A stretch of DNA of 64,000 nucleotides from Maribacter polysiphoniae. GTDB lineage: Bacteria; Bacteroidota; Bacteroidia; Flavobacteriales; Flavobacteriaceae. The stretch lies in contig NZ_QGGQ01000001.1 of assembly GCF_003148665.1 (NCBI RefSeq), forward strand, positions 451,762-515,761, in the 5' to 3' direction. Below the pieces are notes generated by a model. The model had not been told where the DNA came from, did not search any database, and worked only from the letters and a program-made list of their open reading frames with translations. Below, piece by piece: positions 1 through 64,000 of the stretch (position 1 is the first letter of the stretch; each line of letters starts with the position of its first letter). The position numbers were made by a program, and so were the translations under genes.

Positions 1-1194
1 TCTTGATTCAGAAAGACTTTGGTTCAATTTAGCACTACCAACACTATCAGTGTGACCTTCAACAGCAAACTTAGCAGTTGGGTACTCTTTCAAGATTTGG
101 ATAATGTCAACCATTACTGAAGTAGACTCAGCTTTGATAGAAGATTTACCAGTGTCGAACAAGATAGTTCTTGCATAGTCGTTCAATTGTTTTTGAACTT
201 CCTCAGTAACTTCAGGACAACCTTGGTTAGCAACAGTACCTGCTACTTCTGGACATTTATCATCTTTATCCAATACACCGTCGTTATCTTTGTCAGTCCA
301 AGGACAACCTTTGTTTTCAGCAGGACCAGCTTCGTTAGGACAAGCATCATCTTTGTCAGCTACACCGTCACCGTCAGCATCAGGACAACCAGCAAGAGCG
401 GCTACACCAGCTTCGTTAGGACAAGCATCATCTTTATCAGCTACACCGTCACCATCAGCATCAGGACAACCGTTCATTTCTTTAGAACCGGCAGCGTTAG
501 GACAAGCATCCTTGCTATCTTCGATACCATCACCGTCAGCATCAGGACAACCGTTGAAAGCTTCAAGACCAGCAACTTCTGGACAAGCATCATCTTTGTC
601 ATAAACACCATCACCGTCAGTATCAGTTCCACCAAATTTAACAGAGATACCTGCTAGGTGTTGCATATGAGGTGCAAGATAATCTTCGAAAGCATGTTTG
701 TATTGAGTCTGTAAAGTAAGACCAATGTTTTCTGTAAACCAGATATTAACACCAATTCCACCGTTAGCAGTACCAGCACCGATTTCGTCGATCCAAGTAT
801 ATCCACCACCGATTTCTACGAAAGGATCGATAACCGTGTTTTTCAAAATGTTATATTTAATCGTACCATCAATAGAGTAGTATGATAAATCATCAACATC
901 ATTATCACCCCATTTGTCGATTTTATTTAAAGAACCTCTAGCACCTACAGAGAAACCATCTCCTACAGATTTAGATACACCAACGTAAGAAATAGAAGGA
1001 AGAATGTTCCAATGGTCAGTCGCATTAAAGTATTCATTCCCGAAAGAACTGCCTGGGAAGTCACCAGTAGGATACACATCAACGGCATTCACCCCAAAAC
1101 TAATCTGCCAAGGGTTATTCTCGTCTTGCGCTTGTAAGTTGTTAACTCCTACAAAAAGTAGGGCAACAACCAATAATTTGCTAAGATGTTTCAT
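1..1194 (-). CDS. OmpA family outer membrane protein with TSP type-3 repeats (3' end cut by window edge)
   Basis: The reading frame is open from the ATG at 1194 to base 1 (398 codons), so the C-terminus lies outside the window. A signal peptide of about 22 residues ends near LQAQ. An N-terminal beta-barrel-like domain follows to about residue 180. Next come about five thrombospondin type-3-like calcium-binding repeats (DADGDG, then DxDACP, then GCP) encoded at about 190-640. The protein then enters an OmpA/MotB peptidoglycan-binding domain ending at the window edge in EGHTDSVGS and LNQSLSESR, the family's diagnostic motif. The expected role is a porin or structural protein that ties the outer membrane to peptidoglycan. 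The start is supported by a canonical promoter just upstream (1229-1259). The DNA repeats create meaningless open frames on the plus strand. Confidence 0.93.
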
Positions 1195-1228
1195 GTTCAA
1201 AATTTTAAGTTTAAGTGTTTATTAGCTG

Positions 1229-1259
1229 CAAATGTAAGTTGTTAAATATTATTAACAAA
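1229..1259 (-). promoter_or_regulatory. Bacteroidetes-type promoter of the OmpA gene
   Basis: Read on the minus strand, TTTG at 1259-1256 is followed by exactly 19 bp and then TACATTTG at 1236-1229. This matches the Bacteroidetes housekeeping consensus (TTTG, about 19 bp, TAnnTTTG). It predicts a transcript starting near 1223 with a leader of about 28 nt before the ATG at 1194. Confidence 0.75.
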
Positions 1260-1307
1260 AATAAATTCCTATTTTTTTTAACGTTTTTAATAGATAAAAT
1301 AGCGCAT

Positions 1308-2501
1308 TTAAACGATATTTAGTTGTTGCCCTACCTTGATGAAAGCTTTTATGGCCTTATTTAAATGCTCAATTTCATGTGCGGCGGATAGTTGAACACG
1401 AATCCGTGCCTTGCCTTTAGGGACTACCGGATAATAAAATCCGATTACATAAATACCCTCTTCAAGAAGTAAGTCTGCCATTCGTTGTGATAATTTGGCA
1501 TCATATAACATTACCGGTACTATGGCGGAATCTCCATCTATAATGTCAAATCCTGCTTCTTTCATGCCTTTTTTAAAATATTCCGTGTTCGATTGTAGCT
1601 TGTCACGTAACGCGGTGTCATTGGCGAGCATTTCAAATACCTTTATAGAGGCCCCTACGATAGATGGCGCCAGGGAATTGGAAAATAGATAAGGTCTGGA
1701 TCGTTGTCTCAGGAGTTCAATGATTTCTTTTTTCCCTGTTGTATAACCACCCATTGCACCGCCGAGGGCTTTTCCCAAGGTACCTGTAATGATATCTACC
1801 CGGCCCATTACCCCTTTTTCCTCCAAGGTGCCCTTGCCATGCTTACCGATGAAACCAGCGGCATGGCATTCATCTACCATGACCAAAGCATCATATTTAT
1901 CGGCCAAGTCACAGATTTTATCCAAGGGGGCCAATAGTCCATCCATAGAGAACACCCCATCGGTAACAATGATCTTGAACCGAACCTTGTCTTTTTGGGT
2001 CTGTTTCAATTGGGCCTCCAAATCGGCCATATCACTATTGGCATAGCGATATCGTTTTGCTTTGCAAAGGCGAACACCATCTATTATTGATGCGTGGTTG
2101 AGCGAATCTGAGATGATTGCATCCTCAGGGCCCAGCAAGGGTTCAAAGACACCGCCATTGGCGTCGAAGGCAGCAGCATATAATATGGTGTCTTCGGTTT
2201 CATAAAATTCCGCTATTTTCCTTTCAAGTTTTTTATGGATATCCTGCGTACCACATATAAACCGAACCGATGACATTCCAAAACCGTGGGTGTCCATAGT
2301 GTCCTTGGCGGCTTGTATGACATCTGGGTGGGAGGAAAGTCCCAGATAGTTGTTGGCGCAGAAGTTGATTACCTCATCCCCGGTTGATAATGTAATTACG
2401 GCAGCTTGTGGTGATGTTATGATCCTTTCACTTTTGTAAAGTCCGTCATCCTTTATCGACGTCAATTCGTCAGTTAGATATTTTTTTATTTCTCCGTACA
2501 T
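1308..2501 (-). CDS. kbl: Glycine C-acetyltransferase (2-amino-3-ketobutyrate CoA ligase)
   Basis: This is a 397-aa PLP enzyme of the alpha-oxoamine synthase family. It interconverts 2-amino-3-oxobutyrate plus CoA with glycine plus acetyl-CoA in the second step of threonine breakdown. The length is the family's usual one. Visible motifs are the substrate-loop NNYLGLSSHP (about 50-59), NHAS with the cofactor-stacking His at about 136, VDECHAAG (Asp about 210, which contacts the PLP pyridine nitrogen), and GTLGKALGG with the Schiff-base Lys at 244. It starts 12 bp after the stop of the upstream helicase gene and so probably shares its transcript. Threonine dehydrogenase (tdh), the usual pathway partner, is not in the window. 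BioF is the closest alternative, but the sequence reads as Kbl throughout. Confidence 0.93.
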   Translation of the reverse strand: MYGEIKKYLTDELTSIKDDGLYKSERIITSPQAAVITLSTGDEVINFCANNYLGLSSHPDVIQAAKDTMDTHGFGMSSVRFICGTQDIHKKLERKIAEFYETEDTILYAAAFDANGGVFEPLLGPEDAIISDSLNHASIIDGVRLCKAKRYRYANSDMADLEAQLKQTQKDKVRFKIIVTDGVFSMDGLLAPLDKICDLADKYDALVMVDECHAAGFIGKHGKGTLEEKGVMGRVDIITGTLGKALGGAMGGYTTGKKEIIELLRQRSRPYLFSNSLAPSIVGASIKVFEMLANDTALRDKLQSNTEYFKKGMKEAGFDIIDGDSAIVPVMLYDAKLSQRMADLLLEEGIYVIGFYYPVVPKGKARIRVQLSAAHEIEHLNKAIKAFIKVGQQLNIV

Positions 2502-2513
2502 AGTGCGTTGGTT

Positions 2514-5500
2514 TTAAACATATTCTATAGTTACATCTTTATTGATATAGACGATTATCTTATTTGCAATGGTATAGCCCATGCGGTCCAAGACCTGGGC
2601 ATATGTGTTCAATTGATTTTTATAGGAGGTGTTGTGCTTTCCGGTTTTATAATCAATAATAGTGGCGCTTTTGTTTGAAATGACCAAGCGATCAGGACGA
2701 AGCATTTCGCCATTTTCAGTAATGATTTCCTGTTCATTCATTATAATATTTCCCTTTGAGAAAAACGGCATTAGGGCATCATGTGCAATAACGGACATTA
2801 TCTTCCTTTTTAAAGTGGGTGCCACTTCATCGGTAATCATTCCTTTATGTGTCAAATGCTCAAAAACGGCATCTACATCTTCCTGTACTTCGATCAATCC
2901 CAGGATATGATGTATGAGGTTTCCTTGCAGAATGGCCTCTTCCTGTACCGTATCCCAAAGCATTCCTGCATTTGTCATGATTTTGAAACTGGGATTCTCC
3001 TTATTGGTATACTGATAAGGAACGGATTTCTCCATTGTTTCGTTTTTTGAGGAAGGGGTATGGTTTTCCAGACTTCCAAAAGAATATATGGTTTCCGTGT
3101 CGTTCCAAAGTTGTTTGTTCTTTAGGTAATCTATAAAGACATCCGAATAATGGGTCTTTCTAGTCGATTGTATCGCCTTGGTATCTTTCAAGGAGATGAT
3201 GAACAACGCCCTTTCTGCCCTGGTCAACGCTACATATAGTATATTGAAGGCATCCAACTCGAGCATGTGCTGTTCTTCCTCGTAGGCTATTGCGGCATTT
3301 TCATTGTAATCAACGACTTCCTTTTTCTTGTTGATCAACACCTCCTTAAATCCGTTATATTGGTCTTCGTCAACGGCAAGCCATAATTTGGGATCTATTT
3401 CCTTATAGATATTAGAATTGGCATAGGGGAAGATAACGATGGGGAATTCGAGACCTTTCGATTTATGAATACTCATGATCTTGACGGCATTCAAATTGTT
3501 GGGCGCCGCAATACTGTGTTTGTCCTTTTTCTTATCCCAATAAGACAGGAAAGTGACAATTCCGGTACCCTCCTTCTGCTCTACCTCCAGAACAATATCC
3601 AATAAAAAAGTAAGATAGGCATCGGAACCTTTTATAAGGTCGAATTTTTTGATGGCGAGTTCCAACCCATCATAAACAGACATGTTCTTAAATTCCGAAA
3701 ACCTGAAATTGTATTCATCTTCCAGGAAACCCTCAAGATTATGCAGGTTGCCACTGATCAGTGAATGTTCGTCATTGCGTTCGCCTACCAGATAATACAG
3801 AATATTATAACTGGCTTCCATATCGTCTGCTTGGCTACTGAAATGTAAAAGATCGATTAAAAACCGCACCTTGCGGTCATTGGCGATCAATAAGGAATCT
3901 GGGGAAATAACCGGAATCTTATTTTCGGTCAAATAATCGGCCAAGATATACCCATGCTTGTTGTCCCGGACCAAGATCGAAATATCATTGAAAGAAAAAC
4001 CCTCTGCCCTAACTTTGTCAATAGTACGAAGTACTTCATCGCAATACAGTAAATCCAAGTCCTGTTCCTCCGCATCCTCAAGAAAGGTAATCTGTACGTA
4101 CCCTCCTTTTTTCGTGTTGGTTTTCTGTTGGTTTCCCTGTTCAAACAATTCCTTATAAAGTTGATTGTTGAGTAACGGACTGGTTACTGTGAAAAAGTCA
4201 TTGTTGAAATTTATAACCTCCTCATGACTTCGATAATTTGAAGGAAGATTATAGGTTTTTGGGGGTATGACAAACGGATTGGTATGCTCATTGACCAAAT
4301 TAAGGAATTGTTCCGCATTGCCACCCCGCCAACGATAGATGGCCTGTTTGGCATCACCGACCAAAAATAGGGAGCCCTTACCTCCTTGGTCATCTTCACT
4401 TTCCAGGGCATTACCCACTAGGGGGACTAGGTTGTTCCATTGTAATTCGGAAGTGTCCTGAAATTCATCGATGAGATAATGACGGTACTTTTCGCCCAAA
4501 CGTTCATAGATAAACGGGGCAGGTTGGTTCTTTATCTCGTTTGAGATTAAGGTATTGAATTCAGATATTGATAGTTGGCTCCTCTCTTCTTGAAGCGATT
4601 TCACTTCTTTTTGAATGGCATTCAATACCGTTAGGGGCACTAGATTCTGATGAATATTGTTCAAGAACAGTGCTTGGTTATAGGTTTCCTTGATTTTGGA
4701 GAAAATAACACTGAATCTTGGGTGTAGCCCATCTATGATCGACTTTATGTTTTCTGGGCAGGATTTTATGTACAGTGGTTCGGTTTCGAAATTCCGTTTC
4801 CATCCAGCACCAAAATCAAGATCAAAATCCCCATTTGCGATTTTTACCATGAACTTGGGAAAATAACCGGATTTGAAATTACCATGGACCAGCCCATTCT
4901 CTTGCATCATGGCCAAGGTTTCATCAGCACTCGCCACTAAGTCGCTTTTGAACTTTTTGATTCTTTTTTGAATGATTTTCCTAAGTGTGATAAAATCATT
5001 TATTTCTTTCGGTTTCAAAAGATCGAGGTGCCCAAAATTGGTCTCGTTAAAAAGAAGTTTTCCGATTTTATATAGATCAAAGGAAATATCCCAGCTTTTG
5101 TCCTCATCGATCTTGTCCAAGGCAAACTCCATCAATACCCGGGTCAAGGCTTCATCCTGTCCTACTTTTTCCAAAAGATTGTCGACCGCTTCAAACAGTA
5201 ATAGGTCAGTATCGAGGACAACCTCAAAATTCTGGGCGATCTTGAGGTCCCTGGCAAATGTCCTTATAAGCCTATGGTTGAATTTATCAATGGTCGATAT
5301 ATCGAAAAAACCATAGTTATGAAGAATGAGCTTCAGGGTAGTTTTGGCCTTTTGTCTCAGGGTTTCAAAATCAAGTCCCAATTCTTCGCGTAGGTCATTG
5401 AACATTACGGAAGCGGCGTCTTGGGATTGGGTTGTTGAAAATTCGAATAGGCTTTTTAGGATACGCTCCTTCATCTCGTTGACCGCCTTATTGGTAAAAG

Positions 5501-5627
5501 TAACGGCCAGGATTTGGCTGAACGAACGGTCCGAGGAAAGTACAATTTTGAGATATTCCTTGGTTAGGGTATGGGTTTTTCCCGAACCTGCCGATGCATT
5601 GTATATTTTAAAGGAATGTCCTAACAC
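2514..5627 (-). CDS. UvrD/RecB-type helicase-nuclease (AddA-like)
   Basis: The protein is 1037 aa. The Walker A motif ASAGSGKT is at residues 11-18. Motif II (DEFQDT, about 383), motif III/IV (GDAKQAIYRWRGG) and motif VI (YVALTRAERA, about 804) mark a superfamily 1A helicase. The C-terminal 150 residues carry a RecB-family nuclease domain with DRLVIS and the catalytic DYKTGK (about 991). This is the architecture of AddA or RecB, which unwind and resect double-strand breaks for recombination. The partner AddB/RecC-type subunit is not in the window. The start is GTG at 5627, giving MLGHSFKIYNASAG, because no in-frame ATG lies ahead of Walker A. The gene is divergent from sodA and upstream of kbl. 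Confidence 0.88.
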   Translation of the reverse strand: MLGHSFKIYNASAGSGKTHTLTKEYLKIVLSSDRSFSQILAVTFTNKAVNEMKERILKSLFEFSTTQSQDAASVMFNDLREELGLDFETLRQKAKTTLKLILHNYGFFDISTIDKFNHRLIRTFARDLKIAQNFEVVLDTDLLLFEAVDNLLEKVGQDEALTRVLMEFALDKIDEDKSWDISFDLYKIGKLLFNETNFGHLDLLKPKEINDFITLRKIIQKRIKKFKSDLVASADETLAMMQENGLVHGNFKSGYFPKFMVKIANGDFDLDFGAGWKRNFETEPLYIKSCPENIKSIIDGLHPRFSVIFSKIKETYNQALFLNNIHQNLVPLTVLNAIQKEVKSLQEERSQLSISEFNTLISNEIKNQPAPFIYERLGEKYRHYLIDEFQDTSELQWNNLVPLVGNALESEDDQGGKGSLFLVGDAKQAIYRWRGGNAEQFLNLVNEHTNPFVIPPKTYNLPSNYRSHEEVINFNNDFFTVTSPLLNNQLYKELFEQGNQQKTNTKKGGYVQITFLEDAEEQDLDLLYCDEVLRTIDKVRAEGFSFNDISILVRDNKHGYILADYLTENKIPVISPDSLLIANDRKVRFLIDLLHFSSQADDMEASYNILYYLVGERNDEHSLISGNLHNLEGFLEDEYNFRFSEFKNMSVYDGLELAIKKFDLIKGSDAYLTFLLDIVLEVEQKEGTGIVTFLSYWDKKKDKHSIAAPNNLNAVKIMSIHKSKGLEFPIVIFPYANSNIYKEIDPKLWLAVDEDQYNGFKEVLINKKKEVVDYNENAAIAYEEEQHMLELDAFNILYVALTRAERALFIISLKDTKAIQSTRKTHYSDVFIDYLKNKQLWNDTETIYSFGSLENHTPSSKNETMEKSVPYQYTNKENPSFKIMTNAGMLWDTVQEEAILQGNLIHHILGLIEVQEDVDAVFEHLTHKGMITDEVAPTLKRKIMSVIAHDALMPFFSKGNIIMNEQEIITENGEMLRPDRLVISNKSATIIDYKTGKHNTSYKNQLNTYAQVLDRMGYTIANKIIVYINKDVTIEYV

Positions 5628-5704
5628 GGATTTTTATTCTGCAAATTACATAATCTATAATTGTTCTTAACAATTTATTGGCTGAATTAGTCTGTTAAAA
5701 AATG

Positions 5705-5712
5705 TAAATTTG
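5705..5712 (+). promoter_or_regulatory. -7 promoter box of sodA
   Basis: TAAATTTG matches TAnnTTTG and lies 34 bp ahead of the sodA ATG. No good TTTG element sits 19 bp upstream, so the assignment rests on the -7 box alone. Confidence 0.5.
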
Positions 5713-5745
5713 ATCAACATATTTTCTAACTAAAAAACTATAATT

Positions 5746-6354
5746 ATGGCTTTTGAATTACCTAAATTACCTTATGCATACGATGCATTGGAACCACATA
5801 TTGATGCCAGGACAATGGAAATACACCATACAAAACATCACAATGGGTATACCAATAATCTAAATGCGGCGATCGCCGGAACCGATTTGGATAAGAAATC
5901 AATTGAAGACATTTTGACCAACTTGGATATGGGTAACGGTGCAGTACGTAACAACGGAGGTGGTTTTTATAACCATTCCTTGTTTTGGGAAGTAATGTCA
6001 CCAAATGGAGGTGGGGAACCTTCAGGTGAATTGGCCAGCGCCATTAATGATGCCTTTGGCTCTTTCGAAGCTTTCAAGGATAAATTCAGCAAAGCAGCAG
6101 GTACCCGCTTTGGTTCTGGATGGGCTTGGCTATGTGTACATAAAGGTGGAAAATTGGAGGTGTGTTCAACACCTAATCAAGACAATCCACTTATGCCAAA
6201 TACAGGATGCGAAGGTTTTCCTATTCTTGGTTTGGATGTTTGGGAGCATGCCTATTATTTAAATTATCAAAATAGAAGGCCTGATTATATAAACGCTTTT
6301 TTCAATGTAATCAATTGGGAAAAGGTTGCAGCGCTTTATGCTACCAATAAATAA
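5746..6354 (+). CDS. sodA: Superoxide dismutase, Mn/Fe family
   Basis: The protein is 202 aa, the normal length, and converts superoxide to hydrogen peroxide and oxygen in the cytoplasm. The four metal ligands are all visible: His27 (MEIHHTKHH), His77 (FYNHSLFW), Asp164 and His168 (LDVWEHAYY). The outer-sphere Gln lies in the late position (STPNQDNPL, Gln145) as in Mn-type enzymes, but metal choice cannot be settled from sequence. There is no signal peptide. It is monocistronic, with a -7 promoter box 34 bp upstream and a strong terminator 14 bp downstream, and it is convergent with the small-RNA array beyond. Confidence 0.95.
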
Positions 6355-6367
6355 AAGACAATCTTGC

Positions 6368-6406
6368 AAAAAAGCCCTTTAAGTCCCTGACTTAAAGGGC
6401 TTTTTT
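6368..6406 (+). terminator. Rho-independent terminator of sodA
   Basis: A 12-13 bp stem (AAAGCCCTTTAAG pairing with CTTAAAGGGCTTT, 6-nt loop) is followed by a T run. It sits 14 bp after the sodA stop. The A-rich 5' flank means it could also stop minus-strand transcripts coming from the small-RNA array. Confidence 0.9.
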
Positions 6407-6419
6407 ATTGTCCAAAAAA

Positions 6420-6492
6420 TAGAAAAGGGCGGAGAAGCCTCCACCCTTTTCGTCCCAAATCTTACCATAAACTTAACCTACTTATGCTATGG
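6420..6492 (-). ncRNA. Small RNA candidate, array copy 1
   Basis: This is the most diverged array member. On the minus strand the 40-nt core starts at CCATAG (6492) and runs to 6453, with one or two changes from the other copies. A terminator hairpin with an AAAAGGG stem and GGAG/CTCC upper stem follows (6450-6423). The -7 box is TATTTTAG (6505-6498), 5 nt from the core as in every copy. I infer a transcript of about 70-75 nt starting near 6492. Its hairpin resembles that of copy 5 rather than copies 2-4. It has no complete ORF. I do not recognise a known RNA family. Confidence 0.6.
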
Positions 6493-6626
6493 CGAGACTA
6501 AAATACTGGGTTTGTGGGAAATAAAAAAGGAATTTTAGCAAATTTTAGGCTTCTTTCATTCTCCCTATGTGGGTTTTAATTTGTTTAAAGTAAGGTTAAA
6601 CCTGTTAATTGTTGGGCTTATGCAAA

Positions 6627-6698
6627 TAAAAAAGGTAGGGCAACGCCCTACCTTTTTTCCCCAAATCTTACCATGAACTTAACCTACTTATGCTATGG
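6627..6698 (-). ncRNA. Small RNA candidate, array copy 2
   Basis: The 40-nt core occupies 6698-6659 on the minus strand. A terminator hairpin with 8-bp GGTAGGGC/GCCCTACC stem (extended by A-T pairs) and 3-nt loop at 6658-6631 follows, then T-rich sequence. The -7 box TATGTTTG (6711-6704) ends 5 nt before the core. The predicted RNA is about 70 nt. The promoter region upstream of the box is shared with copies 3 and 4 for about 60 bp. Confidence 0.68.
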
Positions 6699-6822
6699 TC
6701 CCACAAACATAGGGTATAACGTAAGGGTATGGAAAGGTATTAGGTAAACTTCCTGTTATTGGGTTGAAATGCTTTGGGTTGTGTTTAATGAAAATAGGTT
6801 TGGAAGAAAGCGGTTGGTGTAA

Positions 6823-6895
6823 AAATAAAAAGGTAGGGCAACGCCCTACCTTTTTCCCCAAATCTTACCATGAACTTAACCTACTTATGCTATGG
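6823..6895 (-). ncRNA. Small RNA candidate, array copy 3
   Basis: The core lies at 6895-6856 and the terminator hairpin at 6855-6827 (same stem as copy 2). The -7 box TATGTTTG is at 6908-6901, with a TTCG resembling the upstream TTTG element exactly 19 bp further on (6931-6928). The core start is 197 bp from copy 2 and 200 bp from copy 4, and sequence identity with copy 4 continues about 60 bp upstream of the box. This is probably a recent tandem duplicate. Confidence 0.7.
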
Positions 6896-7022
6896 TCCTA
6901 CAAACATAGGGTATAACGTAAGGGTATCGAAAGGTATTAGACAAACTTCCTGATATTGGGTTGAAATGCTATTTTGGGATGTTTTATGGATGATCTGGTT
7001 TAGAGGGAGTGGAATAGTGTAA

Positions 7023-7095
7023 AAATAAAAAGGTAGGACATTGTCCTACCTTTTTCCCCAAATCTTACCATGAACTTAACCTACTTATGCTATGG
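7023..7095 (-). ncRNA. Small RNA candidate, array copy 4
   Basis: The core at 7095-7056 is identical to copies 2 and 3. The terminator hairpin (7055-7027) has the stem GGTAGGAC/GTCCTACC. Relative to copy 3 a G-C pair has become A-T on both sides, so pairing is preserved. The -7 box TATGTTTG is at 7108-7101. The predicted RNA is about 70 nt. Confidence 0.7.
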
Positions 7096-7280
7096 TCCTA
7101 CAAACATAGGGTATAACGTAAGGGTATCGAAAGGTATTAGACAAACTTCCTGATACTTGGTTAAAGTGTTCGATTAGATGGAAAAACTACTTGGCGTATG
7201 CAACCAACTTTAAGGATGCTCAGTGCTAGCGATATTTTTTTTGGATATAAATCGAAGGAAAGGAAGTTGGATTTAGTGCA

Positions 7281-7353
7281 ATAAAAAAGGTGGAGAAGTC
7301 TCCACCTTTTTTGCCCCAAATCTTACCATGAACTTAACCTACTTATGCTATGG
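7281..7353 (-). ncRNA. Small RNA candidate, array copy 5
   Basis: The core at 7353-7314 is identical to copies 2-4, but the flanks differ. The hairpin (7312-7283) has a GGTGGAGA/TCTCCACC stem. The -7 box is TACTTTAG (7366-7359), again 5 nt from the core. It is the copy nearest purF. It shares no upstream sequence with copies 2-4, so conservation of the core here reflects selection or an older duplication. Confidence 0.65.
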
Positions 7354-7413
7354 CAGGTCTAAAGTAGGTGGGTAGGTTTCGTTCTTGACTATAAAGACGA
7401 TAAAACCCTTAAA

Positions 7414-7454
7414 TTATCGATGAAATGCACATTTAATATGTATTTCATCGATAA
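7414..7454. repeat. Perfect 13-bp inverted repeat downstream of purF
   Basis: TTATCGATGAAAT (7414-7426) and its exact complement ATTTCATCGATAA (7442-7454) flank a 15-bp spacer that itself can pair (ACAT/ATGT). It begins 6 bp past the purF stop. No T run follows on either strand, so it may be a non-canonical terminator, an RNA-stabilising 3' hairpin or a protein-binding site. Confidence 0.6.
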
Positions 7455-7460
7455 AGTGTG

Positions 7461-9359
7461 CTAATAAGCTCTTTCGTTCTTTCCTTGGTAGAAGTTGATA
7501 AATGCCTTGTTTACAACCCTATTGCCCCCTTTTGTTGGATAGTTACCGGTAAAATACCAGTCCCCTAGGTTTTTAGGACAGGCTTCATGCAGGCTTTCTA
7601 TCGTTTGATAAATAATCTTGACCTCGGCCTTAATATCGATAGGGCTCAAGAGCTCTCCTATTTTATCGGATATTTGTTGGGCGGTAAAAGGTGCGTAGAA
7701 ATCCTTGACATAATTAACGATGTCATCATCCTTTACATTGAGCTGGGCCAGGCATTTATTGTAAATGGCTGTTACCTGATCCATGGTATTGTGGTCTTCA
7801 TGAAGGGCGAGTGCAGCCTTAAAGGCAACGAAATCCTCCAATTTGGCCATGTCAATACCATAACAATCCGGATATCGAATCTGTGGGGCAGAGGAAACAA
7901 CAATGATTTTTTTGGGCGATAAGCGATCTAATATCCGTAGGATACTTTTTTTAAGTGTTGTTCCCCGTACGATACTGTCGTCAATGATAACAAGGTTGTC
8001 ATTCTTTTTTACGGAACCGTAAGAGATGTCATAAACATGGGCGACTAAATCATCCCTGCTACTGTCCTGGGTTATAAAGGTTCGTAGCTTGGCATCCTTT
8101 ATGGCTACTTTTTCAATCCTAGGTCTTACCGCCAGAATTTCATGAAGCTCCTCGCTTGTGATTTTAGTACCGATGGATAATATTTGTTCCTCCTTCTTTT
8201 TGTTCAAATAATTCTGCGCCTCCTTGACCATGCCAAAGAAGGATGTCTCTGCGGTATTCGGTATATAGGAAAAAACGGTGTTTTTTATATCGTGGTTGAT
8301 GGCCTTCAGGATCTGGGGAAAAAGAAGTTTCCCAAGTTTCTTGCGTTCTTGGTAGATTTCCTTGTCACTACCCCTTGAAAAATAGATGCGTTCAAAGGAA
8401 CATGCTTTTCTTTCCTTTGGTTTCAATATCTCATTGATTGAAGAACTGCCATCCTTTTTGATGATCATGGCATGGCCCGGGTCAAGTTCCTTGACCTTTT
8501 CAAAAGGAACATTGAATACGGTTTGTATGGCCGGTCTTTCTGAAGCGACCACGACTACCTCGTCATCTTTGTAGTAATAGGCGGGTCTGATACCGGAAGG
8601 GTCCCTTAGCACAAAAGCGTCCCCGTGGCCCAACATACCGGCCATCGTATAACCACCATCCCAGTTCTTTGCGGCCCTTCGTAGTATTTTATTGAGCTTT
8701 AATCTTTTTGCGATTAAAGGTGAGGCTTCCATTTTATTGAAGCCTTCTTTCTTTATTTGTTTATAGAGTTTGGCTACGGCATCATCCAAAAAATGACCTA
8801 TTTTCTCCATCACCGTTACGGTGTCGGCCATTTCCTTTGGGTGTTGTCCGAGTTGTACAAGATTGTCGAAAAGCTCATCCACATTGGTCATATTGAAATT
8901 ACCGGCAACGATAAGGTTACGGTGCATCCAATTGTTCTGTCTAAGAAAGGGGTGTACGTTTTCAATACTATTCTTGCCAAAAGTACCATAACGTACATGT
9001 CCTAATAGTACTTCACCAATATAGGGTATGTTTTTTTTCTGTGCCGCAACATTCTCTTGGTATTCAGGGTGTTCCTTAAAAGCAGAATTGATACGGTCAT
9101 TGATTTGATCAAAAATATCCTGAATGGGCTGTTGTTGTATCGAGCGTACCCTGCTCATATAGCGCTCACCGGGATCCATATCCAATTTGATACTCGCAAA
9201 ACCAGCACCATCCTGACCGCGGTTGTGCTGTTTCTCCATCATAAGGTACATCTTGTTTACCCCGTAGAAAGCCGTACCGTATTTTTCTTTATAATAGGAT
9301 AAAGGTTTTAGTAAACGGATTACCGAAATACCACATTCATGCTTAATTGCGTCGCTCAT
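7461..9359 (-). CDS. Amidophosphoribosyltransferase-type enzyme (PurF family, long form)
   Basis: The protein is 632 aa, against about 470-510 for typical PurF. The family makes phosphoribosylamine from PRPP and glutamine, the first committed purine step. Glutaminase-domain signatures are the nucleophile Cys9 after a short propeptide (MSDAIKHEC), RGQDGAG (47-53), GHVRYGT (120-126) and GNFNMTN (153-159). The PRPP-binding motif VIIDDSIVRGTT is at 457-468. The extra length comes from insertions in the N-terminal domain and a C-terminal extension of about 120 residues. Long forms like this occur in Bacteroidetes, and whether a second standard PurF exists elsewhere cannot be seen here. purN lies 1.7 kb upstream on the same strand. 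A terminator stands only 15 bp before this ATG. Confidence 0.85.
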   Translation of the reverse strand: MSDAIKHECGISVIRLLKPLSYYKEKYGTAFYGVNKMYLMMEKQHNRGQDGAGFASIKLDMDPGERYMSRVRSIQQQPIQDIFDQINDRINSAFKEHPEYQENVAAQKKNIPYIGEVLLGHVRYGTFGKNSIENVHPFLRQNNWMHRNLIVAGNFNMTNVDELFDNLVQLGQHPKEMADTVTVMEKIGHFLDDAVAKLYKQIKKEGFNKMEASPLIAKRLKLNKILRRAAKNWDGGYTMAGMLGHGDAFVLRDPSGIRPAYYYKDDEVVVVASERPAIQTVFNVPFEKVKELDPGHAMIIKKDGSSSINEILKPKERKACSFERIYFSRGSDKEIYQERKKLGKLLFPQILKAINHDIKNTVFSYIPNTAETSFFGMVKEAQNYLNKKKEEQILSIGTKITSEELHEILAVRPRIEKVAIKDAKLRTFITQDSSRDDLVAHVYDISYGSVKKNDNLVIIDDSIVRGTTLKKSILRILDRLSPKKIIVVSSAPQIRYPDCYGIDMAKLEDFVAFKAALALHEDHNTMDQVTAIYNKCLAQLNVKDDDIVNYVKDFYAPFTAQQISDKIGELLSPIDIKAEVKIIYQTIESLHEACPKNLGDWYFTGNYPTKGGNRVVNKAFINFYQGKNERAY

Positions 9360-9373
9360 CGCTTCTTTAGATT

Positions 9374-9401
9374 AAAAAAGCCCTGGCAATTGTTGCAGGG
9401 C
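9374..9401 (-). terminator. Terminator between the PfkB kinase and purF
   Basis: On the minus strand GCCCTG pairs with CAGGGC (inner CAA/TTG with one bulge) and is followed by TTTTTT. It lies 9 bp after the kinase stop and 15 bp before the purF ATG, leaving no room for a promoter between hairpin and gene. Confidence 0.8.
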
Positions 9402-9410
9402 GTATCATTG

Positions 9411-10337
9411 TTATTGTATTTCAATATCAAATTGTGTCAATGCCTTGAATTGAAGCATTCTCCTGTTCACTTCATCCTTGTCCAGATTTTGCATTCTTTC
9501 GGTGCCGAAACGTTCAACACAAAAAGATGCTAGATTAGAGCCGTGAATGACCGCATTCTTAATATTGTTGAATGATGTGTTTTCCGTGGCTGCCAAATAT
9601 CCCGAAAAACCACCAGCAAAAGTGTCTCCCGCCCCAGTTGGGTCGAAAACTTCTTCTAGCGGTAAGGCCGGTGCAAAGAAAACATTGTCTTCGTTGAACA
9701 AAAGGGCGCCATGTTCCCCTTTTTTAATCACTACATATTTAGGCCCCATTTCCTGTATTTTCCCAGCAGCCTTTACCAAGGAGTATTCATTGGTCAGTTG
9801 TCGTGCCTCTTCATCATTGATGGTAATGACATCGGTGTGTTTTATGACCTTCATCAATTCATCAAGGGTATTGTCCATCCAAAAATTCATGGTATCCAAA
9901 ATAACCAATTTGGGTCTTTTGGTCATTTGGTCGATTACACTCATTTGAACATTGGGGTGCAAGTTGCCCAACATGACCACGTCGGCATCCTTGAAATCAT
10001 TGGGTACCACAGGGTTGAAATCAGCCAAGGTGTTCAACTCGGTGACCAAGGTGTCCCTGGAATTTAAATCGTTGTGGTATTTCCCCTTCCAAAAAAAGGT
10101 CTTGCCGCCCTTCACCACTTCAAGTGATGAGGTGTCGATATTTTTATTTTTAAGAAGATCGATATATTCTTGCGGAAAATCGTCGCCAACTACGGAAACG
10201 ATAGCTGATTGTACATCAAATTGGGAAGCCGAAAGGCCAATATAGGTAGCTGCACCGCCCAAAATCTTATCCGTTTTACCAAAAGGTGTTTCAATAGCAT
10301 CGAAGGCGACAGTGCCGACAATCAGTAATTTGCCCAT
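9411..10337 (-). CDS. PfkB-family carbohydrate/nucleoside kinase
   Basis: This 308-aa ribokinase-fold kinase phosphorylates a sugar or nucleoside at the expense of ATP; the substrate is not identifiable. The C-terminal signature DPTGAGDTFAGGF carries the catalytic Asp and anion hole, and the N-terminal GGAATYIGLSAS resembles the substrate-side glycine motif. The start is placed at the ATG at 10337 (MGKLLIVG). An upstream TTG at 10358 overlaps the -7 promoter box TATATTTG and would be outside the transcript. It sits between rnhA and purF on the same strand, so a role in nucleoside salvage is plausible but is inference only. Confidence 0.85.
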   Translation of the reverse strand: MGKLLIVGTVAFDAIETPFGKTDKILGGAATYIGLSASQFDVQSAIVSVVGDDFPQEYIDLLKNKNIDTSSLEVVKGGKTFFWKGKYHNDLNSRDTLVTELNTLADFNPVVPNDFKDADVVMLGNLHPNVQMSVIDQMTKRPKLVILDTMNFWMDNTLDELMKVIKHTDVITINDEEARQLTNEYSLVKAAGKIQEMGPKYVVIKKGEHGALLFNEDNVFFAPALPLEEVFDPTGAGDTFAGGFSGYLAATENTSFNNIKNAVIHGSNLASFCVERFGTERMQNLDKDEVNRRMLQFKALTQFDIEIQ

Positions 10338-10355
10338 TACATTAAAATTTTGCTG

Positions 10356-10363
10356 CAAATATA
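10356..10363 (-). promoter_or_regulatory. -7 promoter box of the PfkB kinase gene
   Basis: TATATTTG on the minus strand matches TAnnTTTG. The predicted transcript begins about 10 bp ahead of the ATG at 10337, which decides the start codon. No clear -33 element is visible. Confidence 0.5.
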
Positions 10364-10423
10364 CATTAATGATGGGCTAAAATCCATAGGGATGTGGCCT
10401 TATTGTAAAAAGTTGTCAAAGCT

Positions 10424-11059
10424 TTATTTTCTTCCAAAATCTGCGGGAATTTCACCCCAAGCCTTGGTTTCCCACTTAACGATCGTTGTATTGTAAGTGT
10501 TTTTGTCCAACCAATCAAGGGCCCTTCGGACCAAATCGAATAGGTCTTTGTTCTTGGGTGTTTCCACTAACTTCGTATTACAGGTTTTTTTTCGGACCCA
10601 GCTCATAGCTGTTCTTGAGTCGGTATAAATGATACGGTCACTTTTCTGTTGTTTTAAAAAGGCCAACCCATGAACAATGGCCAAAAACTCCCCAATATTA
10701 TTGGTTCCTTGTTGAAAAGGCCCTTGTTTAAACAGTACTTTACCGGTTTTGGTGTCGACACCTTGGTATTCCATAATACCGGGATTGCCACTGGATGCGG
10801 CATCTACCGAAATGGAGTGGTAATTTGGTTTCCCTATTTTCTGAAGCTGTTCCGGGGTTAATCTTGCGGTGGAACTCTTTTTGCCTTTATACGATTCGTA
10901 ATCGGAGTTATAAGCCTTTTTTGCCATATCAAAGGTGGCAAATGACTTGTATTGGGCACCTTTGTAGCCGCTTATTGCAGCCTTGCAATCGCTCCAGGTG
11001 GTGTAAACCCCTGGGCGTTTGCCTTTCCAAACCACATAAAATTTCGACTTTTTTGCCAT
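10424..11059 (-). CDS. rnhA: Ribonuclease H family protein with N-terminal viroplasmin-like domain
   Basis: The 211-aa enzyme cleaves the RNA strand of RNA:DNA hybrids. Residues 5-50 (FYVVWKGKRPGVYTTW, then YKSFATFDMAKKAY) form the caulimovirus-viroplasmin/hybrid-binding domain found at the N-terminus of many type 1 RNases H. The catalytic domain starts near residue 78 and shows the four metal-binding acids: Asp86 (SISVDAASSG), Glu124 (NIGEFLA), Asp147 (IIYTDSRT) and Asp207 (IPADFGRK). Its ATG overlaps the purN stop codon by one base (TAATG), so the two genes are probably translationally coupled. Confidence 0.92.
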   Translation of the reverse strand: MAKKSKFYVVWKGKRPGVYTTWSDCKAAISGYKGAQYKSFATFDMAKKAYNSDYESYKGKKSSTARLTPEQLQKIGKPNYHSISVDAASSGNPGIMEYQGVDTKTGKVLFKQGPFQQGTNNIGEFLAIVHGLAFLKQQKSDRIIYTDSRTAMSWVRKKTCNTKLVETPKNKDLFDLVRRALDWLDKNTYNTTIVKWETKAWGEIPADFGRK

Positions 11060-11634
11060 TATTGGGCCAATAACAGTTGTTCAATGACTTTGGGAAAATG
11101 GTCATACTCCAATGCGTGTACCTTCGCCGCGATGTCTTCCACCTTGTCTTCGGAAACTATTTTGGTTTTCGCCTGATGGATTATCGCTCCCTCATCGTAA
11201 TGCTCATTTACATAGTGAATGGTGATACCCGATTCATCATCCTTGTTCATTTTTACGGCTTTGTGCACGTTGTCCCCGTACATACCTTTACCACCGTATT
11301 TTGGTAAGAGGGCGGGATGGATGTTGATGATCTTGTTCGGGAACGCTTTGATGATGTTTTCAGGGACTTTCCATAAAAACCCGGCTAAGACAATTAAATC
11401 CGGTTTGGCGCATTTTAAAATATCAAGGATGCAATCTGTTTCTTTAAATGCGGTTTTATTGAAGTATAAAGCATTGATATTTAATCTGTTGCATCGTTCT
11501 AAAACTTTGGCATTGCTTTTGTTAGTCAATACCATGGCTATAGTAACGTTTGGCTTATCCTGAAAATAGCGGATTATATTTTCAACATTGGATCCAGAAC
11601 CAGAGGCAAATAAAATAATTTGTTTGGTTTTCAA
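11059..11634 (-). CDS. purN: Phosphoribosylglycinamide formyltransferase (10-formyl-THF dependent)
   Basis: The 191-aa enzyme transfers a formyl group from 10-formyltetrahydrofolate to GAR in purine synthesis. Seen are the phosphate-binding SGSGSN near the N-terminus (11-16), the catalytic Asn104-His106 in INIHPALLPKY, and the conserved Asp147 in HYDEGAII. The length is normal. It is followed by rnhA with a one-base stop/start overlap. The 289 bp upstream to acpP is a divergent promoter region. Confidence 0.93.
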   Translation of the reverse strand: MKTKQIILFASGSGSNVENIIRYFQDKPNVTIAMVLTNKSNAKVLERCNRLNINALYFNKTAFKETDCILDILKCAKPDLIVLAGFLWKVPENIIKAFPNKIINIHPALLPKYGGKGMYGDNVHKAVKMNKDDESGITIHYVNEHYDEGAIIHQAKTKIVSEDKVEDIAAKVHALEYDHFPKVIEQLLLAQ

Positions 11635-11882
11635 AAGAGTAGGATTTTTTTAGAAGTATATAGTTTTTATTATCGGTAGGGCGACTAGGGAAAGAAACCG
11701 GGATTAGAGAACATAGCAGGCACTCTCAAATATTAAAAAGGGCTAAAATCCATAATCTTTGCTTTCCTTTTCCACACCGTTACCGAAGAAAATATTTTGG
11801 CTAAATTAATACACTTGTGTTTAAATTTCTTAAATTACTAACATTATTAAGCACAAAAGGTATTATTAACACCAAAGTTTTT

Positions 11883-11890
11883 TATTTTTG
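11883..11890 (+). promoter_or_regulatory. -7 promoter box of acpP
   Basis: TATTTTTG matches TAnnTTTG, 34 bp before the acpP ATG, the same spacing as at sodA. The rest of the 11640-11880 intergenic stretch is AT-rich and shows no other feature I can support. Confidence 0.5.
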
Positions 11891-11923
11891 CCAACAATTT
11901 AAATTTTAAAAACCAAAATTATT

Positions 11924-12157
11924 ATGTCAGACATTGCATCAAGAGTTAAGGCTATCATCGTTGATAAATTAGGAGTTGATGAAAACGAAGTGGTTTCAGA
12001 AGCGAGCTTTACCAACGACTTAGGGGCGGATTCACTGGATACGGTTGAGTTGATTATGGAGTTCGAAAAGGAATTTGATATTCAAATCCCTGATGATCAA
12101 GCTGAAAATATCGCAACAGTTGGCCAGGCCATAAGCTATATAGAAGAAGCGAAGTAA
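11924..12157 (+). CDS. acpP: Acyl carrier protein
   Basis: The 77-aa acidic helical protein carries growing fatty acids as thioesters on 4'-phosphopantetheine. The attachment Ser37 lies in the standard [10 protein letters not shown] motif. It heads the block acpP-fabF-rnc, a conserved order in Bacteroidetes. fabF starts 103 bp downstream without an obvious terminator, so co-transcription is likely. Confidence 0.97.
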
Positions 12158-12260
12158 TCATATGATTTCTTGAATACGTTAATAATTATCCATGCGGTAC
12201 ACATGCTGCATGGATATTTTTATTTAATTTCACTTGGCTTATTAATTTAAAGTTAGTTCA

Positions 12261-13511
12261 ATGCAATTAAAGCGAGTTGTAGTTACAGGATTAGGTGCTT
12301 TGACACCTATTGGTAATAATATTGAGGAATATTGGGAAGGTTTGGTCAGCGGAAAAAGTGGTTCCGCCCCAGTGACCTATTATGATGCTGAAAAGTTCAA
12401 AACCAAGTTTGCCTGCGAACTTAAAAACTTCAAAGCTGAAGATTATTTCGACCGAAAGGAAGCACGTAAATTAGACCGGTTTGCCCAATATGCCTTGGTT
12501 TCCTCTGATGAGGCCATACTTGATTCCAAGTTAGATCTGAATGTTGTTGACAAATTTCGGGTCGGTGTAATTTGGGGAGCAGGTATAGGGGGTCTTGAGA
12601 CATTTCAGAACGAAGTGATAAACTTTGCAAATGGGGATGGTACCCCAAGGTTCAACCCTTTCTTCATTCCTAAAATGATAGCGGATATTGCACCTGGTAA
12701 TATTTCGATCAAACACGGTTTTATGGGACCAAACTATACAACGGTCTCAGCATGTGCCTCATCGGCAAATGCCATGATCGATGCCCTTAACTATATTCGT
12801 TTGGGTCATTGCGATGTTATTGTTACCGGAGGTAGCGAGGCAGCCGTAACCATGGCGGGTATGGGCGGATTCAATGCCATGCACGCCCTTTCGACTAGAA
12901 ATGATAGTCCTGAAACCGCTTCAAGACCTTTTGATGCAACCAGGGATGGTTTTGTGTTGGGAGAAGGGGCAGGAGCTCTTGTTCTTGAGGAGTATGAACA
13001 TGCCAAGGCAAGAGGGGCTAAAATATATGCCGAGGTACTTGGTGGAGGAATGACAAGTGATGCGTACCATATGACCGCACCGCATCCCGATGGGATTGGT
13101 GTTGTACAGGTTATGAAAAATTGTTTGGAGAACGCTGGTCTAAAACCGGAGGATGTCGATGCGATAAATACCCATGGTACGGCTACTGTTTTGGGAGATG
13201 TAGCGGAACTTAAGGCAATATCAGAAGTATTCGGAGACCATGCGCCAAAAATCAATATCAATTCAACAAAATCAATGACGGGTCATTTATTGGGAGCTGC
13301 CGGTGCGATTGAAGCCATTTCGTCTATCCTGTCCATGAAATATGGTATTGTGCCGCCGACGATAAACCATACGACTTTCGATGATAGAATTGATCCAAAA
13401 CTGAACCTTACCTTGAATAAAGCGCAAAAAAGGGAAGTAAATGTGGCCATGAGTAATACCTTCGGATTTGGAGGACATAATGCATGTGTTGTTTTTAAGA
13501 AAATCAGTTAA
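12261..13511 (+). CDS. fabF: Beta-ketoacyl-ACP synthase II
   Basis: The 416-aa condensing enzyme of fatty-acid elongation joins malonyl-ACP to acyl-ACP. The catalytic triad is Cys165 (VSACASSANAM), His305 (NTHGTATVLGD) and His342 (SMTGHLLGAAG), the Cys-His-His arrangement of FabF/FabB. The C-terminal GFGGHNACVVF is typical. Length and gene neighbours (acpP before, rnc after) fit FabF rather than FabB. Confidence 0.96.
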   Translation: MQLKRVVVTGLGALTPIGNNIEEYWEGLVSGKSGSAPVTYYDAEKFKTKFACELKNFKAEDYFDRKEARKLDRFAQYALVSSDEAILDSKLDLNVVDKFRVGVIWGAGIGGLETFQNEVINFANGDGTPRFNPFFIPKMIADIAPGNISIKHGFMGPNYTTVSACASSANAMIDALNYIRLGHCDVIVTGGSEAAVTMAGMGGFNAMHALSTRNDSPETASRPFDATRDGFVLGEGAGALVLEEYEHAKARGAKIYAEVLGGGMTSDAYHMTAPHPDGIGVVQVMKNCLENAGLKPEDVDAINTHGTATVLGDVAELKAISEVFGDHAPKININSTKSMTGHLLGAAGAIEAISSILSMKYGIVPPTINHTTFDDRIDPKLNLTLNKAQKREVNVAMSNTFGFGGHNACVVFKKIS

Positions 13512-13518
13512 TAAGATT

Positions 13519-14250
13519 ATGAATTTCCCATCCAATATATTTAATTCCCATCCTAAGCAGGATGGGGATTTTTTTTTGGGTGTCACGGATATCTTGGGTT
13601 TTAAGCCGAAGCGACTCGAAATTTATAAAAAAGCCTTTTTACATCGATCGGTAAATAGAAAAGATAAAAAAGGCAACCCAATGAATTACGAACGCCTCGA
13701 ATTTTTAGGGGATAGTATGTTGGGAACCATAATTTCGAGGTACTTATATAATGAAGTGCCCGAAGGGGATGAGGGGTATTTGACCAAAATGCGCTCTAAG
13801 ATTGTTAGTAGGGAACATTTGAATGAACTTGGTAAAGATCTAAATTTGATCAAACTTGTCGAAAGTAGAATTCCCAAAACCCATTTTGGGGATAATATCC
13901 ATGGCAATGTTTTTGAGGCATTGGTAGGGGCCATTTATTTGGACCGGGGGTATAAATATTGCGAGAAATTCATCTATGATAGGGTTATAGGACCTTATGT
14001 TGATATTGAACAACTCGAGGGTAAGGTCATTAGTTATAAGAGTTTGATCATAGAATGGTGCCAAAAACAGAAAAAATCGTTCAATTATAATGTATATGAA
14101 GATACCGGCAAGGATGAATTGAAACATTTTGCCGTAAAGCTATCCATAGGGAATAAAGTTGTTGCAAAAGCGCGGGCAACATCTAAAAAGAAGGCTGAGG
14201 AGCGCGCTTCAAAACGTGCATTCTTTGCCCTTCAGGATAGGATAGGTTAA
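13519..14250 (+). CDS. rnc: Ribonuclease III
   Basis: The 243-aa endonuclease processes double-stranded RNA, including rRNA precursors and structured mRNAs. The RNase III signature ERLEFLGDSMLG (about residues 57-68) and the second acidic cluster GNVFEALVGAIYLDRG carry the metal-binding residues. A double-stranded RNA-binding domain fills the C-terminus (YKSLIIEWCQK through KKKAEERASKRAF). The start is taken as the ATG at 13519, 7 bp after the fabF stop; the frame stays open further upstream but only inside fabF. Confidence 0.95.
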   Translation: MNFPSNIFNSHPKQDGDFFLGVTDILGFKPKRLEIYKKAFLHRSVNRKDKKGNPMNYERLEFLGDSMLGTIISRYLYNEVPEGDEGYLTKMRSKIVSREHLNELGKDLNLIKLVESRIPKTHFGDNIHGNVFEALVGAIYLDRGYKYCEKFIYDRVIGPYVDIEQLEGKVISYKSLIIEWCQKQKKSFNYNVYEDTGKDELKHFAVKLSIGNKVVAKARATSKKKAEERASKRAFFALQDRIG

Positions 14251-14364
14251 TATTGCACTAATAAATTGAAAATATACCATTATTGTTTTAACAAAAATGG
14301 CTTTAGTCTATAGTCGCTTAGGCTGTATATTTTATTAATCATATATTTACGCTTTTGTACGCAT

Positions 14365-14829
14365 ATGGCAGCAGTGCATAAAATTAGTGGTGATTTTTAC
14401 GAGGAATCCTTTACCCTAATCGCATTACATAGTTCTATGCAGGACTATTCGATTGTGTATGCCTTGAATATGGTGCTCAATTCATCATTTGTTAGGGCTT
14501 CGAAAGATTTGGAACTGTCTGAATATAAGTCGTTTCCTTTCTTCGAATGGCAAGACGACCAGCATGATCGGTATTGGACATTGATTGCCAATAAGAGTAT
14601 AAAAAAAGAACTTTTGGTACGGGATGGACTTTTTCAAGATGAGCCTTCATTTGCAAAACACTATTTGGTACCAGAATATAAAGAGGTCGATTATTTTGTC
14701 AAGATTGAACATGATGATGATTTAGACTCATCCTTTCTGGTGAAAGATTTATTGACCATACCTAAAATAATAACTGCATATAGTTTGGATGCAGATACAT
14801 TGAAATCAAGAAACAACTTAATTTTTTAA
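14365..14829 (+). CDS. IPExxxVDY family protein
   Basis: This 154-aa Bacteroidetes protein has unknown function. The family's name motif appears as LVPEYKEVDYFVK near residues 105-118, with Val for Ile. There is no signal peptide or membrane segment, so it is cytoplasmic. It lies 3 bp upstream of the pyk ATG, and the two are surely co-transcribed, as in other flavobacteria. A link to pyruvate kinase function or expression is inference from this pairing only. Confidence 0.85.
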   Translation: MAAVHKISGDFYEESFTLIALHSSMQDYSIVYALNMVLNSSFVRASKDLELSEYKSFPFFEWQDDQHDRYWTLIANKSIKKELLVRDGLFQDEPSFAKHYLVPEYKEVDYFVKIEHDDDLDSSFLVKDLLTIPKIITAYSLDADTLKSRNNLIF

Positions 14830-14832
14830 TTG

Positions 14833-16275
14833 ATGCCAAAAATAAAAAAGACGAAAATAGTTGCAACCTTGGGTCCTGCTACGAGTACAAAGGAAGTAAT
14901 TGTCGATATGATAAAGGCCGGGGTTGATGTATTTAGAATTAATTTCTCACATGCCGATTACGAGGATGTAACGGCACGTGTAAAAATGATTCGTGAAGTC
15001 AATGCGGAAATGGAGACCAATATTGCTATTTTAGGGGATTTACAAGGCCCTAAATTGCGGGTAGGTGTAATGGCTGAAGAGGTAGTTGTGGCCCCTGGGG
15101 ATGAAATTGACTTTGTTACCGGAACGCCTTTTGAAGGAAATGCTGAAAGGGTATATATGAACTATGCCGCTTTTCCTAAAGACGTAAACCCCGGTGAACG
15201 TATTTTATTGGACGATGGTAAGTTGATGTTCGAAGTGATATCGACCAATAGGAAAGATCTAGTACATGCCAAGGTAATCCAAGGCGGACCGTTAAAGTCC
15301 AAAAAGGGGGTGAATCTGCCTAATACGAATATTTCCCTGCCGGCACTTACTGAAAAGGATGTCAAAGATGCCATTTTTGCCATTTCATTGGATGTCGATT
15401 GGATTGCATTGTCCTTCGTGAGACATAGCCAGGACATCATTGATCTACAGAATATCATCAAGGAACATGGCCAACATAAAATTCCGATTATTGCAAAAAT
15501 CGAAAAACCTGAGGCAGTCGATAATATCGATAAGATCGTATCGTATTGCGACGGTTTAATGGTTGCCCGTGGTGATTTGGGTGTTGAGGTTCCTGCGCAT
15601 GAAGTACCCTTGATCCAGAAAAAATTGGTGCTAAGGGCCAAAAAAGCCAGGATTCCTGTGATAATCGCAACACAGATGATGGAGACGATGATCACTAGCC
15701 TTACCCCCACAAGGGCCGAGGTCAATGACGTAGCGAATTCCGTTATGGATGGAGCCGATGCCGTAATGCTTTCCGGGGAAACCTCTGTAGGTAATTACCC
15801 AGTCGAGGTTATAGAGAAAATGTCAAGCATTTTGTCAAGCGTTGAGAATTCGGAACTGATTATCGTGCCTCAAGAGCCACCACACATCAGAACCAATAGA
15901 TATATTACAAAATCGGTCTGTTACCACGCCGCGATCATGGCGAATGAAATTAAGGCAAAAGCCATATCTACCTTGACCAATAGTGGGTATACGGCCTTTC
16001 AAATTTCGGCATGGAGACCTAGTGCCTATATTTTGGTGTTTACTTCCAATAGAAGAATATTAACCCAATTGAATCTACTTTGGGGTGTTAAGGCATTTTA
16101 TTATGACAAGTATGTTTCTACCGATGAGACCATCGAGGATGTGAATGTCATTGCCTGTAAAAAAGGATTTTTGGAGGAAGGTGATATGCTCATCAGTTTG
16201 GCGGCCATGCCGATCAAGGATAAAGGTATGGTGAACACATTGAGGGTGACCGAAATAAAGAATTGTGGTTATTAA
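14833..16275 (+). CDS. pyk: Pyruvate kinase
   Basis: The 480-aa enzyme converts phosphoenolpyruvate and ADP to pyruvate and ATP, the last step of glycolysis. Visible are KIVATLGPAT at the N-terminus, RINFSHADYED (substrate/K+ region), IIAKIEKPEAV with the catalytic Lys, MVARGDLGVEVP, and the metal/substrate loop ATQMMETMI. The C-terminal domain is complete. The ATG at 14833 is preferred over a TTG one codon earlier. A strong terminator follows. Confidence 0.97.
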   Translation: MPKIKKTKIVATLGPATSTKEVIVDMIKAGVDVFRINFSHADYEDVTARVKMIREVNAEMETNIAILGDLQGPKLRVGVMAEEVVVAPGDEIDFVTGTPFEGNAERVYMNYAAFPKDVNPGERILLDDGKLMFEVISTNRKDLVHAKVIQGGPLKSKKGVNLPNTNISLPALTEKDVKDAIFAISLDVDWIALSFVRHSQDIIDLQNIIKEHGQHKIPIIAKIEKPEAVDNIDKIVSYCDGLMVARGDLGVEVPAHEVPLIQKKLVLRAKKARIPVIIATQMMETMITSLTPTRAEVNDVANSVMDGADAVMLSGETSVGNYPVEVIEKMSSILSSVENSELIIVPQEPPHIRTNRYITKSVCYHAAIMANEIKAKAISTLTNSGYTAFQISAWRPSAYILVFTSNRRILTQLNLLWGVKAFYYDKYVSTDETIEDVNVIACKKGFLEEGDMLISLAAMPIKDKGMVNTLRVTEIKNCGY

Positions 16276-16298
16276 TTGTAGCTAACCTAATGTTATAG

Positions 16299-16332
16299 GC
16301 CCAAACACAAGCGTGTTTGGGCTTTTTCTTTT
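16299..16332 (+). terminator. Rho-independent terminator of pyk
   Basis: A perfect 10-bp stem, GCCCAAACAC pairing with GTGTTTGGGC around an AAGC loop, is followed by TTTTTCTTTT. It closes the acpP-to-pyk block. Confidence 0.93.
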
Positions 16333-16388
16333 AGTAAGTTTTCCAAACAGGGTTAGACTAATACTATGAGGTATTATAAAAACAAAGT

Positions 16389-17237
16389 ATGAAGTTTGAA
16401 TTTTACAACCGCAAATTGGGAGCTATTTTCGGTTTGACGGATGACATTAAAAATGAGGGACAAGGTTTTTCCATCACTTCAGGGACCATTAATTTCCTGT
16501 GGAATAGGAATCGCGAAAATCTGGAAATCCTTATTGATGGTCTTCCTGTCGTATTGCAACCAAACCAGTTGACCACGACAACCTATTTACAGCACATTTC
16601 TTATAAGAACACGAAGTTGCCGTTAACATCCTTTTTATTTAATAGGGAATTTTACTGTATTTCGGACCATGATGCTGAGGTCTCCTGTAATGGCATATTG
16701 TTCTTTGGAACACAAGACTTGCCGATAATAACCATACCTAAAGAACAGGAACGGAAGTTTAATACACTGTATGGGATTTTTGAGGATGAGTTTACGACAT
16801 CGGATAAGATTCAAGGGGACATGCTTCAAATGTTATTGAAAAGATTGATAATAATGTCAACAAGGCTTGCCAAAGAGCAGTTGATACTTAAAAAACTCGA
16901 TAATGATCAAATAGATGTTATCCGTAAGTTTAATGTCTTGGTGGATGAACACTTTAAAACAAAAAGAAAGGTAAGTGAGTATGCCGAGTTGCTTTTCAAA
17001 AGTCCAAAAACACTATCCAACCTTTTTGCGATCTACAATCAAAAATCCCCACAACAAATTATTTTGGACCGTTTGGCTTTGGAGGCCAAAAGGTTGATCA
17101 ATTTCACAGACAAGCAAAATCAGGAAATAGCGTACGAGTTGGGATTTAACGATCCAGCACATTTTAGCCGGTTCTTTAAAAAAGTAACCTCTTATTCCCC
17201 AACGGAATACCGGGAAACCCACAATATCCTTCACTAA
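16389..17237 (+). CDS. AraC-family transcriptional regulator
   Basis: This is a 282-aa protein. The N-terminal half looks like a cupin-type ligand-binding domain (beta-rich, with GILFFGTQDLPIIT). The C-terminal 90 residues are an AraC double helix-turn-helix, with YAELLFKSPKTLSNLF as the first and the second ending in the hallmark IAYELGFNDPAHFSRFFKK. It stands directly upstream of, and on the same strand as, the 51-aa peptide, AhpD-like and cupredoxin-like genes, so it is a candidate regulator of that cassette. The ligand is unknown. Confidence 0.9.
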   Translation: MKFEFYNRKLGAIFGLTDDIKNEGQGFSITSGTINFLWNRNRENLEILIDGLPVVLQPNQLTTTTYLQHISYKNTKLPLTSFLFNREFYCISDHDAEVSCNGILFFGTQDLPIITIPKEQERKFNTLYGIFEDEFTTSDKIQGDMLQMLLKRLIIMSTRLAKEQLILKKLDNDQIDVIRKFNVLVDEHFKTKRKVSEYAELLFKSPKTLSNLFAIYNQKSPQQIILDRLALEAKRLINFTDKQNQEIAYELGFNDPAHFSRFFKKVTSYSPTEYRETHNILH

Positions 17238-17328
17238 GGGAAATTTTTACAAGCAGTCGGGAAATGCGTAATAACAAAAAGCCTGATTGCTGTCACATCT
17301 TTGCATTGTAATTATAAAACAAGGCAAG

Positions 17329-17484
17329 ATGAAAGTACATATCAAATCCATTTTCAACCTTATCGAGATTTTTGGTAAGACAAAAAGGGCAGAGCCCCAA
17401 TCCCTTAATCTAGAAAACCATTGTGCGCATGAACGCCATCACGATTTCTATTGTGATGCGGAAAAACCGTTTATATCCTTCTAA
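17329..17484 (+). CDS. Small Cys/His-rich protein (51 aa), unknown
   Basis: The 51-aa frame begins at an ATG preceded by AAGGCAAG, a reasonable ribosome-binding site. The C-terminal half has a dense candidate metal-binding pattern, HCAHERHHDFYC, after a basic amphipathic N-terminus (KVHIKSIFNLIEIFGK). It lies 51 bp ahead of the AhpD-like gene, probably in one transcript. I do not recognise a family. It could be a metal-responsive or copper/zinc-binding peptide, or just a poorly conserved leader ORF. Confidence 0.55.
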   Translation: MKVHIKSIFNLIEIFGKTKRAEPQSLNLENHCAHERHHDFYCDAEKPFISF

Positions 17485-17535
17485 TCATTACCAATAACAG
17501 GGATTCAATAAGTCCCATTAAACAACAACATAAAC

Positions 17536-18084
17536 ATGAATGATTTTAATGTACCCAAAAGGGAAGAAGTAAGTGCTACGAACCAGGCAATTTTTGACAA
17601 TCTGGAAAAGGCAGTAGGTTTTGTGCCAAATTTATATGCGACCTACGCATATTCTGAAAATGCACTGCAAAATTATTTGGCATTATCCAATGCTAAAACA
17701 TCCTTAAGTGCCAAAGAGAAGGAGGTGGTGAATTTGGCAGTGAGTCAAGTTAACGATTGTTCATACTGTTTGGCAGCCCATACGGCAATTGGGAAAATGA
17801 ATGGTTTTACCGATAGTCAGATTTTGGAATTGCGCTCAGGAAAAGCAAGTTTCGACACCAAGTTGGATGCTTTGGCAAGGTTGGCCAAAAACATTACCGA
17901 AAATCGTGGGGCTACCGATAAAGCTGTTATAGCGGATTTTTTCAGTGCAGGTTGGAGTAAAGGCAATTTAGTGGATACGATAGTATTGGTAGGCGATAAA
18001 ACAATTTCGAACTATTTACATAAAACAACGGATGTACCGGTAGATTTCCCAGCTGCCCAAACATTGGAAGCTATAGAAGCATAA
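17536..18084 (+). CDS. Carboxymuconolactone decarboxylase family protein (AhpD-like)
   Basis: The 182-aa helical protein belongs to the AhpD/CMD superfamily. The redox motif CSYCLAAHTAIG (about residues 75-86) has the Cys-x-x-Cys plus His of alkylhydroperoxidase-type members, which act as thiol peroxidases or adaptors rather than decarboxylases. There is no signal peptide. It sits between the Cys/His-rich peptide and the exported cupredoxin-like protein, all downstream of the AraC regulator. The cassette suggests an oxidative or metal-stress response, which is inference. Confidence 0.88.
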   Translation: MNDFNVPKREEVSATNQAIFDNLEKAVGFVPNLYATYAYSENALQNYLALSNAKTSLSAKEKEVVNLAVSQVNDCSYCLAAHTAIGKMNGFTDSQILELRSGKASFDTKLDALARLAKNITENRGATDKAVIADFFSAGWSKGNLVDTIVLVGDKTISNYLHKTTDVPVDFPAAQTLEAIEA

Positions 18085-18118
18085 ATAAGTATGAATAAGG
18101 AATAACAAATTTAAAACG

Positions 18119-18508
18119 ATGAAAAAAATTATAACATTGGTAGTATTGGCATTTGGAACGGCATTTTCGGTAAATGCCCAGGATAAAATAATGAACAAGA
18201 CCCAAAAAACGATTTCTTTGGAGCAAACATCCGGGGAGTTCACCCAAAAACAAATCACGGTTTCTGAAGGAACATACGTTTTTGAAATCGCAAATAATGC
18301 GGTGGGCCATGATGTCGGATTTGTGTTGGTTGAAAAGGGAAAGGACATTGGTAAACCGGAAAACCATATTCAAACGGCATATGTCACGGAGGCTGTGGCA
18401 ACGGGTAAGACCCAAAAATCCAAACCTACGAAATTGGAAAAGGGGGAGTATGTGTATTTTTGTCCTTTAAACCCTACGGCAACAGACAATACCCTTATCG
18501 TAAAATAA
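18119..18508 (+). CDS. Secreted cupredoxin-like protein lacking the usual copper ligands
   Basis: The 129-aa protein has a signal peptide ending near SVNAQ (about residue 21). The mature part has the plastocyanin/azurin-like pattern: a first-ligand region NNAVGHDVGFVL with His, and a C-terminal YFCPLNP with Cys. True type 1 copper proteins continue Cys-x(2-4)-His-x(2-4)-Met, but here the residues after Cys are PLNPTATDNT, with neither His nor Met. Copper binding of the standard kind is therefore doubtful. It is the last gene of the AraC-associated cassette. Confidence 0.75.
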   Translation: MKKIITLVVLAFGTAFSVNAQDKIMNKTQKTISLEQTSGEFTQKQITVSEGTYVFEIANNAVGHDVGFVLVEKGKDIGKPENHIQTAYVTEAVATGKTQKSKPTKLEKGEYVYFCPLNPTATDNTLIVK

Positions 18509-18527
18509 TTTCCAATAAACATGATAA

Positions 18528-18564
18528 AGAAAGCCTCGGTATAATATATATATCGAGGCTTTCT
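18528..18564 (+). terminator. Hairpin after the cupredoxin-like gene
   Basis: An 11-bp perfect stem, AGAAAGCCTCG with CGAGGCTTTCT, encloses an AT-rich loop 20 bp past the stop. The 3' T run is poor, so termination efficiency is uncertain. Confidence 0.6.
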
Positions 18565-18819
18565 ACATGATGTGCGTACCCAATGGCCCAACTGGAATGG
18601 CATATCGACTTTAACCCATTTTTGGTCCTCAGTGAAAAAGTGGCACTTTCAAATGTCATAATGACATTTTTTTTAATACTTCTTTAATAATTGGGAATTG
18701 ACTTTCTTAAATTGTTTTAAAACTTTTCCCCCTACGTCATATTTTTTCAATTTCGGCACCCAATTTGTTGCTACTGCAATGATTTTTAAATAATTGTCTA
18801 ACTTAAAAATTTTGTCGTT
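18565..18819. other. Intergenic region upstream of the Hsp20 pair, with a 9-bp palindrome
   Basis: No gene is visible. A perfect inverted repeat AAATGTCAT-A-ATGACATTT at 18651-18669 runs into a T tract. It lies about 150 bp ahead of the first hsp20 ATG. It may be an operator or a weak terminator. A GGCAC element at 18755 does not have the spacing of a sigma-54 promoter. Confidence 0.4.
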
Positions 18820-19314
18820 ATGAGTAATTTGGTAACAGCAGGAAATGGAAGTTTGGCAAAAACAAATACCAGTGGCCTAACTTATCCAACATGGTCTGCA
18901 TGGATAGATGAAATGTTCAATAGGGATCTACCTTCGATTTTCACATCCAATTTCAATACGGGAATTACGCTTCCCAAGGTAAATATCAGGGAAACCAAGG
19001 ATGCCTATTATGTTGATATGGCTGTTCCGGGAATGAAAAAAACCGATTTCCATATTGATTTGGACAATAAGGTATTATCCATTTCAAAAGAGGTCCACGA
19101 GGATAATAAGGAGTCCAAAGGGAATATGGGGGATGAAGAAAACTACACACGAAGGGAGTTCGGATATGCTACATTCAAACGTTCGTTCTCTTTACCCGAA
19201 ACCATAAAGGAAGAGAATATCAAGGCGGAATATGTAGATGGAATCCTCAGTATCCATCTTCCCAAAAAAGAGGAGGCCATTCAAAAGCCACCACGAATTA
19301 TAGAGATTAAATAA
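18820..19314 (+). CDS. Hsp20/alpha-crystallin family small heat shock protein (1)
   Basis: The 164-aa ATP-independent chaperone holds unfolding proteins. A flexible N-terminal arm (to about 45) precedes the alpha-crystallin domain, recognisable by VNIRETKDAYYVDMAVPGMKK and the C-terminal A-x-x-x-n-G-(I/V)-L element in KAEYVDGILSIHLPK. The C-terminal PPRIIEIK carries the I-x-I-type tail that docks oligomers. A 12-bp hairpin separates it from a second, diverged copy downstream. Confidence 0.94.
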   Translation: MSNLVTAGNGSLAKTNTSGLTYPTWSAWIDEMFNRDLPSIFTSNFNTGITLPKVNIRETKDAYYVDMAVPGMKKTDFHIDLDNKVLSISKEVHEDNKESKGNMGDEENYTRREFGYATFKRSFSLPETIKEENIKAEYVDGILSIHLPKKEEAIQKPPRIIEIK

Positions 19315-19321
19315 GTTTTAC

Positions 19322-19350
19322 ATGGGAGGCCGGATGGGCCGGTCTCCCAT
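19322..19350 (+). terminator. Intercistronic hairpin between the two hsp20 genes
   Basis: ATGGGAGGCCGG pairs with CCGGTCTCCCAT (12 bp, one G-T wobble) 8 bp after the first stop. Only a weak ATTTT tract follows, so it may be a leaky terminator or an mRNA-processing/stability element that sets unequal levels of the two chaperones. Confidence 0.6.
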
Positions 19351-19385
19351 TACATTTTAACGGTTAATCATAATTCTTCTTAAAG

Positions 19386-19817
19386 ATGAAAGTATTTGGA
19401 AAAGAAATAGGAAAGGATTTTAAGATACCACCCTTTTTAGACAACTTTTTTGGAAAGCTATTGCCACATAAGAACAATGAGGAATTGGTCACCATCCCTT
19501 CAACGAACATTAGTGACGAAGAGAAGGTCTTTGAGCTTTCCATGGCCTTACCGGGATTGGACAAAAACGATGTGCAAATTCAAATAGAGGATGATTATTT
19601 GATCATAAGCGGGCATAAGAGCCAGAGCCTGGAGGAAAAAAATAAAAACTGGGTGCGAACAGAATTTGTGGGCAACTCATTTTATAGGGCATTCGCATTG
19701 CCAACGAATGCCGACCCAAATCGTATAGAGGCCAAAATGAAGAATGGAATATTGGATATTAAGGTGGGGAAGAGGCCCCAGGCCGAACGAAAAACCAGGA
19801 TTATCGAGGTGGCCTAG
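19386..19817 (+). CDS. Hsp20/alpha-crystallin family small heat shock protein (2)
   Basis: The 143-aa second member of the tandem pair differs from the first in its N-terminal arm (KEIGKDFKIPPFLDNFFGK). The alpha-crystallin domain shows FELSMALPGLDKNDVQ and AKMKNGILDIKVGK, and the tail is TRIIEVA. There is one stretch of poly-Glu/Lys/Asn (LEEKNKNWVRTEF). Paralogous pairs of small heat shock proteins often form mixed oligomers; that is inference here. Confidence 0.94.
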   Translation: MKVFGKEIGKDFKIPPFLDNFFGKLLPHKNNEELVTIPSTNISDEEKVFELSMALPGLDKNDVQIQIEDDYLIISGHKSQSLEEKNKNWVRTEFVGNSFYRAFALPTNADPNRIEAKMKNGILDIKVGKRPQAERKTRIIEVA

Positions 19818-19924
19818 TTTAACGGTTGCTTCATGTAATCGAAATTCATATGCGATGGAAAACCTTTTTAATTCGAATAAAATACTTTCTGGAATTGAAT
19901 AGTGATTTTTTAAAAAGGATGACT

Positions 19925-20158
19925 ATGAAAGTAAGGAAATTCAAACCCGGTGATTGGGTTAAGGTAAAGGGTAGTCCGGATACGACAAAAATGGAGGTCG
20001 TAAAATACATTTTAAACGACTTCCCAATTCTGGACAAGGTTAATGATGGTAATTATCTGGAGTGTGTTTATTACAGGAACGGGGAAAGGATTTCGAAAAT
20101 AATTCATGAAAACCGCTTATTGAAACATTGGGAAACAGGCGGTATATATAAAACCTAG
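19925..20158 (+). CDS. Small basic protein, possibly DUF2158/YodC-like
   Basis: The 77-aa protein starts with VRKFKPGDWVKVKGSPDTTKMEVVKYI and contains GNYLECVYYRNGE. This resembles the Phe-Lys-x-Gly-Asp-x-Val, then Cys-x-Tyr/Trp pattern of the DUF2158 (YodC) beta-barrel family. The ATG at 19925 is preferred because AAAAAGG lies at a suitable distance; an ATG two codons earlier is too close to it. It sits between the hsp20 pair and a lipoprotein gene on the same strand. Function is unknown. Confidence 0.6.
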   Translation: MKVRKFKPGDWVKVKGSPDTTKMEVVKYILNDFPILDKVNDGNYLECVYYRNGERISKIIHENRLLKHWETGGIYKT

Positions 20159-20214
20159 GATGTTGAATATAAGATCATTCAAAATAAATTTAGTAACCTT
20201 AAAATCATTGTATC

Positions 20215-20718
20215 ATGAAAAAGTATATTGTATTGGCTATTTCGGCACTTCTAACAATAAGTTGCAATAGCCAGGAAAAGCAAAACAAGGATGATGTCCA
20301 AGGTGATACCAAAGCTGAAATTACCGAGGCACCTAAAGGTAGTTGGAAGGTCAATAGGGAGTTTGATGAACAGGGGAACCTCATTCGATATGACTCAATA
20401 TATTCATGGTCTTCGAGTACCGACCTCGACAAACTGGCCAGTATGGACAGGGATAGCATTTTACAATCCATGCAATCTAGGTTTTATCACGGTTTTTCAA
20501 ATTTTAACCATGAAGGATTTTCTGACCTGTTCTCTAAGGATTCATTGTTTGCCAAACAGTTTTTCAATGATGATTTCTTCGATAGCGATTTCGGCCATGA
20601 TTTTATGGATATAGACCGTTTTCGTGAGCAAATGGAAGGCATGCAGCGCAAATTTTTGGAAAGGTACCAATCCGAGTTTGAGAAAATCGGGAATGAAGGT
20701 ACAGGTGAAAAATCATAG
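20215..20718 (+). CDS. Lipoprotein of unknown function
   Basis: The 167-aa protein has a lipobox LLTISC (Cys at 17), so the mature protein is lipid-anchored. It contains a WKVNREFDEQGNLIRYDSIYSWSS segment and a Phe/Asp/Glu-rich C-terminal half (FFNDDFFDSDFGHDFMD) predicted to be helical. I recognise no domain. It lies downstream of the heat-shock genes and converges on dinB. Confidence 0.75.
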   Translation: MKKYIVLAISALLTISCNSQEKQNKDDVQGDTKAEITEAPKGSWKVNREFDEQGNLIRYDSIYSWSSSTDLDKLASMDRDSILQSMQSRFYHGFSNFNHEGFSDLFSKDSLFAKQFFNDDFFDSDFGHDFMDIDRFREQMEGMQRKFLERYQSEFEKIGNEGTGEKS

Positions 20719-20759
20719 GATTAATAAGGCCGTATGGGCCTTGCCATCTTGAATAGCGG

Positions 20760-21860
20760 TCAAAAGTCGAACTGTAACTGTACCAAGACCGAGTCTTTTT
20801 TAGTCTCGGTTTTATTTTTGTCGGTATTTAGATTGGCCAAGGAAATACCCAAAAGACGCACCGAATTTTCCATTTTTTCCTGATAGAGTAATTCTTTGGC
20901 CGTTTCCAAGATCAGCGACTTGTCGGTCACAAAATAGGGCAGGGTCTTACTGCGGGTTTGTAATGTAAAATCGCTATACTTGATTTTTAAGGTAATTGTT
21001 TTACCGGCAATTTTCGATTGTTTTAAACGTTTTTCCAATTCGTTCGCAATATGGTCTAGCCGTTCGAGCATAAAGATCTCGCTACTCAGGTTTTCACTGA
21101 AGGTACGTTCCGCCCCAACTGATTTGGGAATGCGATGTGGCTTTACTTCACTAGTATGGATGCCCCGAACGACATGAAAATAGTGGGAACCACTTTTCCC
21201 GAAATGCTCTTCGAGAAATTCAAGTGGTTTTTGTTTTAGGTCTTTCCCTGTAAAAATGCCCAATTTGTACATTTTCTCGGCGGTCACCTTGCCCACCCCA
21301 TAAAATTTCCGGATTTCCAGGTCTTCCAGAAACTGGGGTACTTCCTCGGGGTTTACGGTTTTTTGGCCATTGGGTTTATTGAAATCACTTGCGACCTTGG
21401 CAATGAATTTGTTTATTGAGATGCCAGCCGAGGCTTTTAGTCCGACTTCATCAAGAATGCGTTTCCGGATTTCCTGGGCTAGCAAGGTTGCCGAAGGGTT
21501 TCCTTTTTTATTGGTGGTGACATCCAAATAGGCCTCATCCAAAGATAGGGGCTCTACCAAGTCGGTATAGTCGAAAAATATTTTCCGTATCTGTCCCGAT
21601 ATTTCCTTGTATCGGGCAAAACGCGGTTTTACAAAAGTGAGGTGTGGACAATTTTTCTTTGCCAAATACCCGCTCATAGCACTGTGTACACCAAATTTTC
21701 GGGCCTCATAATTGGCTGCGGATACAACGCCCCTTATTTCAATACCACCCACAGCAAGGGGTTTTCCGATTAATTCAGGATTGTCCAACTCTTCTACGGA
21801 TGCATAAAAGGCATCCATATCTACGTGTATGATCTTTCGTAAGGGAAAATCCGTTTTCAT
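20760..21860 (-). CDS. dinB: DNA polymerase IV (Y family)
   Basis: The 366-aa translesion polymerase has IHVDMDAFYASVE (Asp14 and neighbours) and LSLDEAYLDV with catalytic acids, then the helix-hairpin-helix FYGVGKVTAEKMYKLGI and the little-finger domain. The C-terminus VLVQLQFDF is a beta-clamp binding motif (QLQFDF, close to QLxLF). The length is normal. It is divergent from the TIP30-like gene with only 39 bp between starts. Confidence 0.95.
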   Translation of the reverse strand: MKTDFPLRKIIHVDMDAFYASVEELDNPELIGKPLAVGGIEIRGVVSAANYEARKFGVHSAMSGYLAKKNCPHLTFVKPRFARYKEISGQIRKIFFDYTDLVEPLSLDEAYLDVTTNKKGNPSATLLAQEIRKRILDEVGLKASAGISINKFIAKVASDFNKPNGQKTVNPEEVPQFLEDLEIRKFYGVGKVTAEKMYKLGIFTGKDLKQKPLEFLEEHFGKSGSHYFHVVRGIHTSEVKPHRIPKSVGAERTFSENLSSEIFMLERLDHIANELEKRLKQSKIAGKTITLKIKYSDFTLQTRSKTLPYFVTDKSLILETAKELLYQEKMENSVRLLGISLANLNTDKNKTETKKDSVLVQLQFDF

Positions 21861-21899
21861 GTTGTAAATTTATAATAACTTTTAACCAATTCAATAGCG

Positions 21900-22559
21900 G
21901 TGAAAACGGCAATAATCTTAGGGGCAACAGGATTGACAGGAGGTAGATTGTTAGAACTCCTGTTGAATGATTCCAGGTATTCCAAAATAAAATTATTCTC
22001 TAGAAGTTCTGTCGGAGTAACGGATCCCAAAATTGAGGAATATCTTGGTGATATGTTCAATTTGGAGGACTATAAGGACGATTTTAAGGGCGATGAGGTT
22101 TTTTGCTGTATCGGAACAACAAAATCGAAAACCCCTAATAAGGATTTCTATAAAAAAATAGACTTTGGTATTCCCAAAAGTGCGGCGTTACTCGCAAAAT
22201 CAAATGCAATAAACACCTTTATTGTCATTTCGGCATTGGGGGCCAATGCGAACAGTTCCATCTTTTATAATCGCATTAAGGGCCAGATGGAAGAAGCGGT
22301 CTTAGAAGCGCATATTCCCAAGACCTATATTCTACAACCTTCATTGATAGGGGGCAAACGCGAGGAAAGAAGGTTGGGTGAATGGGTTTTTAAACAATTG
22401 ATGAAAGTGGCCAATCTCGTAATGGCCGGACCCTTGAAAAAATACAAGACAATTCATCCTGAGACTATTGCCAAAGCCATGGTTTGGTTGGCCAATAATG
22501 ATTTTGACGGGGATAGGATACCGTCTGATGCCATCCAGGAAATAGCCCAGCGTTTATAA
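21900..22559 (+). CDS. NAD(P)-binding oxidoreductase, TIP30/atypical SDR family
   Basis: The 219-aa Rossmann-fold protein has the nucleotide-binding motif ILGATGLTGGRLLELL at the N-terminus, CCIGTTKSKT, VISALGANANSSIFYNRIKGQME (Tyr-x-x-x-Lys of the SDR active site) and QPSLIGGKREERR. The overall pattern matches HTATIP2/TIP30-like dehydrogenases; the substrate is unknown. The start is GTG at 21900 because the next ATG is about 50 residues in and would remove the Rossmann motif. Confidence 0.82.
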   Translation: MKTAIILGATGLTGGRLLELLLNDSRYSKIKLFSRSSVGVTDPKIEEYLGDMFNLEDYKDDFKGDEVFCCIGTTKSKTPNKDFYKKIDFGIPKSAALLAKSNAINTFIVISALGANANSSIFYNRIKGQMEEAVLEAHIPKTYILQPSLIGGKREERRLGEWVFKQLMKVANLVMAGPLKKYKTIHPETIAKAMVWLANNDFDGDRIPSDAIQEIAQRL

Positions 22560-22612
22560 ATTATACGTACATGCCAATATTTCATTTATAATGATATTAT
22601 GTATGGACATAT

Positions 22613-22640
22613 GTACATGATAATTGTTATATTCGTGTAC
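22613..22640 (+). promoter_or_regulatory. Inverted repeat in the promoter region of the mannose locus
   Basis: GTACATGA (22613-22620) and TCGTGTAC (22633-22640) form an imperfect 8-bp dyad (7 of 8) overlapping TATATTCG, one base off the -7 consensus, 19 bp before the first gene. A third half-site GTACATG is at 22567. It is a candidate operator for the locus regulator. Confidence 0.4.
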
Positions 22641-22658
22641 TCCTAATTATAATTAAGT

Positions 22659-24428
22659 ATGATGAAAAGAAAAACATCCCAATTTTTAATTCCTGTCGAA
22701 AAAAAAGAACAGATTGATTCATCCTATAGCATTTATCCCTCGTTTTCTATTGAAAGTGGGGCTATCAATGAAGGGTATACCACTTTGGCTATGGAATTGG
22801 CCAAGTCAGACACTTTGGTTTTGGATGGTTATGTAGGTGTGGATTGGAATGAGGTAATTACCTCCTTGAATGCGGCGTTTCAAAAGATGGGGCTAAGTAC
22901 CTCTATCCAGAATATTGATGGTTTCTTAAAATCGGAAGGGGAATTAAAGTCCATGGTAGACCCATTTTTGGGTGGTGATGATCCAATTTTCGGTTTTAGG
23001 ACAAACTTGGAACTAAGTGATTATTTCGATAAAACTAGAATGTCCAATGTCTTGGATGACAAGGTTGATATTAAAATCGTTTATGGTACGGGAGCCAGTG
23101 AAATGGACTTGGACGGGAAACTTGTTTATTTTGACCTTCCCAAGAATGAGCTTCAGTATCGCATGCGGGCCAATGCCATCACCAATTTAGGTTTTGGTTC
23201 CCCTAAAGACCATAAACAAATGTATAAACATTTCTATTTTGTTGATTGGCCTATTTTGAACAAGGAAAAGAAAAAATTATTGCCGAATATTTCGATTATC
23301 GTGGATCAGCAAAGACCAGGGCATCCAGTTTGGATGAGTGGAAAAAAATTGAGGGATGGACTCAAAAGAATGTCCCAAAGTCACTTCAGGGTCAGGCCAT
23401 GGTTTGAACCTGGTGTTTGGGGTGGCCAATGGATGAAAGACCGGTTCAAGGAGCTGAATCCGGATGTGCCCAATTACGCTTGGTCTTTTGAGATGATCGT
23501 ACCAGAGAACGGTTTGTTGTTTGAAAGTGATGGGGCCTTGTTGGAAGTCTCTTTTGATATGTTGATGTTCCAGGAAAGTGAAAACGTTTTAGGTAAGGCA
23601 GCGCATAGGTTTGGTGATGAATTTCCAATTCGGTTCGACTTTTTGGATACTTTTCAGGGAGGAAACCTATCGGTGCAATGTCATCCGAAACCGGAGTATA
23701 TCAAAAAGGAGTTTGGGGAGAATTTCACACAGGACGAAACGTATTACATCCTGGATGCCGGTGAAGATGCCGAAGTGTATTTGGGCTTCCAAGAGGGTAT
23801 TGATCCCAATGGTTTTAAAAGGGCCTTGGAACATAGTTATACATCCAAGGAGGAATTGGATGTTGAGAAATACGTACAGAAACTTCCAGCACATAAGCAT
23901 GATCTTTTTCTAATTCCCCACGGTACCATTCATTGTTCCGGGATTAACAACATGGTTCTGGAAATTAGTGCAACACCGTACATCTTTACCTTTAAGATGT
24001 ATGACTGGCAACGTATGGATCTAGAGGGCAACCCTAGGCCTATGAATATTGATAAGGCTTTTGAAAACCTCAATTTTGATAGACAGGGGCCAAAGGTGTC
24101 CGACACACTGGTGGCAAAGCCTAAAACTGAAGTATCAGGGGATGATTGGGAGAAAATACACCTACCAACACACAAGGATCATTTTTATGATATCTATAGG
24201 TATGAATTCGATAGTAAGGTCGCTATAGGAACGAATGGTCAGTGTCATGTGTTGATGTTGGTCGAGGGTGAGTCCATTGAGTTGGAGGTCGAGGGCTGCG
24301 AAGCCCAAACCTTCCATTTTGCGGAAACTTTTGCGGTTCCCGCATCCGCCGAAAATTATTCCTTGGTGAATAAAGGGAAGACCAAGGCCAAGGTTATTGT
24401 ATCTTTTGTAAAGGATGAAGCATGTTAA
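22659..24428 (+). CDS. Class I mannose-6-phosphate isomerase with N-terminal extra domain
   Basis: The protein is 589 aa, against 300-420 for plain ManA. The C-terminal two thirds is a cupin phosphomannose isomerase: LSVQCHPKPEYI (metal-site His) and HKHDLFLIPHGTIHCSG with the second His cluster; it would convert mannose-6-phosphate to fructose-6-phosphate. The N-terminal about 180 residues (LVLDGYVGVDWNEVI, then VYGTGASEMDLDGKLVYFD) look like a degenerate nucleoside/uridine-kinase-like domain with no clear P-loop; its role is unknown. It is first in the mannoside locus, with a start of ATG ATG at 22659. Its last 7 bp overlap the GH92 gene. Confidence 0.8.
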   Translation: MMKRKTSQFLIPVEKKEQIDSSYSIYPSFSIESGAINEGYTTLAMELAKSDTLVLDGYVGVDWNEVITSLNAAFQKMGLSTSIQNIDGFLKSEGELKSMVDPFLGGDDPIFGFRTNLELSDYFDKTRMSNVLDDKVDIKIVYGTGASEMDLDGKLVYFDLPKNELQYRMRANAITNLGFGSPKDHKQMYKHFYFVDWPILNKEKKKLLPNISIIVDQQRPGHPVWMSGKKLRDGLKRMSQSHFRVRPWFEPGVWGGQWMKDRFKELNPDVPNYAWSFEMIVPENGLLFESDGALLEVSFDMLMFQESENVLGKAAHRFGDEFPIRFDFLDTFQGGNLSVQCHPKPEYIKKEFGENFTQDETYYILDAGEDAEVYLGFQEGIDPNGFKRALEHSYTSKEELDVEKYVQKLPAHKHDLFLIPHGTIHCSGINNMVLEISATPYIFTFKMYDWQRMDLEGNPRPMNIDKAFENLNFDRQGPKVSDTLVAKPKTEVSGDDWEKIHLPTHKDHFYDIYRYEFDSKVAIGTNGQCHVLMLVEGESIELEVEGCEAQTFHFAETFAVPASAENYSLVNKGKTKAKVIVSFVKDEAC

Positions 24429-27400
24429 AACTAAAAAATATGAATTGTTTAAAGTTTCGATTTTTAATTATCGCGGTAGTATGGTTTACCACTTCGCAAG
24501 CACAGGATTCAACGGTTTGGAAAATCGGGGATTCCGATGATAGTAGCTCGGAATTTGCCTTGGCAAATTCTGGGTATACAAAGTTTTTGGAACATGATTT
24601 TGGATGGGAAGACCGGTTTTATTTAGTCGGTTTTTCCAATGAAAAAAAAGACTTTCCTTTTGTATTGCCAGGTGCAATGGATTATTGGGGAGGTACTTCG
24701 GGATTAGCGGGTATACGTCCACATGAAATAAATATTCTGTTTGGAATTAGCGAAAAACCAAGCAAGGGATCTTGGAGATTGGTAGTTGATGTTTTGGATT
24801 GTAACCCTGAAACACCACCCTTCTTTAAAGTAAGCGTCAATGATGAATCATGGAAGTTCAAGCTCGATAAAGGGCAGAATGCCGAAGCCTTAAAAGGGGT
24901 TAATAAGGAGACCAAGGAACAAAAATTGAGTATCCCTATTCCGGAAGGATTGATCAAACATGGTGGCAATAGAATACAATTGACGACCTTGGAAGGCAGT
25001 TGGTTGGTTTTTGACCAGGTACGTTTGGAAGGGCCTGAAAATGTGAAGTTGATAAAGCCCGAAAACGCATTCTTGAGAAATGTTACAGCTGCGGACTACG
25101 AATTGAAGATCGATAACAAAGAAGTCCAGCCTTTGTTATTGGATGTTCAGCATCTTTCAGGAAATCCATTGCTTCGGGTAGAGTTGGAAGGTAAGGTTAT
25201 ATTCAAAGAAACCGTAGAGCATGGTCGAAGCATTTATGAAGCACCCATGACGGCCGTGAAAACATCAAAGACCAGTAGTTACACGGTTTTATTGGATGGT
25301 AAACCAATTGAAAAGGGAACTGTGGAAAGGTTGCCTAAAAAGCAAAATCTATTAGTTGATTATGTCGACACCAAAATAGGAACAGGGCATTCTAGATGGA
25401 TGATCGCCCCTGGACCATGGATGCCGTTCGGGATGGTTAAAATAAGTCCGGATAACCAGAAAAGTGGATGGCAAGCAGGATATCAACCTTCATTTGAAAG
25501 TGTAGGCACATTCAGCCATATCCACGAATGGACTATGGCCGGTTTGGGAACTTTTCCAACCAATGGCCCTTTGGTTACCGAGGTAGGGAACCCTGGAGAA
25601 CCCGATTCAGGTTATCGTTCACGTGTTGACAAAAATACAGAGCAGGCACCGTTGGGGTACTATTCCGTGTTTTTAAGTGATTATAAGATCAAGGCGGAAC
25701 TCACGGCTACTACGCGTGCTAGTTTTCAGCGGTACACCTATCCTAAGGATAAGCCCAACTCCAGAATACTTGTTGATTTACAAACACCTTCAGAATACAA
25801 CTATAAGATTGAAGAAGCTTATATTAAAAAAGTAAGCGATTATAAGATTGTTGGTTATAGTAAGCAAATATCCCCTTCGGTTTGGGGAGAAGGTTATTAT
25901 AGGAAACAATTTGTCGAAGATGGTGATAAGCCCAAGGAATGGGATGATATAGCACAGGAGTATACCGTACATTTTGTGATGGAGTTTGATGCCCCAATCA
26001 AGGATTTTGGTGTTTGGGTAGATGGCGATAAAGAAGGAAAGGATGATGCCGCCATTACGAATACTGCGGAATTTAAGGTTGAAAATCCGGAGGACGTAGT
26101 CGCCTTTGTTGAATTTGATACCACGGATAATCAAGTGGTACAGACAAGAACCGCTATCTCGTATGTAAGTATAGACAACGCTGCCCTCAATTTAGAGGAG
26201 GAAATAACAAAACCTTTTGGTTGGAGTTTTGAAAAAGTTCGGGAGAATCAAGAAAAGGCATGGAACGATTTATTCGAAAGGGTCCTGATTACATCGAATG
26301 ACCGATTGGAAAAAACAAGGTTTTATTCAAATATGTACCGTGCTTTGGTAAGTAGGAATATTTTTAGTGATGTTGATGGTAGTTGGGTCGATGCCGAGGA
26401 GCAGGTTCAAAAAATTGAAGACCCCAATGGAGTGGCTTTAGGGTGTGATGCCTTTTGGAATACATTTTGGAATTTAAACCAATTTTGGAATTTGGTAACC
26501 CCGGATTGGTCATCGAAATGGGTGAATTCCCAGTTGGGAATGTATGATGCCAATGGCTGGTTGGCCAAAGGTCCGGCTGGAATGGAATATATTCCGGTAA
26601 TGGTAGCAGAACATGAGATTCCACTTATCGTCGGGGCCTATCAAATGGGCGTTGGCAATATCGATGCGGAAAAGGCCTTTGAGGCTGTTTATAAAATGCA
26701 GACCACTTTAGGGCAAAAGGTAGGGAATGGTTATGCGGGGAATAGGGATTTGGAGCCCTATCTAAAATACCATTATGTGCCGTATAACAAAGGGCGTTTT
26801 TCAAATACCCTGGAATACTCTTTTGATGACTTTTCGGTGTCCCAATTGGCAAAGGCATTAGGTAAGGATAAGGAATATGACGAATTTATACGAAGAGGGT
26901 ATTGGTGGAGAAATGCCATTAACCCAGATGGGGGCTTTGCCCATTTAAGGCATTCCGACGGTTCTTGGTTCCCCGATTTTGATCCTATTAAAACGGCAGG
27001 TAATTTTCAGTTTGTTGAAGGTAATGCGTGGCAATTGACATTTTTTGTTCCACAAGATGTCCCGGCACTGGCGGCCATCGTTGGTGAGGAGGAATTCGTA
27101 AAACGCTTGGATGATGGTTTTAATATCAGTAGTCCCTGGCGGTACAATGCGCCCAATGAGTTGTATTGGGATTTTCCGGTTACGCAAGGAAACCAGCAAT
27201 CCATGCATTTTTCATTCTTGTTCAATTGGGTTAAAAAACCGTGGTTAACGCAGAAGTGGAGTAGGGATATTATCGATAGGTATTATGGTTTTGGTTTGTC
27301 CAACGCCTATTTGGGCGATGAGGATCAAGGGCAAATGAGCGCATGGTTCATGATGGCATCCTTAGGGCTTTTTCAAACAGATGGCGGGGTTCGTGTAGAT

Positions 27401-27679
27401 CCCATCTATGAAATAGGAAGTCCTATTTTTGAAAAGGTGGAAATAGATCTAGGTGGGCGATACGGAAGGGGTAAAACTTTTGTTATTGAGGCAAAAAACA
27501 CATCCTTCAATAATAAATACGTACAAAGTGCAACGTTGAACGGAAAAAGATTAAAGAACTTTTGGTTCCCTTCAAAGGAGCTGTTGAAAGGAGGGAAACT
27601 AGAATTGAAAATGGGCCCCAAACCCAATAAAAAATGGGGTGTATCAAGCCTTCCACCATCAACGTTAAACGATAAATAA
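24422..27679 (+). CDS. GH92 alpha-mannosidase with N-terminal polysaccharide-lyase-like domain (1)
   Basis: The 1085-aa exported enzyme has a signal peptide to about residue 28 (FTTSQAQ). Residues about 32-215 (WKIGDSDDSSSEF, WEDRFYLVGFSN, LPGAMDYWGG) resemble the beta-sandwich domain of rhamnogalacturonan lyases and probably bind substrate or the catalytic domain. GH92 proper begins at VDYVDTKIGTGHSRW (about 313). The general acid Glu is expected in VEGNAWQLTFF (about 864). The catalytic-base loop reads GDEDQGQMSAW (about 965), with Gln where many GH92s have Cys. GH92 enzymes are Ca-dependent inverting exo-alpha-mannosidases. An ATG at 24440 is an alternative start. Confidence 0.9.
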   Translation: MLKLKNMNCLKFRFLIIAVVWFTTSQAQDSTVWKIGDSDDSSSEFALANSGYTKFLEHDFGWEDRFYLVGFSNEKKDFPFVLPGAMDYWGGTSGLAGIRPHEINILFGISEKPSKGSWRLVVDVLDCNPETPPFFKVSVNDESWKFKLDKGQNAEALKGVNKETKEQKLSIPIPEGLIKHGGNRIQLTTLEGSWLVFDQVRLEGPENVKLIKPENAFLRNVTAADYELKIDNKEVQPLLLDVQHLSGNPLLRVELEGKVIFKETVEHGRSIYEAPMTAVKTSKTSSYTVLLDGKPIEKGTVERLPKKQNLLVDYVDTKIGTGHSRWMIAPGPWMPFGMVKISPDNQKSGWQAGYQPSFESVGTFSHIHEWTMAGLGTFPTNGPLVTEVGNPGEPDSGYRSRVDKNTEQAPLGYYSVFLSDYKIKAELTATTRASFQRYTYPKDKPNSRILVDLQTPSEYNYKIEEAYIKKVSDYKIVGYSKQISPSVWGEGYYRKQFVEDGDKPKEWDDIAQEYTVHFVMEFDAPIKDFGVWVDGDKEGKDDAAITNTAEFKVENPEDVVAFVEFDTTDNQVVQTRTAISYVSIDNAALNLEEEITKPFGWSFEKVRENQEKAWNDLFERVLITSNDRLEKTRFYSNMYRALVSRNIFSDVDGSWVDAEEQVQKIEDPNGVALGCDAFWNTFWNLNQFWNLVTPDWSSKWVNSQLGMYDANGWLAKGPAGMEYIPVMVAEHEIPLIVGAYQMGVGNIDAEKAFEAVYKMQTTLGQKVGNGYAGNRDLEPYLKYHYVPYNKGRFSNTLEYSFDDFSVSQLAKALGKDKEYDEFIRRGYWWRNAINPDGGFAHLRHSDGSWFPDFDPIKTAGNFQFVEGNAWQLTFFVPQDVPALAAIVGEEEFVKRLDDGFNISSPWRYNAPNELYWDFPVTQGNQQSMHFSFLFNWVKKPWLTQKWSRDIIDRYYGFGLSNAYLGDEDQGQMSAWFMMASLGLFQTDGGVRVDPIYEIGSPIFEKVEIDLGGRYGRGKTFVIEAKNTSFNNKYVQSATLNGKRLKNFWFPSKELLKGGKLELKMGPKPNKKWGVSSLPPSTLNDK

Positions 27680-27686
27680 TTAAAAA

Positions 27687-28979
27687 ATGAGAATACTGAT
27701 CACTATTGTATTGGGTTTGGTCTTGCTAGGTTGCAAAGACCGTAATGAAAACAAGGAACTCGCCCAAAAAGTACTTTCCAACCAACAATTCGATGCCGTC
27801 AAAAAGCGGGCCTTGGCGGTTATCGAAACCGGTTTTAATGCTGGTGATGGCTATCGTGAGGTTTGGATTAGGGACTATAATACATTTATTGAACTTTCAG
27901 CGGAAGTATATCCGCCAGAGGAATTGAAGGAAAACCTTTTGGTGTTTTTTAGAATGCAGGGCGATGATGGCAATATTATCGATGGGTTTACACCTGCCGA
28001 AGCCATTACCAAAGAAGAAACCGATTTCAGCTACTTCGAATTGGAGCCCCGCTATGCAGGCCATAAGAACACTGTTGAGACCGATCAGGAAACTTCTTTG
28101 ATCCAAGCTGTATACAAATATGTAAAGACGACAGGGGATAGCTCCATTCTCAACGTGGAAATAGGGGATAAAACAGTGGCCGAACGCATGGAGTGGGCGG
28201 TACAGTTTTTAATGGACAAGCGATTCTCTAGGGAATATGGACTTATTTGGGGGGCAACCACTGCCGATTGGGGAGATGTACAACCAGAGCATGGTTGGGG
28301 TGTCGATATTGATGGGAATACGCATAGGGCCATTGATATCTATGACAATGCCATGTTGATCATTGCCTTGGACAATATGCTTGAACTAATGCCAGACATC
28401 AAGGAACAATGGCTACCAATCAGGAGACGATTGGCAAAGAATGCCAAAAATCATCTGTGGGATGGTAAGGCCCAAAAGTTCATACCCCATATTTATTTGG
28501 ACGGTTCTCCCTTTCCGGAGGATTTTAATGAGCGCGAAATCTACTACTTTGGGGGTACTGCAGTGGCCATAGAGGCGGGGCTGCTTTCAAAGGAGGAAAT
28601 TAAAGTCTCTATCGATGAAATGGTTTCCAGGGTGAAACAGGCCGGTGCGGGATCGATTGGTCTAACCCTATATCCCCCATATCCTGAAGGATACTTTGAG
28701 AACCCAATTATGAATCCGGAATACAGCTACCAAAACGGTGGCGATTGGACCTGGTTTGGGGCAAGAATGATTCAACAATTGGTGAAATATGGTTTTGTTG
28801 AGGATGCTTATGAACAATTATTACCGATGACCGATAGGGTTATAAAGAATGATGGCTTTTATGAATGGTACACTGTTGATAATAAACCGGAAGGTTCAGG
28901 CACTTTTCGTGGTTCTGCTGGTGTACTTTACACAGCAATTCTTAACTTTGAAAAATGGGCGAATTCCCATAACGAATAG
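27687..28979 (+). CDS. Six-hairpin glycosidase-like lipoprotein
   Basis: The 430-aa protein starts with a lipobox GLVLLGC (Cys about 16), so it is surface- or periplasm-anchored. The rest has the pattern of an (alpha/alpha)6-barrel glycosidase: YREVWIRDYNTFIELS with acidic Asp, WGATTADWGDVQPE, IYDNAMLIIALDNM and QNGGDWTWFGARMIQQL near the C-terminus. The overall layout recalls GH125 and related metal-independent alpha-mannosidases, but I do not see their signature and cannot assign a CAZy family. It lies 7 bp after the GH92 gene in the same operon, which suggests an alpha-mannoside or linked glycan as substrate. Confidence 0.75.
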   Translation: MRILITIVLGLVLLGCKDRNENKELAQKVLSNQQFDAVKKRALAVIETGFNAGDGYREVWIRDYNTFIELSAEVYPPEELKENLLVFFRMQGDDGNIIDGFTPAEAITKEETDFSYFELEPRYAGHKNTVETDQETSLIQAVYKYVKTTGDSSILNVEIGDKTVAERMEWAVQFLMDKRFSREYGLIWGATTADWGDVQPEHGWGVDIDGNTHRAIDIYDNAMLIIALDNMLELMPDIKEQWLPIRRRLAKNAKNHLWDGKAQKFIPHIYLDGSPFPEDFNEREIYYFGGTAVAIEAGLLSKEEIKVSIDEMVSRVKQAGAGSIGLTLYPPYPEGYFENPIMNPEYSYQNGGDWTWFGARMIQQLVKYGFVEDAYEQLLPMTDRVIKNDGFYEWYTVDNKPEGSGTFRGSAGVLYTAILNFEKWANSHNE

Positions 28980-29019
28980 GTGAGGATGATCAACGACGGA
29001 ATATGGAAAATGTTTGGTT

Positions 29020-29757
29020 ATGGACTTTAAAATAGACCAAAATAGCCCTGTGCCACTTCATGCACAGATTGAGGGATACTTGAGGTCTTTGATTGTTCAG
29101 GAAAAATACCGAAGTGGGAAATGTTTTTTGCCAAAGGAAGTAACCTTGGCGAAAAAATTAGGCGTGTCCAGAAATACCGTACGCCAAGCCGTAAATACAC
29201 TGGTTCAAGAACAACTCATTGAACGTAAAAAGGGGGTTGGCACCAAAGTCCTCAATAAAAAAATCGCTACACGACTCGATAATTGGATCAGTTTCACCAA
29301 AGAAATGGGGAAACTGGGTATTGAAGTCGTCAACTATGTGGTAAAAGCTTCCTTGGAAATTGCCCCGGACGAAGTTTACGATGCCTTATCCGTTTCAAGC
29401 TCAAAGAAAATCTGGAAGCTTGAAAAAGTACGTGGTTCGAACAAGGCGAAGTACCTATATTCTGTATCCTACTTTCATCCAAGGGTGGGGATAACGGGGG
29501 AAGAGGATTTCATTACACCACTTTACGAACTGTTAGAGACCGAACATGATACCATCGTAGCGACTTCCAAAGAGCGGTTAAGTGCGGTAAAGGCGGATCA
29601 AAATTTGGTTTCCATATTAGATCTTGCCCCGGAAGTACCTATTTTACGAAGGGAACGATTGGTATGCGATCCGGGGGATAGACCGGTTGAATTCAATATA
29701 GTGTTCTATAATACCGATTACTTTACATACGATATTGAAATAAAAAGGGATTTATGA
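29020..29757 (+). CDS. GntR-family regulator with UTRA ligand-binding domain
   Basis: The 245-aa protein has an N-terminal winged helix of the GntR type (VPLHAQIEGYLRSLI, then LAKKLGVSRNTVRQAVNTL) followed by a UTRA domain (residues about 90-240) ending in PILRRERLVC and EFNIVFYNTDYF. UTRA domains of the HutC subfamily sense small metabolites, often sugar phosphates, and relieve repression. The ATG at 29020 is preferred to a TTG two codons earlier. It lies inside the mannoside locus and probably represses it; a 16-bp perfect palindrome 14 bp downstream of its stop is a candidate operator. Confidence 0.9.
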   Translation: MDFKIDQNSPVPLHAQIEGYLRSLIVQEKYRSGKCFLPKEVTLAKKLGVSRNTVRQAVNTLVQEQLIERKKGVGTKVLNKKIATRLDNWISFTKEMGKLGIEVVNYVVKASLEIAPDEVYDALSVSSSKKIWKLEKVRGSNKAKYLYSVSYFHPRVGITGEEDFITPLYELLETEHDTIVATSKERLSAVKADQNLVSILDLAPEVPILRRERLVCDPGDRPVEFNIVFYNTDYFTYDIEIKRDL

Positions 29758-29770
29758 TGTGTTTTTTAAA

Positions 29771-29786
29771 AGATCTTATAAGATCT
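29771..29786. promoter_or_regulatory. 16-bp perfect palindrome ahead of the second GH92 gene
   Basis: AGATCTTATAAGATCT is fully self-complementary and lies 21 bp before the ATG of the second GH92 gene, directly after the GntR gene. No T run follows, so a terminator is unlikely. It is a plausible operator. Confidence 0.5.
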
Positions 29787-29807
29787 ACCACCTTACTATA
29801 TACTTAA

Positions 29808-32195
29808 ATGAACTTTCGGGGATTAAATATCGGTGTTGCATTTCTGTCAATTTTAGTTTTGATTATTGTCCCATTGGGGTGTAATTCCGACATTGAAACG
29901 AAGTCTCCCCAAAAAGAAAATCTTTCACAATACGTAAACCCCAATATTGGTACCGCGCACAGTCGTTGGTTTTTTTATACCCCCGCTGCAATGCCCTTTG
30001 GTATGGCAAAATTGGCACCCTCGACCAATGGTTCTTATGGGAATAAAAGTGGATGGGAAGCTGTTGGTTATGACAGTCGGCAGAACAGTATAGAGGGATT
30101 TGCAAACTTGCATGAATTTCAAATAGGAGGATTTCTTTTTACGGGTATTACGGGTGGACTAAAAACAATTCCAGGTGCCTTGGAGAAACCCGATGAAGGG
30201 TATAGGTCCCGTTTCGATAGGAAAGATGAGGTTGCCATACCAGGTTATTATAAAGTACTCCTTAAGGATTACAATGTACAAGTGGAATTAACGGCGACAA
30301 AAAGGGTGGGTTTCCAACGGTACACCTTCCCGAAATCGGATAATTCCTATTTGCTTTTTGATATTGGGAACCAATTGGGGGAAAGTGGAAAAGTAAAGGA
30401 TGCCAAGGTAACCTATAACAATGATGGTACCCTCCAAGGTTATGTGGTCACCTACCCCGAATATGTAAAAAAGTATCAAACCGACGGCGATATAAAAATG
30501 TTCTTTTACGCCGAAGTAAGTAGGAAACCCGAAGAGCATGGTGTTTTTAAGGGGGAAAATGTCAGTAAGGATGTAGATTCCATTACAGGTGTTGGCGCCG
30601 GAATGTTCTTTAAGTATAAAACCTTGGATGCCGATGAAATCACCATAAAAACAGGCCTGTCCTATACATCGGTAGAAAATGCGAAGATCAATCTTCGGAC
30701 TGAGGCCGCAACCTTGGATTTTGATCAGGCAAAGGAAAAGGCCACCACAGCTTGGGAAAACGAATTTGATAAGATCAGGGTAACCGATTCTTCCAAGGTC
30801 AATAAGACAAAATTTTATACATCGCTCTTTCACGCCCTTTTAGGCAGGGGATTATCCAATGACGTCAATGGCCAGTTTCCACAAAACGATGGTACTGTTG
30901 GCCAATTGCCCTTATTGGCTTCGGGGGAACCAAAATACAATGTCTACAATACCGATGCGGTGTGGGGTGCATTTTGGAATCTAACACAATTATGGGCTTT
31001 GGTGTGGCCTGAATACTATAACGATTTTGTACAGTCCCAATTGGAAGTATACAAGAACTCCGGTTGGCTGGCAGATGGGATAGCCAATGGCAGGTATGTT
31101 TCTGGGGTAGGTACCAATTTCACAGGTTTGGTTATAGCTGCTGGCTATCAGACGGGAGTTCTTAAGGATAACATTGAACTTGCCTATGAAGCGGCATTGA
31201 AAAATGAAGTCGGATACCAAGACAGAAAGGAAGGAGCCGGCAAAATGGATCTAAAGAGCTTTATTGAAAACGGGTTTATACCCTACATTGAAAGAAAGAG
31301 GAACCATAGGGCAAATGTTCCTGAGGGGTCGGCATTTTCTGTTTCACATTCGTTGGAATACGCATTTAGTAGTTATGCAGTGGCCCAAATGGCCCATAAA
31401 ATGGGAAAAATGGATGATTATCGCATGCTGATGCAATTGTCCCATGCATGGAAAGGATTTTACGATAAGGAAACAGGATTCTTTAGGCCTAGATTGAAAG
31501 ATGGCGAATTCATCAAGGATTTCGATCCTTTGGCCCCATGGATCGGATTTCAGGAAGGCAACGCATGGCAATATACGTTTTACGTTCCCCATGAACCTGA
31601 GGCCTTGGTGGAATTGATTGGAAAGGAAAAATTCAATACCCGGTTGGATTCCATTTTTAGGATCTCTGAAAAAACGGCATTTGGTGGGGAGGGTATCGAT
31701 GCCTTCGCAGGTATAAAAACGTTGTATAACCATGGGAACCAACCCAACCTACATATTTCATGGATGTTCAATTTTTCGGGAAAACCATGGTTGACGCAGA
31801 AATGGACCAGATTGATCGAAGATGGATTTTATGGTACAGGGGAAATACATGGGTATGGTTATGGACAGGATGAGGACCAGGGACAACTTGGTGCTTGGTA
31901 TGTTATGTCGTCCTTGGGTATTTTCGATGTTAGGGGATTAACCGGTGAGGAACCAAGTTTCCAATTCGGAAGTCCTACGTTTGATAAGGTGGAGATCAAG
32001 GTTAAAAACGATAAGGGACAGCCTTTTACGATAACGACGTCCAACGCTAAAAAAGGCAACTTTTATATCGACAGTATTGAGTTGAATGGTAATCCGTATG
32101 ATAAACTGGATATTCCTTTTAAGGAAATAACCAAAGGGGGTCATCTGAATTTTCATATGTCCGATGTCCCACAAATGAAGTTGAAAAATCAATAG
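29808..32195 (+). CDS. GH92 alpha-mannosidase lipoprotein (2)
   Basis: The 795-aa protein has a lipobox VPLGC (Cys about 25). The GH92 fold begins almost at once (YVNPNIGTAHSRWFF, about 42), so the polysaccharide-lyase-like domain of the first GH92 protein is absent. The likely general-acid segment is QEGNAWQYTFYVP (about 582) and the catalytic-base loop QDEDQGQLGAWYVMSSLG (about 687). As in the first copy the loop has Gln in place of the common Cys. It is expected to trim terminal alpha-mannose at the cell surface. The two GH92 proteins differ strongly in length and sequence, suggesting different linkages. Confidence 0.9.
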   Translation: MNFRGLNIGVAFLSILVLIIVPLGCNSDIETKSPQKENLSQYVNPNIGTAHSRWFFYTPAAMPFGMAKLAPSTNGSYGNKSGWEAVGYDSRQNSIEGFANLHEFQIGGFLFTGITGGLKTIPGALEKPDEGYRSRFDRKDEVAIPGYYKVLLKDYNVQVELTATKRVGFQRYTFPKSDNSYLLFDIGNQLGESGKVKDAKVTYNNDGTLQGYVVTYPEYVKKYQTDGDIKMFFYAEVSRKPEEHGVFKGENVSKDVDSITGVGAGMFFKYKTLDADEITIKTGLSYTSVENAKINLRTEAATLDFDQAKEKATTAWENEFDKIRVTDSSKVNKTKFYTSLFHALLGRGLSNDVNGQFPQNDGTVGQLPLLASGEPKYNVYNTDAVWGAFWNLTQLWALVWPEYYNDFVQSQLEVYKNSGWLADGIANGRYVSGVGTNFTGLVIAAGYQTGVLKDNIELAYEAALKNEVGYQDRKEGAGKMDLKSFIENGFIPYIERKRNHRANVPEGSAFSVSHSLEYAFSSYAVAQMAHKMGKMDDYRMLMQLSHAWKGFYDKETGFFRPRLKDGEFIKDFDPLAPWIGFQEGNAWQYTFYVPHEPEALVELIGKEKFNTRLDSIFRISEKTAFGGEGIDAFAGIKTLYNHGNQPNLHISWMFNFSGKPWLTQKWTRLIEDGFYGTGEIHGYGYGQDEDQGQLGAWYVMSSLGIFDVRGLTGEEPSFQFGSPTFDKVEIKVKNDKGQPFTITTSNAKKGNFYIDSIELNGNPYDKLDIPFKEITKGGHLNFHMSDVPQMKLKNQ

Positions 32196-32243
32196 AATGA
32201 TTAATCCATTTTTTAATAAAAAGCGAACCTAAATAGAATAAAT

Positions 32244-33173
32244 ATGACCGATCAAATAGCAATTGGGGCAGATATTGGTGGAAGCCATATTACGAGCGCA
32301 GCTGTTAATTTAAGAACCTTTGAAATTCTTGAAAATACGACGTTTTCTGCAAAAATAGACAATAAGGCATCGAAGGATGTCATTATGCAAGACTGGAGTA
32401 AGGCCATTAACAAGACCATTGAGAGTGTTTCAATGCAGACCACGGCAGATATCGGATTTGCCATACCGGGTCCATTCAATTATAAAACAGGTGTTGCCAT
32501 GTTCGAGGGGGAAAATGACAAGTACGAAAGTCTGCACAATGTTTCAGTACCCGAAGAACTGCCTAAATTCATCAATAGCGAAAAAGTAAACCTCAGGTTT
32601 CTGAACGATGCTACTTCTTTCGGCGTTGGGGTTTCTACCCAAGGAAAGGCGAAAAAATGCCAAAAGGTTATTGTTGTGACCCTAGGCACAGGTTTTGGTT
32701 CTGCCTTTATCAATAATGGTGTTCCCCAAGTGAATTCGGACGATGTCCCCCAAGATGGGTGTTTATGGGATAAACCCTATAAAACGGGAATAAGCGATGA
32801 TTATTTCTCAACCCGTTGGTGTATTGAACGATATTTTGAACTCACCTCCCAACGTGTAAAGGGTGTAAAGGAAATCGCTGCGGCGGATACCGATGATTCA
32901 AGAAGGGTTTTCAATGAATTCGGTGTTAATATGGCAGAATTCATGATGCCATTCGTTAAAAAGTTCCAAGCGGAAATTATAGTTATGGGTGGTAATATCT
33001 CAAAGGCCAGCGACCTTTTCTTGCCTAGACTAAAGAGCGATTTACAAAAGGCGGGTTTGCAATTGGAGTTTGAAGTGTCTCCCTTGATGGAAGATGCGGC
33101 CATAATCGGTAGTGCCAAACTTTTTGTGAACGACTTTTGGAATGTAGTGAAAAATGAACTCCCTGAAATTTAA
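32244..33173 (+). CDS. ROK-family sugar kinase
   Basis: The 309-aa ASKHA-fold kinase has phosphate-1 motif GADIGGSHITSA, GFAIPGPF, the catalytic Asp in FLNDATSFGVG, and ATP-binding VTLGTGFGSAF. The ROK zinc motif Cys-x-Cys-Gly is absent; the equivalent region reads DVPQDGCLWD. There is no DNA-binding domain, so it is a kinase rather than a NagC-type repressor. In this locus mannose is the most likely substrate, giving mannose-6-phosphate for the isomerase encoded first; glucose is an alternative. Confidence 0.85.
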   Translation: MTDQIAIGADIGGSHITSAAVNLRTFEILENTTFSAKIDNKASKDVIMQDWSKAINKTIESVSMQTTADIGFAIPGPFNYKTGVAMFEGENDKYESLHNVSVPEELPKFINSEKVNLRFLNDATSFGVGVSTQGKAKKCQKVIVVTLGTGFGSAFINNGVPQVNSDDVPQDGCLWDKPYKTGISDDYFSTRWCIERYFELTSQRVKGVKEIAAADTDDSRRVFNEFGVNMAEFMMPFVKKFQAEIIVMGGNISKASDLFLPRLKSDLQKAGLQLEFEVSPLMEDAAIIGSAKLFVNDFWNVVKNELPEI

Positions 33174-33184
33174 AATAATTATAT

Positions 33185-34351
33185 ATGGCTACCAATAAAA
33201 TACAACTAAACAAGTTTTTCCCAGTATTCCTGACCTTCATTATTATGGGGTTTGTTGATATCGTGGGCGTTTCAACAGGATACGTACAGAAAGATTTCGA
33301 TCTTTCGGATTCCATGGCACAGTTTATCCCATCCATGGTGTTCATATGGTTTTTCGTCTTTTCAATTCCCGTAGGTGTACTACAAGATAAAATAGGGAAA
33401 AAGAAAATGATGAACCTCGGTATTATGATTACTATTTTTGGACTTCTCCTACCGTTTATTTACTACTCTTTTGTGGTTATTTTGATTGCCTTTGTCTTTA
33501 TGGGAATCGGTAATACCATTGTACAGGTCGCGGCAAGTCCATTGCTACAGGAAGTGACCCCAAAGGAGAAACTATCGAGTTTTTTAAGCCTTTCCCAGTT
33601 CATGAAGGCCATTACTTCCTTAACAGGGCCTATCATTGCCACCTATATGGCAATCACATATGACAAATGGATCCTTGTATTCGCAGTATATGCCTTAATA
33701 TCATTGGCCAATTTGCTTTGGCTTTCAAGTACCAAGATAGATGAGAGCATAAAATCGGAAACTCCGGCTACCTTCGCATCGTGTATGAAACTGCTAACCA
33801 ACAAGTTTGTACTTGCGATGGTAATCGCAATATTCCTTATTGTTGGGGCTGATGTAGGAATGAATTCGAACATTCAAGGGTTTCTTATGAAGCTTCACGG
33901 ACTCACGCTCGAGAATGCATCCTACGGTATAAGTGTTTACTTTACAGCCTTAATGATCAGTAGGTTTGTTGGAGCCATTTTACTGCAATTCCTAAAACCT
34001 ATTTTCTTTTTGGTAACGACTACGATTTTGGCTATTGTAGGAACCTTGATGATCATGTTCTCCACTACCGAAATGATGGCTTATATCGCTATTTTCATTG
34101 TAGGCCTTGGAGCAGGTAATCTATTTCCATTGATATTCTCCATCGCCATAAATAAAATGCCCTCAAGATCGAATGAAATATCAGGATTATTGATCATGGC
34201 AATCGTAGGTGGGGCCGTAATTCCACCAATTATGGGCTTTGTTAGTTCCAGCTACGGGATTATGGGAAGTCTTATTGTATTGGTTGCGTGTTTTGCATAC
34301 ATGTTGATCATACCATTTACGGCCAAGCAGGATAAGGTAGAAAAGGCCTAG
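33185..34351 (+). CDS. MFS sugar permease (FucP/GlcP-like)
   Basis: The 388-aa inner-membrane protein has about 12 hydrophobic segments. The loop between helices 2 and 3 reads VGVLQDKIGKKKMMNLG, a version of the MFS motif Gly-x-x-x-Asp-Arg-x-Gly-Arg. The central stretch WLSSTKIDESIKSETPATF is the cytoplasmic loop. It is 11 bp downstream of the ROK kinase gene, so mannose or a manno-oligosaccharide is the likely cargo. It is the last gene of the locus, closed by a terminator. Confidence 0.87.
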   Translation: MATNKIQLNKFFPVFLTFIIMGFVDIVGVSTGYVQKDFDLSDSMAQFIPSMVFIWFFVFSIPVGVLQDKIGKKKMMNLGIMITIFGLLLPFIYYSFVVILIAFVFMGIGNTIVQVAASPLLQEVTPKEKLSSFLSLSQFMKAITSLTGPIIATYMAITYDKWILVFAVYALISLANLLWLSSTKIDESIKSETPATFASCMKLLTNKFVLAMVIAIFLIVGADVGMNSNIQGFLMKLHGLTLENASYGISVYFTALMISRFVGAILLQFLKPIFFLVTTTILAIVGTLMIMFSTTEMMAYIAIFIVGLGAGNLFPLIFSIAINKMPSRSNEISGLLIMAIVGGAVIPPIMGFVSSSYGIMGSLIVLVACFAYMLIIPFTAKQDKVEKA

Positions 34352-34381
34352 CTTTTAATAGAATCACTTTTATATTCCAAG

Positions 34382-34408
34382 AATCCCCATATTATTTATG
34401 GGGATTTT
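34382..34408 (+). terminator. Terminator of the mannoside locus
   Basis: AATCCCCAT pairs with ATGGGGATT around a 7-nt loop, followed by TTTG, 30 bp after the permease stop. Confidence 0.85.
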
Positions 34409-34450
34409 TGCTTTCATTTACATACTTTTAGTTTTGAAGACCTTTCGATT

Positions 34451-34918
34451 ATGGTAGAAATAGAACGTAAATATTTGGTTATGGACATTTCCTATCGGGA
34501 AGTGGCAATCTCCCAAAAAAGGATAGTGCAAGGGTTCCTTAATACCGACCCCAATAGAACGGTACGTGTGCGGATTAAGGGCGATGAGGGTTTCTTGACC
34601 GTTAAGGGTATTTCCAATGCGTCGGGAACTACAAGGTTCGAATGGGAAACGGGCATTAAGGTTGAGGAGGCAGAAGCGTTACTTCAACTTTGTGAACCAT
34701 CGGTAATCGATAAAATAAGGTATGAAATCCCAAATGGGAAGTATTTGTTTGAGGTGGATGAATTTCATGGGGCCAATGAGGGATTGACCATCGCCGAAAT
34801 TGAATTGGAGAATGAAAAAGACTTTTTTGAACACCCCGATTGGCTTGGAGAGGAAGTGACCGGTGATATAAGATATTATAATTCACAATTGAGCAAAAAT
34901 CCTTTTACGGAATGGTAG
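34451..34918 (+). CDS. CYTH domain protein (triphosphate tunnel enzyme)
   Basis: The 155-aa protein opens with the hallmark VEIERKYLV. Alternating basic and acidic residues line the predicted tunnel (RTVRVRIKGDEGFLTVKG, EVDEFHG, AEIELENEKD). Bacterial CYTH proteins hydrolyse triphosphate substrates such as tripolyphosphate or thiamine triphosphate, or rarely act as adenylate cyclases. The activity cannot be chosen from sequence. It is monocistronic with its own terminator. Confidence 0.9.
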   Translation: MVEIERKYLVMDISYREVAISQKRIVQGFLNTDPNRTVRVRIKGDEGFLTVKGISNASGTTRFEWETGIKVEEAEALLQLCEPSVIDKIRYEIPNGKYLFEVDEFHGANEGLTIAEIELENEKDFFEHPDWLGEEVTGDIRYYNSQLSKNPFTEW

Positions 34919-34936
34919 CGGTTTTTCTCATAAAAT

Positions 34937-34980
34937 AAACCCTTTAACATGAGTCAATTTGATTCATGCCAAAGGGTTTT
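34937..34980 (+). terminator. Terminator between the CYTH gene and the efflux operon
   Basis: An outer stem AACCCTTT/AAAGGGTT and inner stem CATGA/TTCATG are followed by TTTTGATTTCC. The A-rich left flank suggests it may also end the convergent efflux operon on the minus strand. Confidence 0.78.
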
Positions 34981-35053
34981 GATTTCCTTTTTCAATAGTT
35001 TCTTGTACTTGGTTTAACCTATATTTTGTGGTTAAAGGCCATTAAAATAATCG

Positions 35054-36457
35054 TTACTGCCATCCACCACCCAATGAACGGTATAACTCCACGGTGGCCG
35101 ATAATTGCGAAAGTTTATTGCTTACCAAACTCAATTCGGCATTCAAGGCATTTTCCCTGGCAGTCAATAAATCGAGATAGGTTAAGTAACCGCTGTTCAA
35201 TAATTCTTGGGAATTATCCTCAGCCCTGCGTAATGCTACGACCTGTTTAGATATGAAAGTTTCTTTTTCGAGCGATATATTATAATCATACAAGGCCTCT
35301 GAAACTTCTTTTCCTGCAATTAAAAGGGCTTTTTTAAAGTCCAATAACGCTTGTTCCTGATTGGCTTTGGATACCTCATAGGCTGTTCTTACCTTCCTTC
35401 CATTGAATATGGGTTGGGTAAGTCCGCCCACCAAATTGGCAAAAATAGAACTGGAGTCTATCCAATTATCCAACTCCAAACTTTGAAAACCACTATTTGC
35501 AGAGAGTGTTATCGAAGGGTAAAAATTACTTCTTGCCACATTGGTAAGTTCAAAACTATTCACTAAAGCATATTCGGCCTGTAAAATATCGGGGCGGTTT
35601 CTCAATAATAGAGAAGGAACGCCAAGTTTCATTTCATTGGCCAATGTTTGGTCTTCGAGCGTACTACGAGAGTAGGATCGTGGTTCTTCACCCAATAATA
35701 AACTCAACGTATTTTCTGTGATGAAAAGCGAATTTTTAAGGTCTAACAATTGACTTTGGGCACCATAGAGCTGTGCGGCGGTTTGATCTACCCCAACTTG
35801 ATTTGCTTGTCCCGCATCTTTAAGGGCCTTAATGGTCTCAAGGCTACTTGAACGGTTTATAATGGTTTCTTCAGTGACCTTTATCTGTTGATCTAGGGCC
35901 AAAAGCTGATAATAAGTAATCGCTATTTGTGCCACTAAGTCGGTTTTTACGGCCTTATGGGCAGCAACGGTTTGTAGATAACCGGCATCACTCGCTCTTT
36001 TGCTACTCCTTATCTTTCCCCAGATATCAGCCTCCCAGGATAAAGCCCCAGTAATATCAAACTGATTGTAAGGTTGGGTGAATAAACTTCCAAATTGTCC
36101 ATTTTCACTGTTTCTCGCCGTCCTAGAAGCGGTTGCCGAAGCATTTAGGGTAGGAAAGTATCCGGCCTTGCCTTGTTTAACATAGGCCTCGGCAGCATTT
36201 ATACGCTGCAATGCTATCCTAATATCCAAATTGTTCTCCAATCCTTTTTCGATGTAGGTTTTTAGATATTCATCGGTAAAAAGGTCTTTATAGGAAACTG
36301 AAGCGAACGAAACACTGTCTTGTGGCAGTTGATCGGTCCTAAATAGATTCCCGGTTTCCATGGTCGGCCTTTCGTATGTTTTAGCTACAAAACAGGATTG
36401 TAGCAAGAGCGGAAGAAAAGCGACTAGTATAAGTTTATTTGTGACTATTTTTTTCAT
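35054..36457 (-). CDS. TolC/OprM-family outer membrane efflux lipoprotein
   Basis: The 467-aa protein has a lipobox LLLQSC with Cys22. Two repeats of the outer-membrane efflux domain follow, with the coiled-coil rich periplasmic helices (INAAEAYVKQGKAGYFPTL, later RNRPDILQAEYAL) and the C-terminal YLDLLTARENALNAELSL. It forms the exit channel of a tripartite pump. It is the last gene of the operon regulator-adaptor-RND-channel, 2 bp after the RND pump stop. Confidence 0.93.
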   Translation of the reverse strand: MKKIVTNKLILVAFLPLLLQSCFVAKTYERPTMETGNLFRTDQLPQDSVSFASVSYKDLFTDEYLKTYIEKGLENNLDIRIALQRINAAEAYVKQGKAGYFPTLNASATASRTARNSENGQFGSLFTQPYNQFDITGALSWEADIWGKIRSSKRASDAGYLQTVAAHKAVKTDLVAQIAITYYQLLALDQQIKVTEETIINRSSSLETIKALKDAGQANQVGVDQTAAQLYGAQSQLLDLKNSLFITENTLSLLLGEEPRSYSRSTLEDQTLANEMKLGVPSLLLRNRPDILQAEYALVNSFELTNVARSNFYPSITLSANSGFQSLELDNWIDSSSIFANLVGGLTQPIFNGRKVRTAYEVSKANQEQALLDFKKALLIAGKEVSEALYDYNISLEKETFISKQVVALRRAEDNSQELLNSGYLTYLDLLTARENALNAELSLVSNKLSQLSATVELYRSLGGGWQ

Positions 36458-36459
36458 CG

Positions 36460-39400
36460 TTATTGTTCTTTTATTTCTGGAATTTCTTGGTCAGGGGTAC
36501 CGGTCAATCTTTCTTGTAATGTTTGGAAGATGACATATAGGGCCGGAATTATCAATACCCCGAATAGGGTTCCGATCAACATCCCCCCAACAGCACTCAT
36601 ACCAATAGATTGGTTCCCCACGGCACCGATACCTGTTGATAAGGCCAATGGCATTAAACCAAAGATAAAGGCGAATGATGTCATCAGAATGGGTCGAAGC
36701 CTGGCTTTGGCACCATCAATTGCAGATTCCATTATAGACATTCCGTGCTTTCTACGCTGTAGCGCAAATTCAACAATTAGGATTGCATTCTTGGATAGAA
36801 GACCGATCAACATGATCAATGCTATCTGGAAATAGATATTGTTCTCCAAACCTGCAAAATGGATAAATGCTATAGCACCGGCAATACCTACCGGTAATGA
36901 CAGTAGTATGGAGAATGGCAAAATATAGGATTCATACTGGGCACTCAACAAGAAATAAACAAACACCAAACTCAATATGAAAATAAGGATGGTCTGGCTG
37001 CCTGCATTATTTTCTTCCTTGGTAAGCCCAGAGTATTCATACGTATAATTGTTCGGCAAAACCTTTGCGGAAACTTCTTCAATGGCCTTGATGGCATCCC
37101 CCGTACTATATCCCGGATTTAAGGCCCCGTTGATTTTCACCGAGCTGAGCAAATTGAACCTGCTCACCACTTCCGGTCCATAAATTTTCTTTAGGGACAC
37201 GAACTGTGATACCGGCACCGATTCGCCCATTTTATTGGTTACGTACATATGGTTCAACGAACCCTCGTCAGCTCTATCCTCTGGTTTTGATTGGATCATG
37301 ACACGGTATTGTTTCCCGAATTTGTTGAAATCCGTGGTATACAATCCACCGTAATATCCCTGCATCGCATTAAAGACATCGGTTACGGCTAAACCGGCTG
37401 ATTTTGTTTTCTCTATATCGACCTGCAGTTCATATTGTGGAAAATTAGGATTGAATTGAGTAATGGCGTACTGCACCTCTGGCCTTGCATTCAAGGCAGC
37501 CAAAAATTGATTGGTGGTATTCCCTACCGTTTGCCAATCGTCTGCATCCTTACTCTGTAAGTTCATTTCAAAACCCGTTGAGTTTCCAAATCCCTGAACA
37601 CTTGGTGGTGTAAAGAAGAAAATACGGGCATCTTTTAGTCCTGCTGTTTTAGCAAAAAGACTCCCCACAACGGCTTGTACGGATTGTGATGCTTCTTTTC
37701 TTTCGGCCCAGTTTTTAAGACGGAGTACAGAGAACCCATAGGAACCTCCATTTACCCTGTTCAATAAACTGAAACCGGTAACGTTCATTCTCGCATCTAT
37801 AATATCCATGGAAGCATAGATGGAATCCAGTTTTTTAACCGTTTTCTGGGTCTGTTCCAATGTCGTTCCCGGAGGCAAACTAATATCGGCCATGATAAGT
37901 CCCCTATCCTCATTGGGAATAAACCCTGAAGGTGTGGTTTTGAATAATAGGATGGTTATACCTGTGAAAATAACCAGTGAGACTATTGTGATCCATTTTC
38001 TTTTGGCAATAAACCTTACGGAGCCTACATATTTATCGGTAATAGCATTAAATCCGGCATTGAAGGATCTATAGAAACGTTGTTTCAAACCCTTATCATG
38101 TTCTTCGGATGCTTCGTGCGGCTTTAAAAATAGGGCAGCCAAAGCCGGACTCAGGGTCAAGGCGTTCACTGCAGAGATTATAATGGCAATGGCCAATGTA
38201 ATACCGAACTGTTGGTAGAAAACCCCTGAAGACCCATTTATAAAGGATACCGGAATAAATACGGCCGACATGACCAAGGTTATTGATATAATGGCCCCTG
38301 AAATTTCTGACATGGCTGTTTTCGTGGCCGTTTTGGCATTGGTAGCCCCTGCATCCATCTTGGCATGTACCGCCTCGACGACCACAATGGCATCATCGAC
38401 CACAATACCAATGGCCAGTATCATGGCAAAAAGGGTCAACATATTGATTGAGTACCCAAATAAGGACAGGAAGAAGAACGTACCCACAATCGCTACCGGG
38501 ACAGCTATTGCCGGTATCAAGGTAGACCTGAAATCCTGTAAGAATAGGAATACCACGACGAATACCAATAAAAATGCTTCAATCAATGTTTGTATGACGT
38601 GTGAGATAGAGGCATCAAGGAAATCTTTGGTATTATAAGGAATTACATAATCCAGTCCTTTTGGAAAATCCGCCTTACTTTCCTTTAGAATAGTTTCAAT
38701 TTCGGTTATGATGTCGTTCGCGTTGGAACCAGAGGTTTGGAATACACCAACAGCGGTACCCGGTTTGCCCATACCTTCATTCTTGGTGCCGTAATTAAAG
38801 GCACCAAGTTCAATATCCGCAACATCCTTTAAACGTAAGAACTGCCCATTTTCTTGGGCTTTGATGATAATATCCTCATATTCGGATATTTCAGAAAGCC
38901 GTCCTTTGTATTTTAGTACATATTCGAAGACCCCATCTGCATTTTCCCCGATTTTACCAGTTGCTGCCTCAAGGTTTTGCTCAACAAGTGCACTTTGAAT
39001 ATCCGATGGCATTAGTTTAAAAGCAGCCATTTTATCGGGTTTTAACCAAATACGCATGGAGTAGTCCTTGGAACCGAATACGGTTACATTCCCAACCCCT
39101 TCGATACGTTGTAGCTTAGGTACCAAATTTATCCGGGCGTAGTTTTCAACGAATGTGGCATCATAATCCTTATTGTCTGAAAACATGGAGAAAAACAACA
39201 AGGCACTGGTTTGTGATTTTTGCGTCACCACACCTGTCTTTATAACAGCTTCCGGCAATACACTATTAGCCCTGGCGACCCTATTCTGTACGTTTACAGC
39301 GGCAATATCAGGGTTTATGCCCAGCTTAAAATAGACGTTGATCGTAGCAGCTCCGTCATTACTCGCATTGGAGGTCATATAGGTCATTCCTTCCACACCG

Positions 39401-39609
39401 TTGATCTGTTCCTCTAAAGGAATAACAACACTGTTGAGTACGGTTTCAGCATTTGCCCCTGTGTACGTTGTGGTAACCTGTACCGTAGGCGGTGCAATTT
39501 CTGGATATTGTTCAATCGGTAGGGAGGTTAATCCCAAGATTCCGAGTATGGCAATGATGACCGATATCACCGTAGATAGTACGGGACGATCTATGAATTT
39601 TTGAAACAT
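36460..39609 (-). CDS. RND multidrug efflux transporter (AcrB/HAE1 family)
   Basis: The 1049-aa inner-membrane proton/drug antiporter has an N-terminal helix FIDRPVLSTVISVI, large periplasmic loops (about 40-340 and 560-870), and the proton-relay Asp pair in GIVVDDAIVVVEAV of helix 4 (about 405). The C-terminal half repeats the fold, with GLLSKNAILIVEFA. Length and order match hydrophobe/amphiphile exporters rather than metal exporters. It is 30 bp downstream of the adaptor gene. Confidence 0.96.
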   Translation of the reverse strand: MFQKFIDRPVLSTVISVIIAILGILGLTSLPIEQYPEIAPPTVQVTTTYTGANAETVLNSVVIPLEEQINGVEGMTYMTSNASNDGAATINVYFKLGINPDIAAVNVQNRVARANSVLPEAVIKTGVVTQKSQTSALLFFSMFSDNKDYDATFVENYARINLVPKLQRIEGVGNVTVFGSKDYSMRIWLKPDKMAAFKLMPSDIQSALVEQNLEAATGKIGENADGVFEYVLKYKGRLSEISEYEDIIIKAQENGQFLRLKDVADIELGAFNYGTKNEGMGKPGTAVGVFQTSGSNANDIITEIETILKESKADFPKGLDYVIPYNTKDFLDASISHVIQTLIEAFLLVFVVVFLFLQDFRSTLIPAIAVPVAIVGTFFFLSLFGYSINMLTLFAMILAIGIVVDDAIVVVEAVHAKMDAGATNAKTATKTAMSEISGAIISITLVMSAVFIPVSFINGSSGVFYQQFGITLAIAIIISAVNALTLSPALAALFLKPHEASEEHDKGLKQRFYRSFNAGFNAITDKYVGSVRFIAKRKWITIVSLVIFTGITILLFKTTPSGFIPNEDRGLIMADISLPPGTTLEQTQKTVKKLDSIYASMDIIDARMNVTGFSLLNRVNGGSYGFSVLRLKNWAERKEASQSVQAVVGSLFAKTAGLKDARIFFFTPPSVQGFGNSTGFEMNLQSKDADDWQTVGNTTNQFLAALNARPEVQYAITQFNPNFPQYELQVDIEKTKSAGLAVTDVFNAMQGYYGGLYTTDFNKFGKQYRVMIQSKPEDRADEGSLNHMYVTNKMGESVPVSQFVSLKKIYGPEVVSRFNLLSSVKINGALNPGYSTGDAIKAIEEVSAKVLPNNYTYEYSGLTKEENNAGSQTILIFILSLVFVYFLLSAQYESYILPFSILLSLPVGIAGAIAFIHFAGLENNIYFQIALIMLIGLLSKNAILIVEFALQRRKHGMSIMESAIDGAKARLRPILMTSFAFIFGLMPLALSTGIGAVGNQSIGMSAVGGMLIGTLFGVLIIPALYVIFQTLQERLTGTPDQEIPEIKEQ

Positions 39610-39639
39610 GTTTTTTAGATTATATGTTGTGCGGAATAT

Positions 39640-40722
39640 TTATTGAACGGGATTAATGGTCATTCCATCCCTTAATTTTGAGACGCCTTCAGTAACAATG
39701 GTGGTTCCAGGTTGTATGCCACTGGTTACAATGAACCCCTTTTCGGTATTTGCGGAAATCCGTATAGGCTTTGTGGTTATGGTGTTGTCATCCTTTACAA
39801 TGAATATCAACTTATTGCCTTGTAGGTCTATGGTTGCTTTTTGAGGAATCTCAAAGGCATTTTTATAGAGATATGGGATTTTAATCTTACCTGTACTACC
39901 ACTGGTTAACAGGTTGTTCGGATTTTTAAAATCAACTCGTGCCGTGGCACTCCCTGTAGTACTGTTGATAATTGAATTGATCATGGCAATCTTACCTGGT
40001 TCAGGATACTCTTCCCCATTGACCATCACCAATCGTGCGTCATTGGCATTCTCAAGGTCAAACTGGTTTTTCTGGTTTAAGGGAATGGACTCCTTAAACT
40101 TCAATAATTCTTTTTCGCTTAAGGAAAAGTAGGCACGAACCTCACTGATATCGGAAACAGTTGTTAGTGGACTTGCCATGGCAGAACTTACCAAGGCTCC
40201 GGTCTTATAGGGTATTTCCCCGATAAAACCATCTACCGGACTTGTGATTCTGGAGTAGTTTATATTTGAAACAATACTTTCATAATTACTTTGCGCTTGT
40301 TTCAGTTTTGCATCGGCAGTTTCCAATTGAACAGTACTGATAATTCCTTTTTCTACCAAGGGACGTAACTTATCCACTTCGACTTGGGCCACATTTACCG
40401 CAGCTTTGGCCGCTTTGGCATCTTGATTCATCGTTTGGGTCTCTAACTTGAACAATAGTTGTCCTTTTTTGATTTTCTGACCTTCCTCTACATAGATGTT
40501 TTGTATAAAGCCAGATACTTTTGGCCATATTTCCACATTTTGCTTGCCTTCAAGCGTAGTGGAAAATTCGTTGAATATGGTGATGTCTTTTTGGCTTAAT
40601 GCTAGAACTTTAAGACTTGGGGCCGGCATTTTCGGGGCATTTTGCTGCTCTGGGGCCTTTCCAAAACAAGAACTTAATAGTATCAATAGACTAAGGGAAC
40701 CTATAATTGATATTTTTTTCAT
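39640..40722 (-). CDS. RND efflux periplasmic adaptor lipoprotein
   Basis: The protein is 360 aa from the ATG at 40722. This start gives a clean lipoprotein signal MKKISIIGSLSLLILLSSC (Cys19); the frame continues 19 codons upstream from a non-ATG start into the operator, which is less likely. The biotinyl/lipoyl hairpin is visible as GFIQNIYVEEGQKIKKGQLLF and SPVDGFIGEIPYKTGALV, separated by a coiled-coil segment, followed by beta-barrel and membrane-proximal domains. It bridges the RND pump and the outer membrane channel. Confidence 0.94.
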   Translation of the reverse strand: MKKISIIGSLSLLILLSSCFGKAPEQQNAPKMPAPSLKVLALSQKDITIFNEFSTTLEGKQNVEIWPKVSGFIQNIYVEEGQKIKKGQLLFKLETQTMNQDAKAAKAAVNVAQVEVDKLRPLVEKGIISTVQLETADAKLKQAQSNYESIVSNINYSRITSPVDGFIGEIPYKTGALVSSAMASPLTTVSDISEVRAYFSLSEKELLKFKESIPLNQKNQFDLENANDARLVMVNGEEYPEPGKIAMINSIINSTTGSATARVDFKNPNNLLTSGSTGKIKIPYLYKNAFEIPQKATIDLQGNKLIFIVKDDNTITTKPIRISANTEKGFIVTSGIQPGTTIVTEGVSKLRDGMTINPVQ

Positions 40723-40765
40723 TTTAAATGGATGATAAATTGTTATTAAAGTTTTGTTAATTCTG

Positions 40766-40789
40766 TTGGTTCGGTACAAAACGAACCAA
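40766..40789. promoter_or_regulatory. Operator-like inverted repeat upstream of the efflux adaptor
   Basis: TTGGTTCG (40766-40773) and CGAACCAA (40782-40789) are an exact 8-bp dyad with an 8-bp spacer. On the minus strand it overlaps TCGTTTTG, one base from the -7 consensus, so a bound repressor would block transcription of the pump genes. Confidence 0.6.
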
Positions 40790-40802
40790 TGGTGTAAAAA
40801 AA

Positions 40803-41285
40803 TTATTCTTTTAATGTATTCAGTTGATCTATGGTCTTTTGAAAAATATCCTTTTGTTCCTTTAAACAGTTCATATATATTTTCTTCATTTTTTGGCTTG
40901 ATTTAAATTTTTCAGGATTGAACTTTTCGTTGTAATCCGCTAGTTTTCCCATCATTTTCTCTTCATTCTCTAGTTGTTTAAGTGCTTTGCTTAATTTTTT
41001 AACCATAAAGGAATCCTTTGCGGCTACGGTGTAGTATCGTTTTCTATCCCTTGATTTCGTGAAATATTTAATAAACCCCATCTGTAATAAAAGATTGAGC
41101 GAGGTTGATATTGAACTTTTACTTGCGCCTCTTCTTGTTAAGCAATCATCAAAAGTCAACCCGTCTTCTTCCGTCATAATCAACGAGGCAAAAATTCGGG
41201 CCGATAGAGGGGGCAAGGAATATTCATTTTCAAAATGAATTCCTAAATCCTCTATAAGTCCTTTTCGATATTCTTCCTTGTCCAT
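40803..41285 (-). CDS. GbsR/MarR-family transcriptional regulator
   Basis: The 160-aa winged-helix protein has a core LSARIFASLIMTEEDGLTFDDCLTRRGASKSSISTSLNLL and wing KSRDRKRYYTV, typical of GbsR-type MarR relatives. A helical C-terminal dimerisation region follows. It is the first gene of the efflux operon, and its own promoter spacer contains sequence like the inverted repeat downstream of it, so autoregulation and drug-induced derepression are likely. Confidence 0.88.
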   Translation of the reverse strand: MDKEEYRKGLIEDLGIHFENEYSLPPLSARIFASLIMTEEDGLTFDDCLTRRGASKSSISTSLNLLLQMGFIKYFTKSRDRKRYYTVAAKDSFMVKKLSKALKQLENEEKMMGKLADYNEKFNPEKFKSSQKMKKIYMNCLKEQKDIFQKTIDQLNTLKE

Positions 41286-41305
41286 AATGTTTAGAATTGA
41301 AGGGG

Positions 41306-41336
41306 CAAAGATATGGTTAGTTCGGAAACAACCAAA
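41306..41336 (-). promoter_or_regulatory. Promoter of the efflux regulator with operator-like spacer
   Basis: On the minus strand TTTG (41336-41333), exactly 19 bp, then TATCTTTG (41313-41306) match the Bacteroidetes consensus perfectly. The spacer holds CGAACTAACC, close to the CGAACCAA half-site at 40782-40789. Confidence 0.75.
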
Positions 41337-41466
41337 CCAAACGAATTTAATTTTATGTTAAAAAAAATGAAATGATCTTAAAAACCTTAAAATACCTTTA
41401 TGGTTTAATGGTTGATTTTAGGGAGTCGAAATGAATTATATGATTGTTGAAGACTTCAAATACGGA

Positions 41467-41919
41467 CTATGTGGCGAATATTCCTGGTTTATGGATAATA
41501 GGGATATCAACCAGATTCCCTTCGGTAATGGTGTCCTTCCCGAAAAGGAATTTCCTTTCGTATAATTTACCCTCGGCAAAAAAAGTGACGAAAAATTCGT
41601 TGTTCAATTCGAGGACATCATCTTGAATGAGCTCTATCTTGGCGTATGATTTTGGTACCATGACGGCAATCGAATGTCTCATTGTTGAGGTTTTCCGATG
41701 TTCATCATATCCTTTTGAGACAACAAGAACCATATCAATAGGAGTGTCCCGGTCGTTCAGAATGTAAGCATTCCATTTTTTCTCCAGAAAATCATCGTTC
41801 CATTCCTGTATCAACGCAAGATATACGTCCTTAACAATGGGTATTTCTATATCCTTTTTCAAAAGGGAAAAATTAAAGGGTGCTTTTGAATTGATCCAAG
41901 AAGCGAACATCATTCTCAC
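41467..41919 (-). CDS. Conserved hypothetical protein downstream of pheS
   Basis: This protein of up to 150 aa has a core (IVKDVYLALIQEWNDDFLEKKWNAYILNDRD, MVLVVSKGY, ELNNEFFVTFFAEGKLYERKFLF) that looks like a conserved cytoplasmic beta-rich family without a name I can give. With the ATG at 41919 it overlaps the end of pheS by 47 bp; a TTG at 41862 just after the pheS stop is an alternative start. It has no signal peptide or membrane segment. Confidence 0.7.
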   Translation of the reverse strand: MRMMFASWINSKAPFNFSLLKKDIEIPIVKDVYLALIQEWNDDFLEKKWNAYILNDRDTPIDMVLVVSKGYDEHRKTSTMRHSIAVMVPKSYAKIELIQDDVLELNNEFFVTFFAEGKLYERKFLFGKDTITEGNLVDIPIIHKPGIFAT

Positions 41920-42892
41920 TCAATAATCGAATATCGGTAATTTGATGTAGCAACATGGCAATACGATCAATACCAACACCGAAAGCGAAACCGGAATAGA
42001 TTTCCGGATCAATGCCACAATTGGTTAGAACATTAGGGTCAACCATACCACAGCCACCAATTTCCAGCCAGCCGGTACCTTTTGTGATCTTATAATCCGA
42101 TTCGGTTTTCAATCCCCAATAAACATCAACCTCTGCACTTGGTTCGGTAAATGGGAAATACGAAGGGCGCAACCTTATTTTCGACTTTCCAAAGAGTTCG
42201 GTAGTAAAGATCTGTAAGGTCTGCTTTAGATCGGCAAAGGAAACATCCTTGTCAATATAAAGTCCTTCAACCTGATGGAAAAAGCAATGTGAACGGGCGG
42301 AAATGGCCTCATTTCGATATACCCTACCTGGTGATATTGTTCTGATAGGGGGTTTGTTGTTTTCCATATAACGCACTTGAACCGATGAGGTATGCGTACG
42401 TAGGAGGATATCGGGATCGGTCTGAATAAAGAAGGTATCCTGCATATCTCGCGCAGGATGATATTCGGGAAGGTTCAAGGCAGTGAAATTATGCCAGTCA
42501 TCCTCAATTTCGGGACCTTCTGAAACATTGAACCCAATTCTTGAAAAAATTTCGATAATCTGGTTTTTCACGATGGAAATGGGGTGTCTTGATCCTAGGG
42601 CCATGGCTTCACCAGGTCTGGTCAAATCACCGTATTTCCCAACTTCCTCTGTCTGGCTGTCCAAGGTTTCCTTGAGCAGGTTGACCTTTTCATTCGCCGC
42701 TAATTTTAGGGTATTAATGGCCTGGCCAAATGCTTTTTTTTGGTCATTGGGTACGTTCTTGAATTCAGCGAAAAACTCATTCAGTAGCCCTTTTTTGCCT
42801 AAATATTTAATACGAAAGGTTTCAATAGCTTCCTTGGTGTCGGCATTGAATTTTTCTACTTCCGTAATATGTTCCTTTATTTTATCGATCAT
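41873..42892 (-). CDS. pheS: Phenylalanine--tRNA ligase alpha subunit
   Basis: The protein is 339 aa from ATG 42892 (MIDKIKEHITEVEKF). The N-terminal coiled coil precedes the class II catalytic core: motif 2 (RVYRNEAISARSHCFFHQVEG) and motif 3 (FAFGVGIDRIAML), with WLEIGGCGMVDPNV between. It charges tRNA-Phe together with PheT, which is not in the window. The longer frame from 42901 would begin with TTG. A -7 promoter box lies at 42910-42917. Confidence 0.96.
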   Translation of the reverse strand: MIDKIKEHITEVEKFNADTKEAIETFRIKYLGKKGLLNEFFAEFKNVPNDQKKAFGQAINTLKLAANEKVNLLKETLDSQTEEVGKYGDLTRPGEAMALGSRHPISIVKNQIIEIFSRIGFNVSEGPEIEDDWHNFTALNLPEYHPARDMQDTFFIQTDPDILLRTHTSSVQVRYMENNKPPIRTISPGRVYRNEAISARSHCFFHQVEGLYIDKDVSFADLKQTLQIFTTELFGKSKIRLRPSYFPFTEPSAEVDVYWGLKTESDYKITKGTGWLEIGGCGMVDPNVLTNCGIDPEIYSGFAFGVGIDRIAMLLHQITDIRLLSENDVRFLDQFKSTL

Positions 42893-42909
42893 GATATTCA
42901 AGTGAGGGA

Positions 42910-42917
42910 CAAATTTA
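42910..42917 (-). promoter_or_regulatory. -7 promoter box of pheS
   Basis: TAAATTTG on the minus strand matches TAnnTTTG, 17 bp from the pheS ATG. No clear -33 element is seen. Confidence 0.5.
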
Positions 42918-42952
42918 AAATATTCTACGAAGAGGAGGGGGAATTAATTCAA

Positions 42953-42985
42953 TAAAAAAACCGTGCCTTTATGGAAAGCACGGTC
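42953..42985 (-). terminator. Terminator of the SulP gene
   Basis: On the minus strand ACCGTGC pairs with GCACGGT around an 11-nt loop and runs into TTTTTTTATT, 22 bp after the SulP stop. It separates SulP from pheS on the same strand. Confidence 0.9.
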
Positions 42986-43006
42986 TTATAGGAGTATTAC
43001 AATGAC

Positions 43007-44872
43007 TTAATGCGTGTCTTTTACATGATTCTTGATCCAATCGGTACAGCGATCAAAGTTCTCGAAAATATGTTCTTCCGGAATGAAATCAGGAATAATA
43101 TCAATACGTTCCATCATATATCTCGGCTGTCTTTGTAAATCTGTAAAGAGCACCGTTATATTGTTTTTATTCAATTCTTGAAGCACATCCTCCATGGCAT
43201 ACAGGCCGGATTGGTCCATGTACTGCATGCGATCTAAGCGAATAATAGCGTAAGAGGCTGTTTTTGGGATTTGATCCGCGAGTATTTGAAAATCGCTGGT
43301 TGTACCAAAAAACAAAGGTCCTTTTATGTGCTTGATAAAGACTTCTTCCTTAAGATTTTTTGGAAAGTTGGCTTCATCTGCCCACGCTTTTTCCTTGTCC
43401 AGCGACTTAACATCCGATCGTTCACCTGTAAGGTCCCCGATTTTTTTCATGAACATCAAAGAGGCGATTATCAGGCCGATACCTACCGCATAAACCAGAT
43501 TCCATACCGTTGACAATACCAAAACAACGAGCATCACCACAACTTCGGAACTTAGTTTTAGAGGCCCGATTTTAATATCCTTTGGAAGGTTGGGAATAGC
43601 CTTGAGTCCCTTGTAATCCATGACCGAGATTCCTACGGTTATAAGTATTCCAGCCAAGACTGCTGCCGGGATTTGTGAGGCTATGGGCCCCATTGCAAGT
43701 AAGATGACCAACAACAATACACCGGCAATCATCCCTGAGAGTTTGGTTTTACCCCCCGAATTGATATTTACAACGGTACGAATCGTCGCACCGGCCCCTG
43801 GTAAACCACCAAATATGGCTGCTATCGTATTACCGATTCCCTGTCCAACCAGTTCCTTGTTTGGTTTGTGTTTGGTCTTGGTCATGTTATCTGCGACCAC
43901 AGAGGTCAACAAGGAGTCAATGGCCCCCAATAGGGCCAGGGTCAATGCCGTGAAAATATAGGGTGATATGGCTCCAATCTTAAATTCCGTGAAGATTTGA
44001 AGATTGGGCATCGGAAATCCTTCCGGTATCTTTTCAATGGTTCTGTAATCGAGTCCTAGACCATACGCAATCCCGGATACCACGAGTAATGCTACCAAGG
44101 TACTGGGGACAGCGGTGGTAATACGTTTAAATCCGAAAATAATGATAATGGTAGCGAGGGCAAGCCCAAGCTCCAACCAATTGATATTCTGTAAGGCATT
44201 AGGCAAAACCTTTAAGGAGCCAATAACGCCGGATGCATTTTTGGCCGCTAAGGTTTTGGCCTCCTCGAGGACCGTCTCTTCGGTCACTTCGTTGGAGCGG
44301 GCAATGGTTTCCTTAAAGTCTTCCAATACCAAAATACCCTCCCCAGCTTCTTCACGGAGTATATTTTCGAGGATCAATTCCTCGGCTTGGGGCTTAAACG
44401 GTTCTACCCACGATTCATCCTCTTTGGGGTAATAACCCAAAGCAGGCAAAATCTGTGTAATCAGGATAATGAGGCCTATGGCGGTCATAAAACCGGAAAC
44501 AACGGGATAGGGTATGTATCTGATATACTTTCCTATTCCAATAAATCCCAACCCTATTTGCATTAATCCTGCAAGTAGAAAAACAGTTAAAATGGCCGGT
44601 AGTGCTTTTTCCACGCTTCCGTCGAAAATGGCTACAATGCCGGCAATGACTACCATACTAACAGCAGTCATCGGAGCTGTGGGACCCGAAATTTGGGTAT
44701 TGGTGCCTCCAAATAGTGCCGCGAAAAAGCTAATAAAAATAGCTCCATAGAGTCCGGCACTGGGGCCTAATCCGGAACTTACCCCAAAGGCCAGGGCCAA
44801 GGGTAATGCAACTATCCCTGCGGTTATCCCCCCTAAGAGATCACCTTTGAAATTCGAAAAGAAATTTTTCAT
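43007..44872 (-). CDS. SulP-family anion transporter with STAS domain (probable bicarbonate transporter)
   Basis: The 621-aa inner-membrane protein has an N-terminal SulP core with GGITAGIVALPLALAFGVSSG (TM1), LYGAIFISFFAALFGG and SGPTAPMTAVSMVVIAG, and a cytoplasmic STAS domain at about 505-615 (FGTTSDFQILADQI, MQYMDQSGLYAMEDVL). Between about residues 150 and 230 there is an acidic, non-membrane insert (EELILENILREEAGEG, VTEETVLEEAKTLAAK) not found in compact SulP proteins. The carbonic anhydrase gene lies 142 bp upstream on the same strand, which favours bicarbonate over sulfate as substrate, by inference. Confidence 0.88.
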   Translation of the reverse strand: MKNFFSNFKGDLLGGITAGIVALPLALAFGVSSGLGPSAGLYGAIFISFFAALFGGTNTQISGPTAPMTAVSMVVIAGIVAIFDGSVEKALPAILTVFLLAGLMQIGLGFIGIGKYIRYIPYPVVSGFMTAIGLIILITQILPALGYYPKEDESWVEPFKPQAEELILENILREEAGEGILVLEDFKETIARSNEVTEETVLEEAKTLAAKNASGVIGSLKVLPNALQNINWLELGLALATIIIIFGFKRITTAVPSTLVALLVVSGIAYGLGLDYRTIEKIPEGFPMPNLQIFTEFKIGAISPYIFTALTLALLGAIDSLLTSVVADNMTKTKHKPNKELVGQGIGNTIAAIFGGLPGAGATIRTVVNINSGGKTKLSGMIAGVLLLVILLAMGPIASQIPAAVLAGILITVGISVMDYKGLKAIPNLPKDIKIGPLKLSSEVVVMLVVLVLSTVWNLVYAVGIGLIIASLMFMKKIGDLTGERSDVKSLDKEKAWADEANFPKNLKEEVFIKHIKGPLFFGTTSDFQILADQIPKTASYAIIRLDRMQYMDQSGLYAMEDVLQELNKNNITVLFTDLQRQPRYMMERIDIIPDFIPEEHIFENFDRCTDWIKNHVKDTH

Positions 44873-45014
44873 AAAGTTAATTTTGTAATGTTATTTGGGT
44901 AGTAGCGAACTTTTCCAAAGGGATAAGTCTCCCCATTACCCTAAATAAGATTATTTTCTTGGTTTAAGGGCTGCCAAAGGGTAGCCCTTTATAATAAAAG
45001 GTGTTATGGTCAGG

Positions 45015-45641
45015 TTAATCCAAATGATAGATTTCCATGATATTGTGAAGGATTCCTTCAAAGTCAATTTTTAAATCTATCAACTTTCCGGTATGTATAT
45101 CAAAGACCCACCCATATACTTTTAGATTCCTATCGCGGTATGCTTTCTGAACAGCAGCTGTTTTAATAAGGTTTACACATTGCTCCTGTACATTGAGTTC
45201 CACTAAGCGATCATATTTTTCGTTTTCATCCTTGATGTCTTTCAATTCATCCTTATGAATTCGATATACGTCACGAATATTACGAAGCCATGGGTTTAAA
45301 ATACCGAGATCGGCAGATTGCATGGCTGCTTTAACACCGCCACAACCGTAATGGCCACATACAACAATGTGATTTACATTTAAGTGGTCAACGGCGTAAT
45401 TGACAACGGACATGGCGTTAAGGTCAATACTGATGACCATATTGGCAATATTACGGTGAACAAATACTTCACCTGGACCCATGCCCATTAGGTCCTCTGC
45501 GGTAACCCTACTGTCGGAACAGCCGATATAAAGTAATTCAGGGTTTTGACCTTTGCCCAATTCGTCAAAGAAATCAGGGCTTATCGCTAATTTTTCCTTG
45601 ATCCAATTCTCATTATTCTTAAATACGTTATCTATTTGCAT
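45015..45641 (-). CDS. can: Beta-class carbonic anhydrase
   Basis: The protein is 208 aa from the ATG at 45641 (MQIDNVFKNNENWIKEKL). The zinc ligands and dyad are clear: Cys and Asp-Arg in YIGCSDSRVT, and His and Cys in CGHYGCGGVKAAM. It interconverts carbon dioxide and bicarbonate in the cytoplasm. There is no signal peptide. The upstream extension to 45677 starts with TTG and is rejected. The gene is followed on the same strand by the SulP transporter. Confidence 0.95.
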   Translation of the reverse strand: MQIDNVFKNNENWIKEKLAISPDFFDELGKGQNPELLYIGCSDSRVTAEDLMGMGPGEVFVHRNIANMVISIDLNAMSVVNYAVDHLNVNHIVVCGHYGCGGVKAAMQSADLGILNPWLRNIRDVYRIHKDELKDIKDENEKYDRLVELNVQEQCVNLIKTAAVQKAYRDRNLKVYGWVFDIHTGKLIDLKIDFEGILHNIMEIYHLD

Positions 45642-45818
45642 GTTCAGTTTTTTTAAATTATAGTAAAAATTCTGCAAGTAGGATTGTCGCCAAAATACTC
45701 ATGAAGTTAGGTTTTTTTACCCAACTAAATGGATGTTTTTACGATTAAATCGGGGATGCAGGGGCCCGTAGTGATAAATTCCTAAGACAAGTGTTATGCC
45801 ATCAGGAATAAAGGACAA

Positions 45819-46121
45819 CTAGCAAATTGGTTCTGGTGGAGGGAGCACGATTTCAGAATTACGATCGTAGTGACCCAATAGATAGAAATCATGGAAACCA
45901 AGGTTCTGTAGATGGGCAAGAAGATAAGCACTTGGCGAGTTGTTTTCCAAAATCAGTTTTTCACCAAGGTTCTTCTTTCCTTGTTCTTGTTGCTCTTCTT
46001 CGGTTATGTTGATTGATATTACCGCATTTCCTTCATCATTCAATAATGTGATGATAGGAGGGGCGAGTATGGCGAATATCCATACGGAAAGCAATACAAT
46101 AAGGATGTTCAACCGAATCAT
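45819..46121 (-). CDS. Small single-pass membrane protein, unknown
   Basis: The 100-aa protein has one N-terminal hydrophobic segment (LNILIVLLSVWIFAILAPPIITLL), then an acidic Gln/Glu/Lys-rich linker (TEEEQQEQGKKNLGEK) and a C-terminal domain with HLQNLGFHDFYLLGHYDR and a final PPPEPIC. I do not recognise a family. It is expressed from its own promoter (-7 box TATATTTG at 46138-46145), 178 bp ahead of the carbonic anhydrase start. It may belong functionally with the bicarbonate genes, but there is no direct evidence. Confidence 0.7.
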   Translation of the reverse strand: MIRLNILIVLLSVWIFAILAPPIITLLNDEGNAVISINITEEEQQEQGKKNLGEKLILENNSPSAYLLAHLQNLGFHDFYLLGHYDRNSEIVLPPPEPIC

Positions 46122-46137
46122 TTAAAAGCATTTTGCA

Positions 46138-46145
46138 CAAATATA
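46138..46145 (-). promoter_or_regulatory. -7 promoter box of the 100-aa membrane protein gene
   Basis: TATATTTG on the minus strand matches TAnnTTTG, 16 bp before the ATG at 46121. The upstream element is not evident. Confidence 0.5.
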
Positions 46146-46178
46146 ATAGTATTGCTATTATAGTTAGTTAAGGAAATA

Positions 46179-46937
46179 CTAAAAATCTTTTAACAATTTT
46201 ATGCTTTCCGAGGGTATCCACCCGGTTTTGCCATCAGCGATTCTTATTTTTTTCCATTCGTTCAACCCATCAAGAACATTTACTTTCGTTCCTTCATGCA
46301 GTACGAATATGGGTTGACTTCCCTTGTTGGGTTCCGATTTTATACGAACCTCACTGGTAAAGACGATTGCAGGTTGGTCGGCCATAAAATCATTGTATTG
46401 GATAAAGGCGAAGACGACTGTCATTACCGATATGAGTAAACAGACAATACTTAGAATGAATGCGATACGTTTGTGCATGGCATATTTAAAATAGTAAAAG
46501 GCCAGATACAACAATACAAAGAGGATCATGAATATTACCGCAACATAACTCCATTGGTCAAAGGAAAGAAAACCGGTCAGTGTTTTGTATATTCTGGCAA
46601 GACCTGTTTCTGGCATTACCTCAATGGCATCAAGGGTCATGTTTTGTGCATAGCCCAGGTTGTTCTTGATTTCCCGATCGTTGGGGGAAAGTAAAAGCGC
46701 CTTTTCGTAATTGTATATGCTTGGGGCAATCTGGTTCAATTTATAATAGGCATTGCCCAAATTGAAGTAAAGTTCGGCCGAATGTTGGCCATTATCCAAA
46801 ATACTATTGTAGTAATCAATGGCTTTTTGGTAGTCACCACTATTATAGGATTCCGTGGCCTTATCGAATAATGCTTCATTTTGGGCGGTCCCAATGAAGC
46901 TAATGAATACTACAATGATGTAAATTAACTTTTTCAT
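46179..46937 (-). CDS. batE: BatE: TPR and SH3 domain membrane protein
   Basis: The 252-aa protein has a signal peptide (FISFIGTAQ, to about 18). TPR repeats span about 22-100 (ATESYNSGDYQKAIDYYNSIL, AELYFNLGNAYYKLNQ). Two membrane helices lie at about 130-150 and 157-180. A bacterial SH3 domain fills the C-terminus (VRIKSEPNKGSQPIFVLHEGTKVNV, WKKIRIADGKTGWIP). It is the last gene of the Bat operon, 3 bp after batD. Bat proteins are linked to aerotolerance and envelope stress in Bacteroides; here the role is by analogy. Confidence 0.88.
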   Translation of the reverse strand: MKKLIYIIVVFISFIGTAQNEALFDKATESYNSGDYQKAIDYYNSILDNGQHSAELYFNLGNAYYKLNQIAPSIYNYEKALLLSPNDREIKNNLGYAQNMTLDAIEVMPETGLARIYKTLTGFLSFDQWSYVAVIFMILFVLLYLAFYYFKYAMHKRIAFILSIVCLLISVMTVVFAFIQYNDFMADQPAIVFTSEVRIKSEPNKGSQPIFVLHEGTKVNVLDGLNEWKKIRIADGKTGWIPSESIKLLKDF

Positions 46938-46940
46938 TGT

Positions 46941-48722
46941 CTATAGTTGTTTGTCCAGGTTAGCGATTACTTTACTGGCCCTGTCATAATCCTGTTGCAT
47001 TTGCACTTCTGAAAATGGACTGTACCGCGCCATCTCACAATTTTTCAATAACCCGATAAAACCATCAATGGTTTCTATATCAACATCCTTTTCGTTTAAT
47101 AGGCTCGAAATTTTATCCTTACTGAATTCAGAGGTCTCAATTTTTAATTTGGCCTTTAGGTAATTATGCAATGCTTTTTCCATGGCAATAAAGAAAGCAT
47201 CCTTTTGGCCTAAGGTCTTTTTGGCCTCCGACAAATATTTCCGGGCCAATCTGTTGGCTTTTTTAATTTTATTGCCTTCGACATCACTCGCTATGGCATC
47301 GCGCTTTTTGTGGAGTACAATAGCCAATGGTATCAATATAAGGGGGAGTAAAAGCCAAAGGTAAAAAGCCCTGGAACCAAAGAAATAATGGGTTCCTTTG
47401 GCCGTAAGATTAGGATTGAGTTTAATGAAATTGAATTGGTTTCCAGTGGTTACGACCGAATGTTTGGTATTCGTTGGGTTCGTATTGACATTCCCTTGGG
47501 AATTGGTAGGTCCCTCCAAAACATTGATCAGGATTTCCTTGGAATCCACGGTGTGGTACGATGCCGTATTTGGATTGAAATAACTGAAGGAAATACTAGG
47601 TACCGGATATTTGCCTTTAAAGGAGGGCACTATGGTGTAACTATCGCTTATCTTACCTCGGGTTCCGGCTAGAGTGGTGCGAACTTCCTCATTGTGTTCA
47701 GGGTCATAAACCTCAAGTGAACTGGGTAATTCGGGGGTTGGCAATTGGAATAATTTCAAATTTCCTTGGCCACTGACCTCTACAACGGCCTGAAGCGATT
47801 CGGATGCGTTTAAACTGGTCTTGCTTGTGGTGACCGAAAAATCGAAATCACCCACCGCGCCTCCAAAGTTCGCAGGTTTCCCAGCCGTAGGCAATGCCTT
47901 TACATTTATGGTTCGATTACCTGCCGAAACGGTTTTGTTTGTTTGGGTATATACCCTTCCGCCGAAAAAATCACGTTTGTTGGTAGGTACATCCACCGTA
48001 ACATCCAAAGAGAGGGGTTCAATGTCAAGTTTTCCCGATTTTTGGGGATATAGTACAACCCGTTTCAGAACTACGTAACGATAGGCTTTGCCTTTATACG
48101 TTCCGTTTTCAGCATTCAAACGTTGTACGGGTATGTCCTGGCTCCAAAAATTATTGTATTTGGGATTATCCAACGGACGATAATTCGATACACGTATCGA
48201 TGGACTCACATATAGTTTGTAGACCACAGTAATTGCTTCGTTCAAATACGGATTCGTTTTGGATACCTCCGCAACGAGATGTAGATTGTCATCGGCATAG
48301 TCATCGACATTCATATCGTCGTTTGGTTTTGCCACTGCGGCAGTGACCTCAACGGTTTTGGCCAAAGATTTATAGACTTTGCCATCAATAACAATCGAAG
48401 CCTGTTTAATGGTGAACTTACCCCGTTCTGTAGGGGCCAAGGTATAAGAATAGGTTTTAGAATAGGACCGGACACCGTTGATCCAAGAAGAACTTATGGC
48501 CTGTGATGGACCCATGAGTACCCGAAACCCTTTAAAATCCGGGGGGGAGAAATCATCGCCATCCTTGTTCATGGTGAACTCAACCCGTAACCTTTCATTG
48601 ATACCGAGTTTTTCCTTACTCAGGTTCATTTCAAAGGTAACGGCATTATCTTGTGCGTTCATAACAAATGCTATGAACAAGAGAGGAAACAATGATATGA
48701 AATGTTTAAAATCGCTATACAT
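46941..48722 (-). CDS. batD: BatD family protein
   Basis: The 593-aa protein has a signal peptide (VMNAQ), then several immunoglobulin-like beta domains (FEMNLSKEKLGINERLRVEF, VYKLYVSPSIRVSNYRPLD). One membrane helix (FYLWLLLPLILIPLAIVL, about 450) precedes a cytoplasmic helical tail (ALHNYLKAKLKIETSEFSK). BatD is the large periplasmic scaffold of the Bat system. The ATG at 48722 overlaps the batC stop codon by one base (TAATG), indicating coupled translation; the frame extends two codons further only with a TTG. Confidence 0.9.
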   Translation of the reverse strand: MYSDFKHFISLFPLLFIAFVMNAQDNAVTFEMNLSKEKLGINERLRVEFTMNKDGDDFSPPDFKGFRVLMGPSQAISSSWINGVRSYSKTYSYTLAPTERGKFTIKQASIVIDGKVYKSLAKTVEVTAAVAKPNDDMNVDDYADDNLHLVAEVSKTNPYLNEAITVVYKLYVSPSIRVSNYRPLDNPKYNNFWSQDIPVQRLNAENGTYKGKAYRYVVLKRVVLYPQKSGKLDIEPLSLDVTVDVPTNKRDFFGGRVYTQTNKTVSAGNRTINVKALPTAGKPANFGGAVGDFDFSVTTSKTSLNASESLQAVVEVSGQGNLKLFQLPTPELPSSLEVYDPEHNEEVRTTLAGTRGKISDSYTIVPSFKGKYPVPSISFSYFNPNTASYHTVDSKEILINVLEGPTNSQGNVNTNPTNTKHSVVTTGNQFNFIKLNPNLTAKGTHYFFGSRAFYLWLLLPLILIPLAIVLHKKRDAIASDVEGNKIKKANRLARKYLSEAKKTLGQKDAFFIAMEKALHNYLKAKLKIETSEFSKDKISSLLNEKDVDIETIDGFIGLLKNCEMARYSPFSEVQMQQDYDRASKVIANLDKQL

Positions 48723-49588
48723 TACCAATCTTTTTCATTTTTAACTTTAGCACCTTTGACCTTTTTGGCATCAATCTTTTCCTGCACTTTCTTTTCTTCG
48801 TTCTGCATGGCCTCTAACAGATTCTGGATCTGCTGCTTGGAAAGTTGATTGGGTCTTGGTTGTTGTTGCTGTTCTTGGGGCTTATCTCCTTGTTCGGGCT
48901 TTTTCTGTTCTTCTTTTTTCTCATCGCCTTCACCTTCCTTATTATCCTCTTTCTTTTCGTCTTCTTTATCCCCTTTGTCTTCTTGGTCCTTCTTATCGCT
49001 ATCGTCTTTGTTCTTCTGGTCTTCCTTATTATCCCCGTCGTTCTTTTGATCCTGGTCTTTATCGTCTTTTTGGTCCTTGTTATCCTTATTGTCCTTGTTT
49101 TCGTCGTTCTTTTGCTGCTCGTCCTGCTGTTTTTTCAATAATTCTTTGGCAAGGGCTAGATTATAACGGGTTTCCTCATCCTTAGGGTTATTGCGTAAGG
49201 CCTCTTTATACGCCTCAACGGCTTTTTCATATTCCTTCTGCTTCATAAAGACATTCCCCATGTTATGGTAGGCCTTGTGCTTTTCTTCCTTGGCCGTTGC
49301 CTTCTCGCCCGCTTGCTTAAAACGTCCAAAGGCTTCTGCGTAGCTTTCTTTGTTATAATAGGCATTGCCTAAATTATAGGGGGCGACGGTATTCTCGTCA
49401 CTTTTTGAAATAGCTTTACGGTAATCCACTTCAGCAGCGACAAAGTCATCCTCTGCAAGGTCTTTGTTCGCCTCCCAAGTGAGGTTGGTAGACTCGATTC
49501 GTGCCTTTTCCTTTAGTTTTTCCTCTTGTCCTTCCTGTGCAAAAGATATAAAGGCCACAAAAAACAATATGAATGCAATTTTTTTCAT
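48722..49588 (-). CDS. batC: BatC: TPR protein with long charged low-complexity region
   Basis: The 288-aa protein has a signal peptide ending near SFAQEG. TPR repeats cover about 45-150 (TVAPYNLGNAYYNKESYAEAF, KAYHNMGNVFMKQKEYEKAVEAY). Residues about 155-250 are almost entirely Asp, Glu, Lys, Asn and Gln (KDNKDNKDQKDDKD and similar), then a basic C-terminal helix (LSKQQIQNLLEAMQNEEKK). The low-complexity stretch produces false hydrophobic frames on the plus strand. TPRs probably bind the VWA partners BatA and BatB encoded just upstream. Confidence 0.88.
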   Translation of the reverse strand: MKKIAFILFFVAFISFAQEGQEEKLKEKARIESTNLTWEANKDLAEDDFVAAEVDYRKAISKSDENTVAPYNLGNAYYNKESYAEAFGRFKQAGEKATAKEEKHKAYHNMGNVFMKQKEYEKAVEAYKEALRNNPKDEETRYNLALAKELLKKQQDEQQKNDENKDNKDNKDQKDDKDQDQKNDGDNKEDQKNKDDSDKKDQEDKGDKEDEKKEDNKEGEGDEKKEEQKKPEQGDKPQEQQQQPRPNQLSKQQIQNLLEAMQNEEKKVQEKIDAKKVKGAKVKNEKDW

Positions 49589-49589
49589 C

Positions 49590-50642
49590 TTATGCTGCTT
49601 CTTTATGGTTTTCGTTGAAAAGATTCAATTTTTGAAGCCATTTGGTTTTTCTGTCCAATACAAAAATGTCTAAAAATAGGAATAAGATCGCCCCTCCTAA
49701 AAACCATTGGAATTGATCTTTGTATTCGGAAAATTGTTTGGCTTCAAACTCGGTCTTATCCATTTCCAAAAGAATGTCCTTAATACGGTCAACGGCCTTT
49801 GCTGTATTGGTTCCATCAATATACTCACCATCACCATCATTCGCTATTTCCTGTAAAACGGTTTCATTGAGCTTCGTGATCACGACTTCACCTCGGGAAT
49901 CTTTTTTAAGGCTTTCGACAATCCCATTTTTTTTGATGGGAATGGGCGCACCTTTACTTTTTCCAACACCAATGGTGTAAATACGAATACCTGCCTCAAC
50001 GGCCTCGTCAACCGCTTTTGAGGTGGTGCCTTCCGAATGGTCTTCCCCATCGGATATAATGAACAGTACCCGATTGGTTTGCTCTTCATCATCGTAATAG
50101 GTTGTGGCCAAATCCAAGGCCTCATTTATGGCTGTACCTTGCGAAGTGAGCATATCGGTGTTCATGTTCTGCAGGAACATTTTTGCAGCACCGTAATCCG
50201 TCGTAATGGGTAATTGCGGGAAAGCTTGTCCTGCATAGGCGATTATGCCAATTCGGTCACTGGCCAATTGGTTGATGATTTCCGAAACCAGGCGTTTCGC
50301 TTTTTCCAAACGGTTAGGGGCAATGTCCTCAGCCAACATACTTTTAGAAACATCCACGGCAAATACAATGTCGACGCCCTCGCGTTTTACGGTTTCCAAT
50401 TTCGTCCCGATTTTCGGATTCACCAAAGCCAAGGTTAAAAAAGTAATTCCCAAAAGGAAAAACAACAATTTCAAAACGGATTTAAAATTGGATTTCTCCG
50501 GGGTCAATCTTTTAAGCAGGGTGGATTCGGCGAATTTTTTCTGGGTCCGTTTTTTCCAAATTTGAAGAAATACGAACAGGACCACGATAACCGGGATTAT
50601 CGCAAGAAGGTAGAAATATGTTTTTTCGTCGAATTGAATCAT
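49590..50642 (-). CDS. batB: BatB: membrane-anchored VWA domain protein
   Basis: The 350-aa protein has membrane helices near residues 10-27 (LLAIIPVIVVLFVFLQI), 58-75 and the C-terminus (WFLGGAILFLFLDIFVL), flanking a von Willebrand factor A domain with a complete MIDAS motif (FAVDVSKSMLAE; later TSQGTAINEAL and ISDGEDHSEG). VWA proteins bind metal-dependent partners. It is separated by 3 bp from batA upstream and 1 bp from batC downstream. Confidence 0.92.
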   Translation of the reverse strand: MIQFDEKTYFYLLAIIPVIVVLFVFLQIWKKRTQKKFAESTLLKRLTPEKSNFKSVLKLLFFLLGITFLTLALVNPKIGTKLETVKREGVDIVFAVDVSKSMLAEDIAPNRLEKAKRLVSEIINQLASDRIGIIAYAGQAFPQLPITTDYGAAKMFLQNMNTDMLTSQGTAINEALDLATTYYDDEEQTNRVLFIISDGEDHSEGTTSKAVDEAVEAGIRIYTIGVGKSKGAPIPIKKNGIVESLKKDSRGEVVITKLNETVLQEIANDGDGEYIDGTNTAKAVDRIKDILLEMDKTEFEAKQFSEYKDQFQWFLGGAILFLFLDIFVLDRKTKWLQKLNLFNENHKEAA

Positions 50643-50645
50643 AAT

Positions 50646-51644
50646 CTATATAAAACTTCTGAATAAGGTATTTCGGAGCAACCATTCAAACAATAGTAAA
50701 GCACCCGCCAAGAATACCCAAGAACGAAATTTTTCGTCGTATTTGTAATACTTGAATTCCTCTATTTCAGTTTTTTCCAATTTATTGATTTCTTCATAAA
50801 TGGCTTCCAATTTTTCATTATCGGTCGCTCTAAAGTATTGTCCTCCTGTTGCTTTTGCGATGTCTTGCAATAGCTCTTCGTCAATTTCAACCTGTCGCAT
50901 ACCATATCGGAATGAGCCATCGGCATTGTAGGCGATGGGCGAAAGGGCATTGCCGTTGGTCCCTAGGCCTATCGTGTATGTTTTGATGCCGTATTCAACG
51001 GCTAGGTCTGCAGCTGTTTGTGGTTCGATAAAGCCGGAATTATTCACACCATCGGTCAATAGGATGATTATTTTACTGATTGCCTTGCTTTCTTTTAAAC
51101 GGTTGACCGAAGTGGCCAATCCCATACCAATGGCCGTACCGTCATTCAATTGCCCATAGGTGATTTCACGTAGTGCATTAAGCACAATGGATTTGTCACT
51201 GGTGATAGGGGTTTTGGTATAGGCTTCCCCTGCATAGGCCACAAGACCTATTCTGTCGTTGGGTCGTTCCTTGATAAAATCCGCGGCTACTTCTTTTAGG
51301 GCGGATAATCGATTGGGCTTCAAGTCCCTGGCCAACATACTTGAGGAAACATCGATTGCCATTACAATGTCGATTCCTTTGGTGGTTTTGGTACGGGTTG
51401 AGATATCCTCGGTTTGTGGCCGGGCCATCGCAACAATAATAGCGGCCAAGGCCAATAACCGAAATACGAACAACAGCGGTTTTAGTTTAGGGAGCAGACC
51501 ACTATTGGAAAAACCTTTTATACTCGAAATCTTAAGGGATGCCGTTAATTCCCTACGCTTAAAAAAATACCATAGGATAGCCAGTGGTAGCAATAAAAGC
51601 AACCAAAAGAACTCTGGATTCGCAAATGATATATTATCTAACAT
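50646..51644 (-). CDS. batA: BatA: membrane-anchored VWA domain protein
   Basis: The 332-aa protein is a paralogue of BatB. It has N-terminal membrane helices (FFWLLLLLPLAILWYFF; FVFRLLALAAIIVAMA), a VWA domain with MIDAS (AIDVSSSMLARDL, NDGTAIGMGLA, LTDGVNNSGF) and a C-terminal helix (WVFLAGALLLFEWLL). Its ATG abuts the stop of the preceding gene with no gap. Confidence 0.92.
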   Translation of the reverse strand: MLDNISFANPEFFWLLLLLPLAILWYFFKRRELTASLKISSIKGFSNSGLLPKLKPLLFVFRLLALAAIIVAMARPQTEDISTRTKTTKGIDIVMAIDVSSSMLARDLKPNRLSALKEVAADFIKERPNDRIGLVAYAGEAYTKTPITSDKSIVLNALREITYGQLNDGTAIGMGLATSVNRLKESKAISKIIILLTDGVNNSGFIEPQTAADLAVEYGIKTYTIGLGTNGNALSPIAYNADGSFRYGMRQVEIDEELLQDIAKATGGQYFRATDNEKLEAIYEEINKLEKTEIEEFKYYKYDEKFRSWVFLAGALLLFEWLLRNTLFRSFI

Positions 51645-53306
51645 TTATACTTCAGTTTTAACTTCTACGGTACTTAATACCCGATTAAAGATTTCTTCCG
51701 CATAGGTATCCCCATCTTCCCAGGTTAGTAAGACCTGTTGTTGGAATCCTTTGCCACCAAAACTCAGAATGGCATATTTTCCTTTCACCAGTTCTTCGGA
51801 ATCTGGGACCTTGAATTTGGCACTACCATAGGTTTTTAAGCCCTTAACCCCAGAAACAGTTACGAATTCCTCTTGTTTTGTGATTATGTTTTTGGCTCCT
51901 TTTGCTTCAAAATTACGCAAGAGTTGATCTATGGTTTTTTCGAAATCAGGTTCTACCGGTTGGGTAAAAGTCGTCGAGGTCGTTGCCAAGGTCAAAAAGG
52001 ATTTATCTTCCCTAAACAAGAATGTTTGAAGGTCCTTTATGTTGGCTTTGGCCTCAGCAGGTATTTCCACTTCCTGGCGTACCAATACTTCCGGGGACTC
52101 CAAGCTTATAGGTGGGTATCCGTAGGAACTTGCGACCCATTCATTGTCCAGTAAAAGTTTGGAGGGATGTCCTGAAATCGTATCCCAAACCTTGACAGGG
52201 CCATAATATCCGATTAGTGCAATACCCGCAATCAAAAGCAGGCCTATGGCGGTAGTTCCCGCAATTACCCATTTTTTCTTTTCGCGTTTGCGGGCCAATT
52301 CATTTTGATATTCCTCTTGCGCCATTAATTCTTCCAAGGTTGGTTCCGGAATGGCCTCATGCGTTTTTACCACAATATGCTCAACTACCTTTCTGTCTTG
52401 CAGTGCTACATTGGTCGGTGGTTTTGATTTGGCGAATTTCACCAAATCGGCAGTCCTTAAAATGTTCTTGAACTGATTGATGGTATCTTTGTCGAGTTCA
52501 AGTTCCCCGGCATCCTTGAGCAGCTCCAATTTGTCGATCAACTCATCCGTAGTACTTTCCATGGCCGATACATTCGCATCTTCCTCAAGGTAAGAACGTA
52601 CGATGTCCGTTAATTCGGAATAGTATTGTTTGTATTCGTCTTGGATAAGGTATTTGGAATTGTCCAATTTCTTTAATTCCAACAAAGCACGATCGTAAGG
52701 TGGCAATAGGGCTTCCTTTTCAGCATTGGTCAAGGGTTTCTTACGGAATACGAACCAATATAAAAGGGCGGCAGCCAAGGCCAATACCGCTAAAATCACT
52801 AAAAGGATCTTCCACCATCCCGGATTGGTTTTTTCTACCTGGATCAAGGGTTTAATATCGTACATCTTTTGCGCCATGGTATCAACCGGCACTGTGGCGA
52901 CGTTTATGAGCAACGAGTCCGTAAAATATCCTTTCCCGTTGATATCAATTCGTTGCGCAGGCAATTTGTATGAACCGGAATCGAATTGTGTTAGTGCATA
53001 GGTTTTCAATAGGGTGATCCTGTCCTTTTTACGGGTGGTGTCGGTAGCAAATGCCTCGACGGTCTCTAAGGGCGAAAATGTTTGTCCTTCTGGAAAGATG
53101 ACCATATCGGTCGAATCGACTTCAACGGTTACCTTGAATTTCAGTTGATCACCGATTTTGATAAAGGTCGTATCTACCGCTGAGGAAATTTTCGGTGTTG
53201 TTTGGGCAAACCCAAGACTACAGTAGCATAATGCGCACAGGAAGAAGCAGCGTACTAAAAAAGTACGCAAAACCCAGATTCGTATTTGGTAATTTTTGAC
53301 ACCCAT
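51645..53306 (-). CDS. Bat-operon protein of unknown function with two membrane helices
   Basis: This is a 553-aa protein. A signal peptide (CYCSLGFAQ, to about 35) is followed by a beta-rich periplasmic domain (about 40-165, containing KFKVTVEVDSTDMVIFPEG), a first membrane helix (ILLVILAVLALAAALLYWFVF, about 170-190), a helical cytoplasmic segment (YYSELTDIVRSYLEED, about 230-270), a second helix (VIAGTTAIGLLLIAGIALIGYY, about 330-352) and a C-terminal domain of about 200 residues. The first half resembles BatD in layout, so a BatD relative is likely. Its ATG overlaps the stop of the DUF58 gene (TGATG). An extra upstream TTG codon is not used in my call. Confidence 0.7.
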   Translation of the reverse strand: MGVKNYQIRIWVLRTFLVRCFFLCALCYCSLGFAQTTPKISSAVDTTFIKIGDQLKFKVTVEVDSTDMVIFPEGQTFSPLETVEAFATDTTRKKDRITLLKTYALTQFDSGSYKLPAQRIDINGKGYFTDSLLINVATVPVDTMAQKMYDIKPLIQVEKTNPGWWKILLVILAVLALAAALLYWFVFRKKPLTNAEKEALLPPYDRALLELKKLDNSKYLIQDEYKQYYSELTDIVRSYLEEDANVSAMESTTDELIDKLELLKDAGELELDKDTINQFKNILRTADLVKFAKSKPPTNVALQDRKVVEHIVVKTHEAIPEPTLEELMAQEEYQNELARKREKKKWVIAGTTAIGLLLIAGIALIGYYGPVKVWDTISGHPSKLLLDNEWVASSYGYPPISLESPEVLVRQEVEIPAEAKANIKDLQTFLFREDKSFLTLATTSTTFTQPVEPDFEKTIDQLLRNFEAKGAKNIITKQEEFVTVSGVKGLKTYGSAKFKVPDSEELVKGKYAILSFGGKGFQQQVLLTWEDGDTYAEEIFNRVLSTVEVKTEV

Positions 53307-54172
53307 CAACCTCTTCTTTTAAAATAGCCTAATAGCTTTTTAACGTAACTTTCATCAACCCTGCAATTCAGCACTCCGCATCCTGATTTGGTAAACGACT
53401 CCTGAAAATATTTTACCCTTTGACGATGGTGTTCCCCATATGCCATACGAACACTTTTTGATTGGGTGTTGACCAATTGTAGCTTGCCGGTTTCCGCATC
53501 CTCCATTTGAACCATACCGAGGTTTGGAATGTTTTCCTCCCGTTCGTCATAGATTCGGATACCGGTTACATCATGCTTGTTTCCGGTAATTTTAAGGGTC
53601 TTGACATAGTCATCATCAATAAAATCGGAAAGCACAAAGACAATGGCTTTCTTTTTCATGACATTGGTCAGGTATTTCAAGGCTTCGGCAATATTCGTTT
53701 TATTGCTTTTGGGTTTAAACTCAAGTAATTCCCTAATGATACGAAGTACGTGTGATTTTCCTTTTTTCGGAGGAATATAAAGTTCAACCTCATCTGAGAA
53801 CAACAGGAGTCCTACCTTGTCATTGTTTTGCATGGCAGAGAATGCCAACGTAGCCGAAATTTCAGTGATAATTTCTTTTTTGAATTGATTGGTGGTACCA
53901 AAAAATTCCGAACCACTCACATCTACCATTAACATCATGGTCAGTTCGCGTTCTTCTTCAAAGACCTTTATGTAGGGTTCGTTGTACCTGGCCGTTACAT
54001 TCCAGTCGATATTACGCACGTCATCCCCGAACTGGTATTGCCGCACTTCACTGAAGGTCATACCACGCCCTTTGAAAGTGGAATGGTATTCCCCTCCAAA
54101 AATATGATCGGACAGACGACGCGTCTTAATCTCAATCTTACGAACTTTCTTTAGTAATTCTTTGGTATCCAT
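53306..54172 (-). CDS. DUF58 domain protein
   Basis: The 288-aa cytoplasmic protein has the DUF58 signature FGDDVRNIDWNVTARYNEPYIKVFEEERE, followed by a degenerate VWA-like fold (MLMVDVSGSEFFG, IVFVLSDFIDDDY). DUF58 proteins accompany MoxR ATPases and VWA proteins. It lies between moxR (89 bp gap) and the unknown Bat-operon gene, with which it shares a one-base overlap. Confidence 0.93.
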   Translation of the reverse strand: MDTKELLKKVRKIEIKTRRLSDHIFGGEYHSTFKGRGMTFSEVRQYQFGDDVRNIDWNVTARYNEPYIKVFEEERELTMMLMVDVSGSEFFGTTNQFKKEIITEISATLAFSAMQNNDKVGLLLFSDEVELYIPPKKGKSHVLRIIRELLEFKPKSNKTNIAEALKYLTNVMKKKAIVFVLSDFIDDDYVKTLKITGNKHDVTGIRIYDEREENIPNLGMVQMEDAETGKLQLVNTQSKSVRMAYGEHHRQRVKYFQESFTKSGCGVLNCRVDESYVKKLLGYFKRRG

Positions 54173-54261
54173 CTTTTATAACAAACAGTAATAAGTATTC
54201 AATAACCGAGTGTAGCCAATGTTCGGAGGAACGATACGGGCCACTGTATACTGCCTACTGT

Positions 54262-55263
54262 CTATGGTACTTCAACCTCATTGACAATCTTGTTGATGAT
54301 TTCCTCGGAAGTGATATTCTCTGCTTCGGCCTCATATGTTAAGCCAATCCTATGTCTAAGCACGTCATGTACCACAGCTCTGACATCCTCAGGAACCACG
54401 TAGCCCCTGCGTTTGATAAAAGCGTAACATTTGGCAGCAACACCGAGATTAATACTTCCACGCGGGGAAGCACCAAAACTGATTAAGGGTTTGAGGTTCT
54501 CAAGATTGTATTTCTCTGGATAACGGGTCGCAAAAACGATATCCAAAATGTATTTTTCGATTTTCTCGTCCATATAGACCTCCCTTACCGCCTTTTGGGC
54601 ACTTAAGATCTGTTGGGTGGAAATCACGGGATTGACTTTTTCATAAGCACCCAATAGATTTTGGCGCATGATCAGTTGTTCCTCGTTCATTTTGGGGTAG
54701 TCGATTACCGTCTTCAACATAAAACGGTCTACTTGCGCTTCGGGTAACGGATAGGTACCTTCTTGCTCTACCGGGTTTTGGGTCGCCATAACCAGGAATG
54801 GCTTGTCAAGTATAAAGGTTTCATCCCCAATGGTCACCTGTTTTTCCTGCATGGCTTCCAAAAGGGCCGATTGTACTTTTGCCGGAGCCCTGTTTATCTC
54901 ATCCGCTAGGACGAAATTTGCGAAAATGGGACCTTTTTTAATTGAAAAATCATTTTCTTTTATATTGTAGATCAAGGTTCCTACCACATCGGCGGGTAAA
55001 AGATCGGGGGTAAACTGTATTCTACTAAAACTGCCTTTCACCGCTTTGGCCAGGGTGTTGATGGCAAGGGTCTTCGCTAATCCCGGGACACCTTCCAACA
55101 AAATATGCCCCTGTCCCAACAGACCTATGAGCAATCTTTCGACCATATGCTTTTGGCCGACGATCACTTTGTTCATTTCCAACATCAAGAGGTCTATAAA
55201 AGCGCTTTCTTGGGCAATTTTTTCATTTACTGCGCTAATGTCAATTGAAGTATTTTCTTCCAT
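54262..55263 (-). CDS. MoxR-family AAA+ ATPase
   Basis: The 333-aa protein has Walker A GVPGLAKT (58-65), Walker B in FVLADEINRAP (about 117-127), sensor 1 MATQNP and arginine finger region EAQVDRFM. MoxR ATPases act as chaperones that mature VWA-domain partners; here those would be BatA and BatB. It is the first gene of the long operon reading down to batE. Confidence 0.94.
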   Translation of the reverse strand: MEENTSIDISAVNEKIAQESAFIDLLMLEMNKVIVGQKHMVERLLIGLLGQGHILLEGVPGLAKTLAINTLAKAVKGSFSRIQFTPDLLPADVVGTLIYNIKENDFSIKKGPIFANFVLADEINRAPAKVQSALLEAMQEKQVTIGDETFILDKPFLVMATQNPVEQEGTYPLPEAQVDRFMLKTVIDYPKMNEEQLIMRQNLLGAYEKVNPVISTQQILSAQKAVREVYMDEKIEKYILDIVFATRYPEKYNLENLKPLISFGASPRGSINLGVAAKCYAFIKRRGYVVPEDVRAVVHDVLRHRIGLTYEAEAENITSEEIINKIVNEVEVP

Positions 55264-55423
55264 ATATTTTATTGCATTTTTGGGTATTGGTCCGATTTGA
55301 TCTTAACAGTGGTGCAAATTGAAAATTTATTCATAGTAACGCTGTTAATGTATGGTTAAAAATTCATGAAAGCCCTTATTTTTATGAAGTTTTTAAGTGA
55401 TTTCTTTTTAATTTCACACGCCT

Positions 55424-55801
55424 ATGGCAAACATAACCAAATTTTCGAAAACTATGTCTGGGACCATGACCTGGGGAAGATGGGGAAAGCAGCTTGGGAA
55501 AGATGGGATGACACGGCTAATAAAGCATTGTTTGGAGGTGGGAATAACCACTTTTGACCATGCCGATATCCATAGGGGCTATACCACCGAAGCCGAATTT
55601 GGAAATGCTTTTTCCAAGAGTGGGATTCCCCGTGTTGCAATTCAACCCATACCAAAATGCGGCATTCAATTGATATCGGGTAATCGTACGACTGGTTATT
55701 GTAAATCAATACAACTGATCCATGGAACGAATAAACAGGTTCCCCGTAGTCGAGGATTGATTCATTTTGTTGGAAACCGGCCATGGGCATCCTTTACCTA
55801 A
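55424..55801 (+). pseudogene. Truncated, decayed aldo/keto reductase
   Basis: The first about 85 residues (GTMTWGRWGK, LIKHCLEVGITTFDHADIHRGYTTEAEFG, KCGIQLISGNR) clearly match the N-terminus of YdhF-like aldo/keto reductases of about 290 residues. The expected catalytic Tyr in the Asp-x-Tyr-Gly-Gly segment is replaced (DIHRGY), and after the ISGNR segment the sequence no longer resembles the family and stops at 125 aa. The rest of the barrel is missing downstream, where the SDR gene begins 12 bp later. I read it as a dead remnant, although the frame itself is open. Confidence 0.65.
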
Positions 55802-55813
55802 AAATAAAGACCA

Positions 55814-56569
55814 ATGAATAAAACAGTGTTAATAACAGGCGCTACTAGCGGAATAGGGCGTGCCACAGCAAAGCTCTTTGCGGCAAACAAGTTCAAATTG
55901 ATTATCTGTGGAAGACGTCAAGATCGTTTACTCGAACTACAACAAGAACTAAGTGGTTTGACCAACGTGCATGCGCTTAATTTTGATGTTCGAAACAGGG
56001 GGCAGGTAACCGAACAAATCAACGCTTTACCCCCTGCATTTTCCGATATTGATATCTTGGTGAACAATGCGGGAAACGCCCACGGGTTAGACCCGATTGA
56101 GGAGGGTAGTTTGGATGATTGGGATGCCATGATCGATATTAATGTAAAGGGTTTGCTCTATGTGACGAAAGCGATTTTGCCAAAAATGGTGGCTAAAAAA
56201 GGCGGGCATATCATAAACATCGGCTCTACGGCGGGTAAGGAAGTGTATCCCAAAGGAAATGTGTATTGTGCCAGTAAGCACGCTGTTGATGCCATAAACC
56301 AGGGTATGCGAATTGACCTTAATCAGTACGGTATTCGTGTTGGGGCCATAAATCCGGGATTGGTAGAGACCGAATTCAGCCAAGTGCGTTTTAAGGGGGA
56401 TACCCATAAGGCAGCCAAGGTCTATGAGGGGTTTCAAGCCTTGCGGCCTGAAGATATCGCCGATATCATTCTTTTTGTGGTCACCCGACCCTATCATGTG
56501 AATATTGCCGATTTGGTGGTAATGCCCACTGCACAGGCCAGCGCTACTATAGTAAATAAAAATAATTAG
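55814..56569 (+). CDS. SDR-family NAD(P)-dependent dehydrogenase (YdfG-like)
   Basis: The 251-aa classical short-chain dehydrogenase has the cofactor motif [12 protein letters not shown], an Arg-rich ICGRRQDRL favouring [12 protein letters not shown], and the catalytic Ser and Tyr-x-x-x-Lys in [23 protein letters not shown]. The C-terminal part [13 protein letters not shown] follows the YdfG (3-hydroxy acid/serine dehydrogenase) pattern. The substrate is uncertain. Confidence 0.92.
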
Positions 56570-56644
56570 TGTCAATCAAGATTGTTTGAAAGAAAAGGTT
56601 TGAAATGATTTTTCATTTATTCGAACTTATAATCCATAATTCCT

Positions 56645-57781
56645 ATGATTAACAAACGCCTCTTGGTAAAAAACCTTCTTGCCCATAATGATGAGAATAG
56701 CTTTTACGATAAAAAGCGTTTTATAGCCATTGGACACAAAGAGGGAAAGGCCAAATTCCTGAAACACGTTTGTGCCTTGGCCAATAGCAACCCCACGAAC
56801 CATTCGTTTATCGTCATTGGGGTAGAGGATGTTGATAATACCATTGTTGGGGTCGATTTTTTCGATGATAGCAAGATACAGAACCTGATCAATGCCTATC
56901 TGGACAACCCCCCGTTGATAGCCTATGAGAATATTCCCTTTCCACACCTACCTGAAGGTAAGGTCGTCGGCTTGGTCACTATAAGTTCTACCGGGAAAGT
57001 CTGTTCTTTAAGAAAGAATATCTGGAAATATTATGGTGGTTCGGTTTTTTTCAGGGAAGGTAGTATCAGCATGCCCAAAGCTTATGATATTGAATTAAAG
57101 GACATCAATTCAGAGGTTGTTGCTACCATAGAGCTACATGCGCAAAACAATATTGAATTGACCTTGGATGGGGTCATCGATTTTATCAACCATAGGCATA
57201 AAGATCTGGAAAGCAACTATAAGGTGTTTAAGGAACAATTTGTGGTTTGTTGGGCAGGGCATACCAAAAAAGTGAAGGATAAGACTTATTTCTCACGGGT
57301 AGATATTGAGCTGATCAACGAGCAGGTAAGATTGTTCTACTCTACACTCGATGAGGTAAGGGTTGGCTATAATGAAGATAGTTTTACGATTACTGAATAC
57401 GTGCAGTTAGGACTTGGTAAATCCCATGAATATTATCCTTTGGAAGAGGTGCAGATCATTTTTGAGGAGAATGGTACGTATCAGATCCAAAGCGAGATGA
57501 TCTTTGAGCCCCCAAAGTACGATACAAAAACATTGCACCATATTTTCAATACGAACAAAGCCTTACTTATGAAGTTGGAAAATGGTGAGATCCTGAAACC
57601 TACCGAAAAGCACGATTTGACCCGTTTGCCGGCAACCTATCTTATTTGTTTTCTAAATGGATTTGAAGAAGCCAAACCCTTAATGGAAAAGGCACGTCCC
57701 CTATTAAAAAGGACAGACCAGACTACTTATAATTCCTTAAAGGAAACCTTGCGTATTTTAAGGAAGGTGAAGTATAATTAG
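56645..57781 (+). CDS. AlbA_2 (Schlafen-type) domain protein, unknown role
   Basis: The 378-aa protein has an N-terminal third with the AlbA_2 pattern (FLKHVCALANSNPTNHSFIVIGVED, VGVDFFDDSKIQNLINAYLDNPP, HLPEGKVVGLVTIS, VFFREGS), often annotated as a putative DNA-binding or ATP-binding domain. The remaining 240 residues (FSRVDIELINEQVRLFYSTLDEV, YPLEEVQIIFEENGTYQIQSEMIFE) are not recognised. There is no signal peptide. It is monocistronic as far as I can see. The 265 bp to the next gene hold nothing I can support. Confidence 0.75.
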   Translation: MINKRLLVKNLLAHNDENSFYDKKRFIAIGHKEGKAKFLKHVCALANSNPTNHSFIVIGVEDVDNTIVGVDFFDDSKIQNLINAYLDNPPLIAYENIPFPHLPEGKVVGLVTISSTGKVCSLRKNIWKYYGGSVFFREGSISMPKAYDIELKDINSEVVATIELHAQNNIELTLDGVIDFINHRHKDLESNYKVFKEQFVVCWAGHTKKVKDKTYFSRVDIELINEQVRLFYSTLDEVRVGYNEDSFTITEYVQLGLGKSHEYYPLEEVQIIFEENGTYQIQSEMIFEPPKYDTKTLHHIFNTNKALLMKLENGEILKPTEKHDLTRLPATYLICFLNGFEEAKPLMEKARPLLKRTDQTTYNSLKETLRILRKVKYN

Positions 57782-58046
57782 GATCTATATGATTGTGTCT
57801 AACGGTATTCCGTGGAAATTTCCGTGATAGGTAAGAAGGCAAAATAAAGATAAATGAATGGGAAAGGGGAATGCATCAATTTTAAATCAGCTACCCTGGA
57901 AGGCCACAAAGATATTTTTTCAACAACGATTCAAATAGTTCGTGCCAAGGCGATACAATAATCCAAAAATATACGTATTTTGTATAGGTAGTGAACAATG
58001 GTGTAGTTGATGAAAAAGAGGAATGATAATTATGAAATTATAGGAT

Positions 58047-58556
58047 ATGAAGGTACAGTTTATATTGATTTTTGGAATGTTGGGCATACTAAGTTGCAAT
58101 GAGCAAAAGGAGCTGAGTTCGATCAACCCTGAAAACTGGTCAAAGAGAACCATTGATATCAGTAAAAAGGACAGTTTGGAATATGGTAAATCCTATTTAT
58201 CCATTTATTCACAGATCTATAGTACATCAGAACATAAAACGCATAACCTTACATCAATGGTAAGCTTGCGTAACACAAGCGATAAGGATACGATTTACGT
58301 TCTAAAGGCGAATTATTTTGACACCCATGGCAAACATGTTAGAACCTATTTTAACACACCGATTTATCTGAGTCCATTGGAAACTGCCGAGATCATCATT
58401 GATGAAGTCGATATTTCGGGAGGTACGGGCTCAAACTTTATTTTTGAATGGAAAGTGCCTTTGGGTTCTTCAGAACCCTTATTTGAAGGGGTTATGAATT
58501 CGACCATGGGACAACAGGGATTGTCCTTTACAACGCAGGCTAGGCGTATCGAATAG
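58047..58556 (+). CDS. DUF3124 lipoprotein
   Basis: The 169-aa protein has a lipobox GILSC (Cys about 17). The mature part matches the DUF3124 pattern: YGKSYLSIYSQIYSTSEHKTHNLTSMVSLRNTS, then LSPLETAEIIIDEVDISGGTGSNF and a final GQQGLSFTTQ. Its function is unknown. It is convergent with the amylosucrase-type gene. Confidence 0.88.
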   Translation: MKVQFILIFGMLGILSCNEQKELSSINPENWSKRTIDISKKDSLEYGKSYLSIYSQIYSTSEHKTHNLTSMVSLRNTSDKDTIYVLKANYFDTHGKHVRTYFNTPIYLSPLETAEIIIDEVDISGGTGSNFIFEWKVPLGSSEPLFEGVMNSTMGQQGLSFTTQARRIE

Positions 58557-58574
58557 CCACACGCTTAAGGGGTT

Positions 58575-60507
58575 CTACTTGGTTTTGCCCAACCACAACA
58601 TTTGATAGGGCATTAATCGCAACGTGCCATTTGGAAAGGTGATTTTTTCTCCCGAAATCAAGTCGGTGGGATTGGACTTGGATCCATAAGAACCAAGGGT
58701 GTTTTCGTATATGGCCTGAGGTACCTCATCAAAATTACAAACAACCAGTACCCCGTTGTTTTTACCCATAGGTCTTTCATAGATCAGGTAGTGGGGGTTA
58801 TGGGCTTCATACAGGATTATGTTGTTCCGGTCGGCAAATGCAGGATGCTGTTTGCGCAATCGGATCAAATGCTGTAATGAATAGAATATTTGGGAATGAT
58901 GGTTTTTTTGTGCATCAATCTGTGCTATGGTATCCCAATCTTGGTGTGGTCGATTGACCCAACGACTATCTTCTTTTTTATCATGGTCCTCCAAATACGA
59001 ATAATCGTTTAAGGCCCCAATTTCATCTCCCGCATAGATAAGGGGAACACCGCCATAAGAGAGTATTATGCCATGCATCATGATTATTTTGGCTATGGCC
59101 TGTTCTATTTTGCTTTGATTCTCCTGTTCAAGGGCTTTTTCCAATCCCAGTAGGGATGCAGCACTTCCTGTGATCCTGCCATCGCCCGTTTTCGGATTGT
59201 ACATGAACATATGTCCCTTGGCAGGGGACCAATCAATTTTCTGGCAGTAATAATCAAGTAGGAATTTGCGATGTGATTTCGCGTTCCAGCCAATTTCATG
59301 AATATGGTGGTCTTCAAATCCCAAACCAATATCGTCATGGCACCGAATGTAATTGATCCATGTGGTTTCTTTGGGTTTTTCTGGAAGGGAATGGATGTTT
59401 TTATAGAGCAACACTGCCTTTTTAGTGGCGATGGCATCCCATAATAGGGCCATTAAGGTGGCATTATAGGCGATTTCACATTCATTGCCTTTCATTGTCC
59501 CCGAACCAAAATATTTTATGATCTCTTTTGGGGCCACTATGGCCTCTGCCAAGAATATGACCCCTGGTGCGATTACTTGCAGGCACATCCTGAATAGAGA
59601 GATCAATGCATGGGCCTCGGGCAAGTTTTGGGATACGGTCCCTAGCTTTTTCCACATAAAGGCAAGAGCATCCAACCGCACAACATCAACACCAAGGTTC
59701 GCCAGTTTTATTAGATTGCCCAACATTTCGATAAAGACCTCGGGATTCGAGTAATTAAGGTCCCACTGATATTGGTTAAAGACCGTCATAACCCATTTTT
59801 TCATTTCGGTATTGAAGGTGAAATTACCCGGAGAGGTCATTGGAAATATTTCGGGAAGTGTTTTTTCAAACTCATCGGGCAAGGTGCGGTCTGGGTATAT
59901 GTGGTAATAATTTTGGTATTTGGGGTCGCCTGCCATGGCCTTTTCGGCCCAAACGTACTCATTGGAGGTATGGTTTGCGACAAAATCGAGCATTAAATAC
60001 ATGTTTTTATCACGCATTTTTTGGGTTAAATCCAAAAGGTCCTCCGTGCTGCCGAATCGTGGGTCTACCTCATAATAACTATTAACGGCATAACCACCGT
60101 CATTTTCACCTTGGGGTCTAGGGGTAATGGGCATTAGATGGATGAAATTCACCCCAAGTTTTTCGAAATAGCCCAACTTTTTTTCCAGTCCCTTAAGATC
60201 CTTATTGAAATGATCCACATACAATTGCATGCCAACAAGCTGTTCGGATTGGTGCCAATTTCCTTCATTGATGCGTTGTATGTCGAGTAACTTCAGTGGC
60301 GATGGTCTTTGTTCAAAAAGGATGGGAAGCGTACGCAATAGTTTTACAAAGGATTTCTTATGGTCTTTTTCGGGATAGAGTGAAAAAAACAAATCCTTGA
60401 TCAATGTAAGGTTGGTGGCCAACCGTTGTTCAAAGAGGGCTTCAACATCATTTGCTATGGTCTTTTTGGATTCCGTAGCAAGATATTTATGAATGGATGC
60501 TTGATTC
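58575..60507 (-). CDS. GH13 alpha-glucanase, amylosucrase-like (subfamily 4 type)
   Basis: The protein is 644 aa, close to amylosucrases (about 630-640), with their helical N-terminal domain (to about 85). The TIM-barrel regions are LMLDFVANHTSNEYVW (region I), GVDVVRLDALAF with the nucleophile Asp (about 278), IFLAEAIVAP with the acid Glu (about 319), and IRCHDDIGLGF with the third Asp. There is no signal peptide, so the substrate is intracellular. Its ATG spans 60509-60507, overlapping the fructokinase stop by one base, so sucrose cleavage releasing fructose is the natural reading. Transglucosylase and hydrolase activity cannot be separated from sequence. Confidence 0.85.
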
Positions 60508-60508
60508 A

Positions 60509-61456
60509 TTAGTTTGCTTGAAGTTGTTCTTGATCAGGTAAGGATGGGATTGCCCCAAAATTCGTCGTGGTCAATGCTCCAGCCTTATTGGCTATTTTGA
60601 CCATTCCAATCAACAGGTCGATATCTTCAAGTATTTCCTTGGGATCATGTAGGCCGGCTATTTGTTGTAACAGACAACCGATAAAGGCGTCACCTGCTCC
60701 TGTAGTGTCCACAGGGTTTACAGGTATGCTTGGAATGGTATGTTTGGAGTTTTCAGTACTTAATAGGGTACCTTCCCCTCCTAAAGTTATGGTAATGACC
60801 TTGGTGCCTATTTCGTGTAAGACCGCACAGCATTCTTCCAAATCGGTCTTTCCTGAAAGCAATTGTGCCTCTTCAAGACTAAACTTGGATAAATGGGCCT
60901 TTTGCACATAAGGCATACATTTTTTTACAAAGATATGTTCTTCCCCTTTCCAGAGGTCCCCCCGAAAATTAGGGTCAAAACTTATGAAGGCATTTTGTGT
61001 TAGGGCGTCAAAAAAATACCGTCCATAGGCAGCTTCCAAATCTCCACCCAAGAGGGCAGTGGCCGCACCAAAATGAACCATGTTGTCTTGAAACGATTTT
61101 TTAATGGTAGAATCGTATTTCAGTTTTTTATCGGCTCCGCGGCTAAAGACAAAATCGCGCTCCCCATCCTCAGCAATGGAAACGAAGGCAATGGTGGTAA
61201 AGTACTTAGATCGTTGAGCCAAGCTTATGTCGACATGGTTGTCTTCCAGTATGTCCAGTAAAAAGGAACCAAATTGATCACGTCCAACACAACCGATGAA
61301 CTTACTTAATCCCCCGAGTTTGGCAATAGCGCAGGCAACATTGGCAGGAGCGCCTCCTGCTTTTTTGGTGAACACTTCGGCTTTGGCAAGATCCTTTCCT
61401 TGATTTTCGGCAATAAAATCGATTAATAGTTCTCCTATGCAGAATATTTTCTTCAT
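60509..61456 (-). CDS. Fructokinase (PfkB family)
   Basis: The 315-aa protein has FCIGELLIDF at the N-terminus, GGAPANVACAIAKLGG (substrate-side motif), SFDPNFRGDLWKG and the catalytic DTTGAGDAFIGCLL. The pattern is that of bacterial fructokinases. It phosphorylates fructose to fructose-6-phosphate. It precedes and overlaps by one base (TAATG) the amylosucrase-like gene, an arrangement suited to intracellular sucrose use. No sucrose transporter or regulator is next to the pair. Confidence 0.9.
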   Translation of the reverse strand: MKKIFCIGELLIDFIAENQGKDLAKAEVFTKKAGGAPANVACAIAKLGGLSKFIGCVGRDQFGSFLLDILEDNHVDISLAQRSKYFTTIAFVSIAEDGERDFVFSRGADKKLKYDSTIKKSFQDNMVHFGAATALLGGDLEAAYGRYFFDALTQNAFISFDPNFRGDLWKGEEHIFVKKCMPYVQKAHLSKFSLEEAQLLSGKTDLEECCAVLHEIGTKVITITLGGEGTLLSTENSKHTIPSIPVNPVDTTGAGDAFIGCLLQQIAGLHDPKEILEDIDLLIGMVKIANKAGALTTTNFGAIPSLPDQEQLQAN

Positions 61457-61672
61457 AATGATTAGTGCTGATAGCTACCAAGGTAGTTACAAAAATAGGT
61501 TTATTCCAAAATAATATATGAATTTATGCGGAATATGCATTTTGAAGGATCGAGGTAAAATATATCTTATAAGTGAAAAACCATGGCAGTTGCAATGTTC
61601 TTATTTTGGATTTTACGGCCCTTTCCCAGAATTGCGTTTTGTTTTTTCGCCATTGAAAATGAAATTCAATAG

Positions 61673-61711
61673 AAAAACCGCAATGACCTTAAATGGGCAT
61701 TGCGGTTTTTT
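61673..61711 (-). terminator. Terminator of nrdJ (possibly bidirectional)
   Basis: AAAAACCGCAATG pairs with CATTGCGGTTTTT around a 12-nt loop, with T runs in both directions. It lies 37 bp past the ribonucleotide reductase stop. The stretch 61457-61672 otherwise holds only the upstream region of the fructokinase gene. Confidence 0.88.
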
Positions 61712-61747
61712 GGGACTTCTATGTATCCTTTTGGCTATGTTTGAGGT

Positions 61748-64000
61748 TTAGCCACATTTAGAGGAGCCACAATCCGTACAGGTTAGGCATCCTTCTTGAT
61801 AAACCAAATTGGTTGATTTACAATTGTCACATTTTTGCCCTTTTGCCATAGTGCCGTCTTCAACAAAACGTTTTAAAGCTCGGGTCACACCATTTTTCCA
61901 AGTATTTATTGATTCACCCTCCAATTGTAGGCTATTGATCAAATCAACGATTTTTTCAATAGGCATTCCATGACGTAGGGTGCTGGAAATCAATTTGGCA
62001 TAATTCCAGAACTCTGGATTGAATTTATGTGAAAGTCCTTCAATAGTGGTCTTGTACCCTCTTTTGTTCTGATATTGAAAATCGTATCTGGAAGAACCGT
62101 CTTCTTTTCTGTTTTTGATGATCAATCCGTCTTCAACCCAACGAGGAATCAAGATGCCATCTTCGTCATCGGCCAAACCGGTAAAGATTTCATAGGGTTT
62201 GCCGTCGATGAGTCCAATAAAGGCTATCCATTTTTCCTTATTGTTCTGGAAGCGGACAACATCGGCTTCCAGCACTTGGGGACGTTTTGTAGGGAATGGG
62301 GTGAGGGTTTCCTCGGTTTCCGGTTCATTGGAAATCAATACTCCCGATCGGGAACCATCACGGTAAACCGTAACACCCTTACAACCTGCTTTCCAGGCTT
62401 CCAAATATAATTTACCTACCAATTCCTCAGGTGCGTCATTGGGTAAATTGATGGTAACACTGATAGAGTGGTCTACCCACTTTTGCACGGCACCTTGCAA
62501 ACGTACCTTACTCAACCAATCAACATCATTTGAAGTTGCTTTGTAGTAAGGTGATTTCTTCACGATTTTATCGAGTTCGGCCTGACTGTATGATTTAGAG
62601 GTGTCGATGTCATTGGCTTCCATCCATTCCTTGAACCTATGGTGGAATACCACATATTCTTCCCAAGAATCACCAACCTCATCAATAAAAGTGACCTTTG
62701 AATTCTTGTCATTGGGGTTGACTTTTCTTCTTCGTTTGTAAACCGGAAGAAAAACAGGTTCTATACCCGAGGAGGTTTGGGTCATTAAACTTGTTGTCCC
62801 CGTAGGGGCGATGGTCAATAGGGCTATATTACGACGGCCGTATTCCAACATTTCATAATATAATTTCTCATCGGCTTCCTTAAGGCGTAGAATGAAAGGA
62901 TTGTTCTTCTCCCTTTCTGCGTCAAAAAGCTCAAAAGCACCTCGTTCCTTAGCGCCATGCACGGAGGCCCTATAGGCTTCAATGGCGATTGTTTTGTGTA
63001 CTTCAACAGAGAAGGTGTTGGCCTCTTCACTACCATAGCGCATACCCAAGGCAGCCAACATATCACCTTCGGCAGTAATGCCAATCCCGGTCCTACGGCC
63101 ATTAATGGCTTTTTCCTTGATTTTTTCCCATAACCGTACTTCAACAGCCTTGGTTTCATCCAATTCAGGATCTTCAGCTATTTTGGCCAATATACCATCA
63201 ACTTTTTCCAATTCAAGATCGATGATATCATCCATGATGCGTTGTGCGGCTGCAACATGTTTTTTGAAGAGGGCGGTATTGAAGGTGGCTTTTTTTGTAA
63301 AGGGTTGATCTACATAAGAGAACAGGTTTATGGCCAATAACCTACAGGAATCATAGGGGCATAAAGGAATTTCCCCACATGGATTGGTAGACACCGTTTT
63401 ATATCCTAAATCCGCATAGCAGTCAGGTACCGATTCATTAATGATCGTATCCCAGAAGAGAATTCCGGGTTCTGCTGATTTCCACGCATTGTGAACAATC
63501 TTACTCCATAATTTATTGGCCTCGATTTCTTTTGTGAATCTTGGCTCACTACTTTGAATGGGGAATTTTTGCGTATAAGTCGTGTTATTGGCAACAGCTT
63601 TCATGAAGTCATCATCGATCCTTACCGAAACATTGGCACCGGTTACCTTGCCTTGTTCCATCTTGGCATCGATAAAATCCTCTGCATCGGGATGATTGAT
63701 GGAAACCGATAGCATTAAGGCCCCCCTTCGGCCATCTTGGGCCACTTCCCTTGTCGAATTGGAGTATCGCTCCATAAAAGGGACAAGTCCGGTTGAGGTC
63801 AAGGCAGAATTCTTAACGGCTGATCCCTTGGGTCTGATGTGCGAAAGGTCATGACCAACCCCACCACGACGTTTCATTAATTGTACTTGCTCTTGGTCAA
63901 TTTTCATGATTCCGCCATAGGAATCGGAATTTCCTTCGTTTCCGATCACAAAACAATTGGATAAGGAAGCGATTTGATAAGGATTGCCAATGCCGGCCAT
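61748..64000 (-). CDS. nrdJ: Adenosylcobalamin-dependent (class II) ribonucleoside-diphosphate reductase, 5' end cut by window edge
   Basis: The visible 750 residues run off the right edge. The enzyme reduces ribonucleotides to deoxyribonucleotides using vitamin B12 chemistry. Seen are SNCFVIGNEGNSDSYGGI, VQLMKRRGGVGHDLSHIRPKG, VSTNPCGEIPLCPYDSCRL (active-site Cys and Glu region), ALLTIAPTGTTSLM and, after the barrel, KAGCKGVTVYRDGSRSGVL. The C-terminus is a zinc-ribbon-like tail with four or more Cys (CDNCKSTNLVYQEGCLTCTD), characteristic of the NrdJ class. The organism thus needs a B12 supply for this route; no cobalamin riboswitch or nrdR site is visible in the window. Confidence 0.93.
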   Translation of the reverse strand: MAGIGNPYQIASLSNCFVIGNEGNSDSYGGIMKIDQEQVQLMKRRGGVGHDLSHIRPKGSAVKNSALTSTGLVPFMERYSNSTREVAQDGRRGALMLSVSINHPDAEDFIDAKMEQGKVTGANVSVRIDDDFMKAVANNTTYTQKFPIQSSEPRFTKEIEANKLWSKIVHNAWKSAEPGILFWDTIINESVPDCYADLGYKTVSTNPCGEIPLCPYDSCRLLAINLFSYVDQPFTKKATFNTALFKKHVAAAQRIMDDIIDLELEKVDGILAKIAEDPELDETKAVEVRLWEKIKEKAINGRRTGIGITAEGDMLAALGMRYGSEEANTFSVEVHKTIAIEAYRASVHGAKERGAFELFDAEREKNNPFILRLKEADEKLYYEMLEYGRRNIALLTIAPTGTTSLMTQTSSGIEPVFLPVYKRRRKVNPNDKNSKVTFIDEVGDSWEEYVVFHHRFKEWMEANDIDTSKSYSQAELDKIVKKSPYYKATSNDVDWLSKVRLQGAVQKWVDHSISVTINLPNDAPEELVGKLYLEAWKAGCKGVTVYRDGSRSGVLISNEPETEETLTPFPTKRPQVLEADVVRFQNNKEKWIAFIGLIDGKPYEIFTGLADDEDGILIPRWVEDGLIIKNRKEDGSSRYDFQYQNKRGYKTTIEGLSHKFNPEFWNYAKLISSTLRHGMPIEKIVDLINSLQLEGESINTWKNGVTRALKRFVEDGTMAKGQKCDNCKSTNLVYQEGCLTCTDCGSSKCG

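Follow-up and report, generated by a model that had tools for sequence, protein, structure and literature searches.

A tandem array of putative small RNA genes between sodA and purF in Flavobacteriaceae, with candidate complementary partner RNAs

The array between sodA and purF

The window analysed here, the whole 64,000-nucleotide stretch of Maribacter polysiphoniae DNA, carries in the intergenic stretch between sodA and a purF-like gene five direct-repeat units on the minus strand, spanning positions 6422-7366 (Table 1). In each unit a -7 box of the TANNTTTG type is separated by 5 nt from a core of 40 nt, which begins with CCATAG in all five cases and is followed by a terminator. The top NCBIfam match of the purF-like gene is TIGR01134 purF (E 4e-38), a match below that model's cut-off.

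Alignment of the window's five cores reveals differences at only two places, C/T at one position and G/A at the last, the variant core of unit 5 carrying TTATGG and GGGA. Units 2-4 are alike over approximately 172 nt; units 1 and 5 possess upstream regions of their own, which recur in relatives as those of the first and last unit. When the core was searched with up to three mismatches against the complete genome of 5,129,962 bases, five copies were found, all in the array, and the reversed pattern yielded none, demonstrating that the array is not due to chance. Together with the alignment, this genome-wide search bears out the original observation of five units, each with box, gap, core and terminator.

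Table 1. Positions of the array units, their flanking features and the partner array of the same genome. Positions are those of the window unless a contig is named.
Feature	Position	Strand	-7 box	Core	Predicted 5' end	Terminator	Remarks
sodA, Fe/Mn superoxide dismutase gene	5746-6354	+					flank, convergent with array
Terminator-like hairpin behind sodA	6368-6406	+					inverted repeat
Array unit 5 (nearest sodA)	6422-6505	-	TATTTTAG 6505-6498	6492-6453	~6493	6451-6422	
Array unit 4	6628-6711	-	TATGTTTG 6711-6704	6698-6659	~6699	6658-6628	
Array unit 3	6826-6908	-	TATGTTTG 6908-6901	6895-6856	~6896	6855-6827	
Array unit 2	7026-7108	-	TATGTTTG 7108-7101	7095-7056	~7096	7055-7027	
Array unit 1 (nearest purF)	7283-7366	-	TACTTTAG 7366-7359	7353-7314	~7354	hairpin 7312-7283	
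Near-perfect palindrome TTATCGATGAAAT...ATTTCATCGATAA	7414-7454						on the purF side of unit 1; candidate site for a regulator
purF-like gene	7461-9359	-					flank, co-directional with array
Anti-B, own genome	G000:C1:141836-141981	opposite core					found by promoter block, beside run of N

In each window unit a G+C-rich hairpin starts 0-3 nt past the core. A terminator scanner listed three of these five hairpins, and all five fold as fully paired 13-14-bp hairpins with T-rich tails, that of unit 5 including a G-U pair. Folded as whole RNAs, the units have z -3.4 to -4.6. In the predicted fold a 5' hairpin is followed by an exposed AAGAUUUGGGG linker and then by the terminator; CCAUA/UAUGG closes the 5' hairpin around a GUAGG loop. 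A diverse selection of 40 units retains all 11 pairs of this hairpin without exception, and two of the pairs vary on one side only with pairing kept (A-U/G-U and G-U/A-U). No two-sided change occurs among these 40 units, and the hairpin is therefore conserved rather than proved by covariation. The RNAalifold consensus lacks the terminator because the terminator stems do not align; the hairpin is accordingly shown unit by unit.

Spread and conservation in relatives

Flavobacteriaceae are major marine degraders of algal polysaccharides, and to our knowledge post-transcriptional control in this family has hardly been described. An 89-nt unit used as query at E 0.01 matches 30 of 60 genomes (own included), namely 28 of the 37 from Flavobacteriaceae, usually at several places, and two of the 23 from other families, in the terminator part only. 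Tandem homologues, named beforehand as support for the small RNA reading, are present in other Flavobacteriaceae. A unit of the second sub-family recovers 121 of 149 Flavobacteriaceae genomes at E 1e-5 and 128 at E 0.1; these genomes are an even draw across the family, and the matching loci were read in part. Among the matches listed, the exact class-1 core appears in Maribacter, Zobellia, Arenibacter, Cellulophaga, Robiginitalea, Flagellimonas, Eudoraea and Kordia.

Units are present in 148 of 150 loci examined, some of which are the same place fetched twice. Wherever both flanks lie within 2.5 kb, the order and strands of sodA, array and purF are identical (98/98 loci), and among 65 loci with more than 1.5 kb on each side, 50 retain both flanks, 11 one flank and 4 neither.

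Scanning of 269 sequences gave 392 distinct units from 150 loci, 363 of them class 1. Since this set was gathered by a pattern that required the core, the constancy of the core rests on the search with the 89-nt query and on a local-alignment scan of 102 loci. In that scan the core of terminator-bearing units varies at five places only: T/G at position 3, G/A at position 5, C/T at position 23, a one-base indel near position 30, and the last base. The indel separates class-1 cores, which read GGTAAGATTT, from class-2 cores, which read GGTAGATTT. Across the 392 units the -7 box shows T in 350, A in 360, T in 392, T in 369 and G in 336 at its fixed positions, an invariant C precedes CATA, and the upstream sequence is otherwise variable with the box spacing fixed. 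A hairpin follows 0-3 nt past the core in 391 of the 392, and its second arm together with the 8 nt beyond contains at least five T; its sequence varies among units and the hairpin persists.

On this anatomy and its conserved layout, self-contained small RNA genes of about 70 nt, as originally proposed, are the best reading of the units. Within Maribacter three upstream types recur by array position, which fits the further suggestion of independently regulated siblings. One Maribacter genome (G003) also has an isolated sense unit (L047, G003:C47:80782-80829) away from the main array contigs; its core is perfect and its terminator differs.

No Rfam family reaches its cut-off for the array RNA when the whole window is searched at gathering score. 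The Flavo-1 motif, which had been named as a candidate, is absent from the Rfam matches both for the window at gathering score and for the array region at E 10. STnc40 (RF02057; at most 33.0 against 45 bits) and sraA (RF02029; at most 30.1 against 56 bits) were rejected, the terminator supplying much of either match, as were BTnc005 and miRNA models, whose matches lie below cut-off and derive mainly from the terminator or from relaxed filters. The Bacteroides RNAs BTnc005 and BTnc231 match far below cut-off.

We know of none among the LhrC, OmrA/B, Qrr and Cia-dependent siblings that faces a dedicated multi-site decoy array. These families differ from the array in sequence and phylum; as with them, the array comprises several related, near-identical copies, each with its own promoter and terminator as judged by sequence features. 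They are named in the discussion of PMC11697453. Within Flavobacteriaceae, Rfp18 of Flavobacterium psychrophilum is likewise a conserved sRNA, but differs in being strongly structured and in pairing through its third stem-loop, according to the available part of PMC9723704. The same source mentions RNAs Rfp1-89, and the array family is possibly one of these. A search of the literature, confined largely to openly available main texts, returned no paper that we recognised as dealing with the array family.

Candidate partners with complementarity to the core

The gap between hflX and a DUF3078 gene holds a second tandem array, here termed anti-B, which is complementary to the core and present in the own genome (Table 1). 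One to four anti-B repeats occupy the hflX-DUF3078 intergenic stretch in 11 of 17 loci fetched via the neighbouring protein, and in one genome (G009) the repeats are located elsewhere. On the strand opposite the core, anti-B possesses a conserved upstream region that includes TTCATCG..., TTCACCACA and TTCACAACATA, a predicted promoter with a near-consensus -7 box about 5 nt ahead of CCCCAAATC, and a predicted terminator in the form of a nearly symmetrical 3' hairpin with a T run.

The anti-B set comprises 21 units from 12 genomes and was gathered by the promoter block; gene neighbourhood, not complementarity, led to the locus in eight of these genomes. In 19 of 19 units tested, pairing of the core with the 32 nt at the 5' end outscored the whole set of 200 shuffles (z -3.4 to -11.8). 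When the stretch was lengthened to the first 118 nt, 13 of the 19 still beat all 200 shuffles, and for the other six 1, 4, 20, 1, 1 and 7 shuffles are as good. The 5' ends of the anti-B units are thus complementary to the sRNA beyond chance.

Pairing profiles of 17 units place a 5' site over GGUUAAGUUCAUGG and GAUUUGGGG, with the centre open, and a second site, further in, over UAAGUAGGU and GGUAAGAUUUGG. Jointly the two sites span everything between UAAGUAGG and the 3' end of the core, whose first nine bases are little covered, and most of the duplexes have a mismatched centre. In distant genera the complementary blocks are still recognisable and the remainder has changed; in G002 and G003, both carriers of a further unit described below (anti-A), the 5' end of anti-B has decayed. 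Because RNAalifold returned no consensus pair for anti-B, the model built from it describes sequence only. At 28 bits or more this model matches 15 of 149 genomes, 11 outside the training set and 4 within it, and at E 0.01 it matches 43 of 149, also hitting the reverse strand of the sense arrays. Strong anti-B matches are found in a minority of genera, and strict filters lose weak ones.

Anti-A is a compact unit in five Maribacter genomes (G002, G003, G007, G008 and G011), laid out as a -7-like box, CCCAAATCTTACC-AAACTAAACC... and a predicted terminator. In G002, G003 and G008, three of the 20 mnmA loci listed, its place is immediately before mnmA or in the gap that separates yidC from mnmA. 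In G007 it precedes mnmA by about 450 bases, and in G011 it is on a contig other than that of mnmA. For all five units none of 200 shuffles pairs with the core as well, four of the five loci having been picked up by core similarity.

Some genomes with class-2 cores carry a different candidate partner. In 22 such genomes the complement pattern of the class-2 core, allowing three mismatches, finds 12 sites beyond exact matches, which were taken as sense units, and the reversed control finds 3. Ten of the 12 sites represent one orthologous locus behind scoB, present in 10 of the 22 genomes; of the other two, one falls inside a coding frame. The scoB-linked leader shows a -7-like box followed by CCCAAAT in 6 of 10 cases and holds the core complement up to CCAAATCTACCATAAACTTAACC in full. 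Behind it comes a 40-42-codon ORF in which AAT CTA CCN, among the first codons, repeats the core complement. At all 10 loci the picked site outdoes each of the 200 shuffles, as selection by pattern dictates; the stretch downstream of it does so in 9 of 10 and the upstream stretch in 2 of 10.

Across 1813 codon comparisons the ORF differs 668, 438 and 863 times at codon positions 1, 2 and 3, respectively, a pattern that by these counts is as for coding sequence. AAT is fixed at its synonymous position in 10 of 10 loci and CTA in 9 of 10. Searches of three of the ~40-residue proteins against Pfam and NCBIfam placed no family over cut-off, and at E 1 returned only Tsi6 (E 0.16, below cut-off). 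All ten proteins (L329-L333, L336-L339 and L046) end in a C-terminal T(K/R)K(V/I/L)(F/L)ML motif.

The two core classes and their partners differ by the same base: the class-2 core lacks one base, and the scoB-linked complement lacks that base as well. In 18 class-1 genomes, the class-1 complement finds eight sites other than sense units, six of them anti-B (reversed control 0), and the class-2 complement finds three, with 2-3 mismatches (reversed control 2). In the 22 class-2 genomes no site fits class 1 better, and two of the class-2 sites reappear with three mismatches (reversed control 1). The ten class-2 sites being one orthologous locus, they amount to about one paired change, kept over several genera. 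We regard this matched one-base change in sRNA and partner as supportive, not as proof, of an interaction.

A start-codon pattern, CCAAATCTTACCATGAAC, identified no target site in the own genome, where its 11 matches (reversed control 6) comprise the five array units, three copies of a mobile-element repeat and three sites inside coding frames. In G082 a core-complement-like site with three mismatches (L334, G082:C19:476806) lies directly before the ATG of a lipoprotein-like ORF, possibly by chance.

A proposed titration circuit and its alternatives

From gene anatomy, conservation, the predicted fold, complementarity beyond shuffles and the matching one-base difference, all of which were computed directly, we infer transcription, pairing in the cell, repression and titration. 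The array probably encodes a multicopy base-pairing sRNA of a Flavobacteriaceae-wide family that is accompanied by dedicated decoy RNAs, a reading we hold with moderate confidence. Given matches in 121 of 149 genomes, a core with five variable places and no Rfam cut-off reached, this RNA is likely to be a hub. We also put forward, tentatively and at slightly less than even chances, a fuller circuit of array against array, in which the sRNA array would be opposed by a decoy array carrying two bulged copies of the target site per RNA, with decoys swapped between lineages for one another or for a multi-site leader of the conserved ~40-residue protein, and with a base co-changed with the sRNA core.

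In the reading of a multicopy sRNA with decoys, each of the five copies would make an RNA of about 70 nt comprising the 5' hairpin, the AAGAUUUGGGG linker as main seed, and the terminator. Partner RNAs, carrying CCCCAAAUC...GAACUUAACC, would pair with the linker first and then open the hairpin along its 3' arm, an order proposed because the 5' CCCCAAAUC of anti-B complements the free stretch and its second block enters the 3' arm of the hairpin. The non-coding partners, anti-B with two sites per RNA and, in some relatives, the compact anti-A, would titrate the sRNA, and the open centre of the anti-B duplexes might suit a decoy spared from cutting. In the class-2 sister genera the partner would be a small mRNA downstream of scoB with at least two sites around the start of its ~40-codon ORF, where pairing at the start codon would block translation. 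Array copy number may set the dose that the decoys titrate.

SroC and AgvB are sponges against GcvB, and in common with these the partners described here are separate RNAs complementary to an sRNA that could titrate it. The putative decoy here differs in being itself a tandem array with two sites per RNA facing a tandem sRNA array, with different lineages using different partners. RNA sponges have also been reported for RoxS in Bacillus (PMC8216469, available part) and in Caulobacter (PMC12559287, available part), and the same likeness and differences apply to them.

Pairing being symmetrical, the direction of control might instead be reversed, the anti-B, anti-A and scoB-linked RNAs acting as regulators or messages and the sodA-purF array as a multicopy decoy titrating anti-B. 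The conserved, elaborate upstream region of anti-B and its up to four copies would suit such a role. We consider this reversal rather unlikely, since the array is more widely spread than the strong partner matches (121/149 at E 1e-5 vs 15/149, counts obtained by different methods), its core changes less, as expected of a hub, it remains constant while the partners differ by lineage, and the scoB-linked sites surround a start codon, the usual place for sRNA targeting. Also to be weighed is a plain multicopy sRNA that, in the manner of FopS, represses SusC-type transporter mRNAs at their start regions, with the antisense partners being secondary. FopS (GibS; RF04319) is by sequence the closest likeness within the own phylum, though far below cut-off (19.9 bits against unit 1, cut-off 56), and its seed, UUCAUGGUA..AGAUUU, aligns with the core at a score equalled in 30 of 5000 shuffles. 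It resembles the array RNA in its phylum, multicopy paralogues, seed region plus terminator, and Bacteroidota-type promoter. The available part of PMC11697453 reports 14 FopS paralogues in B. thetaiotaomicron, which pair at susC starts and bind RbpB, an RRM protein. Predicted pairing of the core with 30 susC start regions gives z = -2.06 (7/200 shuffles as good) vs z = -0.26 (77/200) for 38 other start regions; this signal is weak and comes from one set, and SusC targets as for FopS were set aside. Much of the shared stretch sits in a predicted hairpin arm: the array core folds into a 5' hairpin followed by the GAUUUGGGG linker, whereas the 5' end of FopS is unpaired. The array copies, unlike those of FopS, stand in tandem at sodA-purF and have complementary partner RNAs, of which the available part of PMC11697453 mentions none for FopS. 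An RRM_1 protein was found in none of 23 Flavobacteriaceae genomes (own included) and in 3 of 37 genomes overall, all of other families. Because score, unpaired 5' end and RRM protein all fail, we do not file the array RNA as FopS, although the family may work like it; repression of SusC-type mRNAs as its main role appears improbable.

Two further readings would dispense with a regulatory RNA. The units could constitute a non-transcribed repeat or bidirectional terminators between two genes, as the nearly symmetrical hairpins could stop transcription from either side; yet the repeat is not dispersed in the own genome, a near-invariant core adjoins the hairpin, the TANNTTTG box keeps its fixed spacing in the 392 units, and the stand-alone unit L047 joins an identical core to another terminator, so that we deem this very unlikely. 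That the units are leader-peptide genes is scarcely credible. An ATG does lie inside the core, and a plus-strand ORF beginning MNLTYLCYG can be read in units 1-4, but unit 5 has ATA at its start, as have 102 of the 392 units of relatives. On the minus strand, no conserved ORF and no kept frame were found in the five units and their relatives, because of the class-1/class-2 indel after the core ATG (GGTAAGATTT / GGTAGATTT) and the 0-3-nt linker.

Under the preferred reading of an sRNA array with dedicated decoys, the partner RNAs would provide ready, testable ligands and, if confirmed, a case in which multicopy sRNA genes are faced by an array of multi-site decoys. The scoB-linked ~40-codon ORF offers both a candidate target and a small protein for study.

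For the palindrome between unit 1 and purF, a half-site (TTCATCGAT or ATCGATGAA) is present in the array-purF gap at 83 of 128 loci, whereas the background rate is 0.107 per kb, and two-mismatch matches to the palindrome site number 25 in the window vs 11.2 expected. Many anti-B units have a similar TTCATCGA in their upstream sequence, and it recurs at one of the scoB-linked loci (L339). Through such palindrome-like sites, a regulator shared by the array, anti-B and the scoB-linked locus is possible.

The mobile-element repeat, CCCCAAATCTTACC... with a long inverted repeat, occurs at G000:C1:11060 (L263/L036), G000:C1:426945 (L264) and G000:C27:1395 (L268), and in G005 (L038), and has 14-24 nt in common with the complement of the sRNA core. 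These loci were rejected as anti-RNAs. The inverted repeat of L264 is CTATGGAATTTTTG...CAAAAATTCCATAG; this copy directly follows a tyrosine integrase, with a relaxase gene close by, and the repeat looks like an att site or oriT. Elsewhere in the window, positions 187-657 form a repetitive stretch with overlapping repetitive plus-strand ORFs, perhaps a repeat-rich gene on the other strand.
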